From: Methylotenera sp.
Lineage (GTDB): Bacteria; Pseudomonadota; Gammaproteobacteria; Burkholderiales; Methylophilaceae
DNA length: 64,000 nt
Assembly: GCA_030652995.1 (NCBI GenBank)
Contig: JAUSAG010000009.1
Span: 124,001 to 188,000 of the forward strand
Direction of reading: 5' to 3'
Shown one piece after another: positions 1 to 64,000 of the stretch. The notes beneath the pieces are model-generated. The model did not search any database and was not told where the DNA came from. It saw nothing but the letters and a program-made list of their open reading frames with translations. Each line of letters opens with the position of its first letter. Position 1 is the stretch's first letter. Position numbers and translations under genes: made by a program.

Positions 1-123
1 TTGTAACACTTTAATTTCCACACCAGTGCGACGGGTAATCTCAAGCGCGTTACGTGTTAGAACGCTATAAGTACCACCACCTACTGTGCCTAAGCCTAAT
101 ATACCTACATTTAACTGTTTCAA
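1..123 (-). CDS. hom: Homoserine dehydrogenase, N-terminal part (cut by window edge)
   Basis: Only the first 41 codons lie in the window. Read on the minus strand they give a Rossmann start with the glycine-rich motif VGILGLGTVGGGTYSVL followed by ITRRTG, which is characteristic of homoserine dehydrogenase (NAD(P)-dependent reduction of aspartate semialdehyde to homoserine, for threonine and methionine synthesis). The only start in frame near the motif is a TTG whose bases overlap the TGA stop of alaA (TTGA overlap), so the two genes are probably translationally coupled. The ORF track misses it because it is truncated. The alaA-hom order is common in betaproteobacteria. Identity is fairly sure; the TTG start is inferred. 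Confidence 0.85.
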   Translation of the reverse strand, partial: MKQLNVGILGLGTVGGGTYSVLTRNALEITRRTGVEIKVLQ

Positions 124-1367
124 GCTTCTGCTCCATCTGATTTTGAAACGTGTTTTTTTCTATAATTTTTCAAGAACCTGGCAATACGTTTGATTGCCTC
201 GGTCAAATCATCCACGTTAGGTAAAAATACCACACGGAAATGATCAGGGGTCTTCCAATTAAAACCTGTGCCCTGCACTAATAATACTTTTTCTTCCAGC
301 AGCAAATCTAAAATAAACTGCTGGTCATCTTTAATCGGATAAATTTTCGGGTCTAATTTTGGAAACAAATACATGGCCGCCTGCGGTTTTGTGCAACTCA
401 CCCCTGGAATTGCATTCAGCAACTCATAAGCAATGTCGCGCTGTTTACATAAGCGGCCTTCCGGTGCCACTAAGTCATCTATACTTTGATAGCCGCCTAA
501 TGCCGTTTGAATCGCAAGCTGTCCGGGTACATTGGCACACAGACGCATTGAAGCCAGCATATTGAGGCCTTCAATGTAATCTTTTGCGTATTCTTTTTCA
601 CCGCTTAAAACCATCCAGCCTGCACGATAACCACAGGTACGATAGTTTTTTGATAAGCCGTTAAAGGTCACAAATAACACATCGTCTGCCATCGAGGCAA
701 TAGAGGTATGCACATTGCCATCGAATAAGACTTTGTCGTAAATCTCATCGGCGAAAATAACCAAACTGTGGTGGCGAGCTATCTCAATGATGCCCTCCAA
801 AATTTCACGTGGATATAAAGCGCCAGTAGGGTTGTTGGGGTTAATCACCACAATGCCACGCGTGTTTGCAGTAATTTTAGATTCTATATCTTTTAAATCC
901 GGCATCCAACCTGTCGCTTCATCACACAGATAATGACGTGCCGTACCGCCAGCCAAGTTTACTGCAGCTGTCCATAACGGATAATCCGGCATTGGCACTA
1001 ACACTTGATCACCATTATTCAGCAAGCCCTGCATTGCCATCACAATCAACTCAGAAACGCCGTTGCCGATGATGATGTCATCAACCGTCACGCCCTCTAT
1101 ATGTTTACTTTGCGTGTAATGCATAATCGCTTTACGCGGCTCAAACAGGCCTTTGCTATCGGTATACCCACCCGCCTTGCCCATATTACGAATCACATCC
1201 TGTTGAATTTCTTCAGGCACTTCAAAACCAAACGCGGCCGGGTTGCCAATATTCAGCTTAATAATACGCTGACCTTCTTCTTCCATTTGGCGGGCGCGTT
1301 GCAACACTGGGCCACGAATATCGTAGCAAACGTTAGCAAGCTTGTTAGATTTTTCAATTTTTTGCAT
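120..1367 (-). CDS. alaA: Glutamate-pyruvate aminotransferase AlaA (alanine-synthesizing)
   Basis: A 415-residue class I/II PLP-dependent aminotransferase. The N-terminus IEKSNKLANVCYDIRGPV closely resembles E. coli AlaA (about 405 aa), and the family motifs are present: NPNNPTGA near 175, FADEIYDK near 205, and the PLP-lysine segment FNGLSKNYR near 240. Known role of AlaA: transfer of the amino group from glutamate to pyruvate to make alanine, in the cytoplasm. It lies directly upstream of hom, with the stop codon overlapping the hom start, so the two are likely co-transcribed. A related enzyme such as AlaC is less likely given the N-terminal match. Confidence 0.9.
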   Translation of the reverse strand: MQKIEKSNKLANVCYDIRGPVLQRARQMEEEGQRIIKLNIGNPAAFGFEVPEEIQQDVIRNMGKAGGYTDSKGLFEPRKAIMHYTQSKHIEGVTVDDIIIGNGVSELIVMAMQGLLNNGDQVLVPMPDYPLWTAAVNLAGGTARHYLCDEATGWMPDLKDIESKITANTRGIVVINPNNPTGALYPREILEGIIEIARHHSLVIFADEIYDKVLFDGNVHTSIASMADDVLFVTFNGLSKNYRTCGYRAGWMVLSGEKEYAKDYIEGLNMLASMRLCANVPGQLAIQTALGGYQSIDDLVAPEGRLCKQRDIAYELLNAIPGVSCTKPQAAMYLFPKLDPKIYPIKDDQQFILDLLLEEKVLLVQGTGFNWKTPDHFRVVFLPNVDDLTEAIKRIARFLKNYRKKHVSKSDGAEA

Positions 1368-1447
1368 AAATTTTAAGATGAAATGTCAGCTACTTTTAGC
1401 CAACTTAGTAAAGTATGCTATCTTACCTTTTCACCCTACATCAAGCA

Positions 1448-1840
1448 ATGCAAAGCATGAAACTACACCTCACACAAGCCGAAGGAAACAATCTAATCAC
1501 GGGCATTACTGAGGATGAAATACTGATCAATCATCGCCCCTACTCAACATGCTTAATTGTGATGCCAAACACACTAGTGACTGATTGGCGTTCAAACACC
1601 GTTAATCAATTGTCATTTGAAACGTTAACCGCAGATGACTTTGAAAAAATTGCCGCATTAAAACCAGAAGTGGTATTACTGGGCACTGGTAAAACGCATC
1701 GGTTTTTACACCCAAAACTATGCTTAGCACTCAGCCTGCAAGGGGTTGCAGTGGAGTGCATGACTACCGCAGCGGCTTGCAGAACTTACAATATATTGAT
1801 GAGCGAGGGGCGTGAAGTGGCGGCAGTTTTACTGCTTTAG
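1448..1840 (+). CDS. Mth938-like domain protein (DUF498)
   Basis: A small protein of about 130 residues resembling the Mth938/DUF498 (NDUFAF3-like) family: an N-terminal beta segment (MKLHLTQAEGNNLITGI), the segment ILINHRPYSTCLIVMPNTLV, then LKPEVVLLGTGKTHRFLHP and a C-terminal CMTTAAACRTYNILMSEGR, which is a typical family ending. The function is unknown in bacteria. The ORF track opens at 1415, but that stretch includes a TATGCT sequence that looks like a -10 box, and the conserved part begins at the ATG at 1448 or 1457. It is divergent from alaA and convergent with the decayed gene downstream. Confidence 0.75.
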   Translation: MQSMKLHLTQAEGNNLITGITEDEILINHRPYSTCLIVMPNTLVTDWRSNTVNQLSFETLTADDFEKIAALKPEVVLLGTGKTHRFLHPKLCLALSLQGVAVECMTTAAACRTYNILMSEGREVAAVLLL

Positions 1841-1854
1841 AGCATAGAACCTAT

Positions 1855-2663
1855 TTACAGAGGCGATTTAGAGATGAAAGCATCAAATTTGCTGATAGGC
1901 AAAGGATGGCTGAACCAATAACCCTGAAATGCATAACAACCGCTTTCTAATAAAAACTGCTGCTGAGCTTCAGTTTCAACCCCCTCGGCAACCACCCTGA
2001 GGCCTAAATCCTGTCCCAAGGCAATAATAGTACGTGCGATAGCTGCATCATGGTAATCAGTTAGAATATCTCGCACAAATGACTTGTCGATTTTTAATTG
2101 ATCTAACGGTAGATGCTTGCTATTAAACTGTTACCCCATGAGCCAAACACGCGCACATCATCTATAACAACATACTGCGTTGCAAATCCAAAGTGGGTGC
2201 TGGAAAATACAACAAAAGCCGCTAAACAAGATAAGAAAAAAACGGACCTTAGCCACTTATGTTCATTTTTGAGTAACAAGTAGCCATAAAATGCCAGCAG
2301 TAAAAAGTAATGATGCTCAGCTCTTGGTGCTGAAGTACTCGGAACATCCAAAAACAGACTCATCCCTAAAATCATGGTAAACAGACTAGACAGTAACAAA
2401 AAAGCCGCACTACGTATGCGGCTCTTTCTTGTTAAAACTAACGTTACTGCACCCAGAACTACGAGTAAACCATCTACCCATGCAATAGACCAAGCCCCAG
2501 AGTAAATTAGAAACACAACCCATACGGCCCCTATCCCCATCAGCGCTAAACTACCTATCTCTAGAGCAATTTTTACACGATGCCGATGCATATCATCCAA
2601 TGGAGTAAGCGAAAAATAGCCTGATACTCGTTGAAACGGGTTTTTCATTTCTATTAGTATCAA
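1855..2663 (-). pseudogene. Remnant of a membrane GGDEF/EAL-type c-di-GMP signalling protein
   Basis: Two adjacent ORFs are the two ends of one gene. The upstream 186-residue piece has a cytoplasmic lead (NPFQRVSGYFSL) and several hydrophobic segments, as in membrane sensor domains of c-di-GMP enzymes. The downstream piece is the C-terminal end of an EAL phosphodiesterase: reading slightly upstream of the tracked Met gives LPLDQLKIDKSFVRDIL, followed by VVAEGVETEAQQ and GYWFSHPLP. Near 2130 the frames switch and a TAG ends the membrane ORF. The whole central part (any GGDEF, the EAL signature and most of the barrel) is missing. A large internal deletion with a frameshift is the simplest explanation. 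The gene cannot make an active enzyme; the membrane piece could still be expressed. Confidence 0.8.
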
Positions 2664-2734
2664 TAAATTATCTAAGTAATTATTTTAGCTGACCTTTTTA
2701 ATGATGATTATTTCAATTTTCACAAACCGTTGCT

Positions 2735-3967
2735 TTAAAACCCTTTGCGTGAAAACGTCAGCGTAGCATTAGTACCACCAAAGCCAAAGCTATTGGATAA
2801 TGCCGTTTCAATTTTCACATTTTCAATCGGGTTACGCACAATATTCAAACCTATCGCCGCAGGGTCTAATGTTTCGATGTTAGCTGAAGCAGCAATAAAA
2901 CCGTGCTCCATCATCAGTAAGGTATAAATTGCCTCATTTACGCCCGCGGCACCAAGCGCATGACCAGACAGTGATTTGGTAGAGGCGATTGCGGGATTCT
3001 GATTTAAACCATTTTCACCAAACACCTCACGAATGGCTTCCAACTCTTTTACATCACCAACTGGTGTGCTAGTTCCGTGCGTATTGATGTAGTCAATTGG
3101 GTCAGATATGCCATCCAATGCCAAACGCATACAGCGCACCGCACCTTCGCCACTTGGCGCCACCATGTCATAACCATCTGATGTAGCGCCGTAACCGACC
3201 ACCTCAGCGTATATTTTTGCGCCACGCGCTTTAGCATGCTCGTACTCTTCAAGCACGACAATACCGCCGCCGCCAGAAATCACAAAACCATCACGGTTTG
3301 CATCATAAGTGCGCGACGCTTTATCAGGCGTCTCGTTATATTTGCTGCTCAATGCGCCCATTGCGTCAAACATAAATGACAACGTCCAATGTTCCTCTTC
3401 CGCACCACCTGCAAAAATAATATCTTGCTTGCCTAATTGAATTTGCTCCACGCCCGCGCCAATACAGTGCGCACTGGTAGAACACGCAGAACTGATGCCG
3501 TAATTGATACCTTTAATTTTTGCGCCTGTAGCAAGGCATGCCGACACACCGCTCGCCATCGCTTTTGTGACCATATAAGGTCCTACGCGGCGCACGCCTT
3601 TTTCACGTAGCGTGTCGATGCCTTCTAAAATACTTTCATGTGATGCACCACCCGCGCCTACAATTAAACCTGTACGCACATTGGATACAATTTCTTCAGC
3701 CAGTTGAGAGTCCGCAATAGCTTCTTGCATCGCCAGCCAGGCATAAGCATGACCTTTTGCCATAAAGCGCATTAGCTTGCGGTCTATTAGCTCTTCTACA
3801 TTCAGATTTTTGATAGAACCCGCCACTTGCGAGCGCAAGCCCATTTCAGCGTATTCTGGTTGATAAGTAATCCCTGACTTGCCTGCCTTCAGGCTAGCCA
3901 ACACTTCAGCTTTATTGTTGCCCAAACTGGAAACAATCCCAAACCCCGTAACGACGACACGACGCAT
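2735..3967 (-). CDS. fabB: 3-oxoacyl-ACP synthase I (FabB)
   Basis: A 410-residue beta-ketoacyl-ACP synthase with the thiolase fold. The Cys-His-His triad is visible: SSACSTSAH (Cys near 165), [11 protein letters not shown] (His near 300) and [11 protein letters not shown] (His near 335); the C-terminus has [13 protein letters not shown]. The sequence begins [13 protein letters not shown] as in E. coli FabB. It follows fabA by about 30 bp on the same strand; this fabA-fabB pairing identifies it as the synthase that elongates the cis-3-decenoyl-ACP made by FabA in unsaturated fatty acid synthesis, distinct from the fabF at about 31 kb. It probably forms a two-gene operon with fabA. Confidence 0.92.
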
Positions 3968-3999
3968 TTCGTGCTCCTTAAAAACTTTTTTTATTCTAA

Positions 4000-4515
4000 T
4001 TAAAAATTATCTGTGCGCGTAAATAAACCTACACGCAGATCGCTAGCTACATAAATTTCACGTCCGTCCAGCGTCATGGTGGCATCCGCTAGACCCATCA
4101 CCAATTTACGCATAATTACGCGTTTTAAATCAATGGTATAAGTCGCCATTTTAGCAGTTGGCAATACTTGTCCGGTAAACTTCACTTCACCAGCACCCAG
4201 TGCTCGCCCACGGCCTGGACCACCCATCCAACCTAAATAAAACCCAACCAACTGCCACATCGCATCTAACCCTAAGCAACCTGGCATCACTGGATCACCC
4301 GTAAAGTGACATTCAAAAAACCATAAGTCAGGCCTAATATCCAGCTCAGCGATAATTTGGCCGTTACCATATTTACCACCATCTTCAGTAATAGAAACAA
4401 TGCGGTCAAACATTAACATCGGCGGCAATGGCAATTGCGCATTACCTGGCCCAAACATCTCACCACGACCACATTTGAGTAACTCTTCTTTTGTAAAACT
4501 ATTTTGTTTTTGCAT
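4000..4515 (-). CDS. fabA: 3-hydroxydecanoyl-ACP dehydratase/isomerase (FabA)
   Basis: 171 residues, the usual FabA length. Hot-dog fold with the FabA signature [24 protein letters not shown], containing the active-site His (near 70) and Asp (near 84). FabA dehydrates 3-hydroxydecanoyl-ACP and isomerises the trans-2 product to cis-3, committing the chain to unsaturated fatty acids. It is first in the fabA-fabB operon and divergent from mxaR across a 220-bp intergenic region. The start at 4515 gives the expected N-terminus ([18 protein letters not shown]). FabZ at about 46.8 kb is the general dehydratase, so both are encoded in this window. Confidence 0.95.
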
Positions 4516-4640
4516 GATTCTAATTTATATATTTTAGGATGATTGCTATTTTCGCTGGAAATACAAATTTACGAAAGCTTTATTCACTTTTTATCAGCAT
4601 TTATATTAAGCTTAAAGGTAAATTCAAACAAATTTATGCA

Positions 4641-4666
4641 AGGGGTATACAGATCTGTTTACCCCT
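4641..4666. promoter_or_regulatory. 26-bp near-perfect palindrome upstream of mxaR (candidate operator)
   Basis: Outer arms AGGGGTA and TACCCCT flank a perfect inner palindrome ACAGATCTGT; only one T/T pair in the 26 bp breaks the symmetry. It is not followed by a T-run on either strand, so it does not look like a terminator. Its right half overlaps the predicted -35 box of the mxaR promoter, a position suited to repression or promoter-proximal regulation. The protein that binds is unknown. Confidence 0.7.
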
Positions 4667-4686
4667 GATAAAAAAACGTTTATGAT
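4658..4686 (+). promoter_or_regulatory. Predicted sigma-70 promoter of the mxaRSACKL operon
   Basis: TTTACC (4658-4663), a 17-bp spacer and TATGAT (4681-4686) match the housekeeping consensus well and lie about 50 bp before the mxaR ATG at 4736. The -35 box is inside the right arm of the 26-bp palindrome. Predicted from sequence only. Confidence 0.6.
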
Positions 4687-4735
4687 GTCTTCAACTTAAT
4701 TTTAACCATTTCAAAAAAAGAGTCGGGAAATTTCA

Positions 4736-5752
4736 ATGAGTGACCTTCAGCTAACCGATTGGCGCAACCATGCGCTTGCCTTAGAATCAGAAGTCAATAA
4801 AGTCGTGGTAGGCCAACATACGCCGATACGCTTGATTACGACTTCAATTTTCGCACGTGGTCACGTGTTGTTAGAGGGCGACGTTGGCGTAGGTAAAACC
4901 ACCTTGTTGCGTGCCTTCACTCGCGGCATCGGTGGCGGTTATCAACGGATTGAAGGCACTATCGACTTAATGCCTAACGATTTGGTTTACCACACCTATC
5001 TAGGTGAGGATGGTAAACCGCACGTAAGTGCTGGTCCATTACTTATGTCTGGTGAAAATCTATCCGTATTCTTTTTTAACGAAATCAACCGCGCTCGCCC
5101 ACAGGTTCACTCATTATTATTACGTGTAATGGCCGAGCGGAGCCTATCTGCGTTTAATGCAGAACATTACTTCCCGCACATGATTGTGTTTGCTGACCGC
5201 AACCAAGTAGAAAAAGAAGAAACTTTTGAAATCCCGTCTGCGGCACGTGATCGCTTTATGATGGAAATCCCAATTGTCGTTCCAAATGATGATGCCATTA
5301 TGGAAGCCTTGGTATTTGACACCAAGTTCCATAACGTTGACGCGTTAGTGGATACCGTAAAGCCTGATGTACTGCAATTTGATGAACTTAACGGATTTTC
5401 AGGCGTAATTCAAAGCAACATTACAGCCAGTGATACGCTTAAAAAATATGCGCTAAATTTATGGAAAGCAACCAAAGCGCCGCTTGATTACGGTGTAAAA
5501 GTATCAGGCGTTGACATGAACCGCTTAGTACTCGCAGGCGCCAGTCCTCGTGGCATGAGCATGATGTTGCGCGCTGCACGTGTCAATGCTTGGCTGAATA
5601 ATCGTACTGCTGTATTGCCAGATGATATTCATGCGGTATTTCATTCCACCATTGCTCATCGTTTAGTTTTTAGCCCGGTATATGAAATGCGCCGCACAGA
5701 GATTGCGCGCGATATGTTGTCAGGCATTATCAACGCAGTTGCAGCACCTTAG
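4736..5752 (+). CDS. mxaR: MoxR-family AAA+ ATPase MxaR
   Basis: A 338-residue MoxR-type AAA+ ATPase: Walker A EGDVGVGKTT near 48-56, Walker B SVFFFNEINRARPQ near 110-122, and a sensor-1 region around FADRNQ followed by AARDRFMMEIPI. MoxR ATPases act as chaperone-like partners of von Willebrand domain proteins in metal insertion and complex maturation. Followed by a DUF58 protein and two VWA membrane proteins, it corresponds to MxaR of methylotrophs, the first gene of the mxaRSACKL maturation set for methanol dehydrogenase. A good sigma-70-like promoter and a palindrome lie just upstream. The generic label moxR also fits; the operon context supports mxaR. Confidence 0.88.
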   Translation: MSDLQLTDWRNHALALESEVNKVVVGQHTPIRLITTSIFARGHVLLEGDVGVGKTTLLRAFTRGIGGGYQRIEGTIDLMPNDLVYHTYLGEDGKPHVSAGPLLMSGENLSVFFFNEINRARPQVHSLLLRVMAERSLSAFNAEHYFPHMIVFADRNQVEKEETFEIPSAARDRFMMEIPIVVPNDDAIMEALVFDTKFHNVDALVDTVKPDVLQFDELNGFSGVIQSNITASDTLKKYALNLWKATKAPLDYGVKVSGVDMNRLVLAGASPRGMSMMLRAARVNAWLNNRTAVLPDDIHAVFHSTIAHRLVFSPVYEMRRTEIARDMLSGIINAVAAP

Positions 5753-5785
5753 CTTGCGCCAATCGCAGATACTAACCCTTACACT

Positions 5786-5910
5786 TAAAAATCCACTTTT
5801 ATGGGATGAAGTGCTAAGAGGCGCGCAACAAGTGACGCAGACACATTGTTTGAATAGGCAAGAAATGAGCGAGCGCACGACAACGCAACTCGCCCATAAA
5901 ATGGATTTTT
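5786..5910. repeat. Imperfect inverted repeat filling the mxaR-mxaS gap
   Basis: The left arm AAAAATCCACTTTTATGGG (near 5786-5804) is repeated inverted at 5893-5910 as CCCATAAAATGGATTTTT, with one base inserted. The 125-bp unit occupies nearly all of the mxaR-mxaS spacer and ends at the mxaS start codon. Its interior (GGCGCGCAACAAGTGACGC) resembles in style the interior of the element at 18.3 kb. It may be a miniature inverted-repeat element or a structured RNA spacer. The 76-codon ORF overlapping it has no support as a gene. Confidence 0.55.
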
Positions 5911-5911
5911 G

Positions 5912-6772
5912 ATGATAGAAGACATTAAATCTTTTAGTTACCATATAGGCTGGCGTTCTCGCGGACGCCACCCGGGACGGCACGCGAGTACACAGCGTGG
6001 AATGGGCATGGAGTTTCGCGGTCACACCACCCTATTATCATACCCTGACCCACGCCGTATCGATATACGCCAAACCATACGCGACCCAATGGAGCAGGTG
6101 CATGTGCGCCTATTTAATCAAAAAAGTGCGACGCCGGTTTATGTGATTTGCGATTTATCCGGCAGTATGAATTTTGGTGCCAAAAAACGCAAAATCAAAT
6201 TAGCGGCGGAAATTGCAGAGTCAATTGCAAAATCTGCAAGCGAACATCACGACCCATTTGGTTTTATTGGCTTTGATGAAACAGTGCGCGAAGACTGGAT
6301 AAGTACATCCTCATTCAAATCGCATCGGGCGATTGACATGGCTGAATCGCTAAAAGACTTTCACCCAGCACCCGTCAATTGTACTGGCATTACGGAAGTT
6401 TATCGTTATTTGCCACGTGAACGCTCACTGGTATTTTTAATCTCTGACTTTCACATGCCTAACGATTTACTTGAAGACTCACTTTCTAATTTGTTGCGCC
6501 ACCATATTGTGCCGATTGTGTTGTGGGATGCTGCGGAATACAGAAATTTACCTGAATTTGGTTTAACCAACGTCACCGATGCTGAAACAGGACAAATGCG
6601 TACTTTGTTTTTGCGTAAAGAGTTACGTGAAAAAATTATGCAATCTTTTGAAGATAGACGCAATGAAATTTACGAGCTGTTCATGCGCTTTGACATGCCT
6701 CCGTTTTATGTTGAAGGCGAGTTTGATGCAGATAGACTCACAGAGTATTTTCACCAATTTGTAGCGGCTTAA
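5912..6772 (+). CDS. mxaS: MxaS, DUF58/VWA-like protein
   Basis: A 286-residue DUF58-type protein. The von Willebrand-like core starts with VYVICDLSGSMNFGAKKRK, where DLSGS (near 81-85) is the MIDAS metal-binding motif; later come FGFIGFDETV and SLVFLISDFHMPND. No membrane segment or signal peptide is evident, so it is probably cytosolic and the direct partner of the MxaR ATPase. I use the ATG at 5912 rather than the tracked TTG at 5909. The ribosome binding site is weak (GGA about 8 nt upstream) and lies inside the right arm of the inverted repeat, so initiation may depend on RNA structure. Function follows from the operon: methanol dehydrogenase maturation. Confidence 0.85.
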   Translation: MIEDIKSFSYHIGWRSRGRHPGRHASTQRGMGMEFRGHTTLLSYPDPRRIDIRQTIRDPMEQVHVRLFNQKSATPVYVICDLSGSMNFGAKKRKIKLAAEIAESIAKSASEHHDPFGFIGFDETVREDWISTSSFKSHRAIDMAESLKDFHPAPVNCTGITEVYRYLPRERSLVFLISDFHMPNDLLEDSLSNLLRHHIVPIVLWDAAEYRNLPEFGLTNVTDAETGQMRTLFLRKELREKIMQSFEDRRNEIYELFMRFDMPPFYVEGEFDADRLTEYFHQFVAA

Positions 6773-6791
6773 CCTAAGTAAAACTTACACC

Positions 6792-7790
6792 ATGACAAAA
6801 TTTATACGTTTTTTCTCTCTAATACTTCTATTTTGCGCGACTCCGCTTTCCGCACTTGCAATAGATAGCCAAGATCTACCTGATATTAAAGAAGGTTTTG
6901 TCACCATAAAAACCATAGACCCTACACAACGCGTAGGCTACACAGTGGGCGATGTAATTGAGAGAGATGTCATTTTAACCATTAAAGCACCCTACACGCT
7001 GGTTGAAACATCACTACCAATCAAGGGTTATGAAAAGCGTTACAGAGGTCAAGTAATCGGCATTGAACTTAAAAACATTCATCATGAAAAAGATGTGCAT
7101 AAAGACTACACCACGCATCACATTAAATTAGCCTATCAAGTATTTACCAATAGTGTGGTGGCAAAAAATGCGGCATTAGGACCTGAATATCTCAACCTGA
7201 TCAATATGAAAAATAATAAAGATTTGGTCAAGTACCGTATTCCAAGTTTGGGCATTGCCATTTCACCGTTAGCGATTTTTGGCGCAGTTAAAGTTGAAGA
7301 TAATATGAGTCCGATGCTCGAACCCTTGTTAATGACACATACCCAAGAAAAACAGTGGTTAAAAGTTGCACTGGGAATACTTGTAATCAGCTTACTTGGC
7401 TTACTTTATATTTTAGGCGTGCATACTTGGCTACCTCGTATGGGCGGTCCGTTTGCAAGTGCTTATCGTACATTACGCAAAACGCCAAACTCTGCTGAAG
7501 GCTTAAAACAAGCCGTGTCAAAACTGCACCTCGCTTTTAACAATACTGGTGCAATGAGCATTTTTAACGACAATTTAGATACATTTTTAGCAAAAAAATC
7601 TAATTTCTCACCATTAAAATATGAAATTCAACAGTTCTTTGCCTTGTCGCGCCAAGTTTATTTTGAACCTAACGCAACGCATGATATAGGCAACAACCCA
7701 AGCAAGTGGCTGGTGCAATTTGCACGCCGCTGCCGTGACTGCGAACGGGGTTTAACGCCAACGCCTTTAGATTCCAAGGCGGGAGCATAA
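6792..7790 (+). CDS. mxaA: MxaA, membrane-anchored methanol dehydrogenase maturation protein
   Basis: 332 residues. A cleavable-looking signal peptide (LILLFCATPLSALA) is followed by a periplasmic beta-rich region of about 165 residues, a single membrane helix (WLKVALGILVISLLGLLYILG, near 188-210) and a cytoplasmic C-terminal domain with RRCRDCERG near the end. Position between mxaS and mxaC and this layout match MxaA, which is needed with MxaC, K and L for calcium insertion into methanol dehydrogenase in Methylobacterium. Database entries sometimes label this family a nonribosomal peptide synthetase; nothing in the sequence supports that. It starts 20 bp after mxaS and ends 4 bp before mxaC. 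Confidence 0.82.
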   Translation: MTKFIRFFSLILLFCATPLSALAIDSQDLPDIKEGFVTIKTIDPTQRVGYTVGDVIERDVILTIKAPYTLVETSLPIKGYEKRYRGQVIGIELKNIHHEKDVHKDYTTHHIKLAYQVFTNSVVAKNAALGPEYLNLINMKNNKDLVKYRIPSLGIAISPLAIFGAVKVEDNMSPMLEPLLMTHTQEKQWLKVALGILVISLLGLLYILGVHTWLPRMGGPFASAYRTLRKTPNSAEGLKQAVSKLHLAFNNTGAMSIFNDNLDTFLAKKSNFSPLKYEIQQFFALSRQVYFEPNATHDIGNNPSKWLVQFARRCRDCERGLTPTPLDSKAGA

Positions 7791-7793
7791 ATC

Positions 7794-8783
7794 ATGGTTT
7801 TTTCACATCCATGGTTACTTTGGTTGTTGCCCCTAGCGATACTGCCGCTGTTATTACAGCGCACACATGCCAAACATTATTCTTGGGTAAATATGCTACC
7901 AGCGGATCCATTGTCCGATCTTGTTGGGCTGCTGTTAAAAGCACTCGCTCTACTCACGCTGCTCTTTATCATCATTGGCTTGAGCGCCCCTCACACTAAA
8001 GAGCAAAGTGTAGAACGCATAGGCGTGGGCGCGCAGATTGCCTTGGTGCTGGATCGTAGCGCCAGTATGGATGACCCATTTTCAGGTAGCACAGATGCCA
8101 CGGGCAATACCACGGTGGGTGAAACCAAATCCGTTGCCGCAGCAAGGCTCATCACCGAGTTTGTAAAGTCACGCCAGCAAGATATGTTTGGCATGATTAC
8201 CTTTAGTAACTCCGCCATGTATGTGTTGCCACTCAGTGAAAATAAAAAAGCCATCATCTCTGCTGTGCAGGCAACCAGTGGCAATGCGCTATTTCAAACC
8301 AATATTGGCAGCGGCTTAACCAGTAGCGCAGGTTTATTCAATAAAATCCCCGATTCAGGTTCGCGCGCGGTAATTCTGGTGTCTGACGGTGCCGGTCGTA
8401 TGGATGCAAACACTCAGCAAAAAATTAAAGACTGGTTTGACCGTTTGCACCTAAGCTTATATTGGATTGTACTGCGCCAGCCAGATGGTTTAAGTATTTT
8501 TGATACCACATACAAACCAGTTGAAGATCAACCATTGCCAGCAGAAATCGAGCTGTACGAATTTTTTAAAACGCTCAAAACACCATTTAAAGCCTATGAG
8601 GCAGAAGACCCAAAGTCTCTGCAATTGGCTATGAACGACATTAACAATCGTGAAAAAAAACCTATCAAGTACTTTGAAAAAATACCAGGTCGAGATTACT
8701 CCAATGTTTGCTTTATCATCGCGGCCATCATGATTAGTTTGCTATTAAGTGTGAAATATTTAGAGGTTAAAACATGGCACTAA
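7794..8783 (+). CDS. mxaC: MxaC, BatA-like VWA membrane protein
   Basis: 329 residues with a BatA-like layout: two N-terminal membrane helices (near 5-22 and 45-63), a von Willebrand A domain with the MIDAS motif DRSASMDD near 87-94, TFSNSA near 145, VILVSDGAGRMD near 200, and a C-terminal helix (VCFIIAAIMISLLLSVKYL). Known MxaC proteins act in maturation of the calcium-containing methanol dehydrogenase; the VWA domain probably faces the periplasm. It overlaps the mxaK start by 10 bp, indicating translational coupling. Confidence 0.85.
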   Translation: MVFSHPWLLWLLPLAILPLLLQRTHAKHYSWVNMLPADPLSDLVGLLLKALALLTLLFIIIGLSAPHTKEQSVERIGVGAQIALVLDRSASMDDPFSGSTDATGNTTVGETKSVAAARLITEFVKSRQQDMFGMITFSNSAMYVLPLSENKKAIISAVQATSGNALFQTNIGSGLTSSAGLFNKIPDSGSRAVILVSDGAGRMDANTQQKIKDWFDRLHLSLYWIVLRQPDGLSIFDTTYKPVEDQPLPAEIELYEFFKTLKTPFKAYEAEDPKSLQLAMNDINNREKKPIKYFEKIPGRDYSNVCFIIAAIMISLLLSVKYLEVKTWH

Positions 8784-9346
8784 ACACAAAAATACGGTTA
8801 TCTATAAACCATTTTCTGACTGTAAAAAGATTAACGGTTTTACTCACGCTCACAGCGATAACTGCATCATTCTTCAGTGCGTATTTTTACAACCGCATCA
8901 ATCAAATTGATGATTTCAATCAAGCGATTAGTGCTGGCAAACCGCCACAAACTGACTTGCAAAGTTTTGAAGCTAAGTTTTCAACGGCGTATTGGCTAGC
9001 TAACAAAGAACGCTACAAAGAAGCTACTTTACTATTTAACAAGGCGCTCAATGGTGCTAATGAGGAGCAAAAGGCCGCCATTCATTATAATTTGGGGAAT
9101 ATTTTCTTTAGGCGCGGATTAGCCATCAGTGGCACTAACATGACGGTGCGTGATGAAGCCGAATATTTGGTACGCCAAGCTAAAACCGCCTATCTACAGT
9201 CACTAAGACTGGATAACTCAAATTGGGGGGCGCGTCACAATCTGGATCGTCTGCTGGGCATGCTACCAGAAACAGCAGTGCCAGGCGCTGGGGAGAGCGA
9301 CTCACCAGGGCTCATTATGGGCAACATCCCTGTTGGCCTGCCATAA
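8774..9346 (+). CDS. mxaK: MxaK, membrane protein with TPR-like region
   Basis: 190 residues: one N-terminal membrane helix (LTVLLTLTAITASFFSAYFY, near 18-37) and a soluble region with tetratricopeptide-like helices (KERYKEATLLFNKALNG, AAIHYNLGNIFFRRG, AYLQSLRLDNSNWGARHNLDRLL). It lies between mxaC and mxaL and resembles BatC/BatE-type TPR partners of VWA membrane proteins. Assignment as MxaK rests mainly on order and architecture. The start overlaps the mxaC end by 10 bp and mxaL follows after 9 bp. Confidence 0.78.
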   Translation: MALNTKIRLSINHFLTVKRLTVLLTLTAITASFFSAYFYNRINQIDDFNQAISAGKPPQTDLQSFEAKFSTAYWLANKERYKEATLLFNKALNGANEEQKAAIHYNLGNIFFRRGLAISGTNMTVRDEAEYLVRQAKTAYLQSLRLDNSNWGARHNLDRLLGMLPETAVPGAGESDSPGLIMGNIPVGLP

Positions 9347-9355
9347 AGAATCATC

Positions 9356-10369
9356 ATGTTAACTTTACACAAATTTTTCAGCCACCTTCGTCATCGCCAC
9401 GACATTACGCTATTGCTAGCCTCACTTTTACTGCTGATCCTCGCTATTTTCAACCCAAAAATACCGGTTAAACGCGACATTTACAGTTACATTTTAGTAG
9501 CTGATATCTCACAAAGCATGAATGTTGTCGATAAAACACTCAACGGAAAACCAGTGTCGCGCGTGGCCTATATGCAAGACATGCTACATAAATTGGTGGG
9601 GGAGCTACCATGTGGCACCAATGTGAGCATGAGCGTATTTGCTGGCGTCAGCGTGGCGGCACTTTACACGCCGATAGAAGTTTGCGAAAACTTTGATGCC
9701 ATTAATGACACCATCGATCATCTTGATTGGCGCACAGCATGGTCTGGCAACAGTCGCATACGGGCGAGCATGACAACCCTTGCAAGAACCATTCGCTCAT
9801 TCCCAGAACCCGCACAAGTGGTGTTTTTTACTGACGGTGAAGAAGCGCCAAAAATCCACGTTTTTAATAAAGAAAATTTAACCGCGTTTCAAGGCGGTGA
9901 AGACTGGTTGCTGGTAGGCATTGGTGATGATAAGGGCGCGCCGATTCCTAAATTTGATGAATTCAACCAATTGATCGGTTATTGGTCCAACGAAAGCTTT
10001 GCCTTGCAGCCTGGCATTGCGCAAATTTCAGAATCCAACATTGGAACACGCAATGACAATGTAGCAGGCGAAACGGGCGATCGTTATTTATCAAAACTGG
10101 ATGAAGAATACTTGAAAGAGTTATCAAAAGAAGTAAATGGCATGTATGTGCGCGGTGATAACCTGCAAAGCATTCTGAGTGCGATGAAAAAGCAAAAGCC
10201 TGCAAGACGTGATAAATCAGGGTTTGAAATTCGCTGGATATTGGCTGGGCTTGCTGGATTTATGTTTATTTTGGCTTACACACCTAAGCACCCGGTGCAG
10301 GAACTAAAAACTCAATGGCGCAATTTTATTAATCGCCGCCGTCGCGTTAAGGAAGCATTGATTAAATAA
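9356..10369 (+). CDS. mxaL: MxaL, VWA membrane protein
   Basis: 337 residues: an N-terminal membrane helix (ITLLLASLLLLILAIF), a von Willebrand domain with MIDAS motif ADISQSMNVVDK near 49-60 and VVFFTDGEEAPK near 155, and a C-terminal helix (WILAGLAGFMFILAY). It is the last gene of the mxaRSACKL set and would act with MxaA, C and K in metal loading of methanol dehydrogenase. No mxaD, E, H or B follows; the next gene is an unrelated ygfX on the opposite strand. Confidence 0.84.
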   Translation: MLTLHKFFSHLRHRHDITLLLASLLLLILAIFNPKIPVKRDIYSYILVADISQSMNVVDKTLNGKPVSRVAYMQDMLHKLVGELPCGTNVSMSVFAGVSVAALYTPIEVCENFDAINDTIDHLDWRTAWSGNSRIRASMTTLARTIRSFPEPAQVVFFTDGEEAPKIHVFNKENLTAFQGGEDWLLVGIGDDKGAPIPKFDEFNQLIGYWSNESFALQPGIAQISESNIGTRNDNVAGETGDRYLSKLDEEYLKELSKEVNGMYVRGDNLQSILSAMKKQKPARRDKSGFEIRWILAGLAGFMFILAYTPKHPVQELKTQWRNFINRRRRVKEALIK

Positions 10370-10685
10370 GCGAGCGGGATTAAGTGTTGCCCGTAAATGG
10401 CATGTCCGTGGAATATATGCGCTGAAGCGCATTATTTCACACTTTACTTGCCAGTTTACTGGCGAAGTCAAATTGGGGAAGCCAAATACTGACTCATACG
10501 CCAAAGGCGTTTGGTCCACAGTAACCCAGATAGTACGAGGTGTACAGTGAGGTTGCGGAAACTTACAATGATATATTTGCACAACGCAGCAATTCGCCAG
10601 CGTAGCCATTTAATCAGTGTTTCCTTAAAAACAATTCAGAAAATTGACATTTAAACGGATTCAATTACACATCTTAAACCTGCGA
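10370..10685. other. Noncoding region after mxaL with three short stem-loops
   Basis: 316 bp between convergent mxaL and ygfX with no credible ORF. It contains three hairpins in close succession: ATGCGC-TGAA-GCGCAT (10417-10432), ACTTGCCAG-TTTA-CTGGCGAAGT (10446-10468) and ACGCC-AAA-GGCGT (10498-10510). None has a T-run, so classical termination is not obvious. They could act as a 3' stabilising region for the mxa mRNA or be a decayed repeat element. Confidence 0.5.
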
Positions 10686-11129
10686 TTAATGTGCCTGCCC
10701 CCAGCGCAACAAAACCCTTAGTTGACGATTACTTTCAGCATCTACCATATCGGGCAGAAAAACAATATGTGAAAACAATAATCGCCTAATAAAATCAAGC
10801 TGTTGGGTTTGGAAGTGCACAATGGTTAAATACGGTGTCACCACACAATCGGCGTACACCACCGCTACAAATTTCGCACCATCTCTAAACGTTAATTGCA
10901 ATTCATTTTTCACGTTGATGTTTAATGCAAGCAGTGACAGTGGTAGCAACAATAGTCCGCGTAAGCAAATCGAATAAGCAGCTAAGAGTAAAATAACAAC
11001 TACTAGTAGCCATTTAATCTGCCACGCCAATGGCAGCAGGATTAAAATACTACAAATGATCGAACTCATTAGCGTAATAAACACCGTCAATAAAATCGAA
11101 GGCTTGAAATTGATGCGGATTGGCTTCAT
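10686..11129 (-). CDS. YgfX/CptA-like small membrane protein
   Basis: 147 residues with two adjacent N-terminal membrane helices (about 12-33 and 37-60) and a small C-terminal beta domain (ELQLTFRDGAKFVAVVYADCVVTPYLTIVHFQ). This layout and the position next to ygfZ match YgfX-like proteins; in E. coli YgfX is associated with the CptA/SdhE system. No sdhE-like partner is visible here, so a toxin role is not supported. It is divergent from ygfZ with 46 bp between the starts. Confidence 0.6.
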   Translation of the reverse strand: MKPIRINFKPSILLTVFITLMSSIICSILILLPLAWQIKWLLVVVILLLAAYSICLRGLLLLPLSLLALNINVKNELQLTFRDGAKFVAVVYADCVVTPYLTIVHFQTQQLDFIRRLLFSHIVFLPDMVDAESNRQLRVLLRWGQAH

Positions 11130-11175
11130 ATTACAGATTGTAAATTTCCTAAGAATAATTTAAACAAAGGTTAGC

Positions 11176-12228
11176 ATGAGCATCACACAATGGCATCAGT
11201 TTCTTCAGAATTCTGCCGCACAGAATTTAGCTAATAATGATTCACAATTAAGTATCGTCAATGGAAAAGTGATCAGCTTTAGCGATGCGGCAACTGAACA
11301 GCAGTCACTGCTCCATGATACCGTCATCTGCGACCTTTCTCATTTAGGTTTACTACAACTACAAGGCGCTGATACGCTCAGTTTCCTGCAAGGTCAAGTC
11401 ACCAATGACGTTAAAGAACTCAATGGTCGCAATGCACACTACTCTGGTTACTGTAGTCCCAAAGGGCGCTTACTCGCTTTATTCCTGGCGTTTTCGCATC
11501 ACGACCACGTGCATTTGCAACTACCTAAAGAACTCATTGAGCCAATCTCAAAACGCCTGAAGATGTTCGTGATGCGAAGCAAGGTTGAAATTAAAGACGT
11601 CAGTGACCAAATAATTAAAATCGGTTTAAGCGGTTCAAAAGCTACTGCATTACTCAGCTCAATATTTTCTCAAACCCCTCAAATTGAATATGCGCTAGTA
11701 TCACTAGAAAATGCTGCTATTTTAAAGGTGCCTGGCACTCAACCGCGCTTCGAGATTTTCACCGATATCGGCAATGCGCCAACTATTTGGAACGCTTTAT
11801 TGCAAGAAGCAAAACCTGTAGGTGCGGCATGCTGGGAATGGCTGGAAATTCAGGCTGGTATTCCAGACGTTACTTTAAAAACACAAGAAGCATTTGTACC
11901 ACAAATGTTAAATTTAGATCTGCTAGGCGGCATCAACTTTAAAAAAGGCTGCTACACCGGGCAAGAGATTGTGGCGCGGACCCATTATCTTGGCACAGTA
12001 AAACGCCGCACGCACCTTGCCCACCTTAATGCCAGCTCACCTCCCAATGTAGGTGATGATGTCTCTAATAGTGCTCATGAAATTATTGGTAAAATTGTCA
12101 GGAGCGCACCCTCGCCTGTTAGTGGCTATGATGTACTGGCAGAGCTTAGACTTGAAAGTGTTGAAGCAGGTCAATTATTGATTGATGGCAACATTATTGA
12201 AATCAAGCCGCTTCCTTACAAACTTTAG
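11176..12228 (+). CDS. ygfZ: Folate-binding YgfZ family protein
   Basis: 350 residues, similar to YgfZ/IBA57 and related to the GcvT aminomethyltransferase fold. The diagnostic motif KGCYTGQEIVAR is present near 256-267, with the conserved Cys of the family. Early sequence LLQLQGADTLSFLQGQVTNDV is also typical. YgfZ proteins bind tetrahydrofolate and help assemble or repair certain iron-sulfur enzymes, including the tRNA thiolation enzyme MiaB. ATG at 11176 is preceded by an AAGGTTAGC segment. A strong bidirectional terminator separates it from the convergent thioredoxin gene. Confidence 0.9.
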   Translation: MSITQWHQFLQNSAAQNLANNDSQLSIVNGKVISFSDAATEQQSLLHDTVICDLSHLGLLQLQGADTLSFLQGQVTNDVKELNGRNAHYSGYCSPKGRLLALFLAFSHHDHVHLQLPKELIEPISKRLKMFVMRSKVEIKDVSDQIIKIGLSGSKATALLSSIFSQTPQIEYALVSLENAAILKVPGTQPRFEIFTDIGNAPTIWNALLQEAKPVGAACWEWLEIQAGIPDVTLKTQEAFVPQMLNLDLLGGINFKKGCYTGQEIVARTHYLGTVKRRTHLAHLNASSPPNVGDDVSNSAHEIIGKIVRSAPSPVSGYDVLAELRLESVEAGQLLIDGNIIEIKPLPYKL

Positions 12229-12280
12229 GCAACTGCCAAACACAGTTAGTTTTAGCAGCGTTAAACAATAACTCCCAATA

Positions 12281-12305
12281 AAAACGCGGCTAATAGCCGC
12301 GTTTT
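12281..12305. terminator. Bidirectional terminator between ygfZ and thioredoxin gene
   Basis: A perfect 12-bp stem AAAACGCGGCTA / TAGCCGCGTTTT around a single-base centre, with A- and T-runs on both sides, placed between convergent genes. Confidence 0.92.
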
Positions 12306-12333
12306 TATTGAGGGAAAACAGTTAGCTTAAAAT

Positions 12334-12705
12334 TTAGTTCGCTTTACTGGCCTCTTGTTTGTAATACTCACGCACTGGGGTCATGTCAAACTCACGTGCC
12401 CATTTAATAATTTCATCTAACGCTGGCGCGCCGATTTCACCCACTTGTGCATGAATACCTGCTTGCTCACGCACCACCAAAACACCCGGGATTTGGTTTA
12501 CTTCAAAGTACTCGCCAATTTCAGGGTCAGTCTCGGTATTCACTAAACCGAACACAATATCCGTGTTTTTTGCTGCAGCTGCTTCAAAAGTTGGCGTAAA
12601 TGCAACGCATGGGTCACACCATGGTGCCCAAAAATCGATGATGACAAAATCATTGTTTTCGATAGTTTCTTTGAAATTTTCTTTATTGAGTGCGACAACT
12701 GCCAT
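12334..12705 (-). CDS. Thioredoxin-family protein
   Basis: 123 residues with a thioredoxin fold: DFVIIDFWAPWCDPCVAF carries a CxxC at Cys30/Cys33, and QIPGVLVV supplies the cis-proline. The active site reads WCDPC instead of the classical WCGPC, which would be expected to change its redox potential. A short charged C-terminal extension follows. No signal peptide, so cytoplasmic. It is a single gene before the redox cluster. It may be a second thioredoxin, not the main TrxA. Confidence 0.85.
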   Translation of the reverse strand: MAVVALNKENFKETIENNDFVIIDFWAPWCDPCVAFTPTFEAAAAKNTDIVFGLVNTETDPEIGEYFEVNQIPGVLVVREQAGIHAQVGEIGAPALDEIIKWAREFDMTPVREYYKQEASKAN

Positions 12706-12811
12706 AACGACATCCTAATATGAATAATTGACTTAAATAAGTTACAAGAGTTTAGCAGAGCTCGAAGATTAAGTTAAGCGTGTAAACCAAGTTCTGCCGA
12801 TTGAATAAGCA

Positions 12812-13411
12812 CTAAACGACTGGTTTATCCCAACTATTAGCAAAAAATAGCGCATTGAGTGGGCGACGCTTACGCTCTGCTGTTTCACGACTTAATATTT
12901 CACCTTCTAAACTGGCAATATCAGCTGGGCAACCCACTGAAATCATCGCCATAGGAATATATTGTGCTGGAATAGCGAAAGCATCACGCGCGGCATCAGC
13001 ATTAAAACCGCCCATCTGATGCGCCATCAATCCCATGCTACTGGCTTGCAAACATAAATTCTCTGCCGCTGCACCTGTGTCATATTGCGCCCAACGGTTG
13101 GGTTGCTGATTATGGTTAAACAAAGTATCAGCACACACCAGCAACAATACTGGCGCATCTATCACCCAGGCCTGATTGCCTGCCACCAGACAATCAAACG
13201 CTGATTGCCAAGCTTTTGCATCAGCGCTTTTATTCCATACAATAAAACGCCAAGGCTGATCACCAAAACAGGAAGGCGCCCAGCGTGCGGCTTCAAGTAG
13301 TGCAAGCACCTGTTTATGTGAAACTACTTTTTCCGCATCGTAAGCCCTACCACTCCAACGGTTAGCGATTGTTGCATCAATTGGCACTTGAGTAATGGCT
13401 GGTTTTTGCAT
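12812..13411 (-). CDS. Nitroreductase-family flavoprotein
   Basis: 199 residues, FMN-dependent nitroreductase fold: NRWSGRAYDAEKVV at the N-terminus, LLEAARWAPSCFGDQPWRFIV (FMN-binding loop), and DTGAAAENLCLQASSMGLMAHQMGGF in the dimer-forming helix. Such enzymes reduce nitro compounds, quinones or enals with NAD(P)H; the substrate here is unknown. It lies 4 bp after the old yellow enzyme gene on the same strand, so the two are probably co-transcribed as part of a redox/electrophile detoxification group. Confidence 0.85.
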   Translation of the reverse strand: MQKPAITQVPIDATIANRWSGRAYDAEKVVSHKQVLALLEAARWAPSCFGDQPWRFIVWNKSADAKAWQSAFDCLVAGNQAWVIDAPVLLLVCADTLFNHNQQPNRWAQYDTGAAAENLCLQASSMGLMAHQMGGFNADAARDAFAIPAQYIPMAMISVGCPADIASLEGEILSRETAERKRRPLNALFFANSWDKPVV

Positions 13412-13415
13412 GATA

Positions 13416-14495
13416 TTAAGCCTTTAAGAACGGATAATCGGTGTAACCTTTTTCAGTACCACCATAAAAGGTATTTGCATCAGCTTCATTTAACGGTGCA
13501 TCGGCTTGAAAGCGTTCCACTAAATCCGGGTTAGCGATAAATGGTACACCATAGGCAATGGCATCTGCGTGACCGCTGGCAATCGCGGCATTACCACGTT
13601 GCTTATCGTAAGACAGGTTTGCGATGTAAGGGCCCTTAAAGTGCTGACGAAATGCATCAAAATCAAAGGGGTCAGCAATGCCGCCGCCATGAATACCGCC
13701 CTCCACCACATGCAGGTAAGCCAGCTTAAATGGGTTAAGCGCATCGGCCACGTAATTAAACAGCGCCTGCGGGTTACTATCATGCATGTCATTAAACGGG
13801 TTTACTGGTGAAAGACGCACACCCACTTTATCAGCTCCGGCAACCTCCACCACAGCTTTAGTCACTTCAAGCAACAAACGCGCTCTATTTTCAAAACTTC
13901 CACCGTAGTTATCCGTACGCTTATTACTGCCGTCGCGTAAAAACTGGTCTAATAAATAACCATTAGCAGCATGCACCTCAACGCCATCAAAACCTGCGGC
14001 AAGGGCGCTTTTAGTCGCATGCACATAGTCTGCAACAATACCGGCTAACTCACTCGCATCTAATGCGCGCGGGGCTACATAGTCAACCAAACCTTGATAG
14101 GTAAATGCTTTACCGGCTGGTTTAATTACTGAAGGTGCTACGGGTAGCGCACCATTTGGCAATAAACTTGGGTGCGAAATTCGACCCACATGCCAGAGTT
14201 GAATCACAATTTTTCCACCTTTAGCATGTACTGCATCTGTGATTTTTTTCCAGCCTGCAATTTGCGCGTCAGTATAAATCCCAGGTAATGCAGGATAGCC
14301 ATGCGCCATGGTAGAAATCGGCGTGGCCTCGGTAATAATCAAACCCGCAGAGGCACGCTGCTCATAATAAGTCGCATTCAAAGGTTGCGGTACACCGCCC
14401 TCACCTGCACGGTTTCGCGTCAGCGGTGCCATGACAAAGCGGTTTTTTAATTCAATACTACCCAGCTTGGTTGGGGAAAATAAATCTTTGGTCAT
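13416..14495 (-). CDS. Old yellow enzyme family alkene reductase (NemA-like)
   Basis: 359 residues, a full-length OYE barrel: LFSPTKLGSIELKNRFVMAPLTRNRA at the FMN-binding N-terminus, VIQLWHVGRISHP, and the active-site segment VEVHAANGYLLDQFLRDGSNKRTDNYGG. These flavoenzymes reduce activated C=C bonds and nitro compounds using NADPH. It is placed between yceI and the nitroreductase gene; all read toward lower coordinates from the LysR/pirin promoter region. NemA is the closest E. coli relative by architecture; the natural substrate is not deducible. Confidence 0.9.
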   Translation of the reverse strand: MTKDLFSPTKLGSIELKNRFVMAPLTRNRAGEGGVPQPLNATYYEQRASAGLIITEATPISTMAHGYPALPGIYTDAQIAGWKKITDAVHAKGGKIVIQLWHVGRISHPSLLPNGALPVAPSVIKPAGKAFTYQGLVDYVAPRALDASELAGIVADYVHATKSALAAGFDGVEVHAANGYLLDQFLRDGSNKRTDNYGGSFENRARLLLEVTKAVVEVAGADKVGVRLSPVNPFNDMHDSNPQALFNYVADALNPFKLAYLHVVEGGIHGGGIADPFDFDAFRQHFKGPYIANLSYDKQRGNAAIASGHADAIAYGVPFIANPDLVERFQADAPLNEADANTFYGGTEKGYTDYPFLKA

Positions 14496-14533
14496 TCGGT
14501 AATCCTTGAGTTATGAAACATTCCGGTTGAATC

Positions 14534-15112
14534 CTATTTGGCTTTAACGCCTTCTAACAGCAGCGTCACCTCAATATCATCACCCACTGGCGCATTTGGT
14601 TTTGTCATCCAGCTAAAACCGTAGTCAGAAGCCTTGATGGTAGTGCTCGCTTCAAAACCAGAACGCTCACCGCCCCATGGGTCTAATCCAAAACCTAAAA
14701 CTTTAAAAGGGAAGGCGATTTCTTTAGTAACGCCATGTAAGGTAAATTTTCCGGTTATTACACCTTCTGTCGCTGTTTTAGCCTCAACTTTAGTACTAAC
14801 AAAGCTGATTTCACCAAAATTGACTGCATCCAGATAATCAGGCTTTTTAATATGGTCATCTCGCTTAGCATGACCTGTGCTAATACTGGCTAAGCTAATT
14901 TTGGCATCGACACTTGAGTTAGCTAAATTATCGCGATCAATTTTAATCACGCCTTTAATATCATTAAAGCTACCTGAAGTTTTAGCAACCACATGACGGA
15001 TGCTAAAGTTAGCAAAGCTATGTGCTGAGTCAATATTGTAAACTTCGTTAGCAGCAAAGGCTAAGTTACTCAAAAATAAGATGGATACTGCGGTAAATAG
15101 AATTTTTTTCAT
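14534..15112 (-). CDS. YceI-family periplasmic protein
   Basis: About 192 residues from the ATG at 15112, which has a good AAAGGTAAC ribosome binding site; the tracked start at 15151 only adds an unlikely leader. A clear signal peptide (KKILFTAVSILFLSNLAFA) precedes the YceI domain: YNIDSAHSFANFSIRHVV, KRDDHIKKPDYLDAVNF, FGLDPWGGERSGFEAS and a typical C-terminal DDIEVTLLLEGVKA. YceI proteins are lipocalin-like barrels that bind isoprenoid or lipid ligands in the periplasm. The gene lies between pirin and OYE genes in the same orientation. Confidence 0.9.
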   Translation of the reverse strand: MKKILFTAVSILFLSNLAFAANEVYNIDSAHSFANFSIRHVVAKTSGSFNDIKGVIKIDRDNLANSSVDAKISLASISTGHAKRDDHIKKPDYLDAVNFGEISFVSTKVEAKTATEGVITGKFTLHGVTKEIAFPFKVLGFGLDPWGGERSGFEASTTIKASDYGFSWMTKPNAPVGDDIEVTLLLEGVKAK

Positions 15113-15202
15113 GATGTTACCTTTCATTTTAAAATTTTTAGTGAGTTGCATGGTTACTTAACTACAGGAAGACTGCTAAAACTTATAAATAGTTGCTTAA
15201 AT

Positions 15203-15913
15203 CTACGCACCTGACATGGGCAAATCAAACCATAACATTTCTGCATTTGATTGCGCAGCAATTTCAACACTAGTTTCGTTTTCAATTTTTGCCGCATCGC
15301 CAACGTTAAGCAGACTTCCTGCACATAACACTTCACCAGCCACCACCTGCAAATAAGCACAACGCTTTTGTTGCAACGGCAGACTAAGTTTATGCTCGGC
15401 ATCTAACGCGGTAGCGTATAAGTCAACGGCTTGATGTATGGTAATTGCACCCTCACGCCCATCTGCCGATGCAATTAAACACCACTGATTATGCTTTTGT
15501 TCATCAGAAAAATGTTTTTGCTCATAAGACGGGACTAAATTAGTTTTTTCTGGTGTAATCCATATCTGTAACAAGTGCGCTTCACCTTCAGCCAAAGCGT
15601 TTATCTCGCTATGCCGAATGCCAGAGCCTGCCGTCATGCGCTGCACATCTCCAGCACGGATTATCGAGCCATTGCCCATGCTATCTCGATGCGTTAATTC
15701 ACCCGCTAGCATATAGGTGACAATTTCCATATCACGATGTGAGTGCATGCCAAACCCTCCGCCAGCAGCGATCTTATCCTCGTTAATCACGCGTAGCACT
15801 GAATAACCCATGTGTACGGGGTCGTGGTATTCTGCAAATGAAAAAGAATGATAGCTATCTAGCCATCCATGGTTAGCGTGGCCACGATCCTGAGATTTTC
15901 TAATCGTAATCAT
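15203..15913 (-). CDS. Pirin-family bicupin (YhhW-like)
   Basis: 236 residues, two cupin halves. The first has the metal-binding pattern GFGMHSHRDMEIVTYMLAGELTHRDSMG with HxHxxxE and a later His; also VQRMTAGSGIRHSE. YhhW-type pirins have quercetinase activity in vitro, but the in vivo substrate is open. First gene of the minus-strand redox cluster, divergent from the LysR regulator, with two matching palindromes in the shared intergenic region. Confidence 0.9.
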   Translation of the reverse strand: MITIRKSQDRGHANHGWLDSYHSFSFAEYHDPVHMGYSVLRVINEDKIAAGGGFGMHSHRDMEIVTYMLAGELTHRDSMGNGSIIRAGDVQRMTAGSGIRHSEINALAEGEAHLLQIWITPEKTNLVPSYEQKHFSDEQKHNQWCLIASADGREGAITIHQAVDLYATALDAEHKLSLPLQQKRCAYLQVVAGEVLCAGSLLNVGDAAKIENETSVEIAAQSNAEMLWFDLPMSGA

Positions 15914-15921
15914 ATATAATT

Positions 15922-15938
15922 ATTCAAACCTTTTGAAT
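15922..15938. promoter_or_regulatory. Palindrome near the pirin start (candidate LysR-type box)
   Basis: ATTCAAA-N3-TTTGAAT, a 17-bp dyad of the T-N11-A kind bound by LysR regulators, just upstream of the pirin start codon. A matching site lies at 15999-16015. Confidence 0.6.
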
Positions 15939-15998
15939 TTATAATTACATGTTATATATAGAACAATAACATTCATAGCTAATAATTTTGTATTAAAT

Positions 15999-16015
15999 GT
16001 TCAAATAATTTGATT
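15999..16015. promoter_or_regulatory. Second copy of the palindrome near the lysR start
   Basis: GTTCAAA-N3-TTTGATT matches the 15922-15938 site in 15 of 17 positions outside the 3-base spacer difference pattern (shared core TTCAAA-N3-TTTGA). It lies about 20 bp before the LysR start codon, a position suited to autoregulation. Confidence 0.55.
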
Positions 16016-16034
16016 GATATTTCATTAAAAAATC

Positions 16035-17463
<1,429 letters not shown>

Positions 17464-17494
17464 AAAAACCCGCTAACTGAATGAGCGGGTTTTT
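17464..17494. terminator. Bidirectional terminator between tadA and the YbhL-like gene
   Basis: AAAAACCCGCT and AGCGGGTTTTT form an 11-bp stem around a 9-base loop between convergent genes, with A/T runs on each side. Confidence 0.9.
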
Positions 17495-17517
17495 AGTAAA
17501 TCTACAAGCTGAACTAG

Positions 17518-18207
17518 TTAGTCATTACCGCCCATTAAACCCATCAGTAGATGCAACAAACTAGTGAACAAATTGTAGATGCTCAAGTAAAGCCCTAAAG
17601 TTGCCATGACATAATTGGTTTCACCACCATTAACAATACGGCTAACGTCATACAAAATAAAACCTGAGAACAAAATCACGCCAATAGCAGATAAAGCCAG
17701 CGCCATTGCTGGAATTTGCAAGAAAATATTAGCCAGTGATGCCACAATCAGCAAAACAATACCTACCAGCAAAAATTTACCCATAAAGCTGAAATCTTTT
17801 TTGCTGGTGCTAGCAATACTTGCCAGCGTCAAAAGAATAATCCCTGTACCGCCAGCCGCTAGGCCCACAATTTGAGCACCATTGTTTAAATGCAAAGCAT
17901 GTTGCAAGATTGGACCGAGTAGCAAACCCATTAAAAAGGTTAAACCTAGTAACAAAACCACGCCCATGCTACTGTTGCGATTAGCTGAAATTGCCGCAAA
18001 CATGCCAAACATTACTGCCATTGCGCCAATAGCAAAAACAAATGGGTGCTGTTGAACAAAGGCAAAATTTAAACTCATGCCAATAAACGCACCAATGACC
18101 GTTGGAATCATGGTTAAACCTAATAATGCGTAGGTATTACGCAAAACTTTATTAGTTGCTAACTGAGCCGATTCAGTGCGACCTAAAACTGGGGTATTGT
18201 CAAACAT
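17518..18207 (-). CDS. Bax inhibitor-1 family membrane protein (YbhL/YccA-like)
   Basis: 229 residues with about seven hydrophobic helices and the family motif FILYDVSRIVNGGETNYVMATLGLYLSIYNLFTSLLHLL near the C-terminus, including the conserved aspartates of the BI-1 pore. Family members are membrane proteins; YccA modulates FtsH proteolysis in E. coli, and some act as proton-sensitive calcium channels. Role here unknown. A miniature repeat lies upstream of it, between this gene and nagZ. Confidence 0.9.
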   Translation of the reverse strand: MFDNTPVLGRTESAQLATNKVLRNTYALLGLTMIPTVIGAFIGMSLNFAFVQQHPFVFAIGAMAVMFGMFAAISANRNSSMGVVLLLGLTFLMGLLLGPILQHALHLNNGAQIVGLAAGGTGIILLTLASIASTSKKDFSFMGKFLLVGIVLLIVASLANIFLQIPAMALALSAIGVILFSGFILYDVSRIVNGGETNYVMATLGLYLSIYNLFTSLLHLLMGLMGGND

Positions 18208-18287
18208 TGTTGTTTCCTTTAAAAATTAAACACTACGGATAGTAAGATAACGATTAACGACATAAGTTTCAAGTTAAATTTTAATGG

Positions 18288-18471
18288 CATCTCTAAAAAC
18301 TCGAGTTCCTGTACTAGCAAGGCGCGAGAAAAATTATGACGCTACCTATGTTTGATAGTAAGGCGTAATTTTTTGTGTGTAACGCCCGCTTAGCGACATA
18401 CGACTTTTCAAGCACTTTAGTGCTTAGAAAATCGGAGTGCCCGTGGTACGGAAATTATATTTTTAGAGGTA
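18288..18471. repeat. MITE-like intergenic element between nagZ and the YbhL-like gene
   Basis: Terminal inverted repeats CTCTAAAAA (18291-18299) and TTTTTAGAG (18460-18468) bound about 180 bp without coding capacity, abutting the nagZ stop. Inside are a near-duplicated pair (AAGGCGCGAGAAAAATTATG and AAGGCGTAATTTTTTG) and a perfect hairpin AAGCAC-TTTA-GTGCTT (18410-18425) flanked by TTTTC/GAAAA. The structure fits a non-autonomous miniature element; no copy of a matching transposase is in the window. The 86-codon ORF in it is not credible. Confidence 0.6.
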
Positions 18472-18474
18472 CTC

Positions 18475-19521
18475 TTAAGCAAACAACTCACCTTCGGTCA
18501 CACCGACTTGCGCCACCTGATGCACCGCATCTACAAACACTGCACTTTCATGCAACTGATCCATCGTTGGTGGTTGCCTATGCCCATGCATACGGGCTAA
18601 TCGACTTAAACTTTGTGCTGAAATCGTCCATTTAAGGTTAGATAACAGTTCATCTGCCATTACCGGTTGATTACACAACAACACCATATCACAGCCTGCA
18701 TTCAGGGCAGCCAAGGCGCGTGTCGTCACATCACCACCTGCAGTAGCCGCCTCCATACTTAAATCATCACTAAAAATCACGCCATTGAAACCTAGTCGTT
18801 CACGCAGGATTTTTTGCAACCAGCGCGTTGAAAAACCAGCTGGTTTATCATCCACTTTCGGGTAAATCACATGCGCTGGCATAATGGCCTGTATGCCATC
18901 ATCAATCAGCATTCTAAACGGCTGCATATCTTGCTGTGCGATCTGATCAAACTCACGCTCATCTATTGGCATACTCACATGAGAATCCGCCACCACAAAG
19001 CCATGCCCGGGAAAATGCTTACCCACTGCCGCCATGCCGGCCTTTTTAAGACCCTGCATCAGCGCAAAGGCTAATTCACTAATGGCGTGTGCGTTTAAAT
19101 GGAACGCGCGGTCGCCAATCACCAAGCTATCGCCATAATCCATATCTAAAACTGGGGTAAAACTAAAATCTACGCCATGTGCACGCAGTTCGGCCGCTAA
19201 AATCCAGCCCGCCTCTTTAGCCAGCTCTTTAGCTTTTTTCGGGTTTTTGTCCCAAATTTTGCCAAACTCACGCATCGGTGGAATTTTGGTAAAGCCATCT
19301 CTAAAACGCTGCACGCGACCGCCTTCGTGGTCAACTGCTATCAACAAAGGTGGTTGCCGCACCTCATGAATACTGGCAGTAAGCGCTTTTAATTGTGCGT
19401 TATTTTCATAATTGCGCTTAAATAAAATCACACCACCAACAAGGGGATGCTGTAAACGGCGTATATCATCGGCTGTCAATTCTGTACCGACGACATCTAA
19501 CATCACTGGACCTAAACTCAT
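18475..19521 (-). CDS. nagZ: Beta-N-acetylhexosaminidase NagZ
   Basis: 348 residues from the ATG at 19521, preceded by GAAAAGAGA; the tracked start at 19554 lies inside the upstream permease gene and adds a non-conserved leader ([10 protein letters not shown]). Glycoside hydrolase family 3 signature [14 protein letters not shown] (near 168-181) with the Asp-His pair specific to Nag[13 protein letters not shown], and the nucleophile segment [10 protein letters not shown]. NagZ is cytoplasmic and removes GlcNAc from anhydro-muropeptides during cell-wall recycling. It follows two oligopeptide permease genes and a YkuD gene, which fits a recycling operon. Confidence 0.93.
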
Positions 19522-19534
19522 AAAATCTCTTTTC

Positions 19535-20326
19535 TCAATCTTCTTTTCTAACATCTAATTTATCACGCAAATAATCGCCGCTTAGGTTAATCGCTAAAAT
19601 CAAACTCATCAAACAGCCACCTACAATTAATACATAATGCGGTGCTACCAGCATATAACGCACGGCATCGCGTAGCATTGTGCCCCAAGAGGCATTGGGT
19701 GCCTGTATGCCCAAGCCAAGGAAAGACAAGCTCGCTTCAGCAATCATCACACTGGCTAAGCTATAAGTGGCTTCTACCACTAAAACTGAAGCCAATAACG
19801 GCAGTATATGTCGAAACAGCAAACGCGGAACACTTGCGCCCAGAGATTGGGCTGCCAGTACATGCTGTCGATTGCGTAAACTCATGGTTTGCCCACGGGT
19901 AAGTCGCGCATAGCTCACCCATCCGGTTAAACATAAGGCTAGGATTAAATTAGTTAAACTTGGGCCGAGTACCGCAGCAAATGCAATCGCTAATAAAATA
20001 CCCGGGAAAGCCAAAAATACATCGGTAATTTGCATCAAAACCGCATCCACTTTGCCCCCGTAGAACCCCGCTAACAAACCGACGAACACACCGACACTCA
20101 TCGTAATAACGGTAACAACCAGCGCCACAAAAAAAGACACTTCAACGCCACTTAAAATACGCGCCAACACATCACGGCCTAAGTCATCTGAGCCAAACCA
20201 ATGATTTGCACTCGGATTATTCAAGATAACATTCAAATCAATGGCGTTTGGGTTTAGTTGCAATAAATGCCCTAACAAGACCGCAGCTAACCAGAAAATC
20301 AAAATAGAAGTTGCGAATTTTTTCAT
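19535..20326 (-). CDS. Oligopeptide-type ABC transporter permease (DppC/OppC-like)
   Basis: 263 residues; an inner-membrane permease with a periplasmic loop [33 protein letters not shown], the hallmark of DppC/OppC proteins, and the cytoplasmic EAA-like loop [23 protein letters not shown]. About six membrane helices. It partners the DppB-like permease upstream. The usual ATPase genes (dppD/dppF) are not in the window and must be encoded elsewhere if the transporter works. Given nagZ and the YkuD gene, muropeptide uptake is a reasonable inference. Confidence 0.88.
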
Positions 20327-20335
20327 AGACTACAA

Positions 20336-20444
20336 AAGCCCCTTTCCCATTTAAGGGGAAAGGTTGGGATAGGGGTAAGCTTTAGCAAGCTGAAATTGTT
20401 AGATTCCACCCCCACCCTAGCCCTCCTCATCAATGGGGAGGGAA
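20336..20444. repeat. Palindromic G/C-run intergenic repeat between the permease genes
   Basis: About 110 bp with two hairpins, CCTTTCCC...GGGGAAAGG and CCCTCC...GGAGGG, enclosed by GGTTGGGATAGGGG and CCACCCCCACCCTAGCCC, which are roughly inverted to each other. A related degenerate copy is at 24689-24771. It resembles the widespread CCCTAACCC-type intergenic repeats of proteobacteria and here splits an operon. Confidence 0.55.
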
Positions 20445-20480
20445 CTAAAAATACGCCTATACATAATTGGTCAACCAAAC

Positions 20481-21398
20481 TTATCCTCCAAACTTCACGC
20501 GCGGATCTGCCAACCGATATAAAATATCTGTGCATAAGTTCACCACCACATAGCTCAGCGCCACCACCAGTACGCAAGCCTGTGTCACAGGGTAATCACG
20601 CTTTTCTATACTTTCAACCAATAACCGCCCGATACCATCCCAACTGAATATCGTTTCAGTAATCACCGTACCTGCCAGCAAACTACCCATCTGCAAACCG
20701 ACAATGGTAATAATCGGCAATAATGCGGCGCGCAAGGCATGACGTAAAATCACTGTTTTTTCGCTTAAACCTTTGGCGCGCGCGGTGCGAATATAGTCGT
20801 CATTGAGCACTTCCAAAAGACTGGTGCGCGTCATCCGCGTAAGAATTGCACTCAAACCAAAACCTAATGTGACGGCAGGTAAAATAATTGATGTGTTGGA
20901 ATCCATACCGCTCACAGGCAACCAGCCCAACCAGACCGCAAAAATCAACATTAGCATGGGGCCGAGCCAAAACGCCGGCATTGCGGATAATCGCACTGAA
21001 ACAATTGTTACAATAAAATCTTGCCAATGATTTGCTTTAAGCGCGGCATAAATGCCTAACGGTACGCCAACAACCAACCCGATAATTAAAGATAACAACG
21101 CGAGTTTTACTGTCGCAGGATAACGCGTTTTTAACAGGTCAATAATCGGCGTTTTAGTGTGAATAGACTGACCAAAATCACCATGTGCCAACTTGCTTAA
21201 ATAACTGCAAAATTGCTGGATCAGCGGTTGGTTCAAGCCCAAATCTGCACGTAATGCTGCACGGTCAGCGCTACTGGCAGACTCACCCAACATAACCTCG
21301 ACTGGGTCACCTGGCACCAAATGTATCAGTAAAAATGTAAGTAATAACACGCCAAAAATAACGGTGATAAAATTTACAAAACGGCGTAGCAATGACAT
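20481..21398 (-). CDS. Oligopeptide-type ABC transporter permease (DppB/OppB-like)
   Basis: 305 residues; MSLLRRFVNFITVIFGVLLLTFLLIHLVPGDPVEVMLGESA is the typical DppB/OppB N-terminus, followed by DLGLNQPLIQQFCSYLSKLAHGDFGQSI and an EAA loop DDYIRTARAKGLSEKTVILRHALRAALLP. Six membrane helices. It forms the permease pair with the downstream DppC-like gene, from which it is separated by a 150-bp gap containing a repeat. The YkuD gene lies 4 bp upstream, indicating co-transcription. Confidence 0.9.
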   Translation of the reverse strand: MSLLRRFVNFITVIFGVLLLTFLLIHLVPGDPVEVMLGESASSADRAALRADLGLNQPLIQQFCSYLSKLAHGDFGQSIHTKTPIIDLLKTRYPATVKLALLSLIIGLVVGVPLGIYAALKANHWQDFIVTIVSVRLSAMPAFWLGPMLMLIFAVWLGWLPVSGMDSNTSIILPAVTLGFGLSAILTRMTRTSLLEVLNDDYIRTARAKGLSEKTVILRHALRAALLPIITIVGLQMGSLLAGTVITETIFSWDGIGRLLVESIEKRDYPVTQACVLVVALSYVVVNLCTDILYRLADPRVKFGG

Positions 21399-21402
21399 TT
21401 TT

Positions 21403-21885
21403 TTAGTTTTCTACAATCAATACTGGCGTACCAATTTCAACCAAATTAAACAGCTCAACTATATCTACATTGCGCATGCGAACACAGCCATGTGAGGCTG
21501 CCTGCCCCAACGCAATATCATCTGGCGTACCGTGTATGTAAATGTAACGCTGCATGGTATCTACATTACCCAAGCGGTTTTTGCCAACCTCGGTGCCAGA
21601 TAACCATAGAATGCGCGTTAGAATCCAGTCACGTTCGGGAAATGCCGCCATCAGCTCAGGCGTGCAAATCTCGCCCGTTGCGCGACGTCCAGAAAATACA
21701 CCGCCAAGTGGTGCATCTGCGCCGATTTTAGCGCGAATGACATGATCACCTAGCGGCGTGCAGCCACTGTTTTTTTCGCAGCCCACGCCGTTAGCAGCAG
21801 TTGAAATGCTGTATTGTGCTTTCACGCTGCCAGAATCATCGAATAGTGTCAGGGTTTGGTGGAATATAGAGATTTCAATGTGCAT
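21403..21885 (-). CDS. YkuD-family L,D-transpeptidase/carboxypeptidase without signal peptide
   Basis: 160 residues, essentially just a YkuD catalytic domain. The active-site motif is complete: IYIHGTPDD with His118 and SHGCVRMRN with Cys134 and Arg136. There is no signal peptide, lipobox or membrane helix; the protein opens MHIEISIFHQTLTLF, so it should be cytoplasmic. Secreted YkuD enzymes crosslink peptidoglycan, but cytoplasmic ones such as Acinetobacter ElsL trim tetrapeptides as L,D-carboxypeptidases in wall recycling. The neighbours (peptide permeases and nagZ) favour that role. It begins one base after the stop of the ParE-like toxin gene. Confidence 0.85.
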   Translation of the reverse strand: MHIEISIFHQTLTLFDDSGSVKAQYSISTAANGVGCEKNSGCTPLGDHVIRAKIGADAPLGGVFSGRRATGEICTPELMAAFPERDWILTRILWLSGTEVGKNRLGNVDTMQRYIYIHGTPDDIALGQAASHGCVRMRNVDIVELFNLVEIGTPVLIVEN

Positions 21886-21886
21886 A

Positions 21887-22177
21887 TCAATCAGTTTCTA
21901 ACAATCTTCTACCGTGCACTCCGGTTAGAACTTCAATTTGTGTTGGCTTAATTTCATATATCAGGCGATAGCTATAAACAAACCGCTCACGAATATGCGT
22001 TTGATTAATTTCTGGAACAACTCGTCCTATTTGCGGAAACGCTACAACACCTTCGGCCACTTTTAACAACTTTTCAGTTACAGCCTTTGTGTAAAAAGGT
22101 GAGTCTTTAAAAATATAAGCCGCAATTGCATCCACATCATCTAATGCGGTTTGCGACCAAACAACCGTTAAAGCCAT
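21887..22177 (-). CDS. ParE/RelE-family toxin
   Basis: 96 residues with the RelE/ParE fold: VVWSQTALDDVDAIAAYIFKDSPFYTKAVTEKL, then FPQIGRVVPE, IRERFVYSYRLIYEI and a C-terminal VLTGVHGRRLL, as in ParE toxins. It overlaps the antitoxin gene by 10 bp, the usual antitoxin-first arrangement. ParE proteins poison DNA gyrase and RelE proteins cleave mRNA; this sequence is closer to the ParE type. It is probably mobile cargo that entered the permease operon. Confidence 0.88.
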   Translation of the reverse strand: MALTVVWSQTALDDVDAIAAYIFKDSPFYTKAVTEKLLKVAEGVVAFPQIGRVVPEINQTHIRERFVYSYRLIYEIKPTQIEVLTGVHGRRLLETD

Positions 22178-22410
22178 TTTTGCAATTTCGCCCCAACTTC
22201 GGCCTGCGTGAAAGTTTTACCCATTGCAATATCTGCCTGACCATGTTTGATTTTCTCTAACACATACAAATGGTATTGAATATCTTCAAAAGTGCTGTCT
22301 TCTGGCAAATGTGCCAATAATTCAGCCGCTTCATGCTTATCTGTCATATGTGCTTGCATCGATAGCCCTTCATTTAAATGGTTAGCCGTGTTTTGTGAAA
22401 TATACGCCAA
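22168..22410 (-). CDS. Antitoxin of the ParE-type module
   Basis: 80 residues as tracked; the conserved part probably begins at an internal Met (MQAHMTDKHEAAELL or MTDKHEAAELL), giving 59-64 residues. Sequence HLPEDSTFEDIQYHLYVLEKIKHGQADIAMGKTFTQAEVGAKLQKWL matches the small antitoxins paired with ParE-like toxins (segment lxxG...GxxxxxEEv). It precedes and overlaps the toxin gene, so the pair is co-expressed. No separate promoter was resolved. Confidence 0.8.
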   Translation of the reverse strand: MAYISQNTANHLNEGLSMQAHMTDKHEAAELLAHLPEDSTFEDIQYHLYVLEKIKHGQADIAMGKTFTQAEVGAKLQKWL

Positions 22411-22452
22411 AGCTGTGTTTTCGTCTTGTTGAATATCACTTTTACCGCGTAT

Positions 22453-23095
22453 TTAGTTTTTCAAAAAGCCCAGCTCATAAACTTGCTGGCGTAATTTATC
22501 GCCCAATGTTTTATAAGCGGCTTCAAACGCGCTAAAGGTAACTGGCACAAAGTCACCGCTGGCGTTACGCGCTTTTAAGGCGTTGCGCACTTGATACCAG
22601 CCAACTTCTGCGCGGTTGAGTTTAAGTTCATCGCGCACACTGCGCACGTCGGTGTGGGCAAAGTAAGTCTGTCATAACCCTGCCCTGCAAGCCGCACTGC
22701 GCTTGCCTCTGCAGACAGTGTTATATCGCTTAAATATTGCACCATAAAGTCAGATTAAAACGTTCAGGCGCGCCGACATCAGCCTCGGTAAACGGAATAA
22801 AGTGGTTGACGATACTCCATTGTTTGCCGTTCCATTCAAGCTCATTTGCACTGGCGGTTAAGTTGCTGCCGTTAAACAGCATCCACATTAAGCAATCGGA
22901 TTTGAATTCGTCTGTGAGAGGTTCGGTGGGTTGTAGGAACAGGTCGCGGTCGTTAATCCAAGTTGGCTTAACGAGGCGGCTGATGGCTATTAAGTACTGC
23001 TACGCTTGCGAGATTCTGCATATTTACGTAAATACCACCACTATCGCCATCAGCTCTAGAAAATAGTAAATAAGTGCCGTTAGAGGTGCGGGATG
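22453..23095 (-). pseudogene. Frameshifted remnant of a DNA methylase/restriction-type protein
   Basis: No single ORF spans this interval, but minus-strand frames connect into one protein: LVKPTWINDRDLFLQPTEPL, then TDEFKSDCLMWMLFNGSNLT, then WSIVNHFIPFTEADVGAPE, FMVQYLSDITLSAEA, and finally TYFAHTDVRSVRDELKLN with VGWYQVRNALKARNASGDF and the terminal VYELGFLKN. I recall these segments as the C-terminal part of large Type II/IIG-like methylase proteins, but cannot verify by search. At least three frameshifts are needed (near 22990, 22730 and 22670). A leading piece LLFSRADGDSGGIYVN (about 23050) may belong to it or to another gene. The N-terminal catalytic part is absent. Confidence 0.65.
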
Positions 23096-23111
23096 AAATG
23101 CAGTTTATTTT

Positions 23112-24587
23112 TTAGTATTTATTTGTTTGTATTGTAACTGGCCTTGTAATAGTCGCTAAATCATCCCAATTGCCATCAGGTTTAGGTGCGTAATTTTTAA
23201 TGTTTTTATTCAAAGCAGCAAACTGCCCTTCATACCATAAGGGAATATAAGGTAGTTGCTCATGAATTCTTGACGTTGTAAAAGCCCAATCTTCTTTTCC
23301 AAGCAGACTGTCTAGCTTGGCGTCTGCAAAGCGTCCACGGTTAAAGCCATTGGGTGGAAAACTTTGCGAGCTAAAAGCTTTTGTATAAATTTCAGGGGTT
23401 TTAATACCAACCCATGTCAGCCCAAACAATTGAAACTCACCTTGTTTTACATCTTCAAAAAACGTACCCCAATCCAGACTATGAATCTCTAAATTAATGC
23501 CAGCCGGCTGCATCTGCGCTTGTAATATAGTAGCAAAGCGAACGCGTTGTGCATCGGTCGAGGTTTTATAAACTAATTTAAGTGGGAGTTTAACGCCTGC
23601 TTCAATCAGCAGCTGCCTAGCTTTTACAGGGTTGTATTCATACGGCGTTAAATTAGCGTTACCTGCATAATGCTCTGGCGGTAAAATCGCGCCTGCAAGC
23701 CGTGTGTTTTTAACCATCACCTTCGCGATGATAGCCTGACGGTCCATGGCATACGCGACGGCCTGCCTCACTTTAAGGTTTTTCAAAAGTGAATCTTGCA
23801 GATTCAAACCCAGGTAAGAAAAATTAGCCCCTTGGCTTGTGCTAACAGTAATTTCAGGTTTGGTTTGCAGGTGTTTGATTAACTCTGGTGGCAAATCACC
23901 TTGCAGTAAATCAACCTCGCCACGTAGAAGCTTGAGTACGCGCACAGTCGGGTCTTTCACTTCAATTAAGGTAATCATCTGCCCATCTGTCATTCTTTTT
24001 AAAACCAGCTTATTTTGCCAGCTCACAAACTGCAACGCCCCACTACCAATAGGATGATGCGAAAAGTCATGATTTTTTTCAATTAAATCTTGCGGCAAAA
24101 TACCAATAATCAACTTGGCAGGAAAGTGCTTATCAGCTTGTTTTAATGCAAAAATCACTGTGTTTTCATTTTCAACTTCAATGCTTTTTATATTGGAAAA
24201 TTCGGCAGTGTGTGGCGAGTTTTTAAGCTGAGCTAACGAATCGTAGGTTGCCTTCACGTCGCGTGCCGTGAGTGGCTTGCCGTGATGAAACGGCGCGCGG
24301 GCTTTGTTTAAAGTAAAACGATATTGATGAGGATTAACTTCAACCCATGACGCTAATCGCGGCGCTGGCTTTGATTGTGCATCAAAATCAACCAAGGGTT
24401 GATAAATGAGTCGGTTAACTCGCTCTGATGCCGCGTCGCTTGCATAACGCGGATCTAAATTCAACGGTGCTTGCGTCACTGCAAATTGAATTGGTGCAGA
24501 AAAGGGGGTTGGCGCATTCGCATTTGTTTGATTGCAACCACATAACAGCAATACACTTAAGCCAATGATGAAATACAGTATTTTCAT
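23112..24587 (-). CDS. Peptide-type ABC transporter solute-binding lipoprotein (SBP family 5)
   Basis: 491 residues. The N-terminus ILYFIIGLSVLLLCGCNQ looks like a lipoprotein signal peptide with Cys near 18. The mature part is a family 5 (DppA/OppA/MppA) binding protein: LNLDPRYASDAASERVNRLIYQPLVDF, PFHHGKPLTARDVKATYDSL, and LLKNLKVRQAVAYAMDRQAIIAKVM. It would deliver peptides or muropeptides to the DppBC-like permeases downstream, from which it is now separated by the methylase remnant and the toxin-antitoxin pair. Slightly short for the family (often 500-540 aa). Substrate is inferred only from nagZ and the YkuD gene. Confidence 0.88.
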   Translation of the reverse strand: MKILYFIIGLSVLLLCGCNQTNANAPTPFSAPIQFAVTQAPLNLDPRYASDAASERVNRLIYQPLVDFDAQSKPAPRLASWVEVNPHQYRFTLNKARAPFHHGKPLTARDVKATYDSLAQLKNSPHTAEFSNIKSIEVENENTVIFALKQADKHFPAKLIIGILPQDLIEKNHDFSHHPIGSGALQFVSWQNKLVLKRMTDGQMITLIEVKDPTVRVLKLLRGEVDLLQGDLPPELIKHLQTKPEITVSTSQGANFSYLGLNLQDSLLKNLKVRQAVAYAMDRQAIIAKVMVKNTRLAGAILPPEHYAGNANLTPYEYNPVKARQLLIEAGVKLPLKLVYKTSTDAQRVRFATILQAQMQPAGINLEIHSLDWGTFFEDVKQGEFQLFGLTWVGIKTPEIYTKAFSSQSFPPNGFNRGRFADAKLDSLLGKEDWAFTTSRIHEQLPYIPLWYEGQFAALNKNIKNYAPKPDGNWDDLATITRPVTIQTNKY

Positions 24588-24688
24588 AAACTGGCTATCA
24601 CTATAGCGGGTACCTCTTTGTAAAATTCATTAAATTATCAATTAAAAATGTCTAATTCAACCCTGATAATTCATTAGAACCGAGCCGG

Positions 24689-24771
24689 CCTTTCCTCCCT
24701 GCAGGGGGAAGGTTAGGATGGAGGAAAAGTAACGTATTGCCACGTTTTAACCTCTGCCTAACCCTCACTCT
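24689..24771. repeat. Second degenerate copy of the G/C-run intergenic repeat
   Basis: TTCC-T-CCCTGCAGGG-G-GGAA forms a tight hairpin, and GGTTAGG (24711-24717) is inverted as CCTAACC (24757-24763). Composition and layout match the repeat at 20336-20444. It lies between the binding-protein gene and the small secreted protein gene; the rest of this 280-bp gap shows nothing else. Confidence 0.5.
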
Positions 24772-24869
24772 TGTAAGTTGGGCGTTAATATTTAGCCTAC
24801 TAAACAATCTCGGTTTAAAATGCTTACTAGCAACAATTACCCGTTACTCAGCATTTAGATGCGTTGGTA

Positions 24870-25289
24870 TTAGCGGTTATTAAAAAAAGCAATGTTCATC
24901 ACTTTATCATTTACAAAAGTGATTTCTGTTTCTTTGTAAGTGTTTTTAGGGTCGTATTTCACTATATTTTTGTAATACCACATTTCAACTTTTACTGGCT
25001 TGGATTTTTTTTCATCCGCGCCGGCTCTGAGCATCACTGTAGATGCGCCAGAGGGTTTAACAGATTGTTCTTTTTTAAACGGTTTACCTAGTTTACCGGT
25101 AATAACTTTCATTGATTTACCACTAAATGAATCTAAGAATTCATTTTCAGTGTAGGTTTTAACTTTAGGCGGTGCGGCATGTACGCTAGAAAATGTTACA
25201 GCGAGTAATGTGCCCATTGCAAAGCTTAAGCATAATTTTTTTATACTTGTTTTAATCGTCATTGTAGTCAATTGCATTTTTATCTCCAA
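24870..25289 (-). CDS. Small secreted protein of unknown function, possibly BamE/SmpA-like fold
   Basis: 139 residues as tracked; the start may be a few codons later (MQLTTMTIKTSIKK). A signal peptide with a hydrophobic core (LCLSFAMGTLLAVTFSSVHA) ends before APPKVKT. The mature part, FLDSFSGKSMKVITGKLGKPFKKEQ ... VEMWYYKNIVKYDPKNTYKETEITFVNDKVMNIAFF, has the rhythm of BamE/SmpA-like domains (a glycine-proline turn after two helices, then strands with WYY), but I cannot assign a family. Monocistronic. Confidence 0.65.
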   Translation of the reverse strand: MEIKMQLTTMTIKTSIKKLCLSFAMGTLLAVTFSSVHAAPPKVKTYTENEFLDSFSGKSMKVITGKLGKPFKKEQSVKPSGASTVMLRAGADEKKSKPVKVEMWYYKNIVKYDPKNTYKETEITFVNDKVMNIAFFNNR

Positions 25290-25353
25290 AATATAGCGTT
25301 TTATTATCTCATTTATTAAGTTTTAAGCATAACAAGTATGATTATATGATTAG

Positions 25354-26118
25354 TTAGCTTACCTCTAACTTTAGTCCATCGTAGCCCACGAATACCTTAT
25401 CGGGTAGCTTTGCACTTAATTCTAAATATTCAAGCTCGTGCGTCATGTGTATTAAGTAAGTTGAATCAGCGCCTATCAGACCTGCGTACCGCAAGTTTTG
25501 TTCAAAATTTATATGGCTATAATGCGTTTTATAACGCAAGCAATCTAAAAGCAAAACGCTTAAACCTTTAAGCATCTGTAATGAGGTTTCTGGAATCTCT
25601 GATACGTCTGTCAGGTAAGCGATATGACCGATTCGGTAGCCAAAAATAGTACTGTTTCCATGTTTAACAGGTATTGGTTGAATCGTTTGTTCAAATAATT
25701 GAAAGGGCTTGTTGATCGGGTTTACTTTAAGAACGGGCATATCCCAAAAGTCACTAGGCTCACGCAAGGTATAGCCGAATTTATCTGCAATATGTGTCAT
25801 GGCCTCCGGGCTACCATAAAGTGGAATTTGGGCGCGTTGCAGTTGGCAAAAACTTCGCAAATCATCGATGCCATGAAGGTGGTCAGCATGCGTGTGCGTG
25901 TAAAGCACCGCATCGACGTTTGTTAGCCCTTCTCTTAATGCTTGCTGACGTAAATCCGGACCGGTGTCGATCAATATCGTCTTGCCGTTATCAAGCTTGA
26001 TAATACTGGAACAGCGGGTTCTGTGATTACGTTTGTCGCGAGATGTGCAAGTGCTACATTGGCAGCCTATCATTGGCGTGCCTGCGCTGGAGCCTGAGCC
26101 TAGTATGGTTAATTGCAT
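25354..26118 (-). CDS. Metallo-beta-lactamase-fold hydrolase (PhnP-like)
   Basis: 254 residues. MBL signature THTHADHLHGIDDLR with His75, His77, Asp79 and His80, plus an N-terminal GSGSSAGTPMIGCQCSTC with cysteines like the structural zinc site of PhnP, and a late HMTHELEY. PhnP-type enzymes hydrolyse cyclic phosphodiesters, but in betaproteobacteria this gene follows tatD in housekeeping clusters without phosphonate genes, so the substrate is uncertain. Last gene of the long minus-strand fab-holB-tatD cluster. Confidence 0.85.
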   Translation of the reverse strand: MQLTILGSGSSAGTPMIGCQCSTCTSRDKRNHRTRCSSIIKLDNGKTILIDTGPDLRQQALREGLTNVDAVLYTHTHADHLHGIDDLRSFCQLQRAQIPLYGSPEAMTHIADKFGYTLREPSDFWDMPVLKVNPINKPFQLFEQTIQPIPVKHGNSTIFGYRIGHIAYLTDVSEIPETSLQMLKGLSVLLLDCLRYKTHYSHINFEQNLRYAGLIGADSTYLIHMTHELEYLELSAKLPDKVFVGYDGLKLEVS

Positions 26119-26145
26119 TCAGCACCCTATTTGCAAGTAAGCAAT

Positions 26146-26928
26146 TTAGCCCAGCGCATAAGACGTTGCATGTTTAAATAAGCGAAAGAAATTTTGTGTC
26201 GTTGCTACGGATACTTCTTCAAATGAAATGCCACGTAGTTTTGCGATTTCTTCAGCCACATGTTTAACGTAACCGGGCTGATTTATTTTTCCGCGATACG
26301 GAACCGGTGCTAGATAGGGTGAATCAGTTTCAACTAAAATTCTATCTAGTGGCACCGACTGAGCAACTTCTTTAATCGTCAATGCATTTTTAAAAGTAAC
26401 GATGCCTGAAAAAGAAATATAAAAACCAAGCGCGATGGCTTGTAAAGCCACCTCTAGATTTTCAGTAAAGCAGTGCATCACACCGCCTACCTGCTGCGCA
26501 TTTTCTTCCGTCATGATGCGTATGGTGTCTTCTGCCGAAGCGCGCGTATGAATAATCAACGGCTTTCCGCATTTAATCGCTGCGCGTATATGGTGACGAA
26601 AGCGCGTGCGTTGCCACTCTAAATCACCCGTGAGCCTGAAGTAATCTAAGCCGGTTTCACCTATCGCAACTACTTTAGGATGGTTCGCAAGCGCGACTAG
26701 TGTCTCTACACTGGGTTCTTCAATATTCTCGTAATCGGGATGCACACCCACTGAAGCATAAAAGTTATCGTTGGTTTCGGCCAAGGCTAAGACTTGTGGA
26801 AAATCTGGCAGCGTTACCGAAATGCATAGTGCATACCCTACTCCATTATCTTGCATCGTCTGCTTGATAGCGGTTAGGTTTGCAGCTAGTTCAGGAAAGT
26901 TAAGGTGGCAGTGAGAATCAACGAGCAT
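26146..26928 (-). CDS. TatD-family metal-dependent hydrolase (YcfH-like)
   Basis: 260 residues with the TatD barrel motifs: MLVDSHCHLN (metal-binding His6, His8), GETGLDYFR, FRHHIRAAIKCGKPLIIHTR and VETDSPYLAPVPYRGK. These enzymes act as 3'-5' DNases or deoxyribonuclease-like hydrolases in the cytoplasm. As in E. coli, where ycfH follows tmk-holB, it lies downstream of holB and pilZ. Assigned to the YcfH branch by context. Confidence 0.92.
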   Translation of the reverse strand: MLVDSHCHLNFPELAANLTAIKQTMQDNGVGYALCISVTLPDFPQVLALAETNDNFYASVGVHPDYENIEEPSVETLVALANHPKVVAIGETGLDYFRLTGDLEWQRTRFRHHIRAAIKCGKPLIIHTRASAEDTIRIMTEENAQQVGGVMHCFTENLEVALQAIALGFYISFSGIVTFKNALTIKEVAQSVPLDRILVETDSPYLAPVPYRGKINQPGYVKHVAEEIAKLRGISFEEVSVATTQNFFRLFKHATSYALG

Positions 26929-26961
26929 AGCGGTCTTGTAACGTATTCATATTCTTTTTAA

Positions 26962-27342
26962 TTACATGGTATGCGTAGTACGCGACGATTTTAATGCGTT
27001 GCCAAGCAGGCCTTCAATTTTATTACGTGCCTCTAGGCCGCCACTTTGGTTATTAAATTGCACGCCTATGCCTTGTGGTTTATTACCTTGAGTAGTCGGT
27101 GTAATCCACACGACATGTCCGACTACCTTAAGCTTAACTGGGTCATCTATCAAACTTAACAGCATAAAAACTTCTTCACCCATATTAAAAGTCTTGGTGG
27201 TGGGGATAAACAGCCCGCCACCGTCTAAAAAAGCCATATAAGCTGCGTATAGTGCGGCTTTTTCTTTAATGGCAAGTGAGAGTACGCCAGGTTTAGGCGC
27301 GTTTAAATTTTTAATTTCGTCTTGTGTATCTTCAGCCATCAT
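26962..27342 (-). CDS. pilZ: PilZ-domain type IV pilus protein
   Basis: 126 residues (start may be the second Met). Sequence GVLSLAIKEKAALYAAYMAFLDGGGLFIPTTKTFNMGEEVFMLLSL ... KPQGIGVQFNNQ matches the PilZ of type IV pilus systems. It lacks the RxxxR motif needed for c-di-GMP binding, as is typical for this founding PilZ, which instead regulates pilus assembly through PilB/FimX-type partners. Conserved position between holB and tatD. Confidence 0.85.
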   Translation of the reverse strand: MMAEDTQDEIKNLNAPKPGVLSLAIKEKAALYAAYMAFLDGGGLFIPTTKTFNMGEEVFMLLSLIDDPVKLKVVGHVVWITPTTQGNKPQGIGVQFNNQSGGLEARNKIEGLLGNALKSSRTTHTM

Positions 27343-27374
27343 TTATCTCAGATAAGTTAAAACTAAACAGGCTA

Positions 27375-28385
27375 TCAAGATTGAAAAATCTTGGTGTATT
27401 CAAGAAGTAGGCCTTCCATTTGCAACTCATGATTTAATGGATGCAAAGCAAGTTTACGGTATTCATTCGTTTTCTTCTGCATTTCAAACAATCGGCTCAA
27501 GTTTACCTTTTCAGCCAGTGCTTGCAAAGCATTAACATACTGTAAATGGTAACGTGTTTGCTGCCCTAGCTTAATGGCGACAATATCATATATCCATTTT
27601 TGAATAGCAATAATGCCAGTTTCTACTGAATTAGCAATTAAAGCAGGTGCTGCAATGTGTGGTTCCAACTTATGCCCAAGGCTTAATAGTCGCCATGTTT
27701 CGGTACGCTGTTTAAACTGAGCTTGCTCAACAAACACTTTGATTGGCGACCCTTCCAAATATGCTAGTTGCTGCTGGGCATGATCGACACCCTGTGCATT
27801 TAGCCACGTCAGTGACTGTTTTTCATCTGGTACAGGCATGTTTATTTTATGACAGCGGCTAATAATAGTGGGTAGCAAGCGCTGCATTTGGTGAGAAACT
27901 AAAATAAAAACAACGCCGTCCGCAGGCTCTTCTAACACTTTTAACAGCGCATTCGCTGAGGCCAAATTAAGCGCTTCAGCAGGGTGAATAAGCACAATCC
28001 GTAAGCCGTTGCTACGGTGACTTGATAAGCTTAAAAAGTCACTTAATTCACGCACTTGCGTCACAGAAATTTGCGTTTTTTTCTTGGTTTTTTTGGCAGA
28101 TGTACCCTCTTCTTCAGATTCAGACTCTTGTTCTGGGCTAAGTAAACGAAAGTCTGGATGACTTTCATCATTAAACCAATTGCAACTTGAACATAGCCCA
28201 CAAGCTTTGCCATCGACACTTGTATTTGCGCATAATAATGCTTGGCTAAAATGACGTGCAAAATCATATTTGCCAATCCCGGCTCGCCCATGCAACAAAA
28301 GCGCATGCGGCAAACGTTGGCCGTCTTTATTTAAACGTTGCCAAATGTCAGATTGCCAAGGATAAATATCTGAAATATTACTCAT
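27375..28385 (-). CDS. holB: DNA polymerase III delta-prime subunit
   Basis: 336 residues. Clamp-loader AAA+ module with P-loop-like HGRAGIGKYDFARHF (33-45) where the residue after Lys is Tyr, so ATP binding is unlikely, as is normal for delta-prime; zinc-binding cysteines at 52, 62, 65 and 68 (LCANTSVDGKACGLCSSC); NALLKVLEEP and ISRCHKI follow. An unusual charged insertion ESESEEEGTSAKKTKKKTQ sits near residue 95. It lies 5 bp after tmk, the standard order. Confidence 0.92.
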   Translation of the reverse strand: MSNISDIYPWQSDIWQRLNKDGQRLPHALLLHGRAGIGKYDFARHFSQALLCANTSVDGKACGLCSSCNWFNDESHPDFRLLSPEQESESEEEGTSAKKTKKKTQISVTQVRELSDFLSLSSHRSNGLRIVLIHPAEALNLASANALLKVLEEPADGVVFILVSHQMQRLLPTIISRCHKINMPVPDEKQSLTWLNAQGVDHAQQQLAYLEGSPIKVFVEQAQFKQRTETWRLLSLGHKLEPHIAAPALIANSVETGIIAIQKWIYDIVAIKLGQQTRYHLQYVNALQALAEKVNLSRLFEMQKKTNEYRKLALHPLNHELQMEGLLLEYTKIFQS

Positions 28386-28390
28386 AATAA

Positions 28391-28996
28391 TTATAGTGTT
28401 GCAATAATATCTTCAACTGATTTATAAACTTCATCTAGCGGCCTATTGGCATCAATGACTCTAAATCTTGTTGGGTTTTCACGGGCGCGTTGTAAGTATG
28501 CGTTACGAATACGCGTAAAAAAATCTGCAGACTCGCGCTCAAATTTATCTGGGGCACGCGCGGTAGATAGACGTTGCAAACTCACTTCTACAGGCACATC
28601 AAATAATAGCGTCAGGTCTGGCTGCAAATCGCCGTGCACCCACTGCTCTAATAATTCAATTTTTGACGCCAACACTCCCTTTGCACCACATTGGTAGGCA
28701 TAGGTAGCATCGGTGAAGCGGTCAGACAGCACATAAGCACCACGTGCCAATGCAGGTGCAATGACATTAGCGATATGTTCACGCCGTGCGGCAAACATCA
28801 ATAAGGTTTCAGTTTCCGGGTGCATGATTTCGTGTAGCAATAGTTCACGCAAACGCTCACCCAGTGCTGTTCCACCGGGTTCACGTGTAGAAACCACTTC
28901 TAATCCTCGTGCTTTAAAGCTACGGATAATCGTTGGAATATGCGTACTTTTGCCCGCACCATCCATGCCTTCTAATGTAATAAATTTTGCTGTCAT
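28391..28996 (-). CDS. tmk: Thymidylate kinase
   Basis: 201 residues. P-loop [10 protein letters not shown] at 9-18, then [21 protein letters not shown] (DR/REPG motif), [12 protein letters not shown] and the LID-region RAPDKFERE. It phosphorylates dTMP to dTDP. Lies 4 bp after mltG and just before holB, as in many proteobacteria. Confidence 0.95.
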
Positions 28997-29000
28997 CTTT

Positions 29001-29996
29001 TTATTTTTTCAACTGAAAACGTACCACGGCTCTATTATGTTCAACTAAATTATTAGAAAAAACATGGCTGCCATCACCTTTGCCCACAAAGTAAAGTGCT
29101 TTAGTTTTTTCTGGATGCAAAGCGGCCTCAATAGCGGCAAGCCCAGGCATAGCAATAGGCGTAGGTGGCAGGCCACCCCTAGTGTAAGTATTGTAAGGTG
29201 TATCGATCGATAAATCTTTTTTACGAATGTTGCCATCAAATTGTAAACCCATGCCGTAAATCACCGTAGGGTCAGTTTGCAAACGCATACCTAAACGCAA
29301 GCGATTGACAAAAACGCCAGCGATCATGGGTCTTTCACTGGCTTTTCCAGTTTCCTTTTCAATGATTGAAGCCATAATTAAAGCCTGATAACTATTTTTA
29401 TACGGCAGATTTATCTCACGATTTTGCCATGCACGCTCCAGTTTTGATTGCATGGCGTTATAACTGATGGTTAATAAGGCGATATCTGTAGCATTACGAT
29501 TAAAATAGAATGTATCAGGAAAAAACAAGCCTTCAGCAACGTCGTACGGTGAACCCACAAGTTGCAATATTTCAGCTTCTGATAGATTAACAATAGTTTG
29601 CTTAACAGCATCGTTGTTAGCAAGTCGCTGTCGCATTTGTGCAAAAGTGTGGCCTTCAATAAAAGTGACACTGCCTTGTGTTGTTTTACCATGATTAAGC
29701 GATAACAATAAGTGGTAAGGTGAAATATTTTTATTCAGCGTGTAATTGCCAGCCTGCAAATACTGCTCTTTATTCAGTAACTTAGCTATCAAGATAAAAC
29801 GCCACGGCTCTGTTAGCACGCCTTGCGTAACCAATTGATTGGCAATACTTCTTAAACCACTTTGTGGTTCGATAAAAATCTCCTGGCTCTTGGGTTGTAG
29901 CTTTAATGGTGAAATCGCGTAATAGATAAACCAAGCACCTGCAACAAACATACAAATGCTACCTAGCAACAGCCATTTTTTAATACGTTTAATCAT
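29001..29996 (-). CDS. mltG: Endolytic murein transglycosylase MltG
   Basis: About 331 residues from the internal Met at 29996 ([12 protein letters not shown]), which overlaps the pabC stop by 8 bp; the tracked start adds only MPLF. A single N-terminal membrane helix is followed by a LysM-like region and the YceG catalytic domain with [27 protein letters not shown] (catalytic Glu) and [10 protein letters not shown]. MltG cleaves nascent glycan strands and sets their length. Member of the pabC-mltG-tmk-holB group. Confidence 0.93.
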
Positions 29997-30825
29997 GAAT
30001 AAGGGCATTTCTTATGATTGAAGCGAGTTTTTGTTGCTGCCAGGATTTTGCGCCAATGCTATTGACTTGAAATACACCATATAGGCTATTACATATAATC
30101 ACTTCATCGGCCTGCAGTAATTGATCTAAGGTTATTGATGTCACCTGAACCGTTAAGCCCAATACACTTTCCAACCACAATATGCGTTGCCTAGTAATGC
30201 CGGCAACACCACACAGCGTTAAATCAGGCGTAATTAACTTATTATCAAAACGGGCAAAAATATTGCTCATCGTGCACTCAATCACATGCCCTTGCTGATC
30301 TAAAAGCAAACCATCAAATATGGCATCTTCACGCCACTCCATGCGCGCGAGTACATTTTCAAGACGATTAAGATGTTTAATGCCAGCCAGTTTAGGTTGT
30401 GTTGCTAATCGTGTTTCGCATACACGCAAATTCACACCCTGCGCATAATTAAGCGCAGCATATTGTGGCATGGCAGACTTAATCACGGCTCGGGTTGGCG
30501 CAGTGACCGCTGGCGGTGCGTAACCTCGATCACCCTCGCCTCTGGTAATGATTATTTTGGCAACTTTAATTTCATTTTCATCAAACTCGTTTACTGGAAA
30601 CAATTGTTGCAAATCATTCATCAGCAGTTCAGCGCTTGGGCAAACAATACCAATTGCCGCGCAATCAGCGACTAATTTTTGATAATGTAATGGCCAGTTG
30701 ACGGGCAAGCCGTTGCGTATTTGCATGGTGCGAAAAACGCCATCGCCATAAGCAAAACCACGATCAAAAGCTGAAATTGCCTGATCAAAACTACCGTTAA
30801 TTAAAAATGTGCGATGATGTGACAT
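29989..30825 (-). CDS. pabC: Aminodeoxychorismate lyase
   Basis: 278 residues, fold type IV PLP enzyme: INGSFDQAISAFDRGFAYGDGVFRTM at the N-terminus, LAGIKHLNRLENVLAR with the PLP lysine near 145, and VIECTMSNIFAR. It releases pyruvate from aminodeoxychorismate to give p-aminobenzoate for folate. Its position between fabF and mltG is the classical one. A terminator lies between fabF and this gene, so it may use its own promoter as well as readthrough. Confidence 0.92.
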   Translation of the reverse strand: MSHHRTFLINGSFDQAISAFDRGFAYGDGVFRTMQIRNGLPVNWPLHYQKLVADCAAIGIVCPSAELLMNDLQQLFPVNEFDENEIKVAKIIITRGEGDRGYAPPAVTAPTRAVIKSAMPQYAALNYAQGVNLRVCETRLATQPKLAGIKHLNRLENVLARMEWREDAIFDGLLLDQQGHVIECTMSNIFARFDNKLITPDLTLCGVAGITRQRILWLESVLGLTVQVTSITLDQLLQADEVIICNSLYGVFQVNSIGAKSWQQQKLASIIRNALIHD

Positions 30826-30873
30826 AAGTCGTAATTATAGGACGTATTAACACAACGTATAGCCACACTGATA

Positions 30874-30911
30874 AAAAAAGCCTGCGGCTTTTTATGTACG
30901 CAGGCTTTTTT
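30874..30911 (-). terminator. Terminator downstream of fabF
   Basis: AAAAAAGCCTGCG and CGCAGGCTTTTTT form a 13-bp stem with a 12-base loop and T-runs on both strands, in the 106-bp fabF-pabC gap. It would end or attenuate fab transcription before pabC. Confidence 0.88.
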
Positions 30912-30931
30912 GAGCGATCAAAAGATAGCTG

Positions 30932-32164
30932 TTACATTTTTTTAAATACCAAACTACCGTTCGTGCCACCAAAACCAAAGTTGTTTTTCAACGCATATTC
31001 AATTTTCATGTCGCGTGCAGTATTGGCACAAAAATCCAAATCACACTCAGGATCTTGATTAAAGATGTTAATGGTTGGCGGTGACACTTGATTGTAAACA
31101 GAAAGCACGGTAAACACTGACTCTAAGCCCCCCGCACCACCAAGCAAATGCCCTGTCATGGATTTAGTAGAATTTACCACCAGCTTGTAAGCATGTTCAC
31201 CAAAGGCGGCTTTAATGGCATTGGTTTCGTTAGAGTCACCCAATGGCGTTGAAGTGCCGTGTGCATTAACAAATTGTACAGCACTGGGGTCAATGCCAGC
31301 GTTGTTCATCGCATTGCGCATAGATCGACGCGGGCCATCCATATTAGGCGCTGTCATATGATACGCATCGGCACTCATGCCATAGCCGCTTAGCTCAGCG
31401 TAAATTTTTGCGCCGCGCGCTTTGGCATGCTCATATTCTTCAAGCACCAGTACGCCTGCGCCCTCGCCTATGACAAAGCCATCGCGGTCTTTATCCCAAG
31501 GACGGCTTGCAGTTGCGGGGTCGTCATTACGCGTTGAAAGCGCACGCGATGCGGCAAAACCACCGACGCTTAAGCGTGTAATCGCGGCTTCTGCCCCACC
31601 TGCAATCATCACATCAGCATCACCGTATTCAATCATGCGTGATGCATCACCAATCGAGTGCGTGCCTGTTGTACAAGCGGTAACAATGGCGACATTTGGG
31701 CCTTTTAAGCCAAACATGATGCTCAAATTACCCGAAATCATGTTGATAATGGTGCCTGGAATAAAAAACGGCGATATTTTACGCGGGCCTGACGCTTGAT
31801 ATAGAATATCTGTATCTTCAATAAGCTGCATACCACCAATACCAGAGCCAATTGAAACACCAATGCGCTCAGCGTTTTCTTCAGTCACTTCAAGGGCTGA
31901 ATCTTTAAATGCCTCAATGCCAGCCGCTAGACCGTATTGAATAAACGTATCCATTCGCCGCGCATCTTTTGCTGAAATAAAGTCTTCAGCATTAAAGTCT
32001 TTCACTTCACCAGCAATGGTTGAACTGAAAGCACTTGCATCAAATTTAGTGATTTTTGTAATGCCGGATTTTCCAGCAAGAATGTTATCCCAGGCAGTTT
32101 TAACACCAATTCCAACCGGTGAAACCACGCCAAGGCCCGTGACGACAACTCTACGTTTAGACAT
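30932..32164 (-). CDS. fabF: 3-oxoacyl-ACP synthase II (FabF)
   Basis: 410 residues. KAS II with [13 protein letters not shown] at the start, active Cys in [14 protein letters not shown] (near 165), and histidines in [11 protein letters not shown] and [12 protein letters not shown], plus a C-terminal [14 protein letters not shown]. It elongates acyl-ACPs, including palmitoleate to vaccenate. It follows acpP after about 120 bp and ends the fab section at a terminator. FabB at 2.7-4.0 kb is a separate paralogue. Confidence 0.95.
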
Positions 32165-32283
32165 AAGACCAAGTCTCGAGACAAAATTTTTATAAACCTG
32201 TATTTATAAAAAATTTGGTTTATAAAATAGAAAGGGGAAAAGCAGTAAGCTCAAAATAATGAACTTACTGCTTCAAAATGAAC

Positions 32284-32520
32284 TTACTTAAGGTTAGTAT
32301 TGATGTAATCAATCGCTAATTGAACTGTAGTGATTTTTTCTGCTTCTTCATCAGGAATTTCACAGTCAAATTCTTCTTCTAGTGCCATCACCAATTCAAC
32401 AGTATCTAGTGAGTCAGCACCTAAATCATCAACAAATGATGATGCATTCTTAACATCAGCTTCATTTGCACCCAGTTGTTCTGCAACAATTTTTTTAACG
32501 CGTTGTTCGATGTCAGACAT
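32284..32520 (-). CDS. acpP: Acyl carrier protein
   Basis: 78 residues, acidic, with the phosphopantetheine site [13 protein letters not shown] (Ser37). The N-terminus [15 protein letters not shown] is typical AcpP. A clear GGGG-type ribosome binding site precedes the ATG. It carries growing acyl chains for all fatty acid synthase enzymes and LpxA/LpxD. Sits between fabG and fabF. Confidence 0.97.
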
Positions 32521-32658
32521 CCAATTACCCCTTTAATAAAAAATAGCTCAATATAAAAATAGTTTAGCTAAGTCAGTATTCTACCAAAACTCAACAATAA
32601 TACAAAAAACTTAATGCTAGTACTACAAACTTAATTGCAATTTTCAACGGAGGTTTGC

Positions 32659-33399
32659 TTAAACCATCAGCATGCCACCGTTCACGTGAATAGTTTCACC
32701 TGTAATATACGCGGCACCCGGTGACGCTAAAAATGCAACAGTCGCTGCAATTTCCTGCACTTTACCCAAGCGTCCTGCCGGAATACGCGCAAGCATTTTA
32801 TTGGTAATATCTTCCGATAATTCTGCTGTCATATCCGTTTCAATAAAGCCTGGCGCCACACAGTTTACAGTAATGCCTCTGCTACCGACTTCGGCCGCTA
32901 ATGATTTGGTAAAACCAGTCATCCCGGCTTTTGCCGCCGCGTAATTAGTTTGGCCTGCGTTACCCATGTGGCCCACGACTGAAGAAATACTAATAATGCG
33001 CCCGGCACGTGCCTTCATCATCGGGCGCAACACGGCTTGGCTCATGCGGAATACTGAGGTTAGGTTTGTGCTGATCACAGCGTCCCAATCATCATCTTTC
33101 ATACGCATCAGCAAGGTATCACGCGTAATGCCGGCATTATTGACTAAAATGCTGACATCACCATATTTTTCACTGATCGCTTTTAATGTTGCCTCTACTT
33201 GCACGGCATCATTTACGTTCAATGCCATTCCCTCACCTTCAATACCAACACCGGCAAAGGTTTCAGTGATTGATGTAGCGCCATTTTCTGAGGTAGCTGT
33301 GCCAATGACTGTCGCACCTTGCCGGCCTAGCTCTAATGCGATGGCCGCGCCTATACCGCGACTGGCACCTGTAACTAAAACTATTTGATTTGTTAGCAT
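32659..33399 (-). CDS. fabG: 3-oxoacyl-ACP reductase
   Basis: 246 residues, short-chain dehydrogenase: NADPH motif TGASRGIG near 10-17, NNAGITRD, catalytic Ser-Tyr-Lys in ISSVVGHMGNAGQTNYAAAKAG, and the FabG C-terminus YITGETIHVNGGMLMV. It reduces 3-oxoacyl-ACP. Starts 9 bp after fabD in the same operon. Confidence 0.96.
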   Translation of the reverse strand: MLTNQIVLVTGASRGIGAAIALELGRQGATVIGTATSENGATSITETFAGVGIEGEGMALNVNDAVQVEATLKAISEKYGDVSILVNNAGITRDTLLMRMKDDDWDAVISTNLTSVFRMSQAVLRPMMKARAGRIISISSVVGHMGNAGQTNYAAAKAGMTGFTKSLAAEVGSRGITVNCVAPGFIETDMTAELSEDITNKMLARIPAGRLGKVQEIAATVAFLASPGAAYITGETIHVNGGMLMV

Positions 33400-33408
33400 G
33401 ATTTCTCC

Positions 33409-34341
33409 TTACGCACTCAACTGCGTTTTAAATTCTTCGATAGCTTCATTACTGGTTAATGCAACGCATGGAAATTCAGCCACAATGCGCTTAGTTAAAC
33501 CTGACAACACCTTGCCCGGGCCACATTCAGCACTCAATGTAACTCCTTGTGCATATACAGCCTGCACTGTTTCAACCCAGCGCACAGGGCTATGTAACTG
33601 GCGGACCAATGCATCTTTAATTTGATCGCTATCATTGTATGCCGCAACATCAGCATTGTGTAGTACCGGAATTCTCGGTGTGTTTACCGTAACACTTTTC
33701 AAGTACTCGGCAAGTTTAATCGCTGCCGGCCTCATGAGTGCACAATGAGATGGTACACTCACAGGTAATGGCAAAGCACGTTTAGCGCCCTTTGCTTTCG
33801 CAAGTTCCATGCCACGCTCTACCGCGGCTTTATTCCCAGCAATCACTACTTGGCCTGGCGAATTTAAGTTAACCGCTTCAAGCACTTCATTTTGTGCGGC
33901 TTCTAGGCAAAGCGCACGCACAACTTCATCATCAAGCCCCAGTATTGCTGCCATGGCACCAACGCCCGCAGGTACTGCATTTTGCATCACTTCAGCGCGG
34001 TAGCGCACCAACGGCAAAGCATCTTTAAAAGATAGTGCACCAGAGGCGACTAATGCAGTGTATTCACCCAAACTATGCCCTGCCAGAACGGTTGGCAAGT
34101 GGCCGGTAGCGGCTTGCCATGCACGCCAACTCGCCACACCGGCAGTGAGCATGATGGGTTGCGTATGTGTAGTTTCATTGATGCGCTCATTAGGCTCAGT
34201 TGCCATCGCCCAAAAATCAACCCCTAAAATATCAGAAGCTTCAGCAAAGGTGTCACGAATTAAATCAGAGTCACCAAAACCGTTCATCATACCAACAGAT
34301 TGAGAGCCTTGTCCGGGGAAAAAGAATGCTGTATTTTTCAT
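33409..34341 (-). CDS. fabD: Malonyl-CoA:ACP transacylase
   Basis: 310 residues. FFPGQGSQSVGM at the N-terminus, the nucleophile elbow AGHSLGEYTAL (Ser near 92), and the His in VSVPSHCALM near 200. It transfers malonyl from CoA to ACP. Between fabH and fabG. Confidence 0.95.
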   Translation of the reverse strand: MKNTAFFFPGQGSQSVGMMNGFGDSDLIRDTFAEASDILGVDFWAMATEPNERINETTHTQPIMLTAGVASWRAWQAATGHLPTVLAGHSLGEYTALVASGALSFKDALPLVRYRAEVMQNAVPAGVGAMAAILGLDDEVVRALCLEAAQNEVLEAVNLNSPGQVVIAGNKAAVERGMELAKAKGAKRALPLPVSVPSHCALMRPAAIKLAEYLKSVTVNTPRIPVLHNADVAAYNDSDQIKDALVRQLHSPVRWVETVQAVYAQGVTLSAECGPGKVLSGLTKRIVAEFPCVALTSNEAIEEFKTQLSA

Positions 34342-34392
34342 GAAATTTTCTTTACAATTTACTTTAAATTTGAAATATAACTATTTGAATAA

Positions 34393-35349
34393 TCAGTATT
34401 TAATTAATGCAGAACCCCATGTAAATCCACCACCAAAAGCTTCCATTAGTATCATGTTACCACGTTGAATTCTTCCATCACGCACTGCAACATCTAATGC
34501 TAAGGGGATTGAAGCGGCTGAAGTGTTGCCATGCTTATCTACAGTAACAACCACCTTATCTAGACTCATATCCAGTTTTTTTGCAGTGGCTTGTAAAATG
34601 CGAATATTTGCCTGATGCGGCACCAGCCAGTCAATATCACTTTTTTGTAAACCATTGGCAACTAGGGTTTCATCTACAATTTGATCTAAGGTATTGACGG
34701 CCATTTTAAAAACCGCATTGCCTTCCATTTTCATGGTTCTGTCGCCCGTTTGCCTTGAAACGCCAGTCGGTACATTTAATAATTTTTCATAACTACCATC
34801 TGCGTGAAGATGCGTAGAGATAATGCCAGCTTCTTGAGAGGCTTGCAAAATAACCGCACCGGCACCATCGCCCCATAGAATGCAATTACTGCGATCAGTC
34901 CAATCTGTGATGCGCGACATGGTTTCTGCACCAATTACCAGCGCGGTTTTAACGCTACCGGATTTAATCATGCTGTCAGCCACCGCTAATGCATAGACAA
35001 AACCACTACATACCGCCTGCACATCAAAAGCTGGGCCGTTATTTTTGATGCCCAATTGATTTTGTATCAAACAGGCCGTACTAGGAAAAATACGATCAGG
35101 CGTGGTGGTTGCAACAAGTATTAAATCTATAGACTGAGGGTCAATGTTTGCCGCCTCAATTGCATTTCTAGCCGCAGCAACCCCTAAGTCACTGGTAAAT
35201 TCATTGGCTACTGCAATATGGCGTTCACGGATGCCTGTGCGTGCAAAAATCCATTCATCAGTGGTGTCTACCATGCTTTCCAACTCGGCATTGGTGAGGA
35301 TTTTGGCAGGCAAATAACTGCCCGTGCCAGCAATACGTGAAAATATCAT
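34393..35349 (-). CDS. fabH: 3-oxoacyl-ACP synthase III (FabH)
   Basis: 318 residues. Thiolase fold with Cys in [13 protein letters not shown] (near 112), His in [11 protein letters not shown] and Asn in [15 protein letters not shown]-terminus [16 protein letters not shown] is typical. It condenses acetyl-CoA with malonyl-ACP to start fatty acid synthesis. Its start overlaps the plsX stop by 4 bp (ATGA-type coupling). Confidence 0.96.
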
Positions 35350-36407
35350 TGTGTATCCTGTGAAATTCCTACAGCTTTAGACGGCTGTATATGTTCAATT
35401 TCCAACTGTTCAGTAATGCGGCGCAATACACCGCTACGCGCCTCTTCAGTCGCCACATGAATCGCGGTTAGATAAGCCAATTGATCTGCCCCTCCATGGC
35501 TTTTTACCACGATGCCACGTAACCCTAAAAAGCTTGCCCCATTGTAGCGACGCGGGTCCAAGCGTTTTTTGAATGCTTTAAGTACGGGCATGGCACAAAG
35601 CGCCATCAGTTTTGTCAGCCAGTTTTTTTTAAATTCCTGGGTTAAAAACTTACCCATCATGTGCGCTAACCCTTCGGTGGTTTTTAACGAGACATTGCCA
35701 ACAAAACCATCGCAGACCACCAAGTCAACAGTACCTTTAAAAATATCATCACCTTCAACGTTACCATAAAAATTTAAATGGCTTGCTCTTAATAGCTCAC
35801 CTGCTTGCTTTACAACCTCATTGCCCTTGATGTCTTCTGAGCCGATATTCAGCAAGCCCACGCTAGGTCTTTCTTTATGTTCGATACAACTGACTAACAT
35901 AGCGCCCATAATGGCAAACTGGTAAAGATGCTCGGGTGTGCAGTCAGCATTTGCACCCAGATCAAGCATATAAGTATTGCCATTTTCACTTGGCAAAGCT
36001 GATGCTATGGCTGGCCGATCAATGCCCGGCAGGGTTTTTAGCACAAATCGAGCCGTTGCCATAAGCGCGCCAGTATTGCCTGCGCTAACACATGCGTTGG
36101 CTTCACCACTTTTAACTAAATTAATAGCCACGCGCATCGATGAATTTTTTTTATTTTTGAGTGCGCTTTGTGGAGACTCGTCCATGGTGACTACTTCGCT
36201 TGCGTGACGGATGCGTAAACGTGGGCTTACACTAGCTTTATTCACCTTAAGCTCTGCCTCAATAGCATCACTCAAACCGACTAAAACAATATTTAGTTGA
36301 TGATCCGACTCGAGCGCCTTTAGCGCGGCAGGAATAGTGACATGAGGACCATGATCGCCCCCCATTGCATCAATTGCGACTGTTATATCCATGTGCTTTA
36401 CACTCAA
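35346..36407 (-). CDS. plsX: Phosphate acyltransferase PlsX
   Basis: 353 residues; the conserved part starts [27 protein letters not shown], so translation may begin at Met6 rather than the tracked Met. [26 protein letters not shown] and [17 protein letters not shown] are family motifs. It makes acyl-phosphate from acyl-ACP for phospholipid synthesis. Follows rpmF after about 210 bp that hold a hairpin terminator/attenuator. Confidence 0.94.
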
Positions 36408-36527
36408 TTTGAATGATAGAGTTTAGCCAAACAACCTTAACCTAAGTAATTTATAGAATAACTTGAGTTGAGGTCATGTATGCTGAAAAATGACTAAAAC
36501 GAGTATGATACGCGCGCCATAAAAACA

Positions 36528-36559
36528 TTAACGCCGCCCCAGTGCTGGAGCGGCGTTAA
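36528..36559 (-). terminator. Hairpin between rpmF and plsX (terminator or attenuator)
   Basis: TTAACGCCGC and GCGGCGTTAA flank an inner CCAG-TG-CTGG, giving an almost continuous 32-base hairpin. On the minus strand it is followed after two bases by a short T-run (GTTTTT), so it could attenuate transcription from yceD-rpmF into plsX. Confidence 0.65.
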
Positions 36560-36618
36560 CTGATTTTATGAACCGCCAAACAAAATTAAATCTCTAGATT
36601 TAACGTCTAGCAAGTAAA

Positions 36619-36798
36619 TTAATCGTTCTTTGATGGTAATACTTTACGACCACGATAGTAGCCGTTTGGGCTAATGTGGTGACGTAAATGTGTTTCGCCT
36701 GTTGTAGGCTCAACTGCTAATGGTGGGTTGACTAAAAAATCATGTGAACGGTGCATGCCGCGTTTTGACGGTGATTTTTTGTTTTGCTGAACTGCCAT
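36619..36798 (-). CDS. rpmF: 50S ribosomal protein L32
   Basis: 59 residues from the ATG at 36798, chosen because GGAG stands 7 nt upstream and [22 protein letters not shown] is the universal L32 start; the tracked ORF adds MEFI. The sequence has no cysteines, so it is the zinc-free form of L32. Lies between yceD and plsX, the conserved order linking ribosome and lipid synthesis. Confidence 0.96.
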
Positions 36799-36961
36799 AA
36801 TAAACTCCAATAAAATGATTAAAACATCATCTCAATTACTTACAAACCGACGCCCCTTATTAAAGGTTGCGTCACTAATTTAAGATTACACAAAATTTCT
36901 AGTCCGCTATCATAATATAAAACCATAGCTTTGTCAGCCAAATTCAGTTGTTTTGATTACT

Positions 36962-37519
36962 TTAAGGTTTAATAAGACCTTTTAAGATCGCAAATGGGTT
37001 GGGTTTTTCGCCACTTTGCATAGAAGCCACAGCGCAGTCGTGCGCATGTGTGGGTGCGATAGGTGTAGCCATGATAATTTCATCTTCAATCAGCGCTACT
37101 AAATCCATCGCTTGATTGGCCTCCTGCATATCAAAATCATCATTATCCTCGACTACATCCAATTCTGAATGTTTAGCATTTATGTCAATTATTTGATAAT
37201 GGAAACTTAAACTCAGCTTAACAGGCATGAGTTCCAAGCATCGCTGACAATAAGTGGTTAAATTTGACGCCAATGAAAGATGCAAAAAGTGCTGCCCCAC
37301 CGCATTGGTTTCGCCATCCAAAGTGAAGTGGATATTGTCTTCAATTTTGTTAACGCCAGTTAAATCACGTGTGTCAATGGCATCATTTTGCAGGATGGGC
37401 AATTGCGAAGCCAACAGCTCCGCTAACCTTGGGCAGTGAGCTAGTGATAAATCACCAATCAAATGTTCGCCTCTTTTAGCAAAGGCAATGTTGTCAATTT
37501 GTAGGGGTTGGATGCTCAT
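36962..37519 (-). CDS. yceD: YceD family protein (DUF177)
   Basis: 185 residues. Contains the DUF177 cysteine segment LTTYCQRCLELMPVKL and the late acidic VEDNDDFDMQEANQAMDLVALIEDEIIMATPIAPTHAHDC, then NPFAILKGL, all typical of YceD (large-ribosomal-RNA accumulation protein). First gene of the rpmF-plsX-fab cluster and divergent from pycA. Confidence 0.9.
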   Translation of the reverse strand: MSIQPLQIDNIAFAKRGEHLIGDLSLAHCPRLAELLASQLPILQNDAIDTRDLTGVNKIEDNIHFTLDGETNAVGQHFLHLSLASNLTTYCQRCLELMPVKLSLSFHYQIIDINAKHSELDVVEDNDDFDMQEANQAMDLVALIEDEIIMATPIAPTHAHDCAVASMQSGEKPNPFAILKGLIKP

Positions 37520-37577
37520 TTTTAATATTCACGATATTTAATGTTGTAAAATTTGGGAGAAAATTTAGCACGGGGGA

Positions 37578-37606
37578 TTTAGCTATCAACCAGCACATGC
37601 TACAAT
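37578..37606 (+). promoter_or_regulatory. Predicted promoter of pycA
   Basis: TTTAGC, a 17-bp spacer and TACAAT (37601-37606) lie about 37 bp before the GTG start of pycA. Prediction only. Confidence 0.45.
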
Positions 37607-37642
37607 CGCATCGTTTTTGTATTAAAATTTAAGGCTTTTTAC

Positions 37643-39061
37643 GTGTTCAAAAAAATTCTAATTGCTAATCGCGGTGAAATTGCAGTGCGTATTGTACGCG
37701 CCTGCTCTGAAATGGGCATTAAGTCTGTTGCGATTTATTCAGACGCTGATCGTCAAGCCTTACACGTTAAAAAGGCAGATGAGGCCTATAATATTGGCGC
37801 AGATCCTGTTGCTGGCTATTTAAATGCACATAATATTGTGAATTTAGCAGTCGCTTCTGGTTGCGATGCTTTACACCCTGGCTATGGATTTTTATCTGAG
37901 AATCCAGAATTAGCTGAGATTTGTGAACGTCGTGGCGTTAAATTCATTGGTCCAAATGCGGATGTTATCCGTCAAATGGGTGACAAAATCCAAGCCAGAA
38001 ACGCAATGACTAAAGCAGGCATCCCTTGCACTCCTGGCAGTAATGGTAATTTAACAAACCTAGATGAAGCTGTATCGCTGGCAAAAATAATCGGCTACCC
38101 CGTGATGCTGAAAGCCACCAATGGTGGTGGTGGGCGTGGTATTCGTCGTTGCGATAGCGAAAAAGAGTTATTAAGCAATTATGACCGCGTTATTAGTGAG
38201 GCCAGCAAAGCCTTTGGTAAACCAGAAGTGTTCCTAGAAAAATGCGTGGTGTCACCGCGGCATATAGAAGTACAAATATTGGCTGACTCACAAGGCAACA
38301 CCATTCATCTATTTGAGCGTGACTGTTCAATCCAACGTCGCAATCAAAAGTTAATTGAAATCGCACCGTCACCGCAATTAAGCCAAGCACAGCGCGATTA
38401 TATTGGTGGCTTAGCGGTAAAAGCCGCTAAAGCAGTCGGTTACGAAAATGCTGGAACGGTAGAGTTTTTATTAGACTCCGAAAATACTTTTTATTTTATG
38501 GAGATGAATACACGCCTGCAAGTTGAGCATACTGTGACAGAAACCATTACAGGTATTGATATTGTGCAAGAACAAATCCGTATCGCCAGCAGTTTGCCAT
38601 TGCAATATAAGCAAAAAGATGTGCAGTTTAGAGGGTATGCCATGGAGTTCCGAATCAATGCGGAAGATCCTAAGAATGACTTTTTACCGAGCTTTGGCAA
38701 AATTACTCGTTACTATGCGCCAGGTGGGCCAGGTGTACGGATGGATGCAGCCATTTTTAGCGGTTATGTCATCCCGCCTTATTACGATTCCATGTGTGCC
38801 AAGCTGACGGTTTGGGCGCTTACTTGGGACGGCGTGATTGAGCGCGGTCGCCGTGCATTAGATGATATGTTGATTTACGGCGTAAAAACTACCATTCCGT
38901 ATTATCAAGAGATCTTAAAACACGAAGATTTTAGAAATGCAGAATTTAATACTAGTTTTGTAGAGTCGCACCCAGAATTGGTGAATTATGCAAACGAAAT
39001 ACCGCCAGAGTTGATGGCTGCTGCAATTGCGGCAGCCATTGCGGCGCACGAAGGCATTTAA
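37643..39061 (+). CDS. pycA: Pyruvate carboxylase subunit A (biotin carboxylase)
   Basis: 472 residues from a GTG start. ATP-grasp biotin carboxylase: KKILIANRGEIAVRIVRAC, HPGYGFLSENPELA, the glycine loop KATNGGGGRGIRR, FLEKCV, and FMEMNTRLQVEHTVTE. It is followed directly by an oxaloacetate decarboxylase-alpha-like subunit carrying the biotin domain, the arrangement of two-subunit pyruvate carboxylases, so it probably carboxylates that biotin with bicarbonate and ATP. The alternative, AccC of acetyl-CoA carboxylase, is less likely because accB is not adjacent and the C-terminus has an alanine-rich PycA-like tail. Anaplerotic in methylotrophs. Confidence 0.85.
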   Translation: MFKKILIANRGEIAVRIVRACSEMGIKSVAIYSDADRQALHVKKADEAYNIGADPVAGYLNAHNIVNLAVASGCDALHPGYGFLSENPELAEICERRGVKFIGPNADVIRQMGDKIQARNAMTKAGIPCTPGSNGNLTNLDEAVSLAKIIGYPVMLKATNGGGGRGIRRCDSEKELLSNYDRVISEASKAFGKPEVFLEKCVVSPRHIEVQILADSQGNTIHLFERDCSIQRRNQKLIEIAPSPQLSQAQRDYIGGLAVKAAKAVGYENAGTVEFLLDSENTFYFMEMNTRLQVEHTVTETITGIDIVQEQIRIASSLPLQYKQKDVQFRGYAMEFRINAEDPKNDFLPSFGKITRYYAPGGPGVRMDAAIFSGYVIPPYYDSMCAKLTVWALTWDGVIERGRRALDDMLIYGVKTTIPYYQEILKHEDFRNAEFNTSFVESHPELVNYANEIPPELMAAAIAAAIAAHEGI

Positions 39062-39117
39062 AAAATAGCACTTGAATATAACTTAAACCTTAAACCCTAA
39101 ACTGATAGATTAAAAAT

Positions 39118-40968
39118 ATGGCAAAAGTATTTGTTACTGAACTAGTTTTACGCGATGGACATCAATCGTTAATTGCAACCCGTATGCGTACTGATGACAT
39201 GCTACCTATTTGCGCCAAGCTGGATGCGATTGGTTTTTGGTCATTAGAGGCTTGGGGTGGTGCAACTTTTGATGCCTGTGTTCGCTTTTTGAAGGAAGAT
39301 CCTTGGGAGCGCCTTACAAAGCTACGCAAAGCTCTACCTAACAGCCGCATTAAAATGTTGCTGCGTGGTCAGAATTTATTAGGCTATCGTCATTACTCTG
39401 ATGATGTTGTGCGTGCTTTCGTACAAAAATCTGCAGATAAAGGTGTGGATGTATTCCGTATATTCGACGCCATGAATGACACGCGTAATCTAAAAACCTC
39501 GATTGACGCTGTAAAAAAAGTAGGGAAACATGCGGAAGGCACCATCGCATATACAACAAGCCCTGTGCATGATATTCCTCATTTCATTGGTCTAGCTAAG
39601 GAGCTTGAGGCGATGGGAAGTGACACGTTAGCCATTAAAGACATGGCTGGCTTACTCACACCGCAAAGTACTCATGATTTGGTAACAGCCTTACGTAGCG
39701 CTGTTAGCTTACCAATACACCTGCACAGCCATGCAACTTCTGGTTTGTCCGCGATGTGTTTACTAAAAGGTATTGAGGCGGGCGCGACAATTGTTGATAC
39801 CTGCAACTCATCCTTTGGCGAGGGCGCTAGCCACCCTTCTACCGAAAGCATAGTAGCAGCGTTAAAAGGCACAGAATATGACACTGGCTTGGACTTGGTC
39901 GCCCTGCAAGAAATTACTGCATATTTCCGCGATGTACGTAAAAAATATTGGCAGTTTGAAAGTGACTTTACAGGTGTAGATACGCGTGTACTGGTTAACC
40001 AAGTACCAGGTGGCATGATTTCAAATCTATCCAATCAATTAAAAGAGCAAGGTGCACTTAACCGCATAGATGAAGTATTAGCCGAAATTCCACGTGTACG
40101 TGAAGATTTAGGTTTTCCTCCGTTAGTTACACCTACCTCTCAAATTGTGGGAACACAAGCTGTGCTTAACGTCATGACAGGCGCACGCTATAAATCCATT
40201 ACTAATGAAGTAAAAAACTATTTCCTTGGTCGCTATGGACAATCTCCAGCACCTGTCAATGAATCTGTTAAAAAACTTGCCGTGAATGATGGTGAAACCA
40301 TCACCTGTCGTCCTGCCGACTTGTTAGCTCCAGAAATGGCAAAACTCAGCGTTGAAGCTGAGCGCTTTGCCAAATCTGAAGAAGACGTACTGACTTATGC
40401 AATGTTTCCTGACATCGGTCAAACTTATTTGCAAGAACGTAATGCAGGCTCACTGGTACCAGAAGCGTTGCTAGACAAAGAAAGCGTTAATGCCGCAGCA
40501 GCACGTTTTGCACCTAATGAATTTAAAGTAACGCTCCATGGGGAGACCTTTCACATTAACCTCACAGGTAGCGGTCACTTTGGTGAAGAAAAACGTCCAT
40601 ACTATGTTTCAGTCGATGGCATTGCAGAAGAGGTTTTTGTTGAAACATTGAATGAAATTGAAGTATCTGGCGGTGCTGGTGCAACCACAGGCGCTAGTAA
40701 AAAGAAATCCGCATCTAACAGCAGCAGTGGTCGTCCACGGCCAAGTCATGCTGGACATGTGACGACTTCGATGCCAGGCACTATTGTAGCTGTCATTGCT
40801 AAAATTGGTGATAAAGTTAAAGCGGGAGACGCCGTAGTGGTGATTGAAGCCATGAAAATGGAAAATGAAATCCAAGCGGCAACTTCCGGCGTTGTAGTTG
40901 CTATCCATGTGACTAAAGGTGACATGGTTAATCCCGACGAAGCACTACTTGAAATTCAACCAGAATAA
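39118..40968 (+). CDS. pycB: Pyruvate carboxylase subunit B (carboxyltransferase and biotin carrier)
   Basis: 616 residues: an HMGL-like carboxyltransferase barrel (about 4-275; ELVLRDGHQSLIATRMRTDDM, and metal-binding HLHSHATSGLS), a PYC/OADA conserved domain to about 490, a flexible linker (GASKKKSASNSSSG) and a biotinyl domain with EAMKMEN (Lys near 580). It transfers CO2 from biotin to pyruvate to give oxaloacetate. An oxaloacetate decarboxylase alpha subunit has the same architecture, but there are no membrane beta/gamma subunits here and a biotin carboxylase is adjacent, supporting pyruvate carboxylase. Confidence 0.87.
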   Translation: MAKVFVTELVLRDGHQSLIATRMRTDDMLPICAKLDAIGFWSLEAWGGATFDACVRFLKEDPWERLTKLRKALPNSRIKMLLRGQNLLGYRHYSDDVVRAFVQKSADKGVDVFRIFDAMNDTRNLKTSIDAVKKVGKHAEGTIAYTTSPVHDIPHFIGLAKELEAMGSDTLAIKDMAGLLTPQSTHDLVTALRSAVSLPIHLHSHATSGLSAMCLLKGIEAGATIVDTCNSSFGEGASHPSTESIVAALKGTEYDTGLDLVALQEITAYFRDVRKKYWQFESDFTGVDTRVLVNQVPGGMISNLSNQLKEQGALNRIDEVLAEIPRVREDLGFPPLVTPTSQIVGTQAVLNVMTGARYKSITNEVKNYFLGRYGQSPAPVNESVKKLAVNDGETITCRPADLLAPEMAKLSVEAERFAKSEEDVLTYAMFPDIGQTYLQERNAGSLVPEALLDKESVNAAAARFAPNEFKVTLHGETFHINLTGSGHFGEEKRPYYVSVDGIAEEVFVETLNEIEVSGGAGATTGASKKKSASNSSSGRPRPSHAGHVTTSMPGTIVAVIAKIGDKVKAGDAVVVIEAMKMENEIQAATSGVVVAIHVTKGDMVNPDEALLEIQPE

Positions 40969-40986
40969 CCATATAGCGTTTAATAT

Positions 40987-41016
40987 AAGCCGACAGGGAC
41001 AAACTGTCGGCTTTTT
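40987..41016 (+). terminator. Terminator after pycB
   Basis: AAGCCGACAG and CTGTCGGCTT pair around a 7-base loop, followed by TTTATTT; just 30 bp before the maf start. Confidence 0.9.
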
Positions 41017-41046
41017 ATTTGGTGCCAAAGACAAAGGATCGCTTCA

Positions 41047-41628
41047 GTGAACCCTACACTCATACTTGCATCATCCTCCGTTTATAGACGTGAACTACTC
41101 ACGCACTTGCAAATCCAATTTAGTTGCATCTCACCTGAGGTAGATGAAACGCCTTTAACCTATGAACTTCCACAGGAAACCGCACTAAGACTTGCGCAGG
41201 TAAAAGCCAAAAAAGTTGCCGTTAATCACACAGATGCATTAATTATTGGTTGCGATCAAGTTGCCACTTTGGATAATTTGCAACTTGGCAAGCCTCTCAA
41301 TCATGATAACGCGACTAATCAACTGCGCATGATGCGGGGGCGAGAAGTTACTTTTCACAGCGCGCTATGCCTCTACAATGCAACTACACAAAACATGCAG
41401 GCGTTGGTTGTTCCCTATATAGTAAAGTTTAGAAACTTAACAGATGCACAAATTGAAAACTATCTTTCAAGAGAACAGCCCTACCATTGTGCTGGCAGTG
41501 CGAAATCTGAAGGTTTAGGGATTGCTATTATAGAGAAAATGACAGGTGACGACCCGAATGCGCTAATTGGATTACCACTCATTGCCTTAGTAAATATGCT
41601 ACAAAACGAGGGCGTTAACATTTTATAA
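41047..41628 (+). CDS. Maf-family nucleoside triphosphate pyrophosphatase
   Basis: 193 residues from a GTG start with AAAGGA upstream. Maf motifs: [33 protein letters not shown] (catalytic Asp) and [23 protein letters not shown]. The YceF branch (7-methyl-GTP pyrophosphatase) is suggested by the fatty acid/rpmF neighbourhood, since maf-2 normally adjoins yceD. Here pycAB separates them. Confidence 0.9.
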
Positions 41629-41736
41629 AATAATTTAACCCCATCTAGCATCGCGAAACGTTTAATCATTAACGCTTGAAATGCAAATTAATTCCATCCG
41701 TTAAAGACCAACCCCATTCAATAATAGGAGTTTCTA

Positions 41737-43185
41737 ATGACTAATCAATATAAATTGATCGTGCTTTGCATACTATCAACACTATCTACAGGTGTGTTTT
41801 CCATAGAATCAGATGAGCTACGCAGCGGCCTTAGCAATCAGCAGTCCGTAGCAGTGACTATCTACAATCACAATCTTGCCTTAGTTAAAGATCTACGTAA
41901 AGTCAAATTAGCCAGCGGTGTAAGTAACCTTGCATTACGTGACGTGAGCGCGCAGATTCGTCCAGAAACAGCTTTACTGAGAAGCCTCAGTAATCCAGGT
42001 AGCTTTACTACCTTAGAGCAAAACTTTGACTTTGATTTACTCACACCTCAGAAGCTACTAGAAAAGTATGTGGGCAAGAACGTTAATATCGTCAGAGTGA
42101 ATCCGGCTACTGGTGCAGAATCTTCTGAACCAGCAACCGTATTATCAGCTAACAATGGTGTGGTGATGAAAATCGGAAACAGAATAGAGACCGGTATGCC
42201 AGGGCGTATTGTTTACGATGATGTTCCTGCCAACCTACGTGATCGCCCTACTCTAGTTACAAAAATCAATAACAAAACTGCAACTGAACAAACAGTTGAG
42301 TTGAGCTATCTAACCGGTGGCTTAGGATGGAAAGCCGACTATGTTGCTGAATTAAGCCCAAAAGAAGATAGTATCGATCTATCTGGCTGGGTAACGCTCA
42401 CGAATACAAGCGGTACTAGTTACAACAACGCCAAATTACAATTGGTTGCTGGTGATGTGAATCGTGTTCAATCTGAAACCCCTCGCACTTTAGGTATGAT
42501 GCGCAAGAGTGCTGACATGGTCATGGAGTCCTCAGCCCCAATGGCAGAAGAGTCTTTGCTGGAGTATCACTTATACAGTCTGGACAGACCAACCACAATA
42601 GCGGAAAACCAAACTAAGCAGGTTGCGTTACTTTCTGCAAACAATGTGCCAGCGCGTAAAGAATTAGTGTTGCGGGGTGCGGATTATTATTATGGTGCTA
42701 GCTATGGAGATTTAGGGCAAAAACTGAAAGTTGGCGTGTTCGTGGAATTTGACAATAAAGAAGCCGCGAAGCTTGGAATGCCGCTCCCTAAGGGTGTGAT
42801 GCGTATGTATAAGAAAGACAGTCAGGACAATGCTCAATTTATCGGTGAAGATAATATTGACCATACGCCAAAGAATGAAACCGTACGTTTAAAATTAGGG
42901 GAATCATTCGATGTCACTGCTAACAAAAAACAGACCGATTTTAAAACGATGCCTCGTCCAACCAAAGGTAACAGCATGTATGAAAGTGCTTACGAAATCA
43001 TACTGAAGAATGCAAAAAAAGAACGTACGACTGTGACTGTTCAAGAACCTATTCCTGCTGACTGGAAAATCCTCAAGGAAAGCCACCCTAGCCAAAAAGC
43101 CACCAGCAACACGGCAGTTTGGAAAGTTGAAATTCCCGCCGAAGGCAAAACTACGCTAACCTACCGCGTTCAAGTGAAATACTAA
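41737..43185 (+). CDS. Secreted DUF4139-domain protein
   Basis: 482 residues with a signal peptide (LIVLCILSTLSTGVFS). The C-terminal half matches DUF4139: VELSYLTGGLGWKADYVAELSP, LSGWVTLTNTSGTSYNNAKLQLVAGDVN, and VTVQEPIPADWKILKESHPSQKATSNTAVWKVEIPAEGKTTLTYRVQVKY. The N-terminal part corresponds to the DUF4140-like region. Beta-rich, probably periplasmic or surface-attached; the function is unknown. A GGAG ribosome binding site precedes the ATG. Its stop overlaps the start of the methyltransferase gene by one base, suggesting co-transcription. Confidence 0.82.
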   Translation: MTNQYKLIVLCILSTLSTGVFSIESDELRSGLSNQQSVAVTIYNHNLALVKDLRKVKLASGVSNLALRDVSAQIRPETALLRSLSNPGSFTTLEQNFDFDLLTPQKLLEKYVGKNVNIVRVNPATGAESSEPATVLSANNGVVMKIGNRIETGMPGRIVYDDVPANLRDRPTLVTKINNKTATEQTVELSYLTGGLGWKADYVAELSPKEDSIDLSGWVTLTNTSGTSYNNAKLQLVAGDVNRVQSETPRTLGMMRKSADMVMESSAPMAEESLLEYHLYSLDRPTTIAENQTKQVALLSANNVPARKELVLRGADYYYGASYGDLGQKLKVGVFVEFDNKEAAKLGMPLPKGVMRMYKKDSQDNAQFIGEDNIDHTPKNETVRLKLGESFDVTANKKQTDFKTMPRPTKGNSMYESAYEIILKNAKKERTTVTVQEPIPADWKILKESHPSQKATSNTAVWKVEIPAEGKTTLTYRVQVKY

Positions 43186-43904
43186 TGACTAACCATAAAC
43201 TTGGCACACTATATTTTATCCCCGTCACACTTGGTGACGATAACATTGCTAAAGTGTTGCCGCTTGATGTAGTAACTATTGCGCAACAACTGGACGAATT
43301 TATCGTTGAGAATGAAAAAACTGCGCGCCACTTTTTAGGCACTATCAAGCATAGCAAGCCCATCCGTGAGCTAGTGCTCAAAACCCTGAATGAACACACC
43401 GCAGATAAAGACTTACCCGCACTACTAGGCACTTTAATGGCAGGTAAAGACATAGGTCTAATGAGTGAAGCAGGTTGCCCTGGTATTGCAGACCCCGGTG
43501 CAAAACTTGCAGCGTTAGCGCATCAAAAAGGCATCCGCGTTGCACCCTTGGTGGGACCTTCATCCATTCTGCTCAGCCTAATGGCGAGCGGCCTAAACGG
43601 TCAACGCTTTACCTTTTTGGGTTATTTACCTAGTGATAAAGCCGCACGCATTACACAGCTTAAAGAAATTGAAAAACATTCGAAATACGTCCAAGAAACG
43701 CAACTATTTATCGAAACCCCTTACCGCAACCAGCACATGCTAGAGGACATACTCGCCAACTGTCAAAGTGAAACTAAGCTGTGTATTGCGTGCAATATCA
43801 GCCTGTCAGACGAATATATAGTGACTAAACGGATTAAAGAGTGGAAACAAGCCACGTTGCCAGATTTACACAAAAAACCAACGGTATTTTTATTATTGGC
43901 TTAG
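43185..43904 (+). CDS. Tetrapyrrole-methylase-fold SAM methyltransferase (RsmI-like, short form)
   Basis: 239 residues. [75 protein letters not shown] is the signature of the RsmI/tetrapyrrole methylase fold. RsmI proper (about 285 aa) 2'-O-methylates C1402 of 16S rRNA; this shorter relative is commonly found near maf in betaproteobacteria and its target is not established. It overlaps the end of the convergent rnhB by 12 bp. Confidence 0.85.
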
Positions 43905-44495
43905 TAAAAGCCTTTTTATCGGCGCATAGCTACGCCTATGTACGGCTGACACGCCATGTTGTTGCAACAAGGACAAATGCGCAGCTGTGGGGTAGCCTTT
44001 ATGTTGCGCAAAACCATAGAGCGGATATTTTTTATCCAAAACATACAACGCTGCATCACGCGCTGTTTTAGCCAAGATTGAAGCCGCAGAAATAGCTTGA
44101 ACTTTGCTGTCGCCTTTTATAATCGCCTCGCATGGCAAGCTGATTTTAGGGCATTGATTGCCATCCACCTGCACTAAAATTGCACCTAATTCAGGTGCAA
44201 TTTCAAATTGTGCTTGCATCGCTTCAATCGCGCGCTTCATCGCAAGTAAACTGGCCTGCAGGATGTTGATATGATCAATTTCTTCTACACTGCTACTAGC
44301 AATCGCCCACGCTAATGCACGCTGTTTTATTTCTATGGCAAGCGCATCTCGCTTTTTTTCACTGAGTTTTTTGGAGTCCGCCAAGCCTTGAATCTGCTTA
44401 TCAGGGTTAAGTATCACGGCAGCCGCATATACAGGGCCAGCGAGTGGCCCACGTCCTGCTTCATCCACACCGCAAATCAACCACGGCCTACTCAT
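43893..44495 (-). CDS. rnhB: Ribonuclease HII
   Basis: 200 residues. [23 protein letters not shown] carries the catalytic Asp11-Glu12; VQVDGNQCP supplies a third Asp and [15 protein letters not shown] the fourth region. It nicks RNA in RNA-DNA hybrids and at misincorporated ribonucleotides. Its ATG overlaps the lpxB stop (ATGA), and it is the last gene of the rpsB-to-lpxB cluster. Confidence 0.95.
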
Positions 44496-45625
44496 GCCAA
44501 ATGTGCAAGAATCGCAGTAGCCGCTTTTTCAGCTGTATTTTGACGTAAGCTGTGATGAATAGCCGTAAACGTTGTTTTTATTTCCTCAAGCTTGCTTTTA
44601 TCAGCAATCAACATTAAAGCAGCTGCAGCTAATTTTTCTGGCGTTGCATCATCTTGCAGCAATTCAGGCACAATAAGCTTACCTGCCAATATGTTGGGCA
44701 AGCCGACATAAGGCTGCAAGCGCATGCGCTTAAGTAATTGCCAGCTTAACTTAGACATACGGTAAGTGATGACCATCGGCTTTTTAAGTAAGGCGGCTTC
44801 TAGCGTTGCCGTGCCAGAGGCAACAATCACCACATCGGCAGCTTCCATAGCGTCATGTGCATGTCCAAATAGTAACTGAATTGGTAATGATTCGGACTCA
44901 TTAAAAATTGCCAGTTCAAAGATCTGACGTGTTTCACGCGTAATTAAAGGCACTAAAAATATCGCTTTGGGGTGATCTGCATAAATGTACTTAGCCGTTT
45001 TTACAAACAAATCTGCATGTGCTTCAACTTCACTTTGGCGACTGCCAGGCAACATAGCAATCACCAAGTCGGAATCTTCTAACTTTAAAATTTGGCGCGC
45101 ACCTGCAACATCTGGCTCCATTGGCAATATGTCTGCTAAGGGATGCCCTACATAGCTCACTGGAATGTTCTCTGCTTGATATAAAACGGGCTCAAATGGA
45201 AACAAAGCTAGCACTTGAGTAACGGCTTTTTTAATTTTTTTTATGCGATTTTTGCGCCAAGCCCAAATAGATGGACTGACATAGTGGATGGTTTTAATGC
45301 CTTTATTTTTAAGCTTTTTTTCTAGCCAAAAATTAAAATCAGGTGCATCTATACCAATAAATATATCTGGTGGATTACTTAAAAAATGATTGAGCAATTG
45401 ACGGCGTAGTTTAAGTAAACCCCAAAGATGTCTAATCACTTCAACATAGCCGCGTACTGATAGGCGCTCGATTGGGAAAAGTGACATTGCGCCTTCACGC
45501 ATCATTTTTGGGCCAGCAATACCTACAAATTCAATATCCGCGCGCTTTTGTTTTAATGCCTGAATCAAGTGACTGCCAAGCAAATCACCGGAGGCTTCTC
45601 CTGCCACAATACCGATTCTAACCAT
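44492..45625 (-). CDS. lpxB: Lipid-A-disaccharide synthase
   Basis: 377 residues, GT-B fold (GT19): [62 protein letters not shown] and [10 protein letters not shown]. It condenses UDP-2,3-diacylglucosamine with lipid X. Follows lpxA after 12 bp. Confidence 0.95.
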
Positions 45626-45637
45626 AGCTGAGAATAC

Positions 45638-46420
45638 TTAGCGGACAATGCCACGCGTAGAAACATCCAGAAAATCAGTCAATAATTTGATTTCTGGAGT
45701 TTTGAGCTGCATGGCGAAAAGCTCAAGTTTTGCTTCGTCCAAGGTAAACCCTTTACGATATAAAACTTTATAAGCACGCTTTATTTGCAAAATGCTGTCG
45801 GCTGAAAAGCCGCGACGTTTTAAACCTTCGGCATTGATACCATGCGGTTTTGCATCGTAACCGGCAGCAGTCACGTAAGGTGGAATGTCTTTAAATACTA
45901 CTGAACCTACCGCAGTGATGATATGTGAACCAATTTTACAAAACTGATGTATCAGCGTAAAGCCACCTAAAATCGCATAATCATCCACATCTACATGCCC
46001 AGCAAGGGATGAGTTATTCGCAAAAATTGTATGGTTACCAATTTGGCAATCATGGGCAATATGCACATAAGCCATAATCCAGTTATCATTACCAATTTTT
46101 GTCGTACCTTTGTCTTGCACCGTGCCGCGATTAAATGTACAAAACTCACGGATAGTATTATTGTCACCTATTTCCAATAGTGTAGGTTCACCTTTATATT
46201 TTTTATCTTGCGGCGCTTCGCCTAGAGATGAAAACTGAAATATTTGGTTATTTTTGCCTATGGTAGTTGGGCCATTCACCGCCACATGACTAGCAATATT
46301 AGTACCAGCATCTATTTTTACATTGGGCCCGATTACGCTATATGCGCCCACGACAACGCTAGAGTCGAGTTCTGCCGAAGGGTCTATGATAGCTGTCGAA
46401 TGGATTTTTACAATTGGCAT
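45638..46420 (-). CDS. lpxA: UDP-N-acetylglucosamine acyltransferase LpxA
   Basis: About 260 residues from the Met at 46420 (MPIVKIHSTAIIDPSAEL), preferred over the tracked MNQI extension. Left-handed beta-helix built from hexapeptide repeats (AIIDPS, VVVGAYSVIGPNV), with HVAVNGPTTIGKNN and AHDCQIGNHTIFANN containing the catalytic His. First step of lipid A synthesis, using 3-hydroxyacyl-ACP. Lies between fabZ and lpxB; the 128-bp gap before it holds no gene. Confidence 0.95.
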   Translation of the reverse strand: MPIVKIHSTAIIDPSAELDSSVVVGAYSVIGPNVKIDAGTNIASHVAVNGPTTIGKNNQIFQFSSLGEAPQDKKYKGEPTLLEIGDNNTIREFCTFNRGTVQDKGTTKIGNDNWIMAYVHIAHDCQIGNHTIFANNSSLAGHVDVDDYAILGGFTLIHQFCKIGSHIITAVGSVVFKDIPPYVTAAGYDAKPHGINAEGLKRRGFSADSILQIKRAYKVLYRKGFTLDEAKLELFAMQLKTPEIKLLTDFLDVSTRGIVR

Positions 46421-46560
46421 GATTTGATTCACTGGTTTATTTCACTTGATACTTGTTTTTATTTAGCTTGTTTTTGTTTCGATACTGATTTAATAAGCAC
46501 TTGGTTAATCAAAACTAAGTTCATCAAGCACGATCTTATTGCTGGTGGTTATTTGCAGAT

Positions 46561-47028
46561 CTATTTCTCAATCGCTTTTAATATGCACATCATTTGCGCC
46601 TCAGCAACGATAACGCCATCGACTCTTGCCACACCTGAATACTTCCAAATACCTTTTAAAATACGATCGATTTTAACATTCAAGACGATTTGGTCGCCCG
46701 GAGAAACCGGCTTTTTAAAGCGCGCACTGTCAATCCCAGCAAAATAATAGACGGAATCATCATTCGGTTTTGCATTCATGGTTTTAAAAGACAAAATTGC
46801 TGCAGCTTGCGCCATAGCCTCAACAATCAATACCCCCGGCATCACAGGATGATAAGGAAAATGTCCTGGAAAATAAGGCTCATTAACACTTACGTTTTTA
46901 ATTGCGGTGATTTCTTTACCCAACTCTAAAGACACTACACGGTCAACCAAAACAAATGGATATCGATGTGGTAGATGTTCTAAAATTTCATGGATATCCA
47001 TGCTAGTAGAGGTGGTTGTGTTTGTCAT
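46561..47028 (-). CDS. fabZ: 3-hydroxyacyl-ACP dehydratase FabZ
   Basis: 155 residues, hot-dog fold. [16 protein letters not shown] and [29 protein letters not shown] contain the active-site His and Glu. General dehydratase of fatty acid elongation, located as usual between lpxD and lpxA, where both pathways compete for the same hydroxyacyl-ACP. Confidence 0.96.
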
Positions 47029-47081
47029 TTTTATCTCGGTATAATTTCAAAGCATCATGCTTTAAGCGTATTTCTATTTAA

Positions 47082-48137
47082 TTAGGACATTGATTTTGTT
47101 AATTGTTTGGATTTTAACAATGTAACCTCTTTTTCAAGTTGTTTAATTTTATCTGCAAGTTCATCTAAGTGACGGATTTTTGCAGCTGTATTTAACCACG
47201 CCTTATGGGTTTGAAACGGCATCAATGCGGTATAGGTGTCAGCGGTTGTCAAAGAGCGCGTAATCATACTACCCGGAGAAATAGTCACATGATCAGCAAT
47301 TTGCAAATGCCCTAAAACCATGGCAGCCCCACCTATTTTACAATGCCGACCAACACGTGCACTACCAGCAATTCCAACGCAGCCAGCAATTACTGTATGC
47401 GCACCAATCACACAGTTATGTCCAATTTGAACCAAATTATCAAGCTTTACGCCCTCTTCGATAATCGTATCATCCAGTGCGCCACGATCTATCGTAGTAT
47501 TTGCACCGACATCAACATGTGAATGCAGTATTGCGCGACCTACTTGCGGAATTTTTAGCCAGTGTCCAGCCTCTTCTGCATAACCAAAGCCATCTGAACC
47601 GATCACTGCACCTGAAAATATATGGCAATGCTCACCTATTTCGCAGTGGTGCTTAACCGTTACATGAGGCTCTAAACGGGTATGGCTTGCAATTGTAACG
47701 TCGTTTTCGATAACGCAACTAGACCCAATCACAACATTTTCACCAATGACTACATTTTCACCAATAACCGCTAAGGCACCTACACTGCATGATACTGGAA
47801 TTTTAGCTGACACATCTATGACAGCTGTAACAGAAATACCTAACTTGATTGTAGCTGGTGGGTTCAATAAGCCTGATACTTTTGCAAAATAAGCATAAGG
47901 ATCATCAACGATAATTTTAGGCAGGCTCGTTAAGTTTTTGTATTTTTCTTTTAATATACAAGCGCTAGCATTAGTTAATGCCAGTGATTTTTCATACTTG
48001 GTATCATTAATAAAGCTAATATCGCCTGCTTTAGCGTTGGCAATAGACGCAACACGCGATATTAACGTGGCACCATCACCTATAACAGTACCGCCAAAAG
48101 CCGTCACAATCTCATCAAGCGAATACTGCTTACTCAT
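47082..48137 (-). CDS. lpxD: UDP-3-O-acylglucosamine N-acyltransferase
   Basis: 351 residues: an N-terminal uridine-binding domain (SLDEIVTAFGGTVIGDG, RVASIANAKAGDISFINDTKYEKSL), a hexapeptide beta-helix (VVIGENVVIGSSCVI, VQIGHNCVIGAHTVIAGCVGIAGSA), and a C-terminal helical stretch with a coiled-coil-like end (LDELADKIKQLEKEVTLLKSK). Third step of lipid A synthesis. Confidence 0.95.
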   Translation of the reverse strand: MSKQYSLDEIVTAFGGTVIGDGATLISRVASIANAKAGDISFINDTKYEKSLALTNASACILKEKYKNLTSLPKIIVDDPYAYFAKVSGLLNPPATIKLGISVTAVIDVSAKIPVSCSVGALAVIGENVVIGENVVIGSSCVIENDVTIASHTRLEPHVTVKHHCEIGEHCHIFSGAVIGSDGFGYAEEAGHWLKIPQVGRAILHSHVDVGANTTIDRGALDDTIIEEGVKLDNLVQIGHNCVIGAHTVIAGCVGIAGSARVGRHCKIGGAAMVLGHLQIADHVTISPGSMITRSLTTADTYTALMPFQTHKAWLNTAAKIRHLDELADKIKQLEKEVTLLKSKQLTKSMS

Positions 48138-48182
48138 TCATAAACCCATTCAACAATGATTACTTTTACGCATTTGAACAGA

Positions 48183-48686
48183 CTATTTTTTACCCAATAA
48201 CTTTAACACTTTGTCAGTAATGTCTATTTTCTTACTGGCATATGCAACACCGCTATAAACCACCAAATCATAGCCTTCTGTTTCAGAAACGGACTGCACT
48301 GCTTTGTTAATACGATCCTGCAATGTTCCTAATTCTTCATTTTTACGAAGATTGATATCTTCACGAAGTTCACGTTGTTTGCGCTGAAACTCTATTTTAA
48401 GGTTCTGTACATCGCGTTCTTTATTTCTACGTTCTGTCTCTGAGATCGTCAATCCTTCTTTATCCAAAGCAGTTTCAAGGTCCTTAATTTGCTTTGACAT
48501 GCGATCCAGTTCTTGTGTTCTTGGACTAAACTCCTTTTCAAGTTTTTTACCACTCTCTGCTGTTTGAGGTGCGTCCTGTAAAATTTTATCGACTTGAACA
48601 TATCCCACCTTCAACTCAGCAGACTGCGCATTCATAGAAATCGTCATGAAGCTTGCCAAAACCAAACTTTTTAAAAAATTACTCAA
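48183..48686 (-). CDS. skp: Periplasmic chaperone Skp/OmpH
   Basis: 167 residues: signal peptide (LVLASFMTISMNAQSA), then AELKVGYVQVDKILQDAPQ and a long coiled-coil region (ELDRMSKQIKDLETALDKEG ... LKIEFQRKQRELREDINLRKNEEL), closing with YDLVVYSGVAYASKKIDITDKVLKLL. Skp carries unfolded outer-membrane proteins to the BAM complex. Between bamA and lpxD, the conserved position. Confidence 0.93.
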   Translation of the reverse strand: MSNFLKSLVLASFMTISMNAQSAELKVGYVQVDKILQDAPQTAESGKKLEKEFSPRTQELDRMSKQIKDLETALDKEGLTISETERRNKERDVQNLKIEFQRKQRELREDINLRKNEELGTLQDRINKAVQSVSETEGYDLVVYSGVAYASKKIDITDKVLKLLGKK

Positions 48687-48796
48687 TTTAATTCTCCTAA
48701 AACAACTACCTTAGCTATCACTGACATTATGCCACAAGGCAAGACAAGCTTTGCACAAACAACTCTTTTAAAACCCTTACTAACTTACTATCAACA

Positions 48797-51130
48797 TTAG
48801 AACTGCTGCCCCATCTGGAATTGGATAGTTTGCGTTCTATCGCCTTTTTCTTCATTCAGAGGTTGTGCATATACTAGTTTTAATGGCCCGAATGGTGACA
48901 CCCAAGTGAGGCCAAGACCTGTAGAGTAACGTAACCTGTCTAAGCCAAAAGATTCGTCTTTGCCAAATGCATTGCCGGCATCAAAAAAAGCACTAAGTCT
49001 AAACTGTTTAGATTCTTTTAAACCAGGTATAGGTAGATACAACTCAGCATTACCCAACAAGCGTTTGGTTCCGCCAAGTGAGAAGTCTCGACCAGAAACA
49101 GGATCAATGGCCCTAGGCCCTAAAGCACCATTTTCAAAGCCACGTACCGAGTTTACACCACCCATAAAAAAGTTTTTAAAGAACGGGTAGTTCTTATTGC
49201 CGTACGAATCGGCGTAGCCAATTTCGCCATTTAACATAAGTGTAAACCCGTTGTAAATTTCTTTATACCAGGAGTGTTTATAGTCAATTTTATAGTATTC
49301 CAAATCCAATACGGGCAATGCAACTTCACCAGTCAATCGCTGAAGCACGCCTTTAGTGGTAAATAAAATACTGTCTCTTGAATCATGTGTCCAACCTGCA
49401 CTTGCAACTACAGAATTGCTGGTACAACCAGTGGTATTGCCGCAAAATTCACGATATTGTACCGGGCTTTCATTTCTAAGTTCGACTTCAGTAAAGTCCG
49501 CGGCCAAACCAAAACTAATTCCATCACGCTCGTTTAAAGGAATTCCGAATCTAACACCTCCACCATAGGATACGGTATTAAAAGTACCAATCCTCAATCT
49601 ACTGGTATCTACATCCCGACGATAAATATCAATACCACGACTTACACCATCTGGTGTGAAATACGGATCCGTATAAGAAAGTGAGTAGACTGTATTAATC
49701 CTACCAGTATTGATTTGTGCACTGACTCGATTACCGGTTCCTAAAAAGTTGTTTTGGTTCACAGTGATACCGAGCACCACGCCTTCATTACTTGATAAAC
49801 CTGCACCAAACTGAACACTGCCGGTAGATTTTTCAGTGACACTGATATTCAAATCTACTTGATCCGCCGTGCCTGGTACCGCAGGCGTTTCTACATTTAC
49901 ATCAGAGAAAAAGTCTGTGCGCGTGATACGTTCTTTAGAACGATTGATTTTGTTGGAGGCGTACCATGCAGATTCTAGCTGCCGTACTTCACGGCGTATC
50001 ACTTCATCTCGGCTACGCGTGTTACCCACAATGTTAATGCGGCGGACATACACACGTTTACCTGGATCCACAAAAAAAGTAAATGACGCCGTATGTAACT
50101 CTTTATTGATTTCAGGTACCGGATTAACGTTTGCAAATGCATAACCATCGTTACTTAATCTATCACTAATAGCTTTGCTGGTTTGCGTTACTTTTTCGCG
50201 ACTAAAAGTATCACCAACCTGCACTTGGATCAACTGGTGTAACTCATCTTCAGGTACTAGCGTCTCGCCAGCTAATTTGACTTCTGATATCGTATATTTT
50301 TCACCTTCTGTGATATTCACTGTGATGTAAATATCTTTTTTATCAGGCGTAATGGAAACTTGTGTGGAATCAATATTAAACTCAAGATAGCCTTGGTTCA
50401 TATAAAAAGACCGCAATGTTTCCAAGTCAGCATTCAGTTTTTGTTTAGAGTATTGATCGTCTTTATTCCACCAACTCATCCAGTTAGGGGTTGTTAATAA
50501 AAACTGTGCACGTAAATCATCCATGGTAAACGCTTGATTACCTACGATGTTGATGTCGCGAATTTTTGAAACTGCGCCCTCTTCAATATCAAAGCGTAGC
50601 GCGACACGATTGCGCTCCAATGGAGAGACTGCCGTTTTTACAGAAGCCCCATATTTACCTTGTGACAAATATTGGCGCTTAACTTCCTGTTCGGCACGAT
50701 CTAATTGAGATTTATCAAAAATCTGACCTTCAACAAGCCCAATCTGCTTTAAGCCTTCTTTCATTTTATCAGTCGGAAACGATTTGTTGCCGCTAAAGTC
50801 AATTTGAGCAATGGCTGAACGCTCTTGCACAGTGACAATTAGCACGTCATTTTCTGCTTCAATGCGAACATCTTTAAAAAACCCAGTGTTATAAAGAGAT
50901 TTAATCGCTTGCGATGCAAGCTCATCATCCATCGTCTCACCCACTTTAACAGGCAAGTAACTAAACACTGTTCCCGCCTCTGTACGCTGAATTCCCTCTA
51001 CACGAATATCTTTGACCACAAATGGTTCAAGCGCCAAAACGCTACCAGAGTATAAACTGGCCACGATCAGAAGCATGGATTTTAGTTTTAAATTTTTAAT
51101 TTTTGATTGCTTCAAATTTTGAATCGCCAT
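48797..51130 (-). CDS. bamA: Outer membrane assembly factor BamA
   Basis: 777 residues. Signal peptide ending LYSGSVLA before [27 protein letters not shown]; five POTRA domains to about 420 (for example [31 protein letters not shown]), then the 16-strand barrel with [20 protein letters not shown] (the VRGF lid motif) and terminal Phe (FQMGQQF). It folds and inserts outer-membrane beta-barrels. Starts 4 bp after rseP. Confidence 0.96.
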
Positions 51131-51134
51131 TCAA

Positions 51135-52502
51135 TCAGCCTGTAGTTAATCTGTTTATATCATTATAAAGCGCTAAAACCATGATGCTACCAAGCAAAAT
51201 GAAGCCTACTTTTTGACCAAAATTCATCACTGCTTCAGATACTGGTTTTTTTGTAAAAAATTCAACCATATAATACATGAAATGACCGCCGTCTAATATG
51301 GGAATGGGTAATAGATTTAACACACCTATACTTATACTAATCAGTGCTAAAAAGCCAATAAATACTTTAATGCCCATATTTGCACTTTGCCCGGCATAAC
51401 TGGCAATGGTTACCGGTCCGCTCATGCCTTTCCATGACACCTGTCCCACCAGCATATTGCCTAGCATTTTTAAGCTAAATATTGCAGTGTCCCAAGTTTT
51501 CTCTACGGCTTTAACCAGCGCACCAGCTGCTGAGTAATGGCTAGTGACTAAAAACTGATCAAACTGAGATTGATCAATTTTAAATGCAGCGCCAATACGC
51601 CCTATCGTTTGATCATTTTCAACGACAGAATCAGGCTTAACACTAAATCTGATTTCCTCCGCATCCCGTTGAACTAAAATATCAACATTTACATCAGGGT
51701 GCTGTTGAATCTCTTGTACAAAAAACTCCCAATTATTGACTTTATTTTGATTGATCGCCAATATCAAATCATTTGGTTTTAAGCCTGCTATTTGTGCAGG
51801 GCTATTTTTTGCAATTTCACCAATCACAGCAGGCATCTCAGGGCGATAAATAGTTAACCCTAGTTTTTCTAAAATATCCAGCTTAGCATCATCATAATCA
51901 AGCGTTGATACATCAATTTGGTATGCATGCATTTCATTTTTAGCGTTGATTGCCTGAATCTCTATCTGCTTATTTTTCATTGATTCTTGTAACAATAGCC
52001 AGCGCACATCTTGCCAAGTTGCAACGTCTTTGTTGTTAACTTTTTGAATGACATCACCAGCTCTGATACTAGTAGCGGCTGCAGGGCTATGCTCAATGAT
52101 ATTGCCTACAATAGGTTTTAAGCCAACAACGCCCATCATAAACAATAACCAATAAAGAATGATCGCCAACAATAGGTTTGCTAACGGCCCTGCCAACACA
52201 ATAGCCATGCGCTTACCCACGCTTTGACGATTTAGCGCACGTGCCATATCATGACTCACAAACGTTTCATCCTGGCTAAATTGATCTTCACCCAACATTT
52301 TCACGTAGCCACCTAACGGAATCGCTGCAATTACAAATTCCGTTTGATCTGCACCAAACTTTTTACTCCATAACGGCTTGCCGAAACCCACTGAAAACTT
52401 TAACACTTTGACGCCACACCATCTGGCAACTTGAAAGTGACCATACTCATGGACTGTGACCAGCAAACCTATGGTAAATATAAAGGCTAAAGCTGTTAAC
52501 AT
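51135..52502 (-). CDS. rseP: Site-2 protease RseP
   Basis: 455 residues. Zinc motif HEYGH at 18-22 in the first helix, two periplasmic PDZ domains (GNIIEHSPAAATSIRAGDVIQKVN; GEIAKNSPAQIAGLKPNDLILAIN), and the second metal motif LLPIPILDGGHFMYY near 395. Cleaves anti-sigma factor RseA and signal peptide remnants. ATG shares one base with the dxr stop (TAATG). Confidence 0.95.
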   Translation of the reverse strand: MLTALAFIFTIGLLVTVHEYGHFQVARWCGVKVLKFSVGFGKPLWSKKFGADQTEFVIAAIPLGGYVKMLGEDQFSQDETFVSHDMARALNRQSVGKRMAIVLAGPLANLLLAIILYWLLFMMGVVGLKPIVGNIIEHSPAAATSIRAGDVIQKVNNKDVATWQDVRWLLLQESMKNKQIEIQAINAKNEMHAYQIDVSTLDYDDAKLDILEKLGLTIYRPEMPAVIGEIAKNSPAQIAGLKPNDLILAINQNKVNNWEFFVQEIQQHPDVNVDILVQRDAEEIRFSVKPDSVVENDQTIGRIGAAFKIDQSQFDQFLVTSHYSAAGALVKAVEKTWDTAIFSLKMLGNMLVGQVSWKGMSGPVTIASYAGQSANMGIKVFIGFLALISISIGVLNLLPIPILDGGHFMYYMVEFFTKKPVSEAVMNFGQKVGFILLGSIMVLALYNDINRLTTG

Positions 52503-53761
52503 TATTTAATCACCACTTTTAAAGTTTGCGGAGGCGCGCTTGAGTACTTGTGTTTCAGCCAATTTTTTGCAGACTGCCTCGCGCTGGCGTCAACTGCAAC
52601 CAATTGCTCAATTGAAGTCACAGTATCAATCTTGGATGCTAACAAAACAGACTCAATGATGGCAGGAATATCCATAAAACCGATGCCCTCTGCCAAGAAC
52701 GCCTCTACAGCAATTTCATTGGCCGCATTTAAAATAGTAGGTGCAGTGCCGCCCACTTTTAATGCCTCATAAGCTAAACGTAAGCATGGAAAGCGTATCG
52801 GGTCGGGCTCACCAAAATCTAATCTCCCGATTTTTACTAAATCCAGACCACTCACGCCGCTGTGCAGTCTATTTGGGTAACCTAAACCATAAGCGATAGG
52901 CGTACGCATATCAGGATTCCCTAATTGAGCCAACACACTGCCATCAATATACTCAACCATAGAGTGAATGATGCTTTGTGGATGTATTACTACATCAATC
53001 TGTGATGGTGCCGCATTAAATAACCAATGCGCTTCAATGACCTCTAGTCCTTTATTCATCATCGTCGCAGAGTCAATTGTAATTTTAGGCCCCATCACCC
53101 AGTTGGGGTGATTTAACGCTTGGGCACGCGTCACAGATTGTAGTTCTGATAGGCTTGCATTACGAAAGGGGCCGCCAGATGCAGTTAATAGAACGCGCTT
53201 CACGCCACTGTCAGCCAGATGCTCACGTTTTACATTTGGCATCACTTGAAATATCGCGTTATGCTCACTATCAATCGGGAGCAAAGTAGCGCCACCCTCA
53301 GCCACTGCTTGCATAAACAGATTGCCTGCCATGACAAGTGTTTCTTTGTTGGCGAGTAAAATACGCTTACCCGCGTACGCTGCCGCCATAGCCGGATGCA
53401 AGCCAGCTGCACCAACAATTGCCGCCATCACAACATCTACCGATTCATGCGCGGCTACTTCACTCAATGCACTTTCACCCTGCAACACAATTGTGCTTAC
53501 GCCTGCATCTTTCAGTTGTGCAGTTAACTCAGTTGCGGCACTTGCATCTAACATCACTGCATATTGGGGGGTGTGCTTTTTACATAGCTTAAATAAACTG
53601 TTGACGTTAGTGCTTGCGGTTAAAGCAAACACGTTAAACCGTTGTGGGTGTTGTGAAATAACCTCTAGGGTTTGCACACCAATCGTGCCTGTTGCCCCCA
53701 ATATGGTTACATTTTGAACAGCCACTTGTTGCGAGTTGTAATCTGTCGGTGCATTATGCAT
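52502..53761 (-). CDS. dxr: 1-deoxy-D-xylulose 5-phosphate reductoisomerase
   Basis: 419 residues from the Met at 53761 (MHNAPTDYNSQQ), which overlaps the cdsA stop by 8 bp; the tracked start lies far inside cdsA. NADPH motif VTILGATGTIGVQTLEVI, LLPIDSEHNAIFQ (metal-binding Asp and Glu), LTASGGPFR and MMNKGLEVIEAHWLF. Second step of the MEP isoprenoid pathway, whose product feeds UppS nearby. Confidence 0.95.
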   Translation of the reverse strand: MHNAPTDYNSQQVAVQNVTILGATGTIGVQTLEVISQHPQRFNVFALTASTNVNSLFKLCKKHTPQYAVMLDASAATELTAQLKDAGVSTIVLQGESALSEVAAHESVDVVMAAIVGAAGLHPAMAAAYAGKRILLANKETLVMAGNLFMQAVAEGGATLLPIDSEHNAIFQVMPNVKREHLADSGVKRVLLTASGGPFRNASLSELQSVTRAQALNHPNWVMGPKITIDSATMMNKGLEVIEAHWLFNAAPSQIDVVIHPQSIIHSMVEYIDGSVLAQLGNPDMRTPIAYGLGYPNRLHSGVSGLDLVKIGRLDFGEPDPIRFPCLRLAYEALKVGGTAPTILNAANEIAVEAFLAEGIGFMDIPAIIESVLLASKIDTVTSIEQLVAVDASARQSAKNWLKHKYSSAPPQTLKVVIK

Positions 53762-54578
53762 GCGCTTGTAGTCCTGCAAAAGGTGAAAGGTAAATACAGA
53801 ACAAAGCAATCGCCAAGGTTGGAATAAGGCCATCTATTCTATCCAAAATTCCACCATGACCAGGTAATAACTGGCCGCTATCTTTTAAGCCAGCTTGACG
53901 CTTCAATAGTGATTCAAAAAGATCGCCCATGATGCTCAACATCACGATTAACCACAAGCCAACAATTAACCAAAGACTATATTGTTTTAAGTAACATAGG
54001 ACAGCACCGTATAAAGTAATCGTAACCATGGCACCGGCGACCCCTTCCCATGTTTTTCCAGGGCTAATTTCCGGGGCGAGTTTATGACGACCAAAGCGCT
54101 TCCCTGCAAAATAAGCTGCGCTATCGGCAATACTAACCGCAGCAATTGTTGCTAACAACAACCAAGGACTAATCGCATGTAGACCCATAAAACCCAACCA
54201 AGTAGCTAGCAAAAGCAACAACCCTAGCATGGCCATCATTAAGCGATTAGTGCATGTTTTACGTGTAATAAGCCATATCGGTGCAATCACCAGCCAAAAT
54301 AACGTTGATAACCCTAGTAAGATCAACACAATGTAATGCTGATAAGCTGCGAGTGGTGATTTTGAAATAAAAGCGATAAATAAGCCTAATAGAAATGCGC
54401 TCACCACAAAAAATAACTTTTGAGTTTGATTGAGTTTAATTAAATCGGACCACTCCCAAACACCGATTAAAATAATCGCTAGCGTGAGAACAGCCCAAGT
54501 TTCAACTGAGGCTAAAAAAAGTGCCGTTAAAATTCCAACAATAAGTACGGCAGCGGTAATAACTCGTGTTCTCAGCAT
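53754..54578 (-). CDS. cdsA: Phosphatidate cytidylyltransferase
   Basis: 274 residues, about eight membrane helices, and the CdsA signature SDSAAYFAGKRFGRHKLAPEISPGKTWEGVAGA followed by SIMGDLFESLLKRQAGLKDSGQLLPGHGGILDRIDG. Makes CDP-diacylglycerol for phospholipids. Lies between uppS and dxr. Confidence 0.95.
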   Translation of the reverse strand: MLRTRVITAAVLIVGILTALFLASVETWAVLTLAIILIGVWEWSDLIKLNQTQKLFFVVSAFLLGLFIAFISKSPLAAYQHYIVLILLGLSTLFWLVIAPIWLITRKTCTNRLMMAMLGLLLLLATWLGFMGLHAISPWLLLATIAAVSIADSAAYFAGKRFGRHKLAPEISPGKTWEGVAGAMVTITLYGAVLCYLKQYSLWLIVGLWLIVMLSIMGDLFESLLKRQAGLKDSGQLLPGHGGILDRIDGLIPTLAIALFCIYLSPFAGLQAHA

Positions 54579-54638
54579 CTTTATAGACTTTTAGCTTAGT
54601 TGAATATTATTGGAAAATAGAAAGCGAATATAACAAAC

Positions 54639-55397
54639 CTAATTTTTAGGTTCTGAAAGTTGCTCGCTAGTGCGGCCAAAACGGCGTTCACGCTGTTGAT
54701 AAGATTGAATTGCCAAATTAAATGTAGCCTCATTAAAGTCTGGCCATAGGGTATCGGTAAAATAAAGTTCAGAATAAGCCAGTTGCCATAATAAAAAATT
54801 GCTTATTCTTTTTTCGCCGCCGGTGCGTATAAATAAATCAGGCTCAGGTGCATAACTTATCGACAAATGCGGTGTTAAATGCTCTTCTCGATAATGACCG
54901 GTTAGCTGTGGCAGAGCTTGCTGCATTTTATTGACAGCTTGCAGCACATCCCATCGCCCACCATAATTAGCCGCGATGGTTAAAATTAAACCGGTATTAT
55001 TGGCTGTCAGCTTTTCAGATTCATCAATTTGAGTAATCAGTGCCGCGTCAAACCGACTGCGATCACCAATCATCACCAGCTTAATATTGTTTTGATGCAA
55101 CTTCACCACCTCTCGCTTAAGCGCGCTCATAAACAAGCCCATCAAAAACGAAACTTCTTCGGCAGGTCTGCGCCAATTTTCACTACTAAATGCAAATAGT
55201 GTTAAATACTCTACTTTTAGTTGCACACATTGCTTGACTAAATCACGCACGGTTTCAACGCCGCGCTTATGCCCAGCAATGCGCGGTAAAAAACGTTTAC
55301 GTGCCCAGCGACCATTGCCATCCATAATCACTGCAATATGCTTCGGTATCTCGGCAACGTAAGGGACATGCTGTGTAGTACTATTGAATAGACCCAA
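54639..55397 (-). CDS. uppS: Undecaprenyl diphosphate synthase
   Basis: 252 residues. IPKHIAVIMDGNGRWARKRFLPRIAGHKRGVE contains the metal-binding Asp and substrate motif; LTLFAFSSENWRRPAEEV and PDLFIRTGGEKRISNFLLWQLAYSELYF are family motifs. Builds the C55 carrier for peptidoglycan and LPS. Between frr and cdsA. Confidence 0.96.
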   Translation of the reverse strand: MGLFNSTTQHVPYVAEIPKHIAVIMDGNGRWARKRFLPRIAGHKRGVETVRDLVKQCVQLKVEYLTLFAFSSENWRRPAEEVSFLMGLFMSALKREVVKLHQNNIKLVMIGDRSRFDAALITQIDESEKLTANNTGLILTIAANYGGRWDVLQAVNKMQQALPQLTGHYREEHLTPHLSISYAPEPDLFIRTGGEKRISNFLLWQLAYSELYFTDTLWPDFNEATFNLAIQSYQQRERRFGRTSEQLSEPKN

Positions 55398-55472
55398 ATC
55401 AAGACTCCATATCTTCGAGGCTTGAGGCTTCGTATTGAAAATATTTTATTTTTTCTAAATCAATATCCAACT

Positions 55473-56030
55473 CTAAACCGCCATCAAATCTGTTTCTTTA
55501 ACTTGTAGCATTTTATCTACATCAGCCACTGCTTTATCCGTCGCCTTTTGAATATCATCTTGCGCACGACGCTCATCATCTTCTGAGATTTCTTTGTCTT
55601 TAATCAGTTTCTTAAGCGTATCATTTGCATCACGACGTACATTACGGATCGCAACTTTTGCACCTTCCCCCTCTGTACGTACAATTTTAGTTAAATCTCG
55701 GCGACGCTCTTCTGTCAGCATTGGCATTGGCACGCGAATTAAATCACCATTGGTCGCTGGGTTTAAGCCTAAATCGCAGTCACGAATCGCTTTTTCAACT
55801 TTTCCTATCATGTTTTTTTCATAAGGCTGCACATTGATTGTGCGCGAGTCACCTAAATTGACGTTTGCCACCTGATTTACCGCCACCATAGAGCCGTAAT
55901 ATTCCACCATTACGTGATCTAGTAAACCAACATGTGCGCGGCCTGTACGAATTTTAGCTAAGTCATTTTTAAGTGACTCTAATGATTTTTGCATTTTCTG
56001 TTCTGCAGTTTTTTTAATATCTTCAAGCAT
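55473..56030 (-). CDS. frr: Ribosome recycling factor
   Basis: 185 residues. [43 protein letters not shown] and [37 protein letters not shown] are classic RRF sequences. With EF-G it splits post-termination ribosomes. Follows pyrH. Confidence 0.97.
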
Positions 56031-56077
56031 TTATTTCTCCAACATTACTTCTTAAATTTTCCACTTATTACTCATGA

Positions 56078-56794
56078 TTAAGGTAATACTTTAGTGCCTT
56101 CATCCTCGCCCATTATTACTCTTTTTAATGCACCTTGTTTAAAAATACTAAAGACTGAAATAGGCAACTTTTGATCACGGCACAAGGTCAGCGCTGTCGC
56201 ATCCATCACCTTAAGATTTTTAATAATGGCCTCATCAAAACTCAGTGTTTTGTAACGCATGGCCTCTGGGTTGGTTTTTGGATCATCTGTATAAACGCCA
56301 TCCACTTTAGTGGCTTTAATTACAATTTCAGCATTCATCTCCATACCACGCAATGCGGCAGCCGTATCTGTAGTAAAGAACGGGTTACCGGTACCCGCGC
56401 CAAAAATCACCACACGCCCTTCTTCTAAGTAGCGAATAGCTTTGCCACGAATGTAAGGCTCCGCCACCTGTTCAATGCTTAAGGCAGATTGCACACGCGC
56501 ATTTAAACCGATATTCTTCATTGCATCTTGTAGCGCCATTGCATTCATCACAGTAGCCAACATACCCATGTAATCGGCCGTTGCCCTATCCATGCCTTCT
56601 GCCGCCGGAGCCACGCCACGAAAAATATTACCGCCGCCTATCACTACGGCTACTTGCACGCCTAAATCGACGATCTCTTTGATTTCATTCACTATGCGGG
56701 TAATGGTAGCGCGATTGATACCATAAGCATCATCTCCCATTAAAGCCTCGCCAGAAAGTTTAAGTAAAATACGCTTATAGGCTGGTGCAGACAC
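56078..56794 (-). CDS. pyrH: UMP kinase
   Basis: 238 residues, amino acid kinase fold: [52 protein letters not shown] and [16 protein letters not shown]. Converts UMP to UDP and is hexameric in bacteria. Follows tsf after a terminator-like hairpin. Confidence 0.97.
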
Positions 56795-56898
56795 GAGGAT
56801 TCCTCTAATTTAAAGTTTGCTTATTTAAGCATAAAATGACAGTCTTAGGCACAAAATTAAACCTAAGAATGATGAGTTTTTGATGAGTTATCACTAAA

Positions 56899-56933
56899 AA
56901 AAATGGACTAAGCATCGCGCCTAATCCATTTTT
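56899..56933 (-). terminator. Hairpin between tsf and pyrH
   Basis: AAAAATGGA and TCCATTTTT form the stem base, extended by imperfect pairing inward (CTAAGC/GCCTAA). A/T tails on both strands make it terminator-like; it probably reduces readthrough from tsf to pyrH. Confidence 0.65.
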
Positions 56934-56974
56934 CATGACTATCCGGCAACTTGTTGCGTTACCGTAAGACCCAA

Positions 56975-57850
56975 CTAAACCTTAGCAGCGGCTGCAACTT
57001 CTGCCGCATAATCAACAACGGCTTTCTCAATGCCTTCACCCACTGTAAACATAGTAAATGATGCAACGGTTGCGCCTTTTGATTTCAGCAGTTGCTCAAT
57101 CGTGAACTTGTCATCTTTAACAAAAACCTGGCTTAACAAAGTCACTTCTTTCAAGAACTTTTGCACAGTGCCATCAGCAATTTTTTCTAACATAGCTTCA
57201 GGCTTGCCAGCTTCTTTTGCTTTTTCAATGGCTACACGACGCTCAGTTTCAATCAGGCTGGCATCAATACCAGAAACATCTAACGCTTTCGGTTTAGCTG
57301 CAGCAATATGCATTGCGATATCCCTAGCTAAAACATCATCACCGCCAACCAAATCGACTAACACACCGATTTTGCTACCATGTACATAACTAGCAAGTTT
57401 GCCTTGCACCACTGGACGCACAAAACGACGTGGTGTAATGTTTTCACCAATTTTACCCACTAGCTGTGCACGGGTTTCTTCTACCGTAGCGCCACGCATT
57501 GCAAGCACGTTAACGGCTTCAATGTCAGCTGCATCGCTCACTGCAATTATATCAGCGAGTTCATTCACAAATTTTAAAAAGTCTTCGTTTTTAGCACAGA
57601 AATCTGTTTCAGAATTCACTTCAACCATCGCGCCAGTTTTACCATCGGCACTAATACTGATACCTACTGTACCTTCAGCGGCAACGCGACCAGCAGCTTT
57701 GCTTGCTTTATTACCAAAACGAACACGTAAAATTTCTTCAGCACGCGTCATGTCACCTTCAGCTTCAGTTAAAGCTTTTTTACAATCCATCATAGGCGCA
57801 TCAGTGCGCTCACGTAATTCTTTTACCATGCTTGCGGTAATTTCAGCCAT
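56975..57850 (-). CDS. tsf: Elongation factor Ts
   Basis: 291 residues. [40 protein letters not shown] is the UBA-like and [12 protein letters not shown] core; [10 protein letters not shown] and [16 protein letters not shown] are the next family motifs. Nucleotide exchange factor for EF-Tu. Follows rpsB. Confidence 0.97.
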
Positions 57851-57941
57851 TTTAAGCTCCTTAATTTAAATAAACTACATTAAAAAAGTAGTTTAGTAAT
57901 TTGATTTAATTATATATTTTATATTCTAAATTATTAAAATC

Positions 57942-57967
57942 AAAAAGGGGCTCGAAGCCCCTTTTTT
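57942..57967 (-). terminator. Intercistronic terminator between rpsB and tsf
   Basis: AAAAAGGGGCT and AGCCCCTTTTT pair around CGA, with T-runs on both strands. The rpsB-tsf pair in E. coli also has an intercistronic terminator that sets the ratio of S2 to EF-Ts. Confidence 0.88.
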
Positions 57968-57978
57968 AATTAGAACAA

Positions 57979-58716
57979 TTACTCTGCTACGGCTTCAGCG
58001 ACTTCTTCGTTAGCTGATTTAACAATCTCAGTAATTACAGAGCTACGACCCTCTAATACCGCATCAGCAATACCACGCGCATACAAACGAATTGCACGAC
58101 TAGAGTCATCGTTACCAGGAATCACATAAGCGATGCCATCAGGTGAGTTGTTAGTATCAACAATACCGATTACAGGGATGCCTAATTTTGCCGCTTCAGT
58201 AATTGCACCACTTTCATGGCCAACGTCAATAATGAAAATAGCGTCTGGTAAACCGCCCATTTCTTTAATACCTCCGATTGAACGCTCTAGTTTCTCAACT
58301 TCACGCTTGTAACCTAAGGCTTCTTTTTTACCGAATTTTTCAATGCTACCATCCAACAACATCGCTTCAAAGTCATGCAGGCGTTTGATAGATTGCTTAA
58401 CTGTTTTAAAGTTAGTTAACATACCACCTAACCAACGGTGATTAACATAAGCACAACCCGCACGGCTAGCTTCTTCTTTTACGATATCGCGCGCTTGGCG
58501 TTTAGTACCTACGAATAAAATACGACCCTTGTTTGCTGCCAATGTACGCACATGTTTAAGTGCTTCTTCAAACAATGGCAATGTTTTTTCAAGGTTAACA
58601 ATATGGATTTTGTTGCGATCGCCAAAAATGAACGGTGCCATTTTTGGGTTCCAGTAACGGGTTTGATGGCCGAAGTGAACGCCGGCTTCTAACATATCAC
58701 GCATAGTGACTGACAT
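57979..58716 (-). CDS. rpsB: 30S ribosomal protein S2
   Basis: 245 residues. [44 protein letters not shown] is the universal S2 start, followed by [19 protein letters not shown] and [11 protein letters not shown]. First gene of the cluster, preceded by a leader with a conserved-looking stem that suggests S2 autoregulation. Confidence 0.98.
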
Positions 58717-58746
58717 AATATTTCTCTTTTCAAAAGGGTTATGAAT

Positions 58747-58824
58747 TCACACAACTCCAAAAACACTTTAATAAATTAAGCCTTATTAGACCTAAACCAA
58801 AGCACCCCTGAATGGGTTGTGTGT
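58747..58824 (-). promoter_or_regulatory. rpsB leader with S2-type regulatory stem
   Basis: In the minus-strand RNA, ACACACAAC (58816-58824) pairs with GTTGTGTGA (58747-58755), enclosing a smaller ACCC...GGGT stem and the segment GGTGCTTTGGTTTAGG. This matches my recollection of the rpsB leader through which S2 represses rpsB-tsf in gammaproteobacteria. Covariation support was not computed. Confidence 0.6.
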
Positions 58825-59009
58825 AAATTTTTACATGGTCTATTGATTAACATATTGCTTAACAACATACGTACATAATTTTTTGCTAAATTTGCAAAGA
58901 CGATATGATAGCATTAAGCCATTGAGTTTGCCAGCACAATCAACACTTAAGGGTAAAGTAAGCCGGCGCTAAGATTTACTCTTATCGTTAATAGCCTTAG
59001 GTTTTTCAA

Positions 59010-59300
59010 CGTTCAGCGAACCACCCCACCGTAAACGACGGAGCTTCCAACTTCACAGGCGCAAACGCGACGCTAGGCCTGCGGCCCAGCACCACGACTA
59101 ACAGCGCATCCATTAGCAGTAGCAGTAGCAGTTGCCCCTGCCGCTATCATGCGTTGTGCTTTATTGTGAATTTTGATAGCGGTGTTGCTATACCCATCGT
59201 GCTTCACACCATGTTTACCTCAAGCACACATTCTGACTCGAATTTATCTCTAATGTGCAACAATAACGTTTTGCCATAGCCTTTTTAGGACTAGCATTTA
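59010..59300 (-). pseudogene. Decayed IS200/IS605-type tnpB 3' end
   Basis: The 626-bp rpsB-HDOD gap has no intact ORF, but on the minus strand frames give HNKAQRMIAAGATATA and, in another frame, LGRRPSVAFAPVKLEAPSF, which resemble the C-terminal end of TnpB/OrfB proteins. It ends in GGAAGCTCCGTCGTTTACGG and a GGGGTGGTTC tail (59014-59048), with the small hairpin typical of IS605-family right ends. Several stops and frameshifts interrupt it. A (TAGCAG)3 triplet repeat at 59114-59131 lies inside. Recognition is from memory of the family; treat as tentative. Confidence 0.4.
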
Positions 59301-59342
59301 CACGCAAACTGATAAAATCAGCTAGTACTGGATATATGAACC

Positions 59343-60179
59343 CTAAATAGTTGCTGGCACGCCTATCACGCGCATTACTTTATCGACATCCATACGAAGA
59401 AGCTGCGCAATGTCGCGATAATCGTCAGGTAGCGCGGCATCATCCCATCCGTTAGCAGAGTGGCGAGCTAAATTAACAGCAAATCTTACGTTCAGAACTC
59501 GCTGCTCTTGGGATGCCTGATCTTGCATCAATTTGGAAAGTAATGGGGGTAGCTGAAATACCTCGACTATTCTTTGTTGCAACTCCTGCAATTGAAAACC
59601 TAATACCTCTTGCTGTACCGCTTTACTGCGTAACGATTTATCTGCCGCCTGCATGGCACACATTGCGTTCATTTTATCTGGCGCGTAGCACCACATAAGC
59701 ATTTCCGACAAATCATGCAGCAATGTGGCAATCAACACTTCTTCAGCATGTAAATCCATTAAATGTGCCGCCCACTCTGCTGCAAACTTAGCGGCACGGT
59801 GTGCACGTCGAATTAACCTGAGCAAATGCATCAATGCTTGTAAATTAGCTTTAAGTGTATCTTCAACCAAAGGTGTGGGAGGAATGTTCCGAAAAAATGC
59901 AGACGTCCCCATCATTAAAATGGCCTGCTCGACTTCAACTAAATCCTGCAACTGACTCCTGCTTCTATGTTTTTGTGAGTAGCTTAATACTTTGAACACC
60001 ATCATGGGATCATTGTGTACAACCGTAGCTATGGCTCGCGCACTGATATTATCTTCATCTTGCTGCAATTGACCTAGCTCACGTGCGGTAAGTTTAAGGA
60101 CGGGGATTGCCGCGGTGCTAATATAATCCACCCATGCGTTAATATCTTTTGCAGCCAACTCTACAGGTACAGATGCCAT
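59343..60179 (-). CDS. HDOD-domain signalling protein
   Basis: 278 residues, nearly all one HDOD domain: IPVLKLTARELGQLQQDEDNISARAIATVVHNDPMMVFKVLSYSQ, VEQAILMMGTSAFF, AEEVLIATLLHDLSEMLMWCYAP. The HD metal residues survive only as LLHDLSE, and HDOD proteins usually act as signalling scaffolds without enzymatic activity. No receiver, GGDEF or EAL domain is attached. It has an excellent ribosome binding site (TAGGAGGAT). Divergent from map; function unknown. Confidence 0.85.
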   Translation of the reverse strand: MASVPVELAAKDINAWVDYISTAAIPVLKLTARELGQLQQDEDNISARAIATVVHNDPMMVFKVLSYSQKHRSRSQLQDLVEVEQAILMMGTSAFFRNIPPTPLVEDTLKANLQALMHLLRLIRRAHRAAKFAAEWAAHLMDLHAEEVLIATLLHDLSEMLMWCYAPDKMNAMCAMQAADKSLRSKAVQQEVLGFQLQELQQRIVEVFQLPPLLSKLMQDQASQEQRVLNVRFAVNLARHSANGWDDAALPDDYRDIAQLLRMDVDKVMRVIGVPATI

Positions 60180-60356
60180 TTACAATCCTCCTAAGGTATT
60201 TTCGTATCTTACATCTTAAAACTTACAATCTAAAACAGAAACAACAGCATAAAAGCATGATTAACCATAGTTTCGTTTTATTTTAACAATTCAATTATGT
60301 GCAATCTAAGCTGGAGTTTTAATCATTAAAGCTAAAACATCTAAGGGGATTCGGCA

Positions 60357-60380
60357 CCGACACGTCGGCTATGTTAAAAT
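60357..60380 (+). promoter_or_regulatory. Predicted extended -10 promoter of map with small dyad
   Basis: TGTTAAAAT (60372-60380) is a good extended -10. Immediately upstream is the dyad CCGAC-AC-GTCGG (60357-60368) in the spacer/-35 region. This placement supports translation starting at 60410 rather than at the tracked ATG 60371, which lies inside the -10 box. Confidence 0.5.
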
Positions 60381-60409
60381 TAGCCAATACAAACCTTCAC
60401 AAATTCCTC

Positions 60410-61213
60410 ATGGCCATCTCGATTAAAAACCAGCAAGACATTGAAAAAATGCGTATCGCAGGCAAACTAGCTTCTGAAGTACTTGATTTTATTACACCGC
60501 ACGTTGTGCATGGCATCACGACCGATGCACTTGATAAACTATGCCACGACTACATGGTGGATGTGCAAAAATCGATTCCAGCCCCGCTAAATTACGCCCC
60601 CGGTGGACATAAACCTTACCCAAAATCTATTTGCACCTCGATCAATCAGCAAATTTGCCACGGCGTGCCTAGTGACAAGGTATTAAAAAATGGTGATATC
60701 GTGAACATCGATATTACCGTCATCAAAGATGGTTACCATGGTGATACCAGTCGCATGTTTTATATAGGTGAGGTATCAACTCAGGCTAAACGTTTGTGCG
60801 AAATCACTTATCAAGCCATGTGGCTGGGCATAGAAAAAGTTAAACCAGGCGCCACTCTGGGCGATATTGGCTATGCAATTCAATCGTTTTCTGAAAAAAG
60901 TGGCTACAGTGTTGTACGTGAATTTTGCGGTCATGGTATTGGTAAAAAATTCCACGAAGATCCGCAAGTATTGCACTACGGAAAAGCGGGAACTGGGCTT
61001 AAATTACAGGCGGGCATGATGTTTACTATTGAACCGATGATTAATGCGGGCAAGCGCGACATTAAACAAATGCCTGATGGTTGGACGATTGTAACGAAAG
61101 ATCGCAGCCTTTCTGCACAATGGGAACACACGATTTTAGTCACTGAAACCGGTTATGAAGTGATGACATCATCAAGTGGCGCGCCACCTACGCCTGACTT
61201 TATTTCTAAATAA
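60410..61213 (+). CDS. map: Type I methionine aminopeptidase
   Basis: 267 residues from 60410 (MAISIKNQQDIEKMRIAGKLASEVLDFI), the family's normal start; the tracked extension overlaps a promoter-like sequence. Metal ligands are in NIDITVIKDGYHGDTSRMF (two Asp), EFCGHGIGKKFHEDP (His), MMFTIEPMI (Glu) and QWEHTILV (Glu). Removes N-terminal Met from nascent proteins. In many proteobacteria map adjoins rpsB and glnD, as here. Confidence 0.95.
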   Translation: MAISIKNQQDIEKMRIAGKLASEVLDFITPHVVHGITTDALDKLCHDYMVDVQKSIPAPLNYAPGGHKPYPKSICTSINQQICHGVPSDKVLKNGDIVNIDITVIKDGYHGDTSRMFYIGEVSTQAKRLCEITYQAMWLGIEKVKPGATLGDIGYAIQSFSEKSGYSVVREFCGHGIGKKFHEDPQVLHYGKAGTGLKLQAGMMFTIEPMINAGKRDIKQMPDGWTIVTKDRSLSAQWEHTILVTETGYEVMTSSSGAPPTPDFISK

Positions 61214-61269
61214 GCAATCGCTTTAATGCGGTGATCATTTAACAATAATCTTGATGGCGCATCATACCA

Positions 61270-63885
61270 ATGCAAAAAAAACCTAAAGAAATCGAAGTTA
61301 AAAAGCATAAAGTTGCATTATGGCGCCATACGCTAAAAGATGGATTTTTAGCGTTAGAAACACACTTTTCTGAGCATCCAAATACCACCCGATTATTCAA
61401 GCAACACTGCAAGCTAATTGACCAACTGCTTGCAGATATATGGGCAGAATTACGCATCGATTCAGACTGCTGTTTAATCGCAGTGGGTGGTTATGGACGA
61501 GCTGAGCTTTATCCACACTCGGATATTGATCTACTCATATTACTGCCCGAAAACATCAAAGATAGTGAGGCATTAAATCATGGCATTGAGTTACTGATAG
61601 GCTTAATATGGGATTTAGGCTTAACTGTTGGCAATAGCGTGCGCAATTTAAATGAATGCATATTTGAGGCAAAGAAAGACATTACGGTACAAACTAATTT
61701 ATTAGAATCGCGACTAATATCAGGCAACAAAGCACTTTATCAAACCTTTTTAGTCGAAATTAAATCTAGCTTAAATACTGTCAATTTTTTTGCAGAAAAA
61801 ATTAAAGAGCAAGATCAACGGCATGCAAAATTTAATGATACAGCCTATAACTTAGAGCCTAACATCAAAGAAAGTCCTGGAGGATTACGCGATCTACACA
61901 TGATTGCGTGGCTGGCGCAAAGCTTACAGTTATATGATGGCTCACAATTGAATGCCTCCAGCCTCTGGGTCACCCTCACAAAACACCATGTAATTACAAA
62001 GCTTGAGGCGCGTCAGATCAGGCATCATGAAATGAAATTGCAATCACTGCGCATACGCCTGCACTTTTTGAGTGGGCGACGTGAAGATAGACTGCTGTTT
62101 GATTTTCAAAATGAATTAGCCTGTACGCTAGGCTACATTAATACCCCTCGCAAACGTGCCAGCGAACAATTGATGCAAAGTTATTACCGTAGCGTTAAGT
62201 TTGTAAACTTAATGAATGAAATTTTGCTTAAATTATTACAGCAAATGCTCGAAGTTAAACCACCGCTCATCCAAACGATTAACGCACATTTTGAATCTCA
62301 CAATCAATTACTTGAAGCCAAAACTGCACGTTTATTACAACAACAGCCCTCCGCCATATTTGAGGCATTTTTACTATTACAACAACACCCAGAACTTACT
62401 GGCATGGGCGTAACATTGCTGCGCAATTTGCAACGCGTCAAAAATTTAGTCAATCGTGATTTTCGACAAAACCCTCAAAATAAAAAACGCTTCATAGAGA
62501 TATTATTACAAGCCAACGGCGTTAATCACGCGCTACGCGCCATGAATCGCTACGGCATTCTGGGCAGTTACATTCCAGCATTCGGTAAAATTATTGGGCA
62601 GATGCAACATGACTTATTTCACGTTTACACTGTCGATGAACATATTCTTAATGTGTTGGCTAATTTACGCCGCTTTTCAAAACTAGAACTCAAACATGAA
62701 TTTCCACTTTGCAGCAAACTATTTTCTGAATTTGACGCACCACATTTATTGTATTTAGCCGCTTTATTTCACGACATCGCTAAGGGGCGCGGCGGCGACC
62801 ACTCCTCATTAGGCAAGGCAGATGCAGCGCGATTTTGTAAATCACACGACTTACCCAAGGCGGATGCCGCGCTTGTGGCATGGCTGGTTGAGGCGCATTT
62901 AAAAATGTCAGCCACCGCGCAAAAGTCAGACTTATCAGACCCAACCATTATTGAGTCATTTGCGAACTTTGTACAAAATGAACGCAGGTTAGATGCTTTA
63001 TACTTGCTTACCGTGGCTGATATCCGTGGCACGAGTCCAATGGTTTGGAATGCCTGGAAAGCACGACTGCTAGAAAGCTTGTACCACGCGACCAAGCGTG
63101 CATTAATTGACCCTATATTCCACACCAAGCAAACCATTGCAACGCGCATTGCAGAAGCTACAGATAAATTAAAAAAAATTGGCTTAAGTGCACATGCATA
63201 CCAACAACTATGGGAACAGTTTGGAGAAAATTACTTTGTTCGACATGAAAGTGATGAAATTGCATGGCACAGCCGACTACTAACGCCACACTTAAACACG
63301 ACCCAGCCTATTGTTCGCGCTCGATTAAGCCCCTATGGTGACGGCATTCAGATCATGATTTACACAAAAGATCAAAATGATTTATTTGCACGTATCTGTA
63401 ACTTTTTTGATCGCATGAGCTACAACATTGTAGAAGCGAAAATTTACACGACCGATCACGGCTATGCGCTAGATAGTTTTATTGTTTTAGATCAATCAGG
63501 TAAGTCTGTAAGTTACAGTGGCTTATTAAAGTTTATTGAGGTAGAGCTCACGCAAAAGCTAGATAATAACGCATCATTAGAAGCTCCGCTTCAAGGTCGA
63601 ATCAGCCGCCAAGTAAAACACATGCCCATACAAACGCAAGTTACCATTGTAGAAGTGCCTGAAAATAATAATCACAAATTAGATATTGCCGCGAATGACA
63701 GACCTGGCTTACTGGCTACACTAGCACAGCAATTTATAAAACATGCTATTGAGCTACACAATGCCAAAATCAACACCCTAGGCAATCGTGCCGAAGATAC
63801 CTTTTTAATTTCAGCTAAAAATGGTGACCGATTAAATGATCAAAGCATTCAATCTTTATATCGTGCACTGATGAATGAGATTTAA
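61270..63885 (+). CDS. glnD: Bifunctional uridylyltransferase/uridylyl-removing enzyme GlnD
   Basis: 871 residues. Nucleotidyltransferase motif GGYGRAELYPHSDIDLL near 73-89, GlnD-specific NLEPNIKESPGGLRDLHMI, an HD domain with LAALFHDIAKGRGGDHSSLG near 495, and two C-terminal ACT domains (ARLSPYGDGIQIMIYTKDQNDLFARI; LDIAANDRPGLLATLAQQF). It senses glutamine and adds or removes UMP on PII proteins to control nitrogen assimilation. Follows map after 56 bp on the same strand. Confidence 0.96.
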   Translation: MQKKPKEIEVKKHKVALWRHTLKDGFLALETHFSEHPNTTRLFKQHCKLIDQLLADIWAELRIDSDCCLIAVGGYGRAELYPHSDIDLLILLPENIKDSEALNHGIELLIGLIWDLGLTVGNSVRNLNECIFEAKKDITVQTNLLESRLISGNKALYQTFLVEIKSSLNTVNFFAEKIKEQDQRHAKFNDTAYNLEPNIKESPGGLRDLHMIAWLAQSLQLYDGSQLNASSLWVTLTKHHVITKLEARQIRHHEMKLQSLRIRLHFLSGRREDRLLFDFQNELACTLGYINTPRKRASEQLMQSYYRSVKFVNLMNEILLKLLQQMLEVKPPLIQTINAHFESHNQLLEAKTARLLQQQPSAIFEAFLLLQQHPELTGMGVTLLRNLQRVKNLVNRDFRQNPQNKKRFIEILLQANGVNHALRAMNRYGILGSYIPAFGKIIGQMQHDLFHVYTVDEHILNVLANLRRFSKLELKHEFPLCSKLFSEFDAPHLLYLAALFHDIAKGRGGDHSSLGKADAARFCKSHDLPKADAALVAWLVEAHLKMSATAQKSDLSDPTIIESFANFVQNERRLDALYLLTVADIRGTSPMVWNAWKARLLESLYHATKRALIDPIFHTKQTIATRIAEATDKLKKIGLSAHAYQQLWEQFGENYFVRHESDEIAWHSRLLTPHLNTTQPIVRARLSPYGDGIQIMIYTKDQNDLFARICNFFDRMSYNIVEAKIYTTDHGYALDSFIVLDQSGKSVSYSGLLKFIEVELTQKLDNNASLEAPLQGRISRQVKHMPIQTQVTIVEVPENNNHKLDIAANDRPGLLATLAQQFIKHAIELHNAKINTLGNRAEDTFLISAKNGDRLNDQSIQSLYRALMNEI

Positions 63886-64000
63886 ATAGCGACACTTTAA
63901 AACCGCACCTCATGCGCTTTAACACGTCACGCTCATTAAAAAGCTAACCTAGTTGATAATGCTTACGTAACGCTTTTTTTACATGCCAAGTGCATGACAT

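Follow-up and report, generated by a model that had tools for sequence, protein, structure and literature searches.

A conserved palindrome over the mxaRSACKL promoter of Methylophilaceae as the predicted operator of an autoregulated TetR-family repressor

The window analysed here is a stretch of 64,000 nucleotides from a Methylotenera sp. (contig JAUSAG010000009.1, positions 124,001 to 188,000). It carries a long, near-perfect palindrome in front of a cluster of genes for the maturation of methanol dehydrogenase (MDH), which raises the question of which protein acts on this site and which genes it controls. The original prediction described a 26-bp dyad with one broken base pair, and this was confirmed: in AGGGGTATACAGATCTGTTTACCCCT, 12 of the 13 pairs match and only T4648/T4659 does not. 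Under a first-order Markov model built on the window, about 0.08 such 26-mers are expected per 64 kb, and two are present. The dyad exceeds the chance level. With up to three mismatches allowed, the full-length dyad occurs at a single place in the whole 2.66-Mb genome. The other near-perfect 26-bp palindrome of the window, ATGGCTGCTGCAATTGCGGCAGCCAT, lies at 39014-39039 and also has 12 of 13 pairs. The coordinates of the features around the dyad are given in Table 1.

Table 1. Features of the mxaR region, in positions of the window
Feature	Position	Strand	Remarks
26-bp dyad AGGGGTATACAGATCTGTTTACCCCT, predicted operator of the mxaRSACKL promoter	4641..4666	.	kept upstream of mxaR in relatives
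Predicted core operator TATAC-n6-GTWTA, TATACAGATCTGTTTA	4646..4661	.	common to the promoters of tetR and the PQQ-dehydrogenase, MxaD-like and molybdopterin oxidoreductase genes
-35 box TTTACC of the mxaR promoter	4658..4663	+	inside the right arm of the dyad; position kept in relatives
-10 box TATGAT	4681..4686	+	TAnnnT at the same distance in 95% of 77 relatives
mxaR, MoxR-type AAA ATPase, first gene of the operon	4736..5752	+	AAA_3 match; ATG at 4736
mxaS, DUF58 protein	5909..6772	+	DUF58 match
mxaA	6792..7790	+	named by gene order; without Pfam or NCBIfam match
mxaC, VWA-domain protein	7794..8783	+	VWA match
mxaK	8774..9346	+	named by gene order; weak TPR/BatC-like match
mxaL, VWA-domain protein	9356..10369	+	VWA match
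fabA, divergent neighbour	4000..4515	-	rejected as target of the dyad
fabB, divergent neighbour beside fabA	2735-3967

The operon was assigned to mxaRSACKL by its succession of AAA_3, DUF58, an unmatched protein, VWA, a weak TPR match and VWA. Multiple mxaRSACKL clusters have been reported for Methylophilaceae in passages of an earlier paper (PMC4109929), and those passages name no regulator of mxaRSACKL.

The upstream regions of mxaR were compared across Methylophilaceae, including Methylotenera, Methylophilus, Methylovorus and Methylobacillus. The pattern TATAC-n6-GTWTA was found within 260 bp upstream of mxaR at 76 of 91 loci, whereas shuffled sequences gave 0.1 on average and never more than 2. 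Conservation in relatives had been set beforehand as a test, and its outcome supports the proposal that the dyad is a candidate operator placing the mxaRSACKL promoter under dedicated control. The conservation delimits a functional core of 16-18 bp, TATACAGATCTGTTTA. The AGGGG/CCCCT arms outside this core vary; they are absent at the other genes with the core described below, and at mxaR they persist in many genera but not throughout the family. One guess, by analogy with QacR, is that two dimers might bind at mxaR. The core site is also carried by a second mxaRS cluster in Methylobacillus (G010) and Methylovorus (G047). It should be noted that other second mxaRS clusters (L402-L406; 66% identity) lie about 1 kb from a divergently oriented TetR gene of 41% identity; the operators of these clusters at L402-L406 were not found.

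The predicted overlap of the dyad with a -35 box followed by a 17-bp spacer and TATGAT was likewise borne out. TAnnnT begins exactly 35 bases past the start of the core in 95% of 77 sites (background median 0), and this conserved -10 element at a fixed distance supports the mxaR promoter. The -35 hexamer of the relatives is mostly TTTACA, TATACA, TTTACC or TATACT. At 41 of the 76 sites the broken base pair of the dyad persists (GTTTA in place of GTATA). Since it coincides with the -35 box, it plausibly reflects a trade-off with the needs of the promoter.

When 30 genomes were scanned for the core, a second recurrent site, TATACTAAYCTGTATA, emerged; in many of them it lies directly upstream of one gene of the TetR family. 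The exact core is present within 200 bp upstream of this tetR in 65 of 67 genomes (shuffled mean 0.15), and an autoregulatory dyad at the gene's own promoter is typical, though not universal, of TetR-family repressors. The position of the core before tetR varies by group (-24, -34, -47, -68, -76 or about -160), and for this reason the site is not simply inherited flanking sequence. The tetR of the genome studied here is located away from mxaR, at G000:C2:13263-13823 (L149:4025-4588), and encodes 187 amino acids. In 19 genomes including this one (TATACAGATTAGTATAAT; L149:4001-4027 = G000:C2:13239-13265), the site merges into TATAAT and an ATG follows about 6 nt later. As TATAAT lies inside the operator and the ATG is so near, TATAAT is probably the -10 box and the tetR mRNA would be leaderless.

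The encoded protein contains the TetR_N helix-turn-helix domain (Pfam PF00440, E 2.6e-13, residues 8-54), and its AlphaFold model (pLDDT 84.8) has nine helices in the all-helical two-domain fold of TetR proteins. The best matches of this model in the PDB are all TetR proteins, the QacR-DNA complex (1jt0) among them. The closest solved structure is SCO4454 of Streptomyces coelicolor (PDB 3g7r; sequence E 1.5e-18), which gives the top TM of 0.84; however, this regulator comes from a different phylum and is only 25% identical, and its PDB title names no function. The protein stayed below the cut-off of every NCBIfam equivalog, including the named subfamilies DicD, AcuR, RutR, BetI, AcrR and CurR, the best score being that of DicD with 81.6 bits against a cut-off of 240.

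The same core precedes several other genes. It was found before a PQQ-dependent dehydrogenase with a lipoprotein-like N-terminus (24 of 30), before MxaD-like SRPBCC genes (20 of 30), many of which are divergent from tetR and some of which have two tandem sites, and before a molybdopterin oxidoreductase (16 of 22). In the genome studied, the dehydrogenase lies at G000:C3:18414-20225 with its site at 20268, and the oxidoreductase of 710 amino acids at G000:C32:20153-22282 with TATAC-n6-GTATA at G000:C32:22362-22377 (L150). In Methylobacillus and Methylovorus, this site also precedes the gene of a small membrane protein of about 130 amino acids without a family match (L162:4344-4754, L165:3572-3961).

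In whole genomes, TATAC-n6-GTATA by itself occurs no more often than the reversed control pattern, and the argument for the operator therefore rests on location and conservation. Pattern searches of the genome studied gave four occurrences of the exact GTATA form, three of which are those at tetR, the PQQ dehydrogenase and the molybdopterin oxidoreductase. The fourth (C7:15571), 5' of a queA-like ORF in a short intergenic region, does not have the conserved interior and was judged to be a chance match. The search at xoxF and mxaF that the original prediction had proposed gave no site at any of 25 XoxF/MxaF-type MDH genes in 7 genomes, and we rejected the link to the MDH structural genes. The predicted target is better seen as a small TetR regulon, centred on a PQQ dehydrogenase and on maturation genes, than as MDH itself. 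The suggestion of lanthanide or growth-rate control found no support in this analysis.

The co-occurrence of the site with tetR was examined in the 90 genomes whose mxaR upstream region could be used, and a protein of 66% identity or more was counted as a TetR ortholog. The mxaR site, exact or with one mismatch, was present in 74 of the 75 genomes with the ortholog and in 3 of the 15 without a close one. Two of these three encode a TetR of 48% identity, and the third is an 80% complete draft. Two TetR-bearing genomes deviate at mxaR: the site of G052 has one mismatch, and G011, with a sister TetR near mxaR, has no site. Joint losses of tetR and the mxaR site were seen within genera (G020 and G049 in g20; G131 and G146 in g1), and in G020 the dehydrogenase site has decayed to TATACCAATCTGTACA. 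A tree-controlled test of independent pairs found only 4 supported pairs, too few for significance.

A sister TetR of 44-52% identity is encoded at or near mxaR in five genomes (G005, G011, G026, G031, G039). In this clade, the recognition segment AGTTKMTLYK is changed to AE[IV]AKVTLYK, and upstream of mxaR TATAC-n6-GTATA is replaced by a sequence of the TACTTACTAGTTAGTATG or CATACTGGTTAGTATG type, as determined by sequence inspection for the first four genomes and by a motif scan for G039. The sister TetR with the changed helix and the changed operator ATACTnnCTRGTnAGTATG is represented by the loci L411, L112, L408 and L419. Of the indirect evidence for binding of the mxaR operator by this TetR family, this joint shift in helix and operator is the strongest. 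The dyad could instead be bound by another regulator, with tetR merely one member of its regulon, as binding by TetR is predicted and tetR genes can be under the control of other proteins. However, tetR is the only regulator gene seen recurrently with the site, its co-occurrence with the site is near-complete, and in the sister clade encoded beside mxaR both helix and operator have shifted. We consider control by another regulator very improbable.

The losses of tetR also bear on the divergent neighbours of mxaR. In gammaproteobacteria, fabA is controlled by FabR and FadR, and in most genomes fabA is the divergent neighbour of mxaR, in one genus only about 75 bp from the site. The dyad might accordingly be a FabR/FadR-like site governing fabA-fabB, its proximity to mxaR being incidental. 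Yet at loci that lack fabA or have it 460-980 bp from mxaR, the spacing between the site and the -10 box of mxaR stays fixed, and the shared sites sit at tetR, PQQ dehydrogenase and MxaD-like genes. Besides, four genomes without the TetR (G013, G015, G016, G020) keep fabA beside mxaR and have lost the site. We rejected control of fabA-fabB, which is scarcely credible on this evidence.

The dyad is very probably the operator of an autoregulated TetR-family repressor that would occlude the promoters of mxaRSACKL, its own gene, the PQQ dehydrogenase, the MxaD-like gene and, in part of the family, the molybdopterin oxidoreductase. For this reading, the site and its conservation, the promoter geometry, the sites before tetR and the other genes, the co-occurrence of tetR and the parallel change in the sister clade were all computed. 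We infer that a TetR dimer would physically bind TATAC-n6-GTWTA, cover the -35 box of mxaR and deny RNA polymerase access to the mxaRSACKL promoter. This protein would also repress its own gene, the PQQ-dependent dehydrogenase and the MxaD-like SRPBCC gene, likewise the molybdopterin oxidoreductase in a part of the family, and a presumed small inducer would release it from the operator.

The core element covered by the site differs between promoters: it is the -35 box at mxaR, TATAAT at tetR (19 genomes), and the spacer together with the -10 box, behind a TTGGCA-like box, at the dehydrogenase of the nearest relatives. Blocking of RNA polymerase would fit each of these elements, and repression with autoregulation was for this reason preferred over activation. 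One point against it is the centre of the mxaR dyad, which lies about 40 bp before the inferred start, constantly so in 95% of relatives, near -40 where some activators also bind. The same TetR could thus activate mxaR, a dimer near -40 touching RNA polymerase, and the imperfect -35 hexamers TTTACC and TATACA would agree with this. Nevertheless, a site over the -10 box or the spacer, as at tetR and the PQQ dehydrogenase, is an unusual seat for an activator, and the majority of TetR proteins are repressors. Activation is unlikely.

A repressor of this type resembles the TetR repressors QacR, NemR and AcrR in its TetR_N domain, its all-helical fold and a near-palindromic AT-rich operator over core promoter elements. 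However, it is only about 20-21% identical to them, and its predicted targets are dehydrogenase and maturation genes, whereas theirs are genes for efflux or electrophile detoxification. In alphaproteobacteria, the two-component regulators MxcQE and MxbDM control methanol oxidation by acting on mxaF and related genes. They share with the system described here the methanol oxidation genes of methylotrophs as targets, but the TetR protein would be a one-component regulator, and the XoxF/MxaF genes do not carry its site. The original prediction knew of no described regulator with this site; we too found none in the open-access literature, nor any TetR protein described as regulating mxa, xox or PQQ-dehydrogenase genes.

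A specific candidate regulator, an operator and a regulon can now be named for an MDH-maturation cluster of Methylophilaceae, which are major methanol users. With its recognition helix and operator altered in parallel, the sister clade offers a ready test of specificity. The cluster is tied to an uncharacterised PQQ dehydrogenase and a molybdopterin oxidoreductase and not to xoxF or mxaF, which suggests a testable client and substrate. It is conceivable, though we hold this only tentatively and rather doubt it, that the regulon forms an inducible oxidation system of its own, in which TetR senses a compound that the lipoprotein-like PQQ dehydrogenase uses as substrate or cofactor, and that the mxaRSACKL genes by fabA and the MxaD-like protein mainly mature this dehydrogenase and not XoxF/MxaF. 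If this were true, mxaRSACKL clusters would gain a client other than methanol dehydrogenase.
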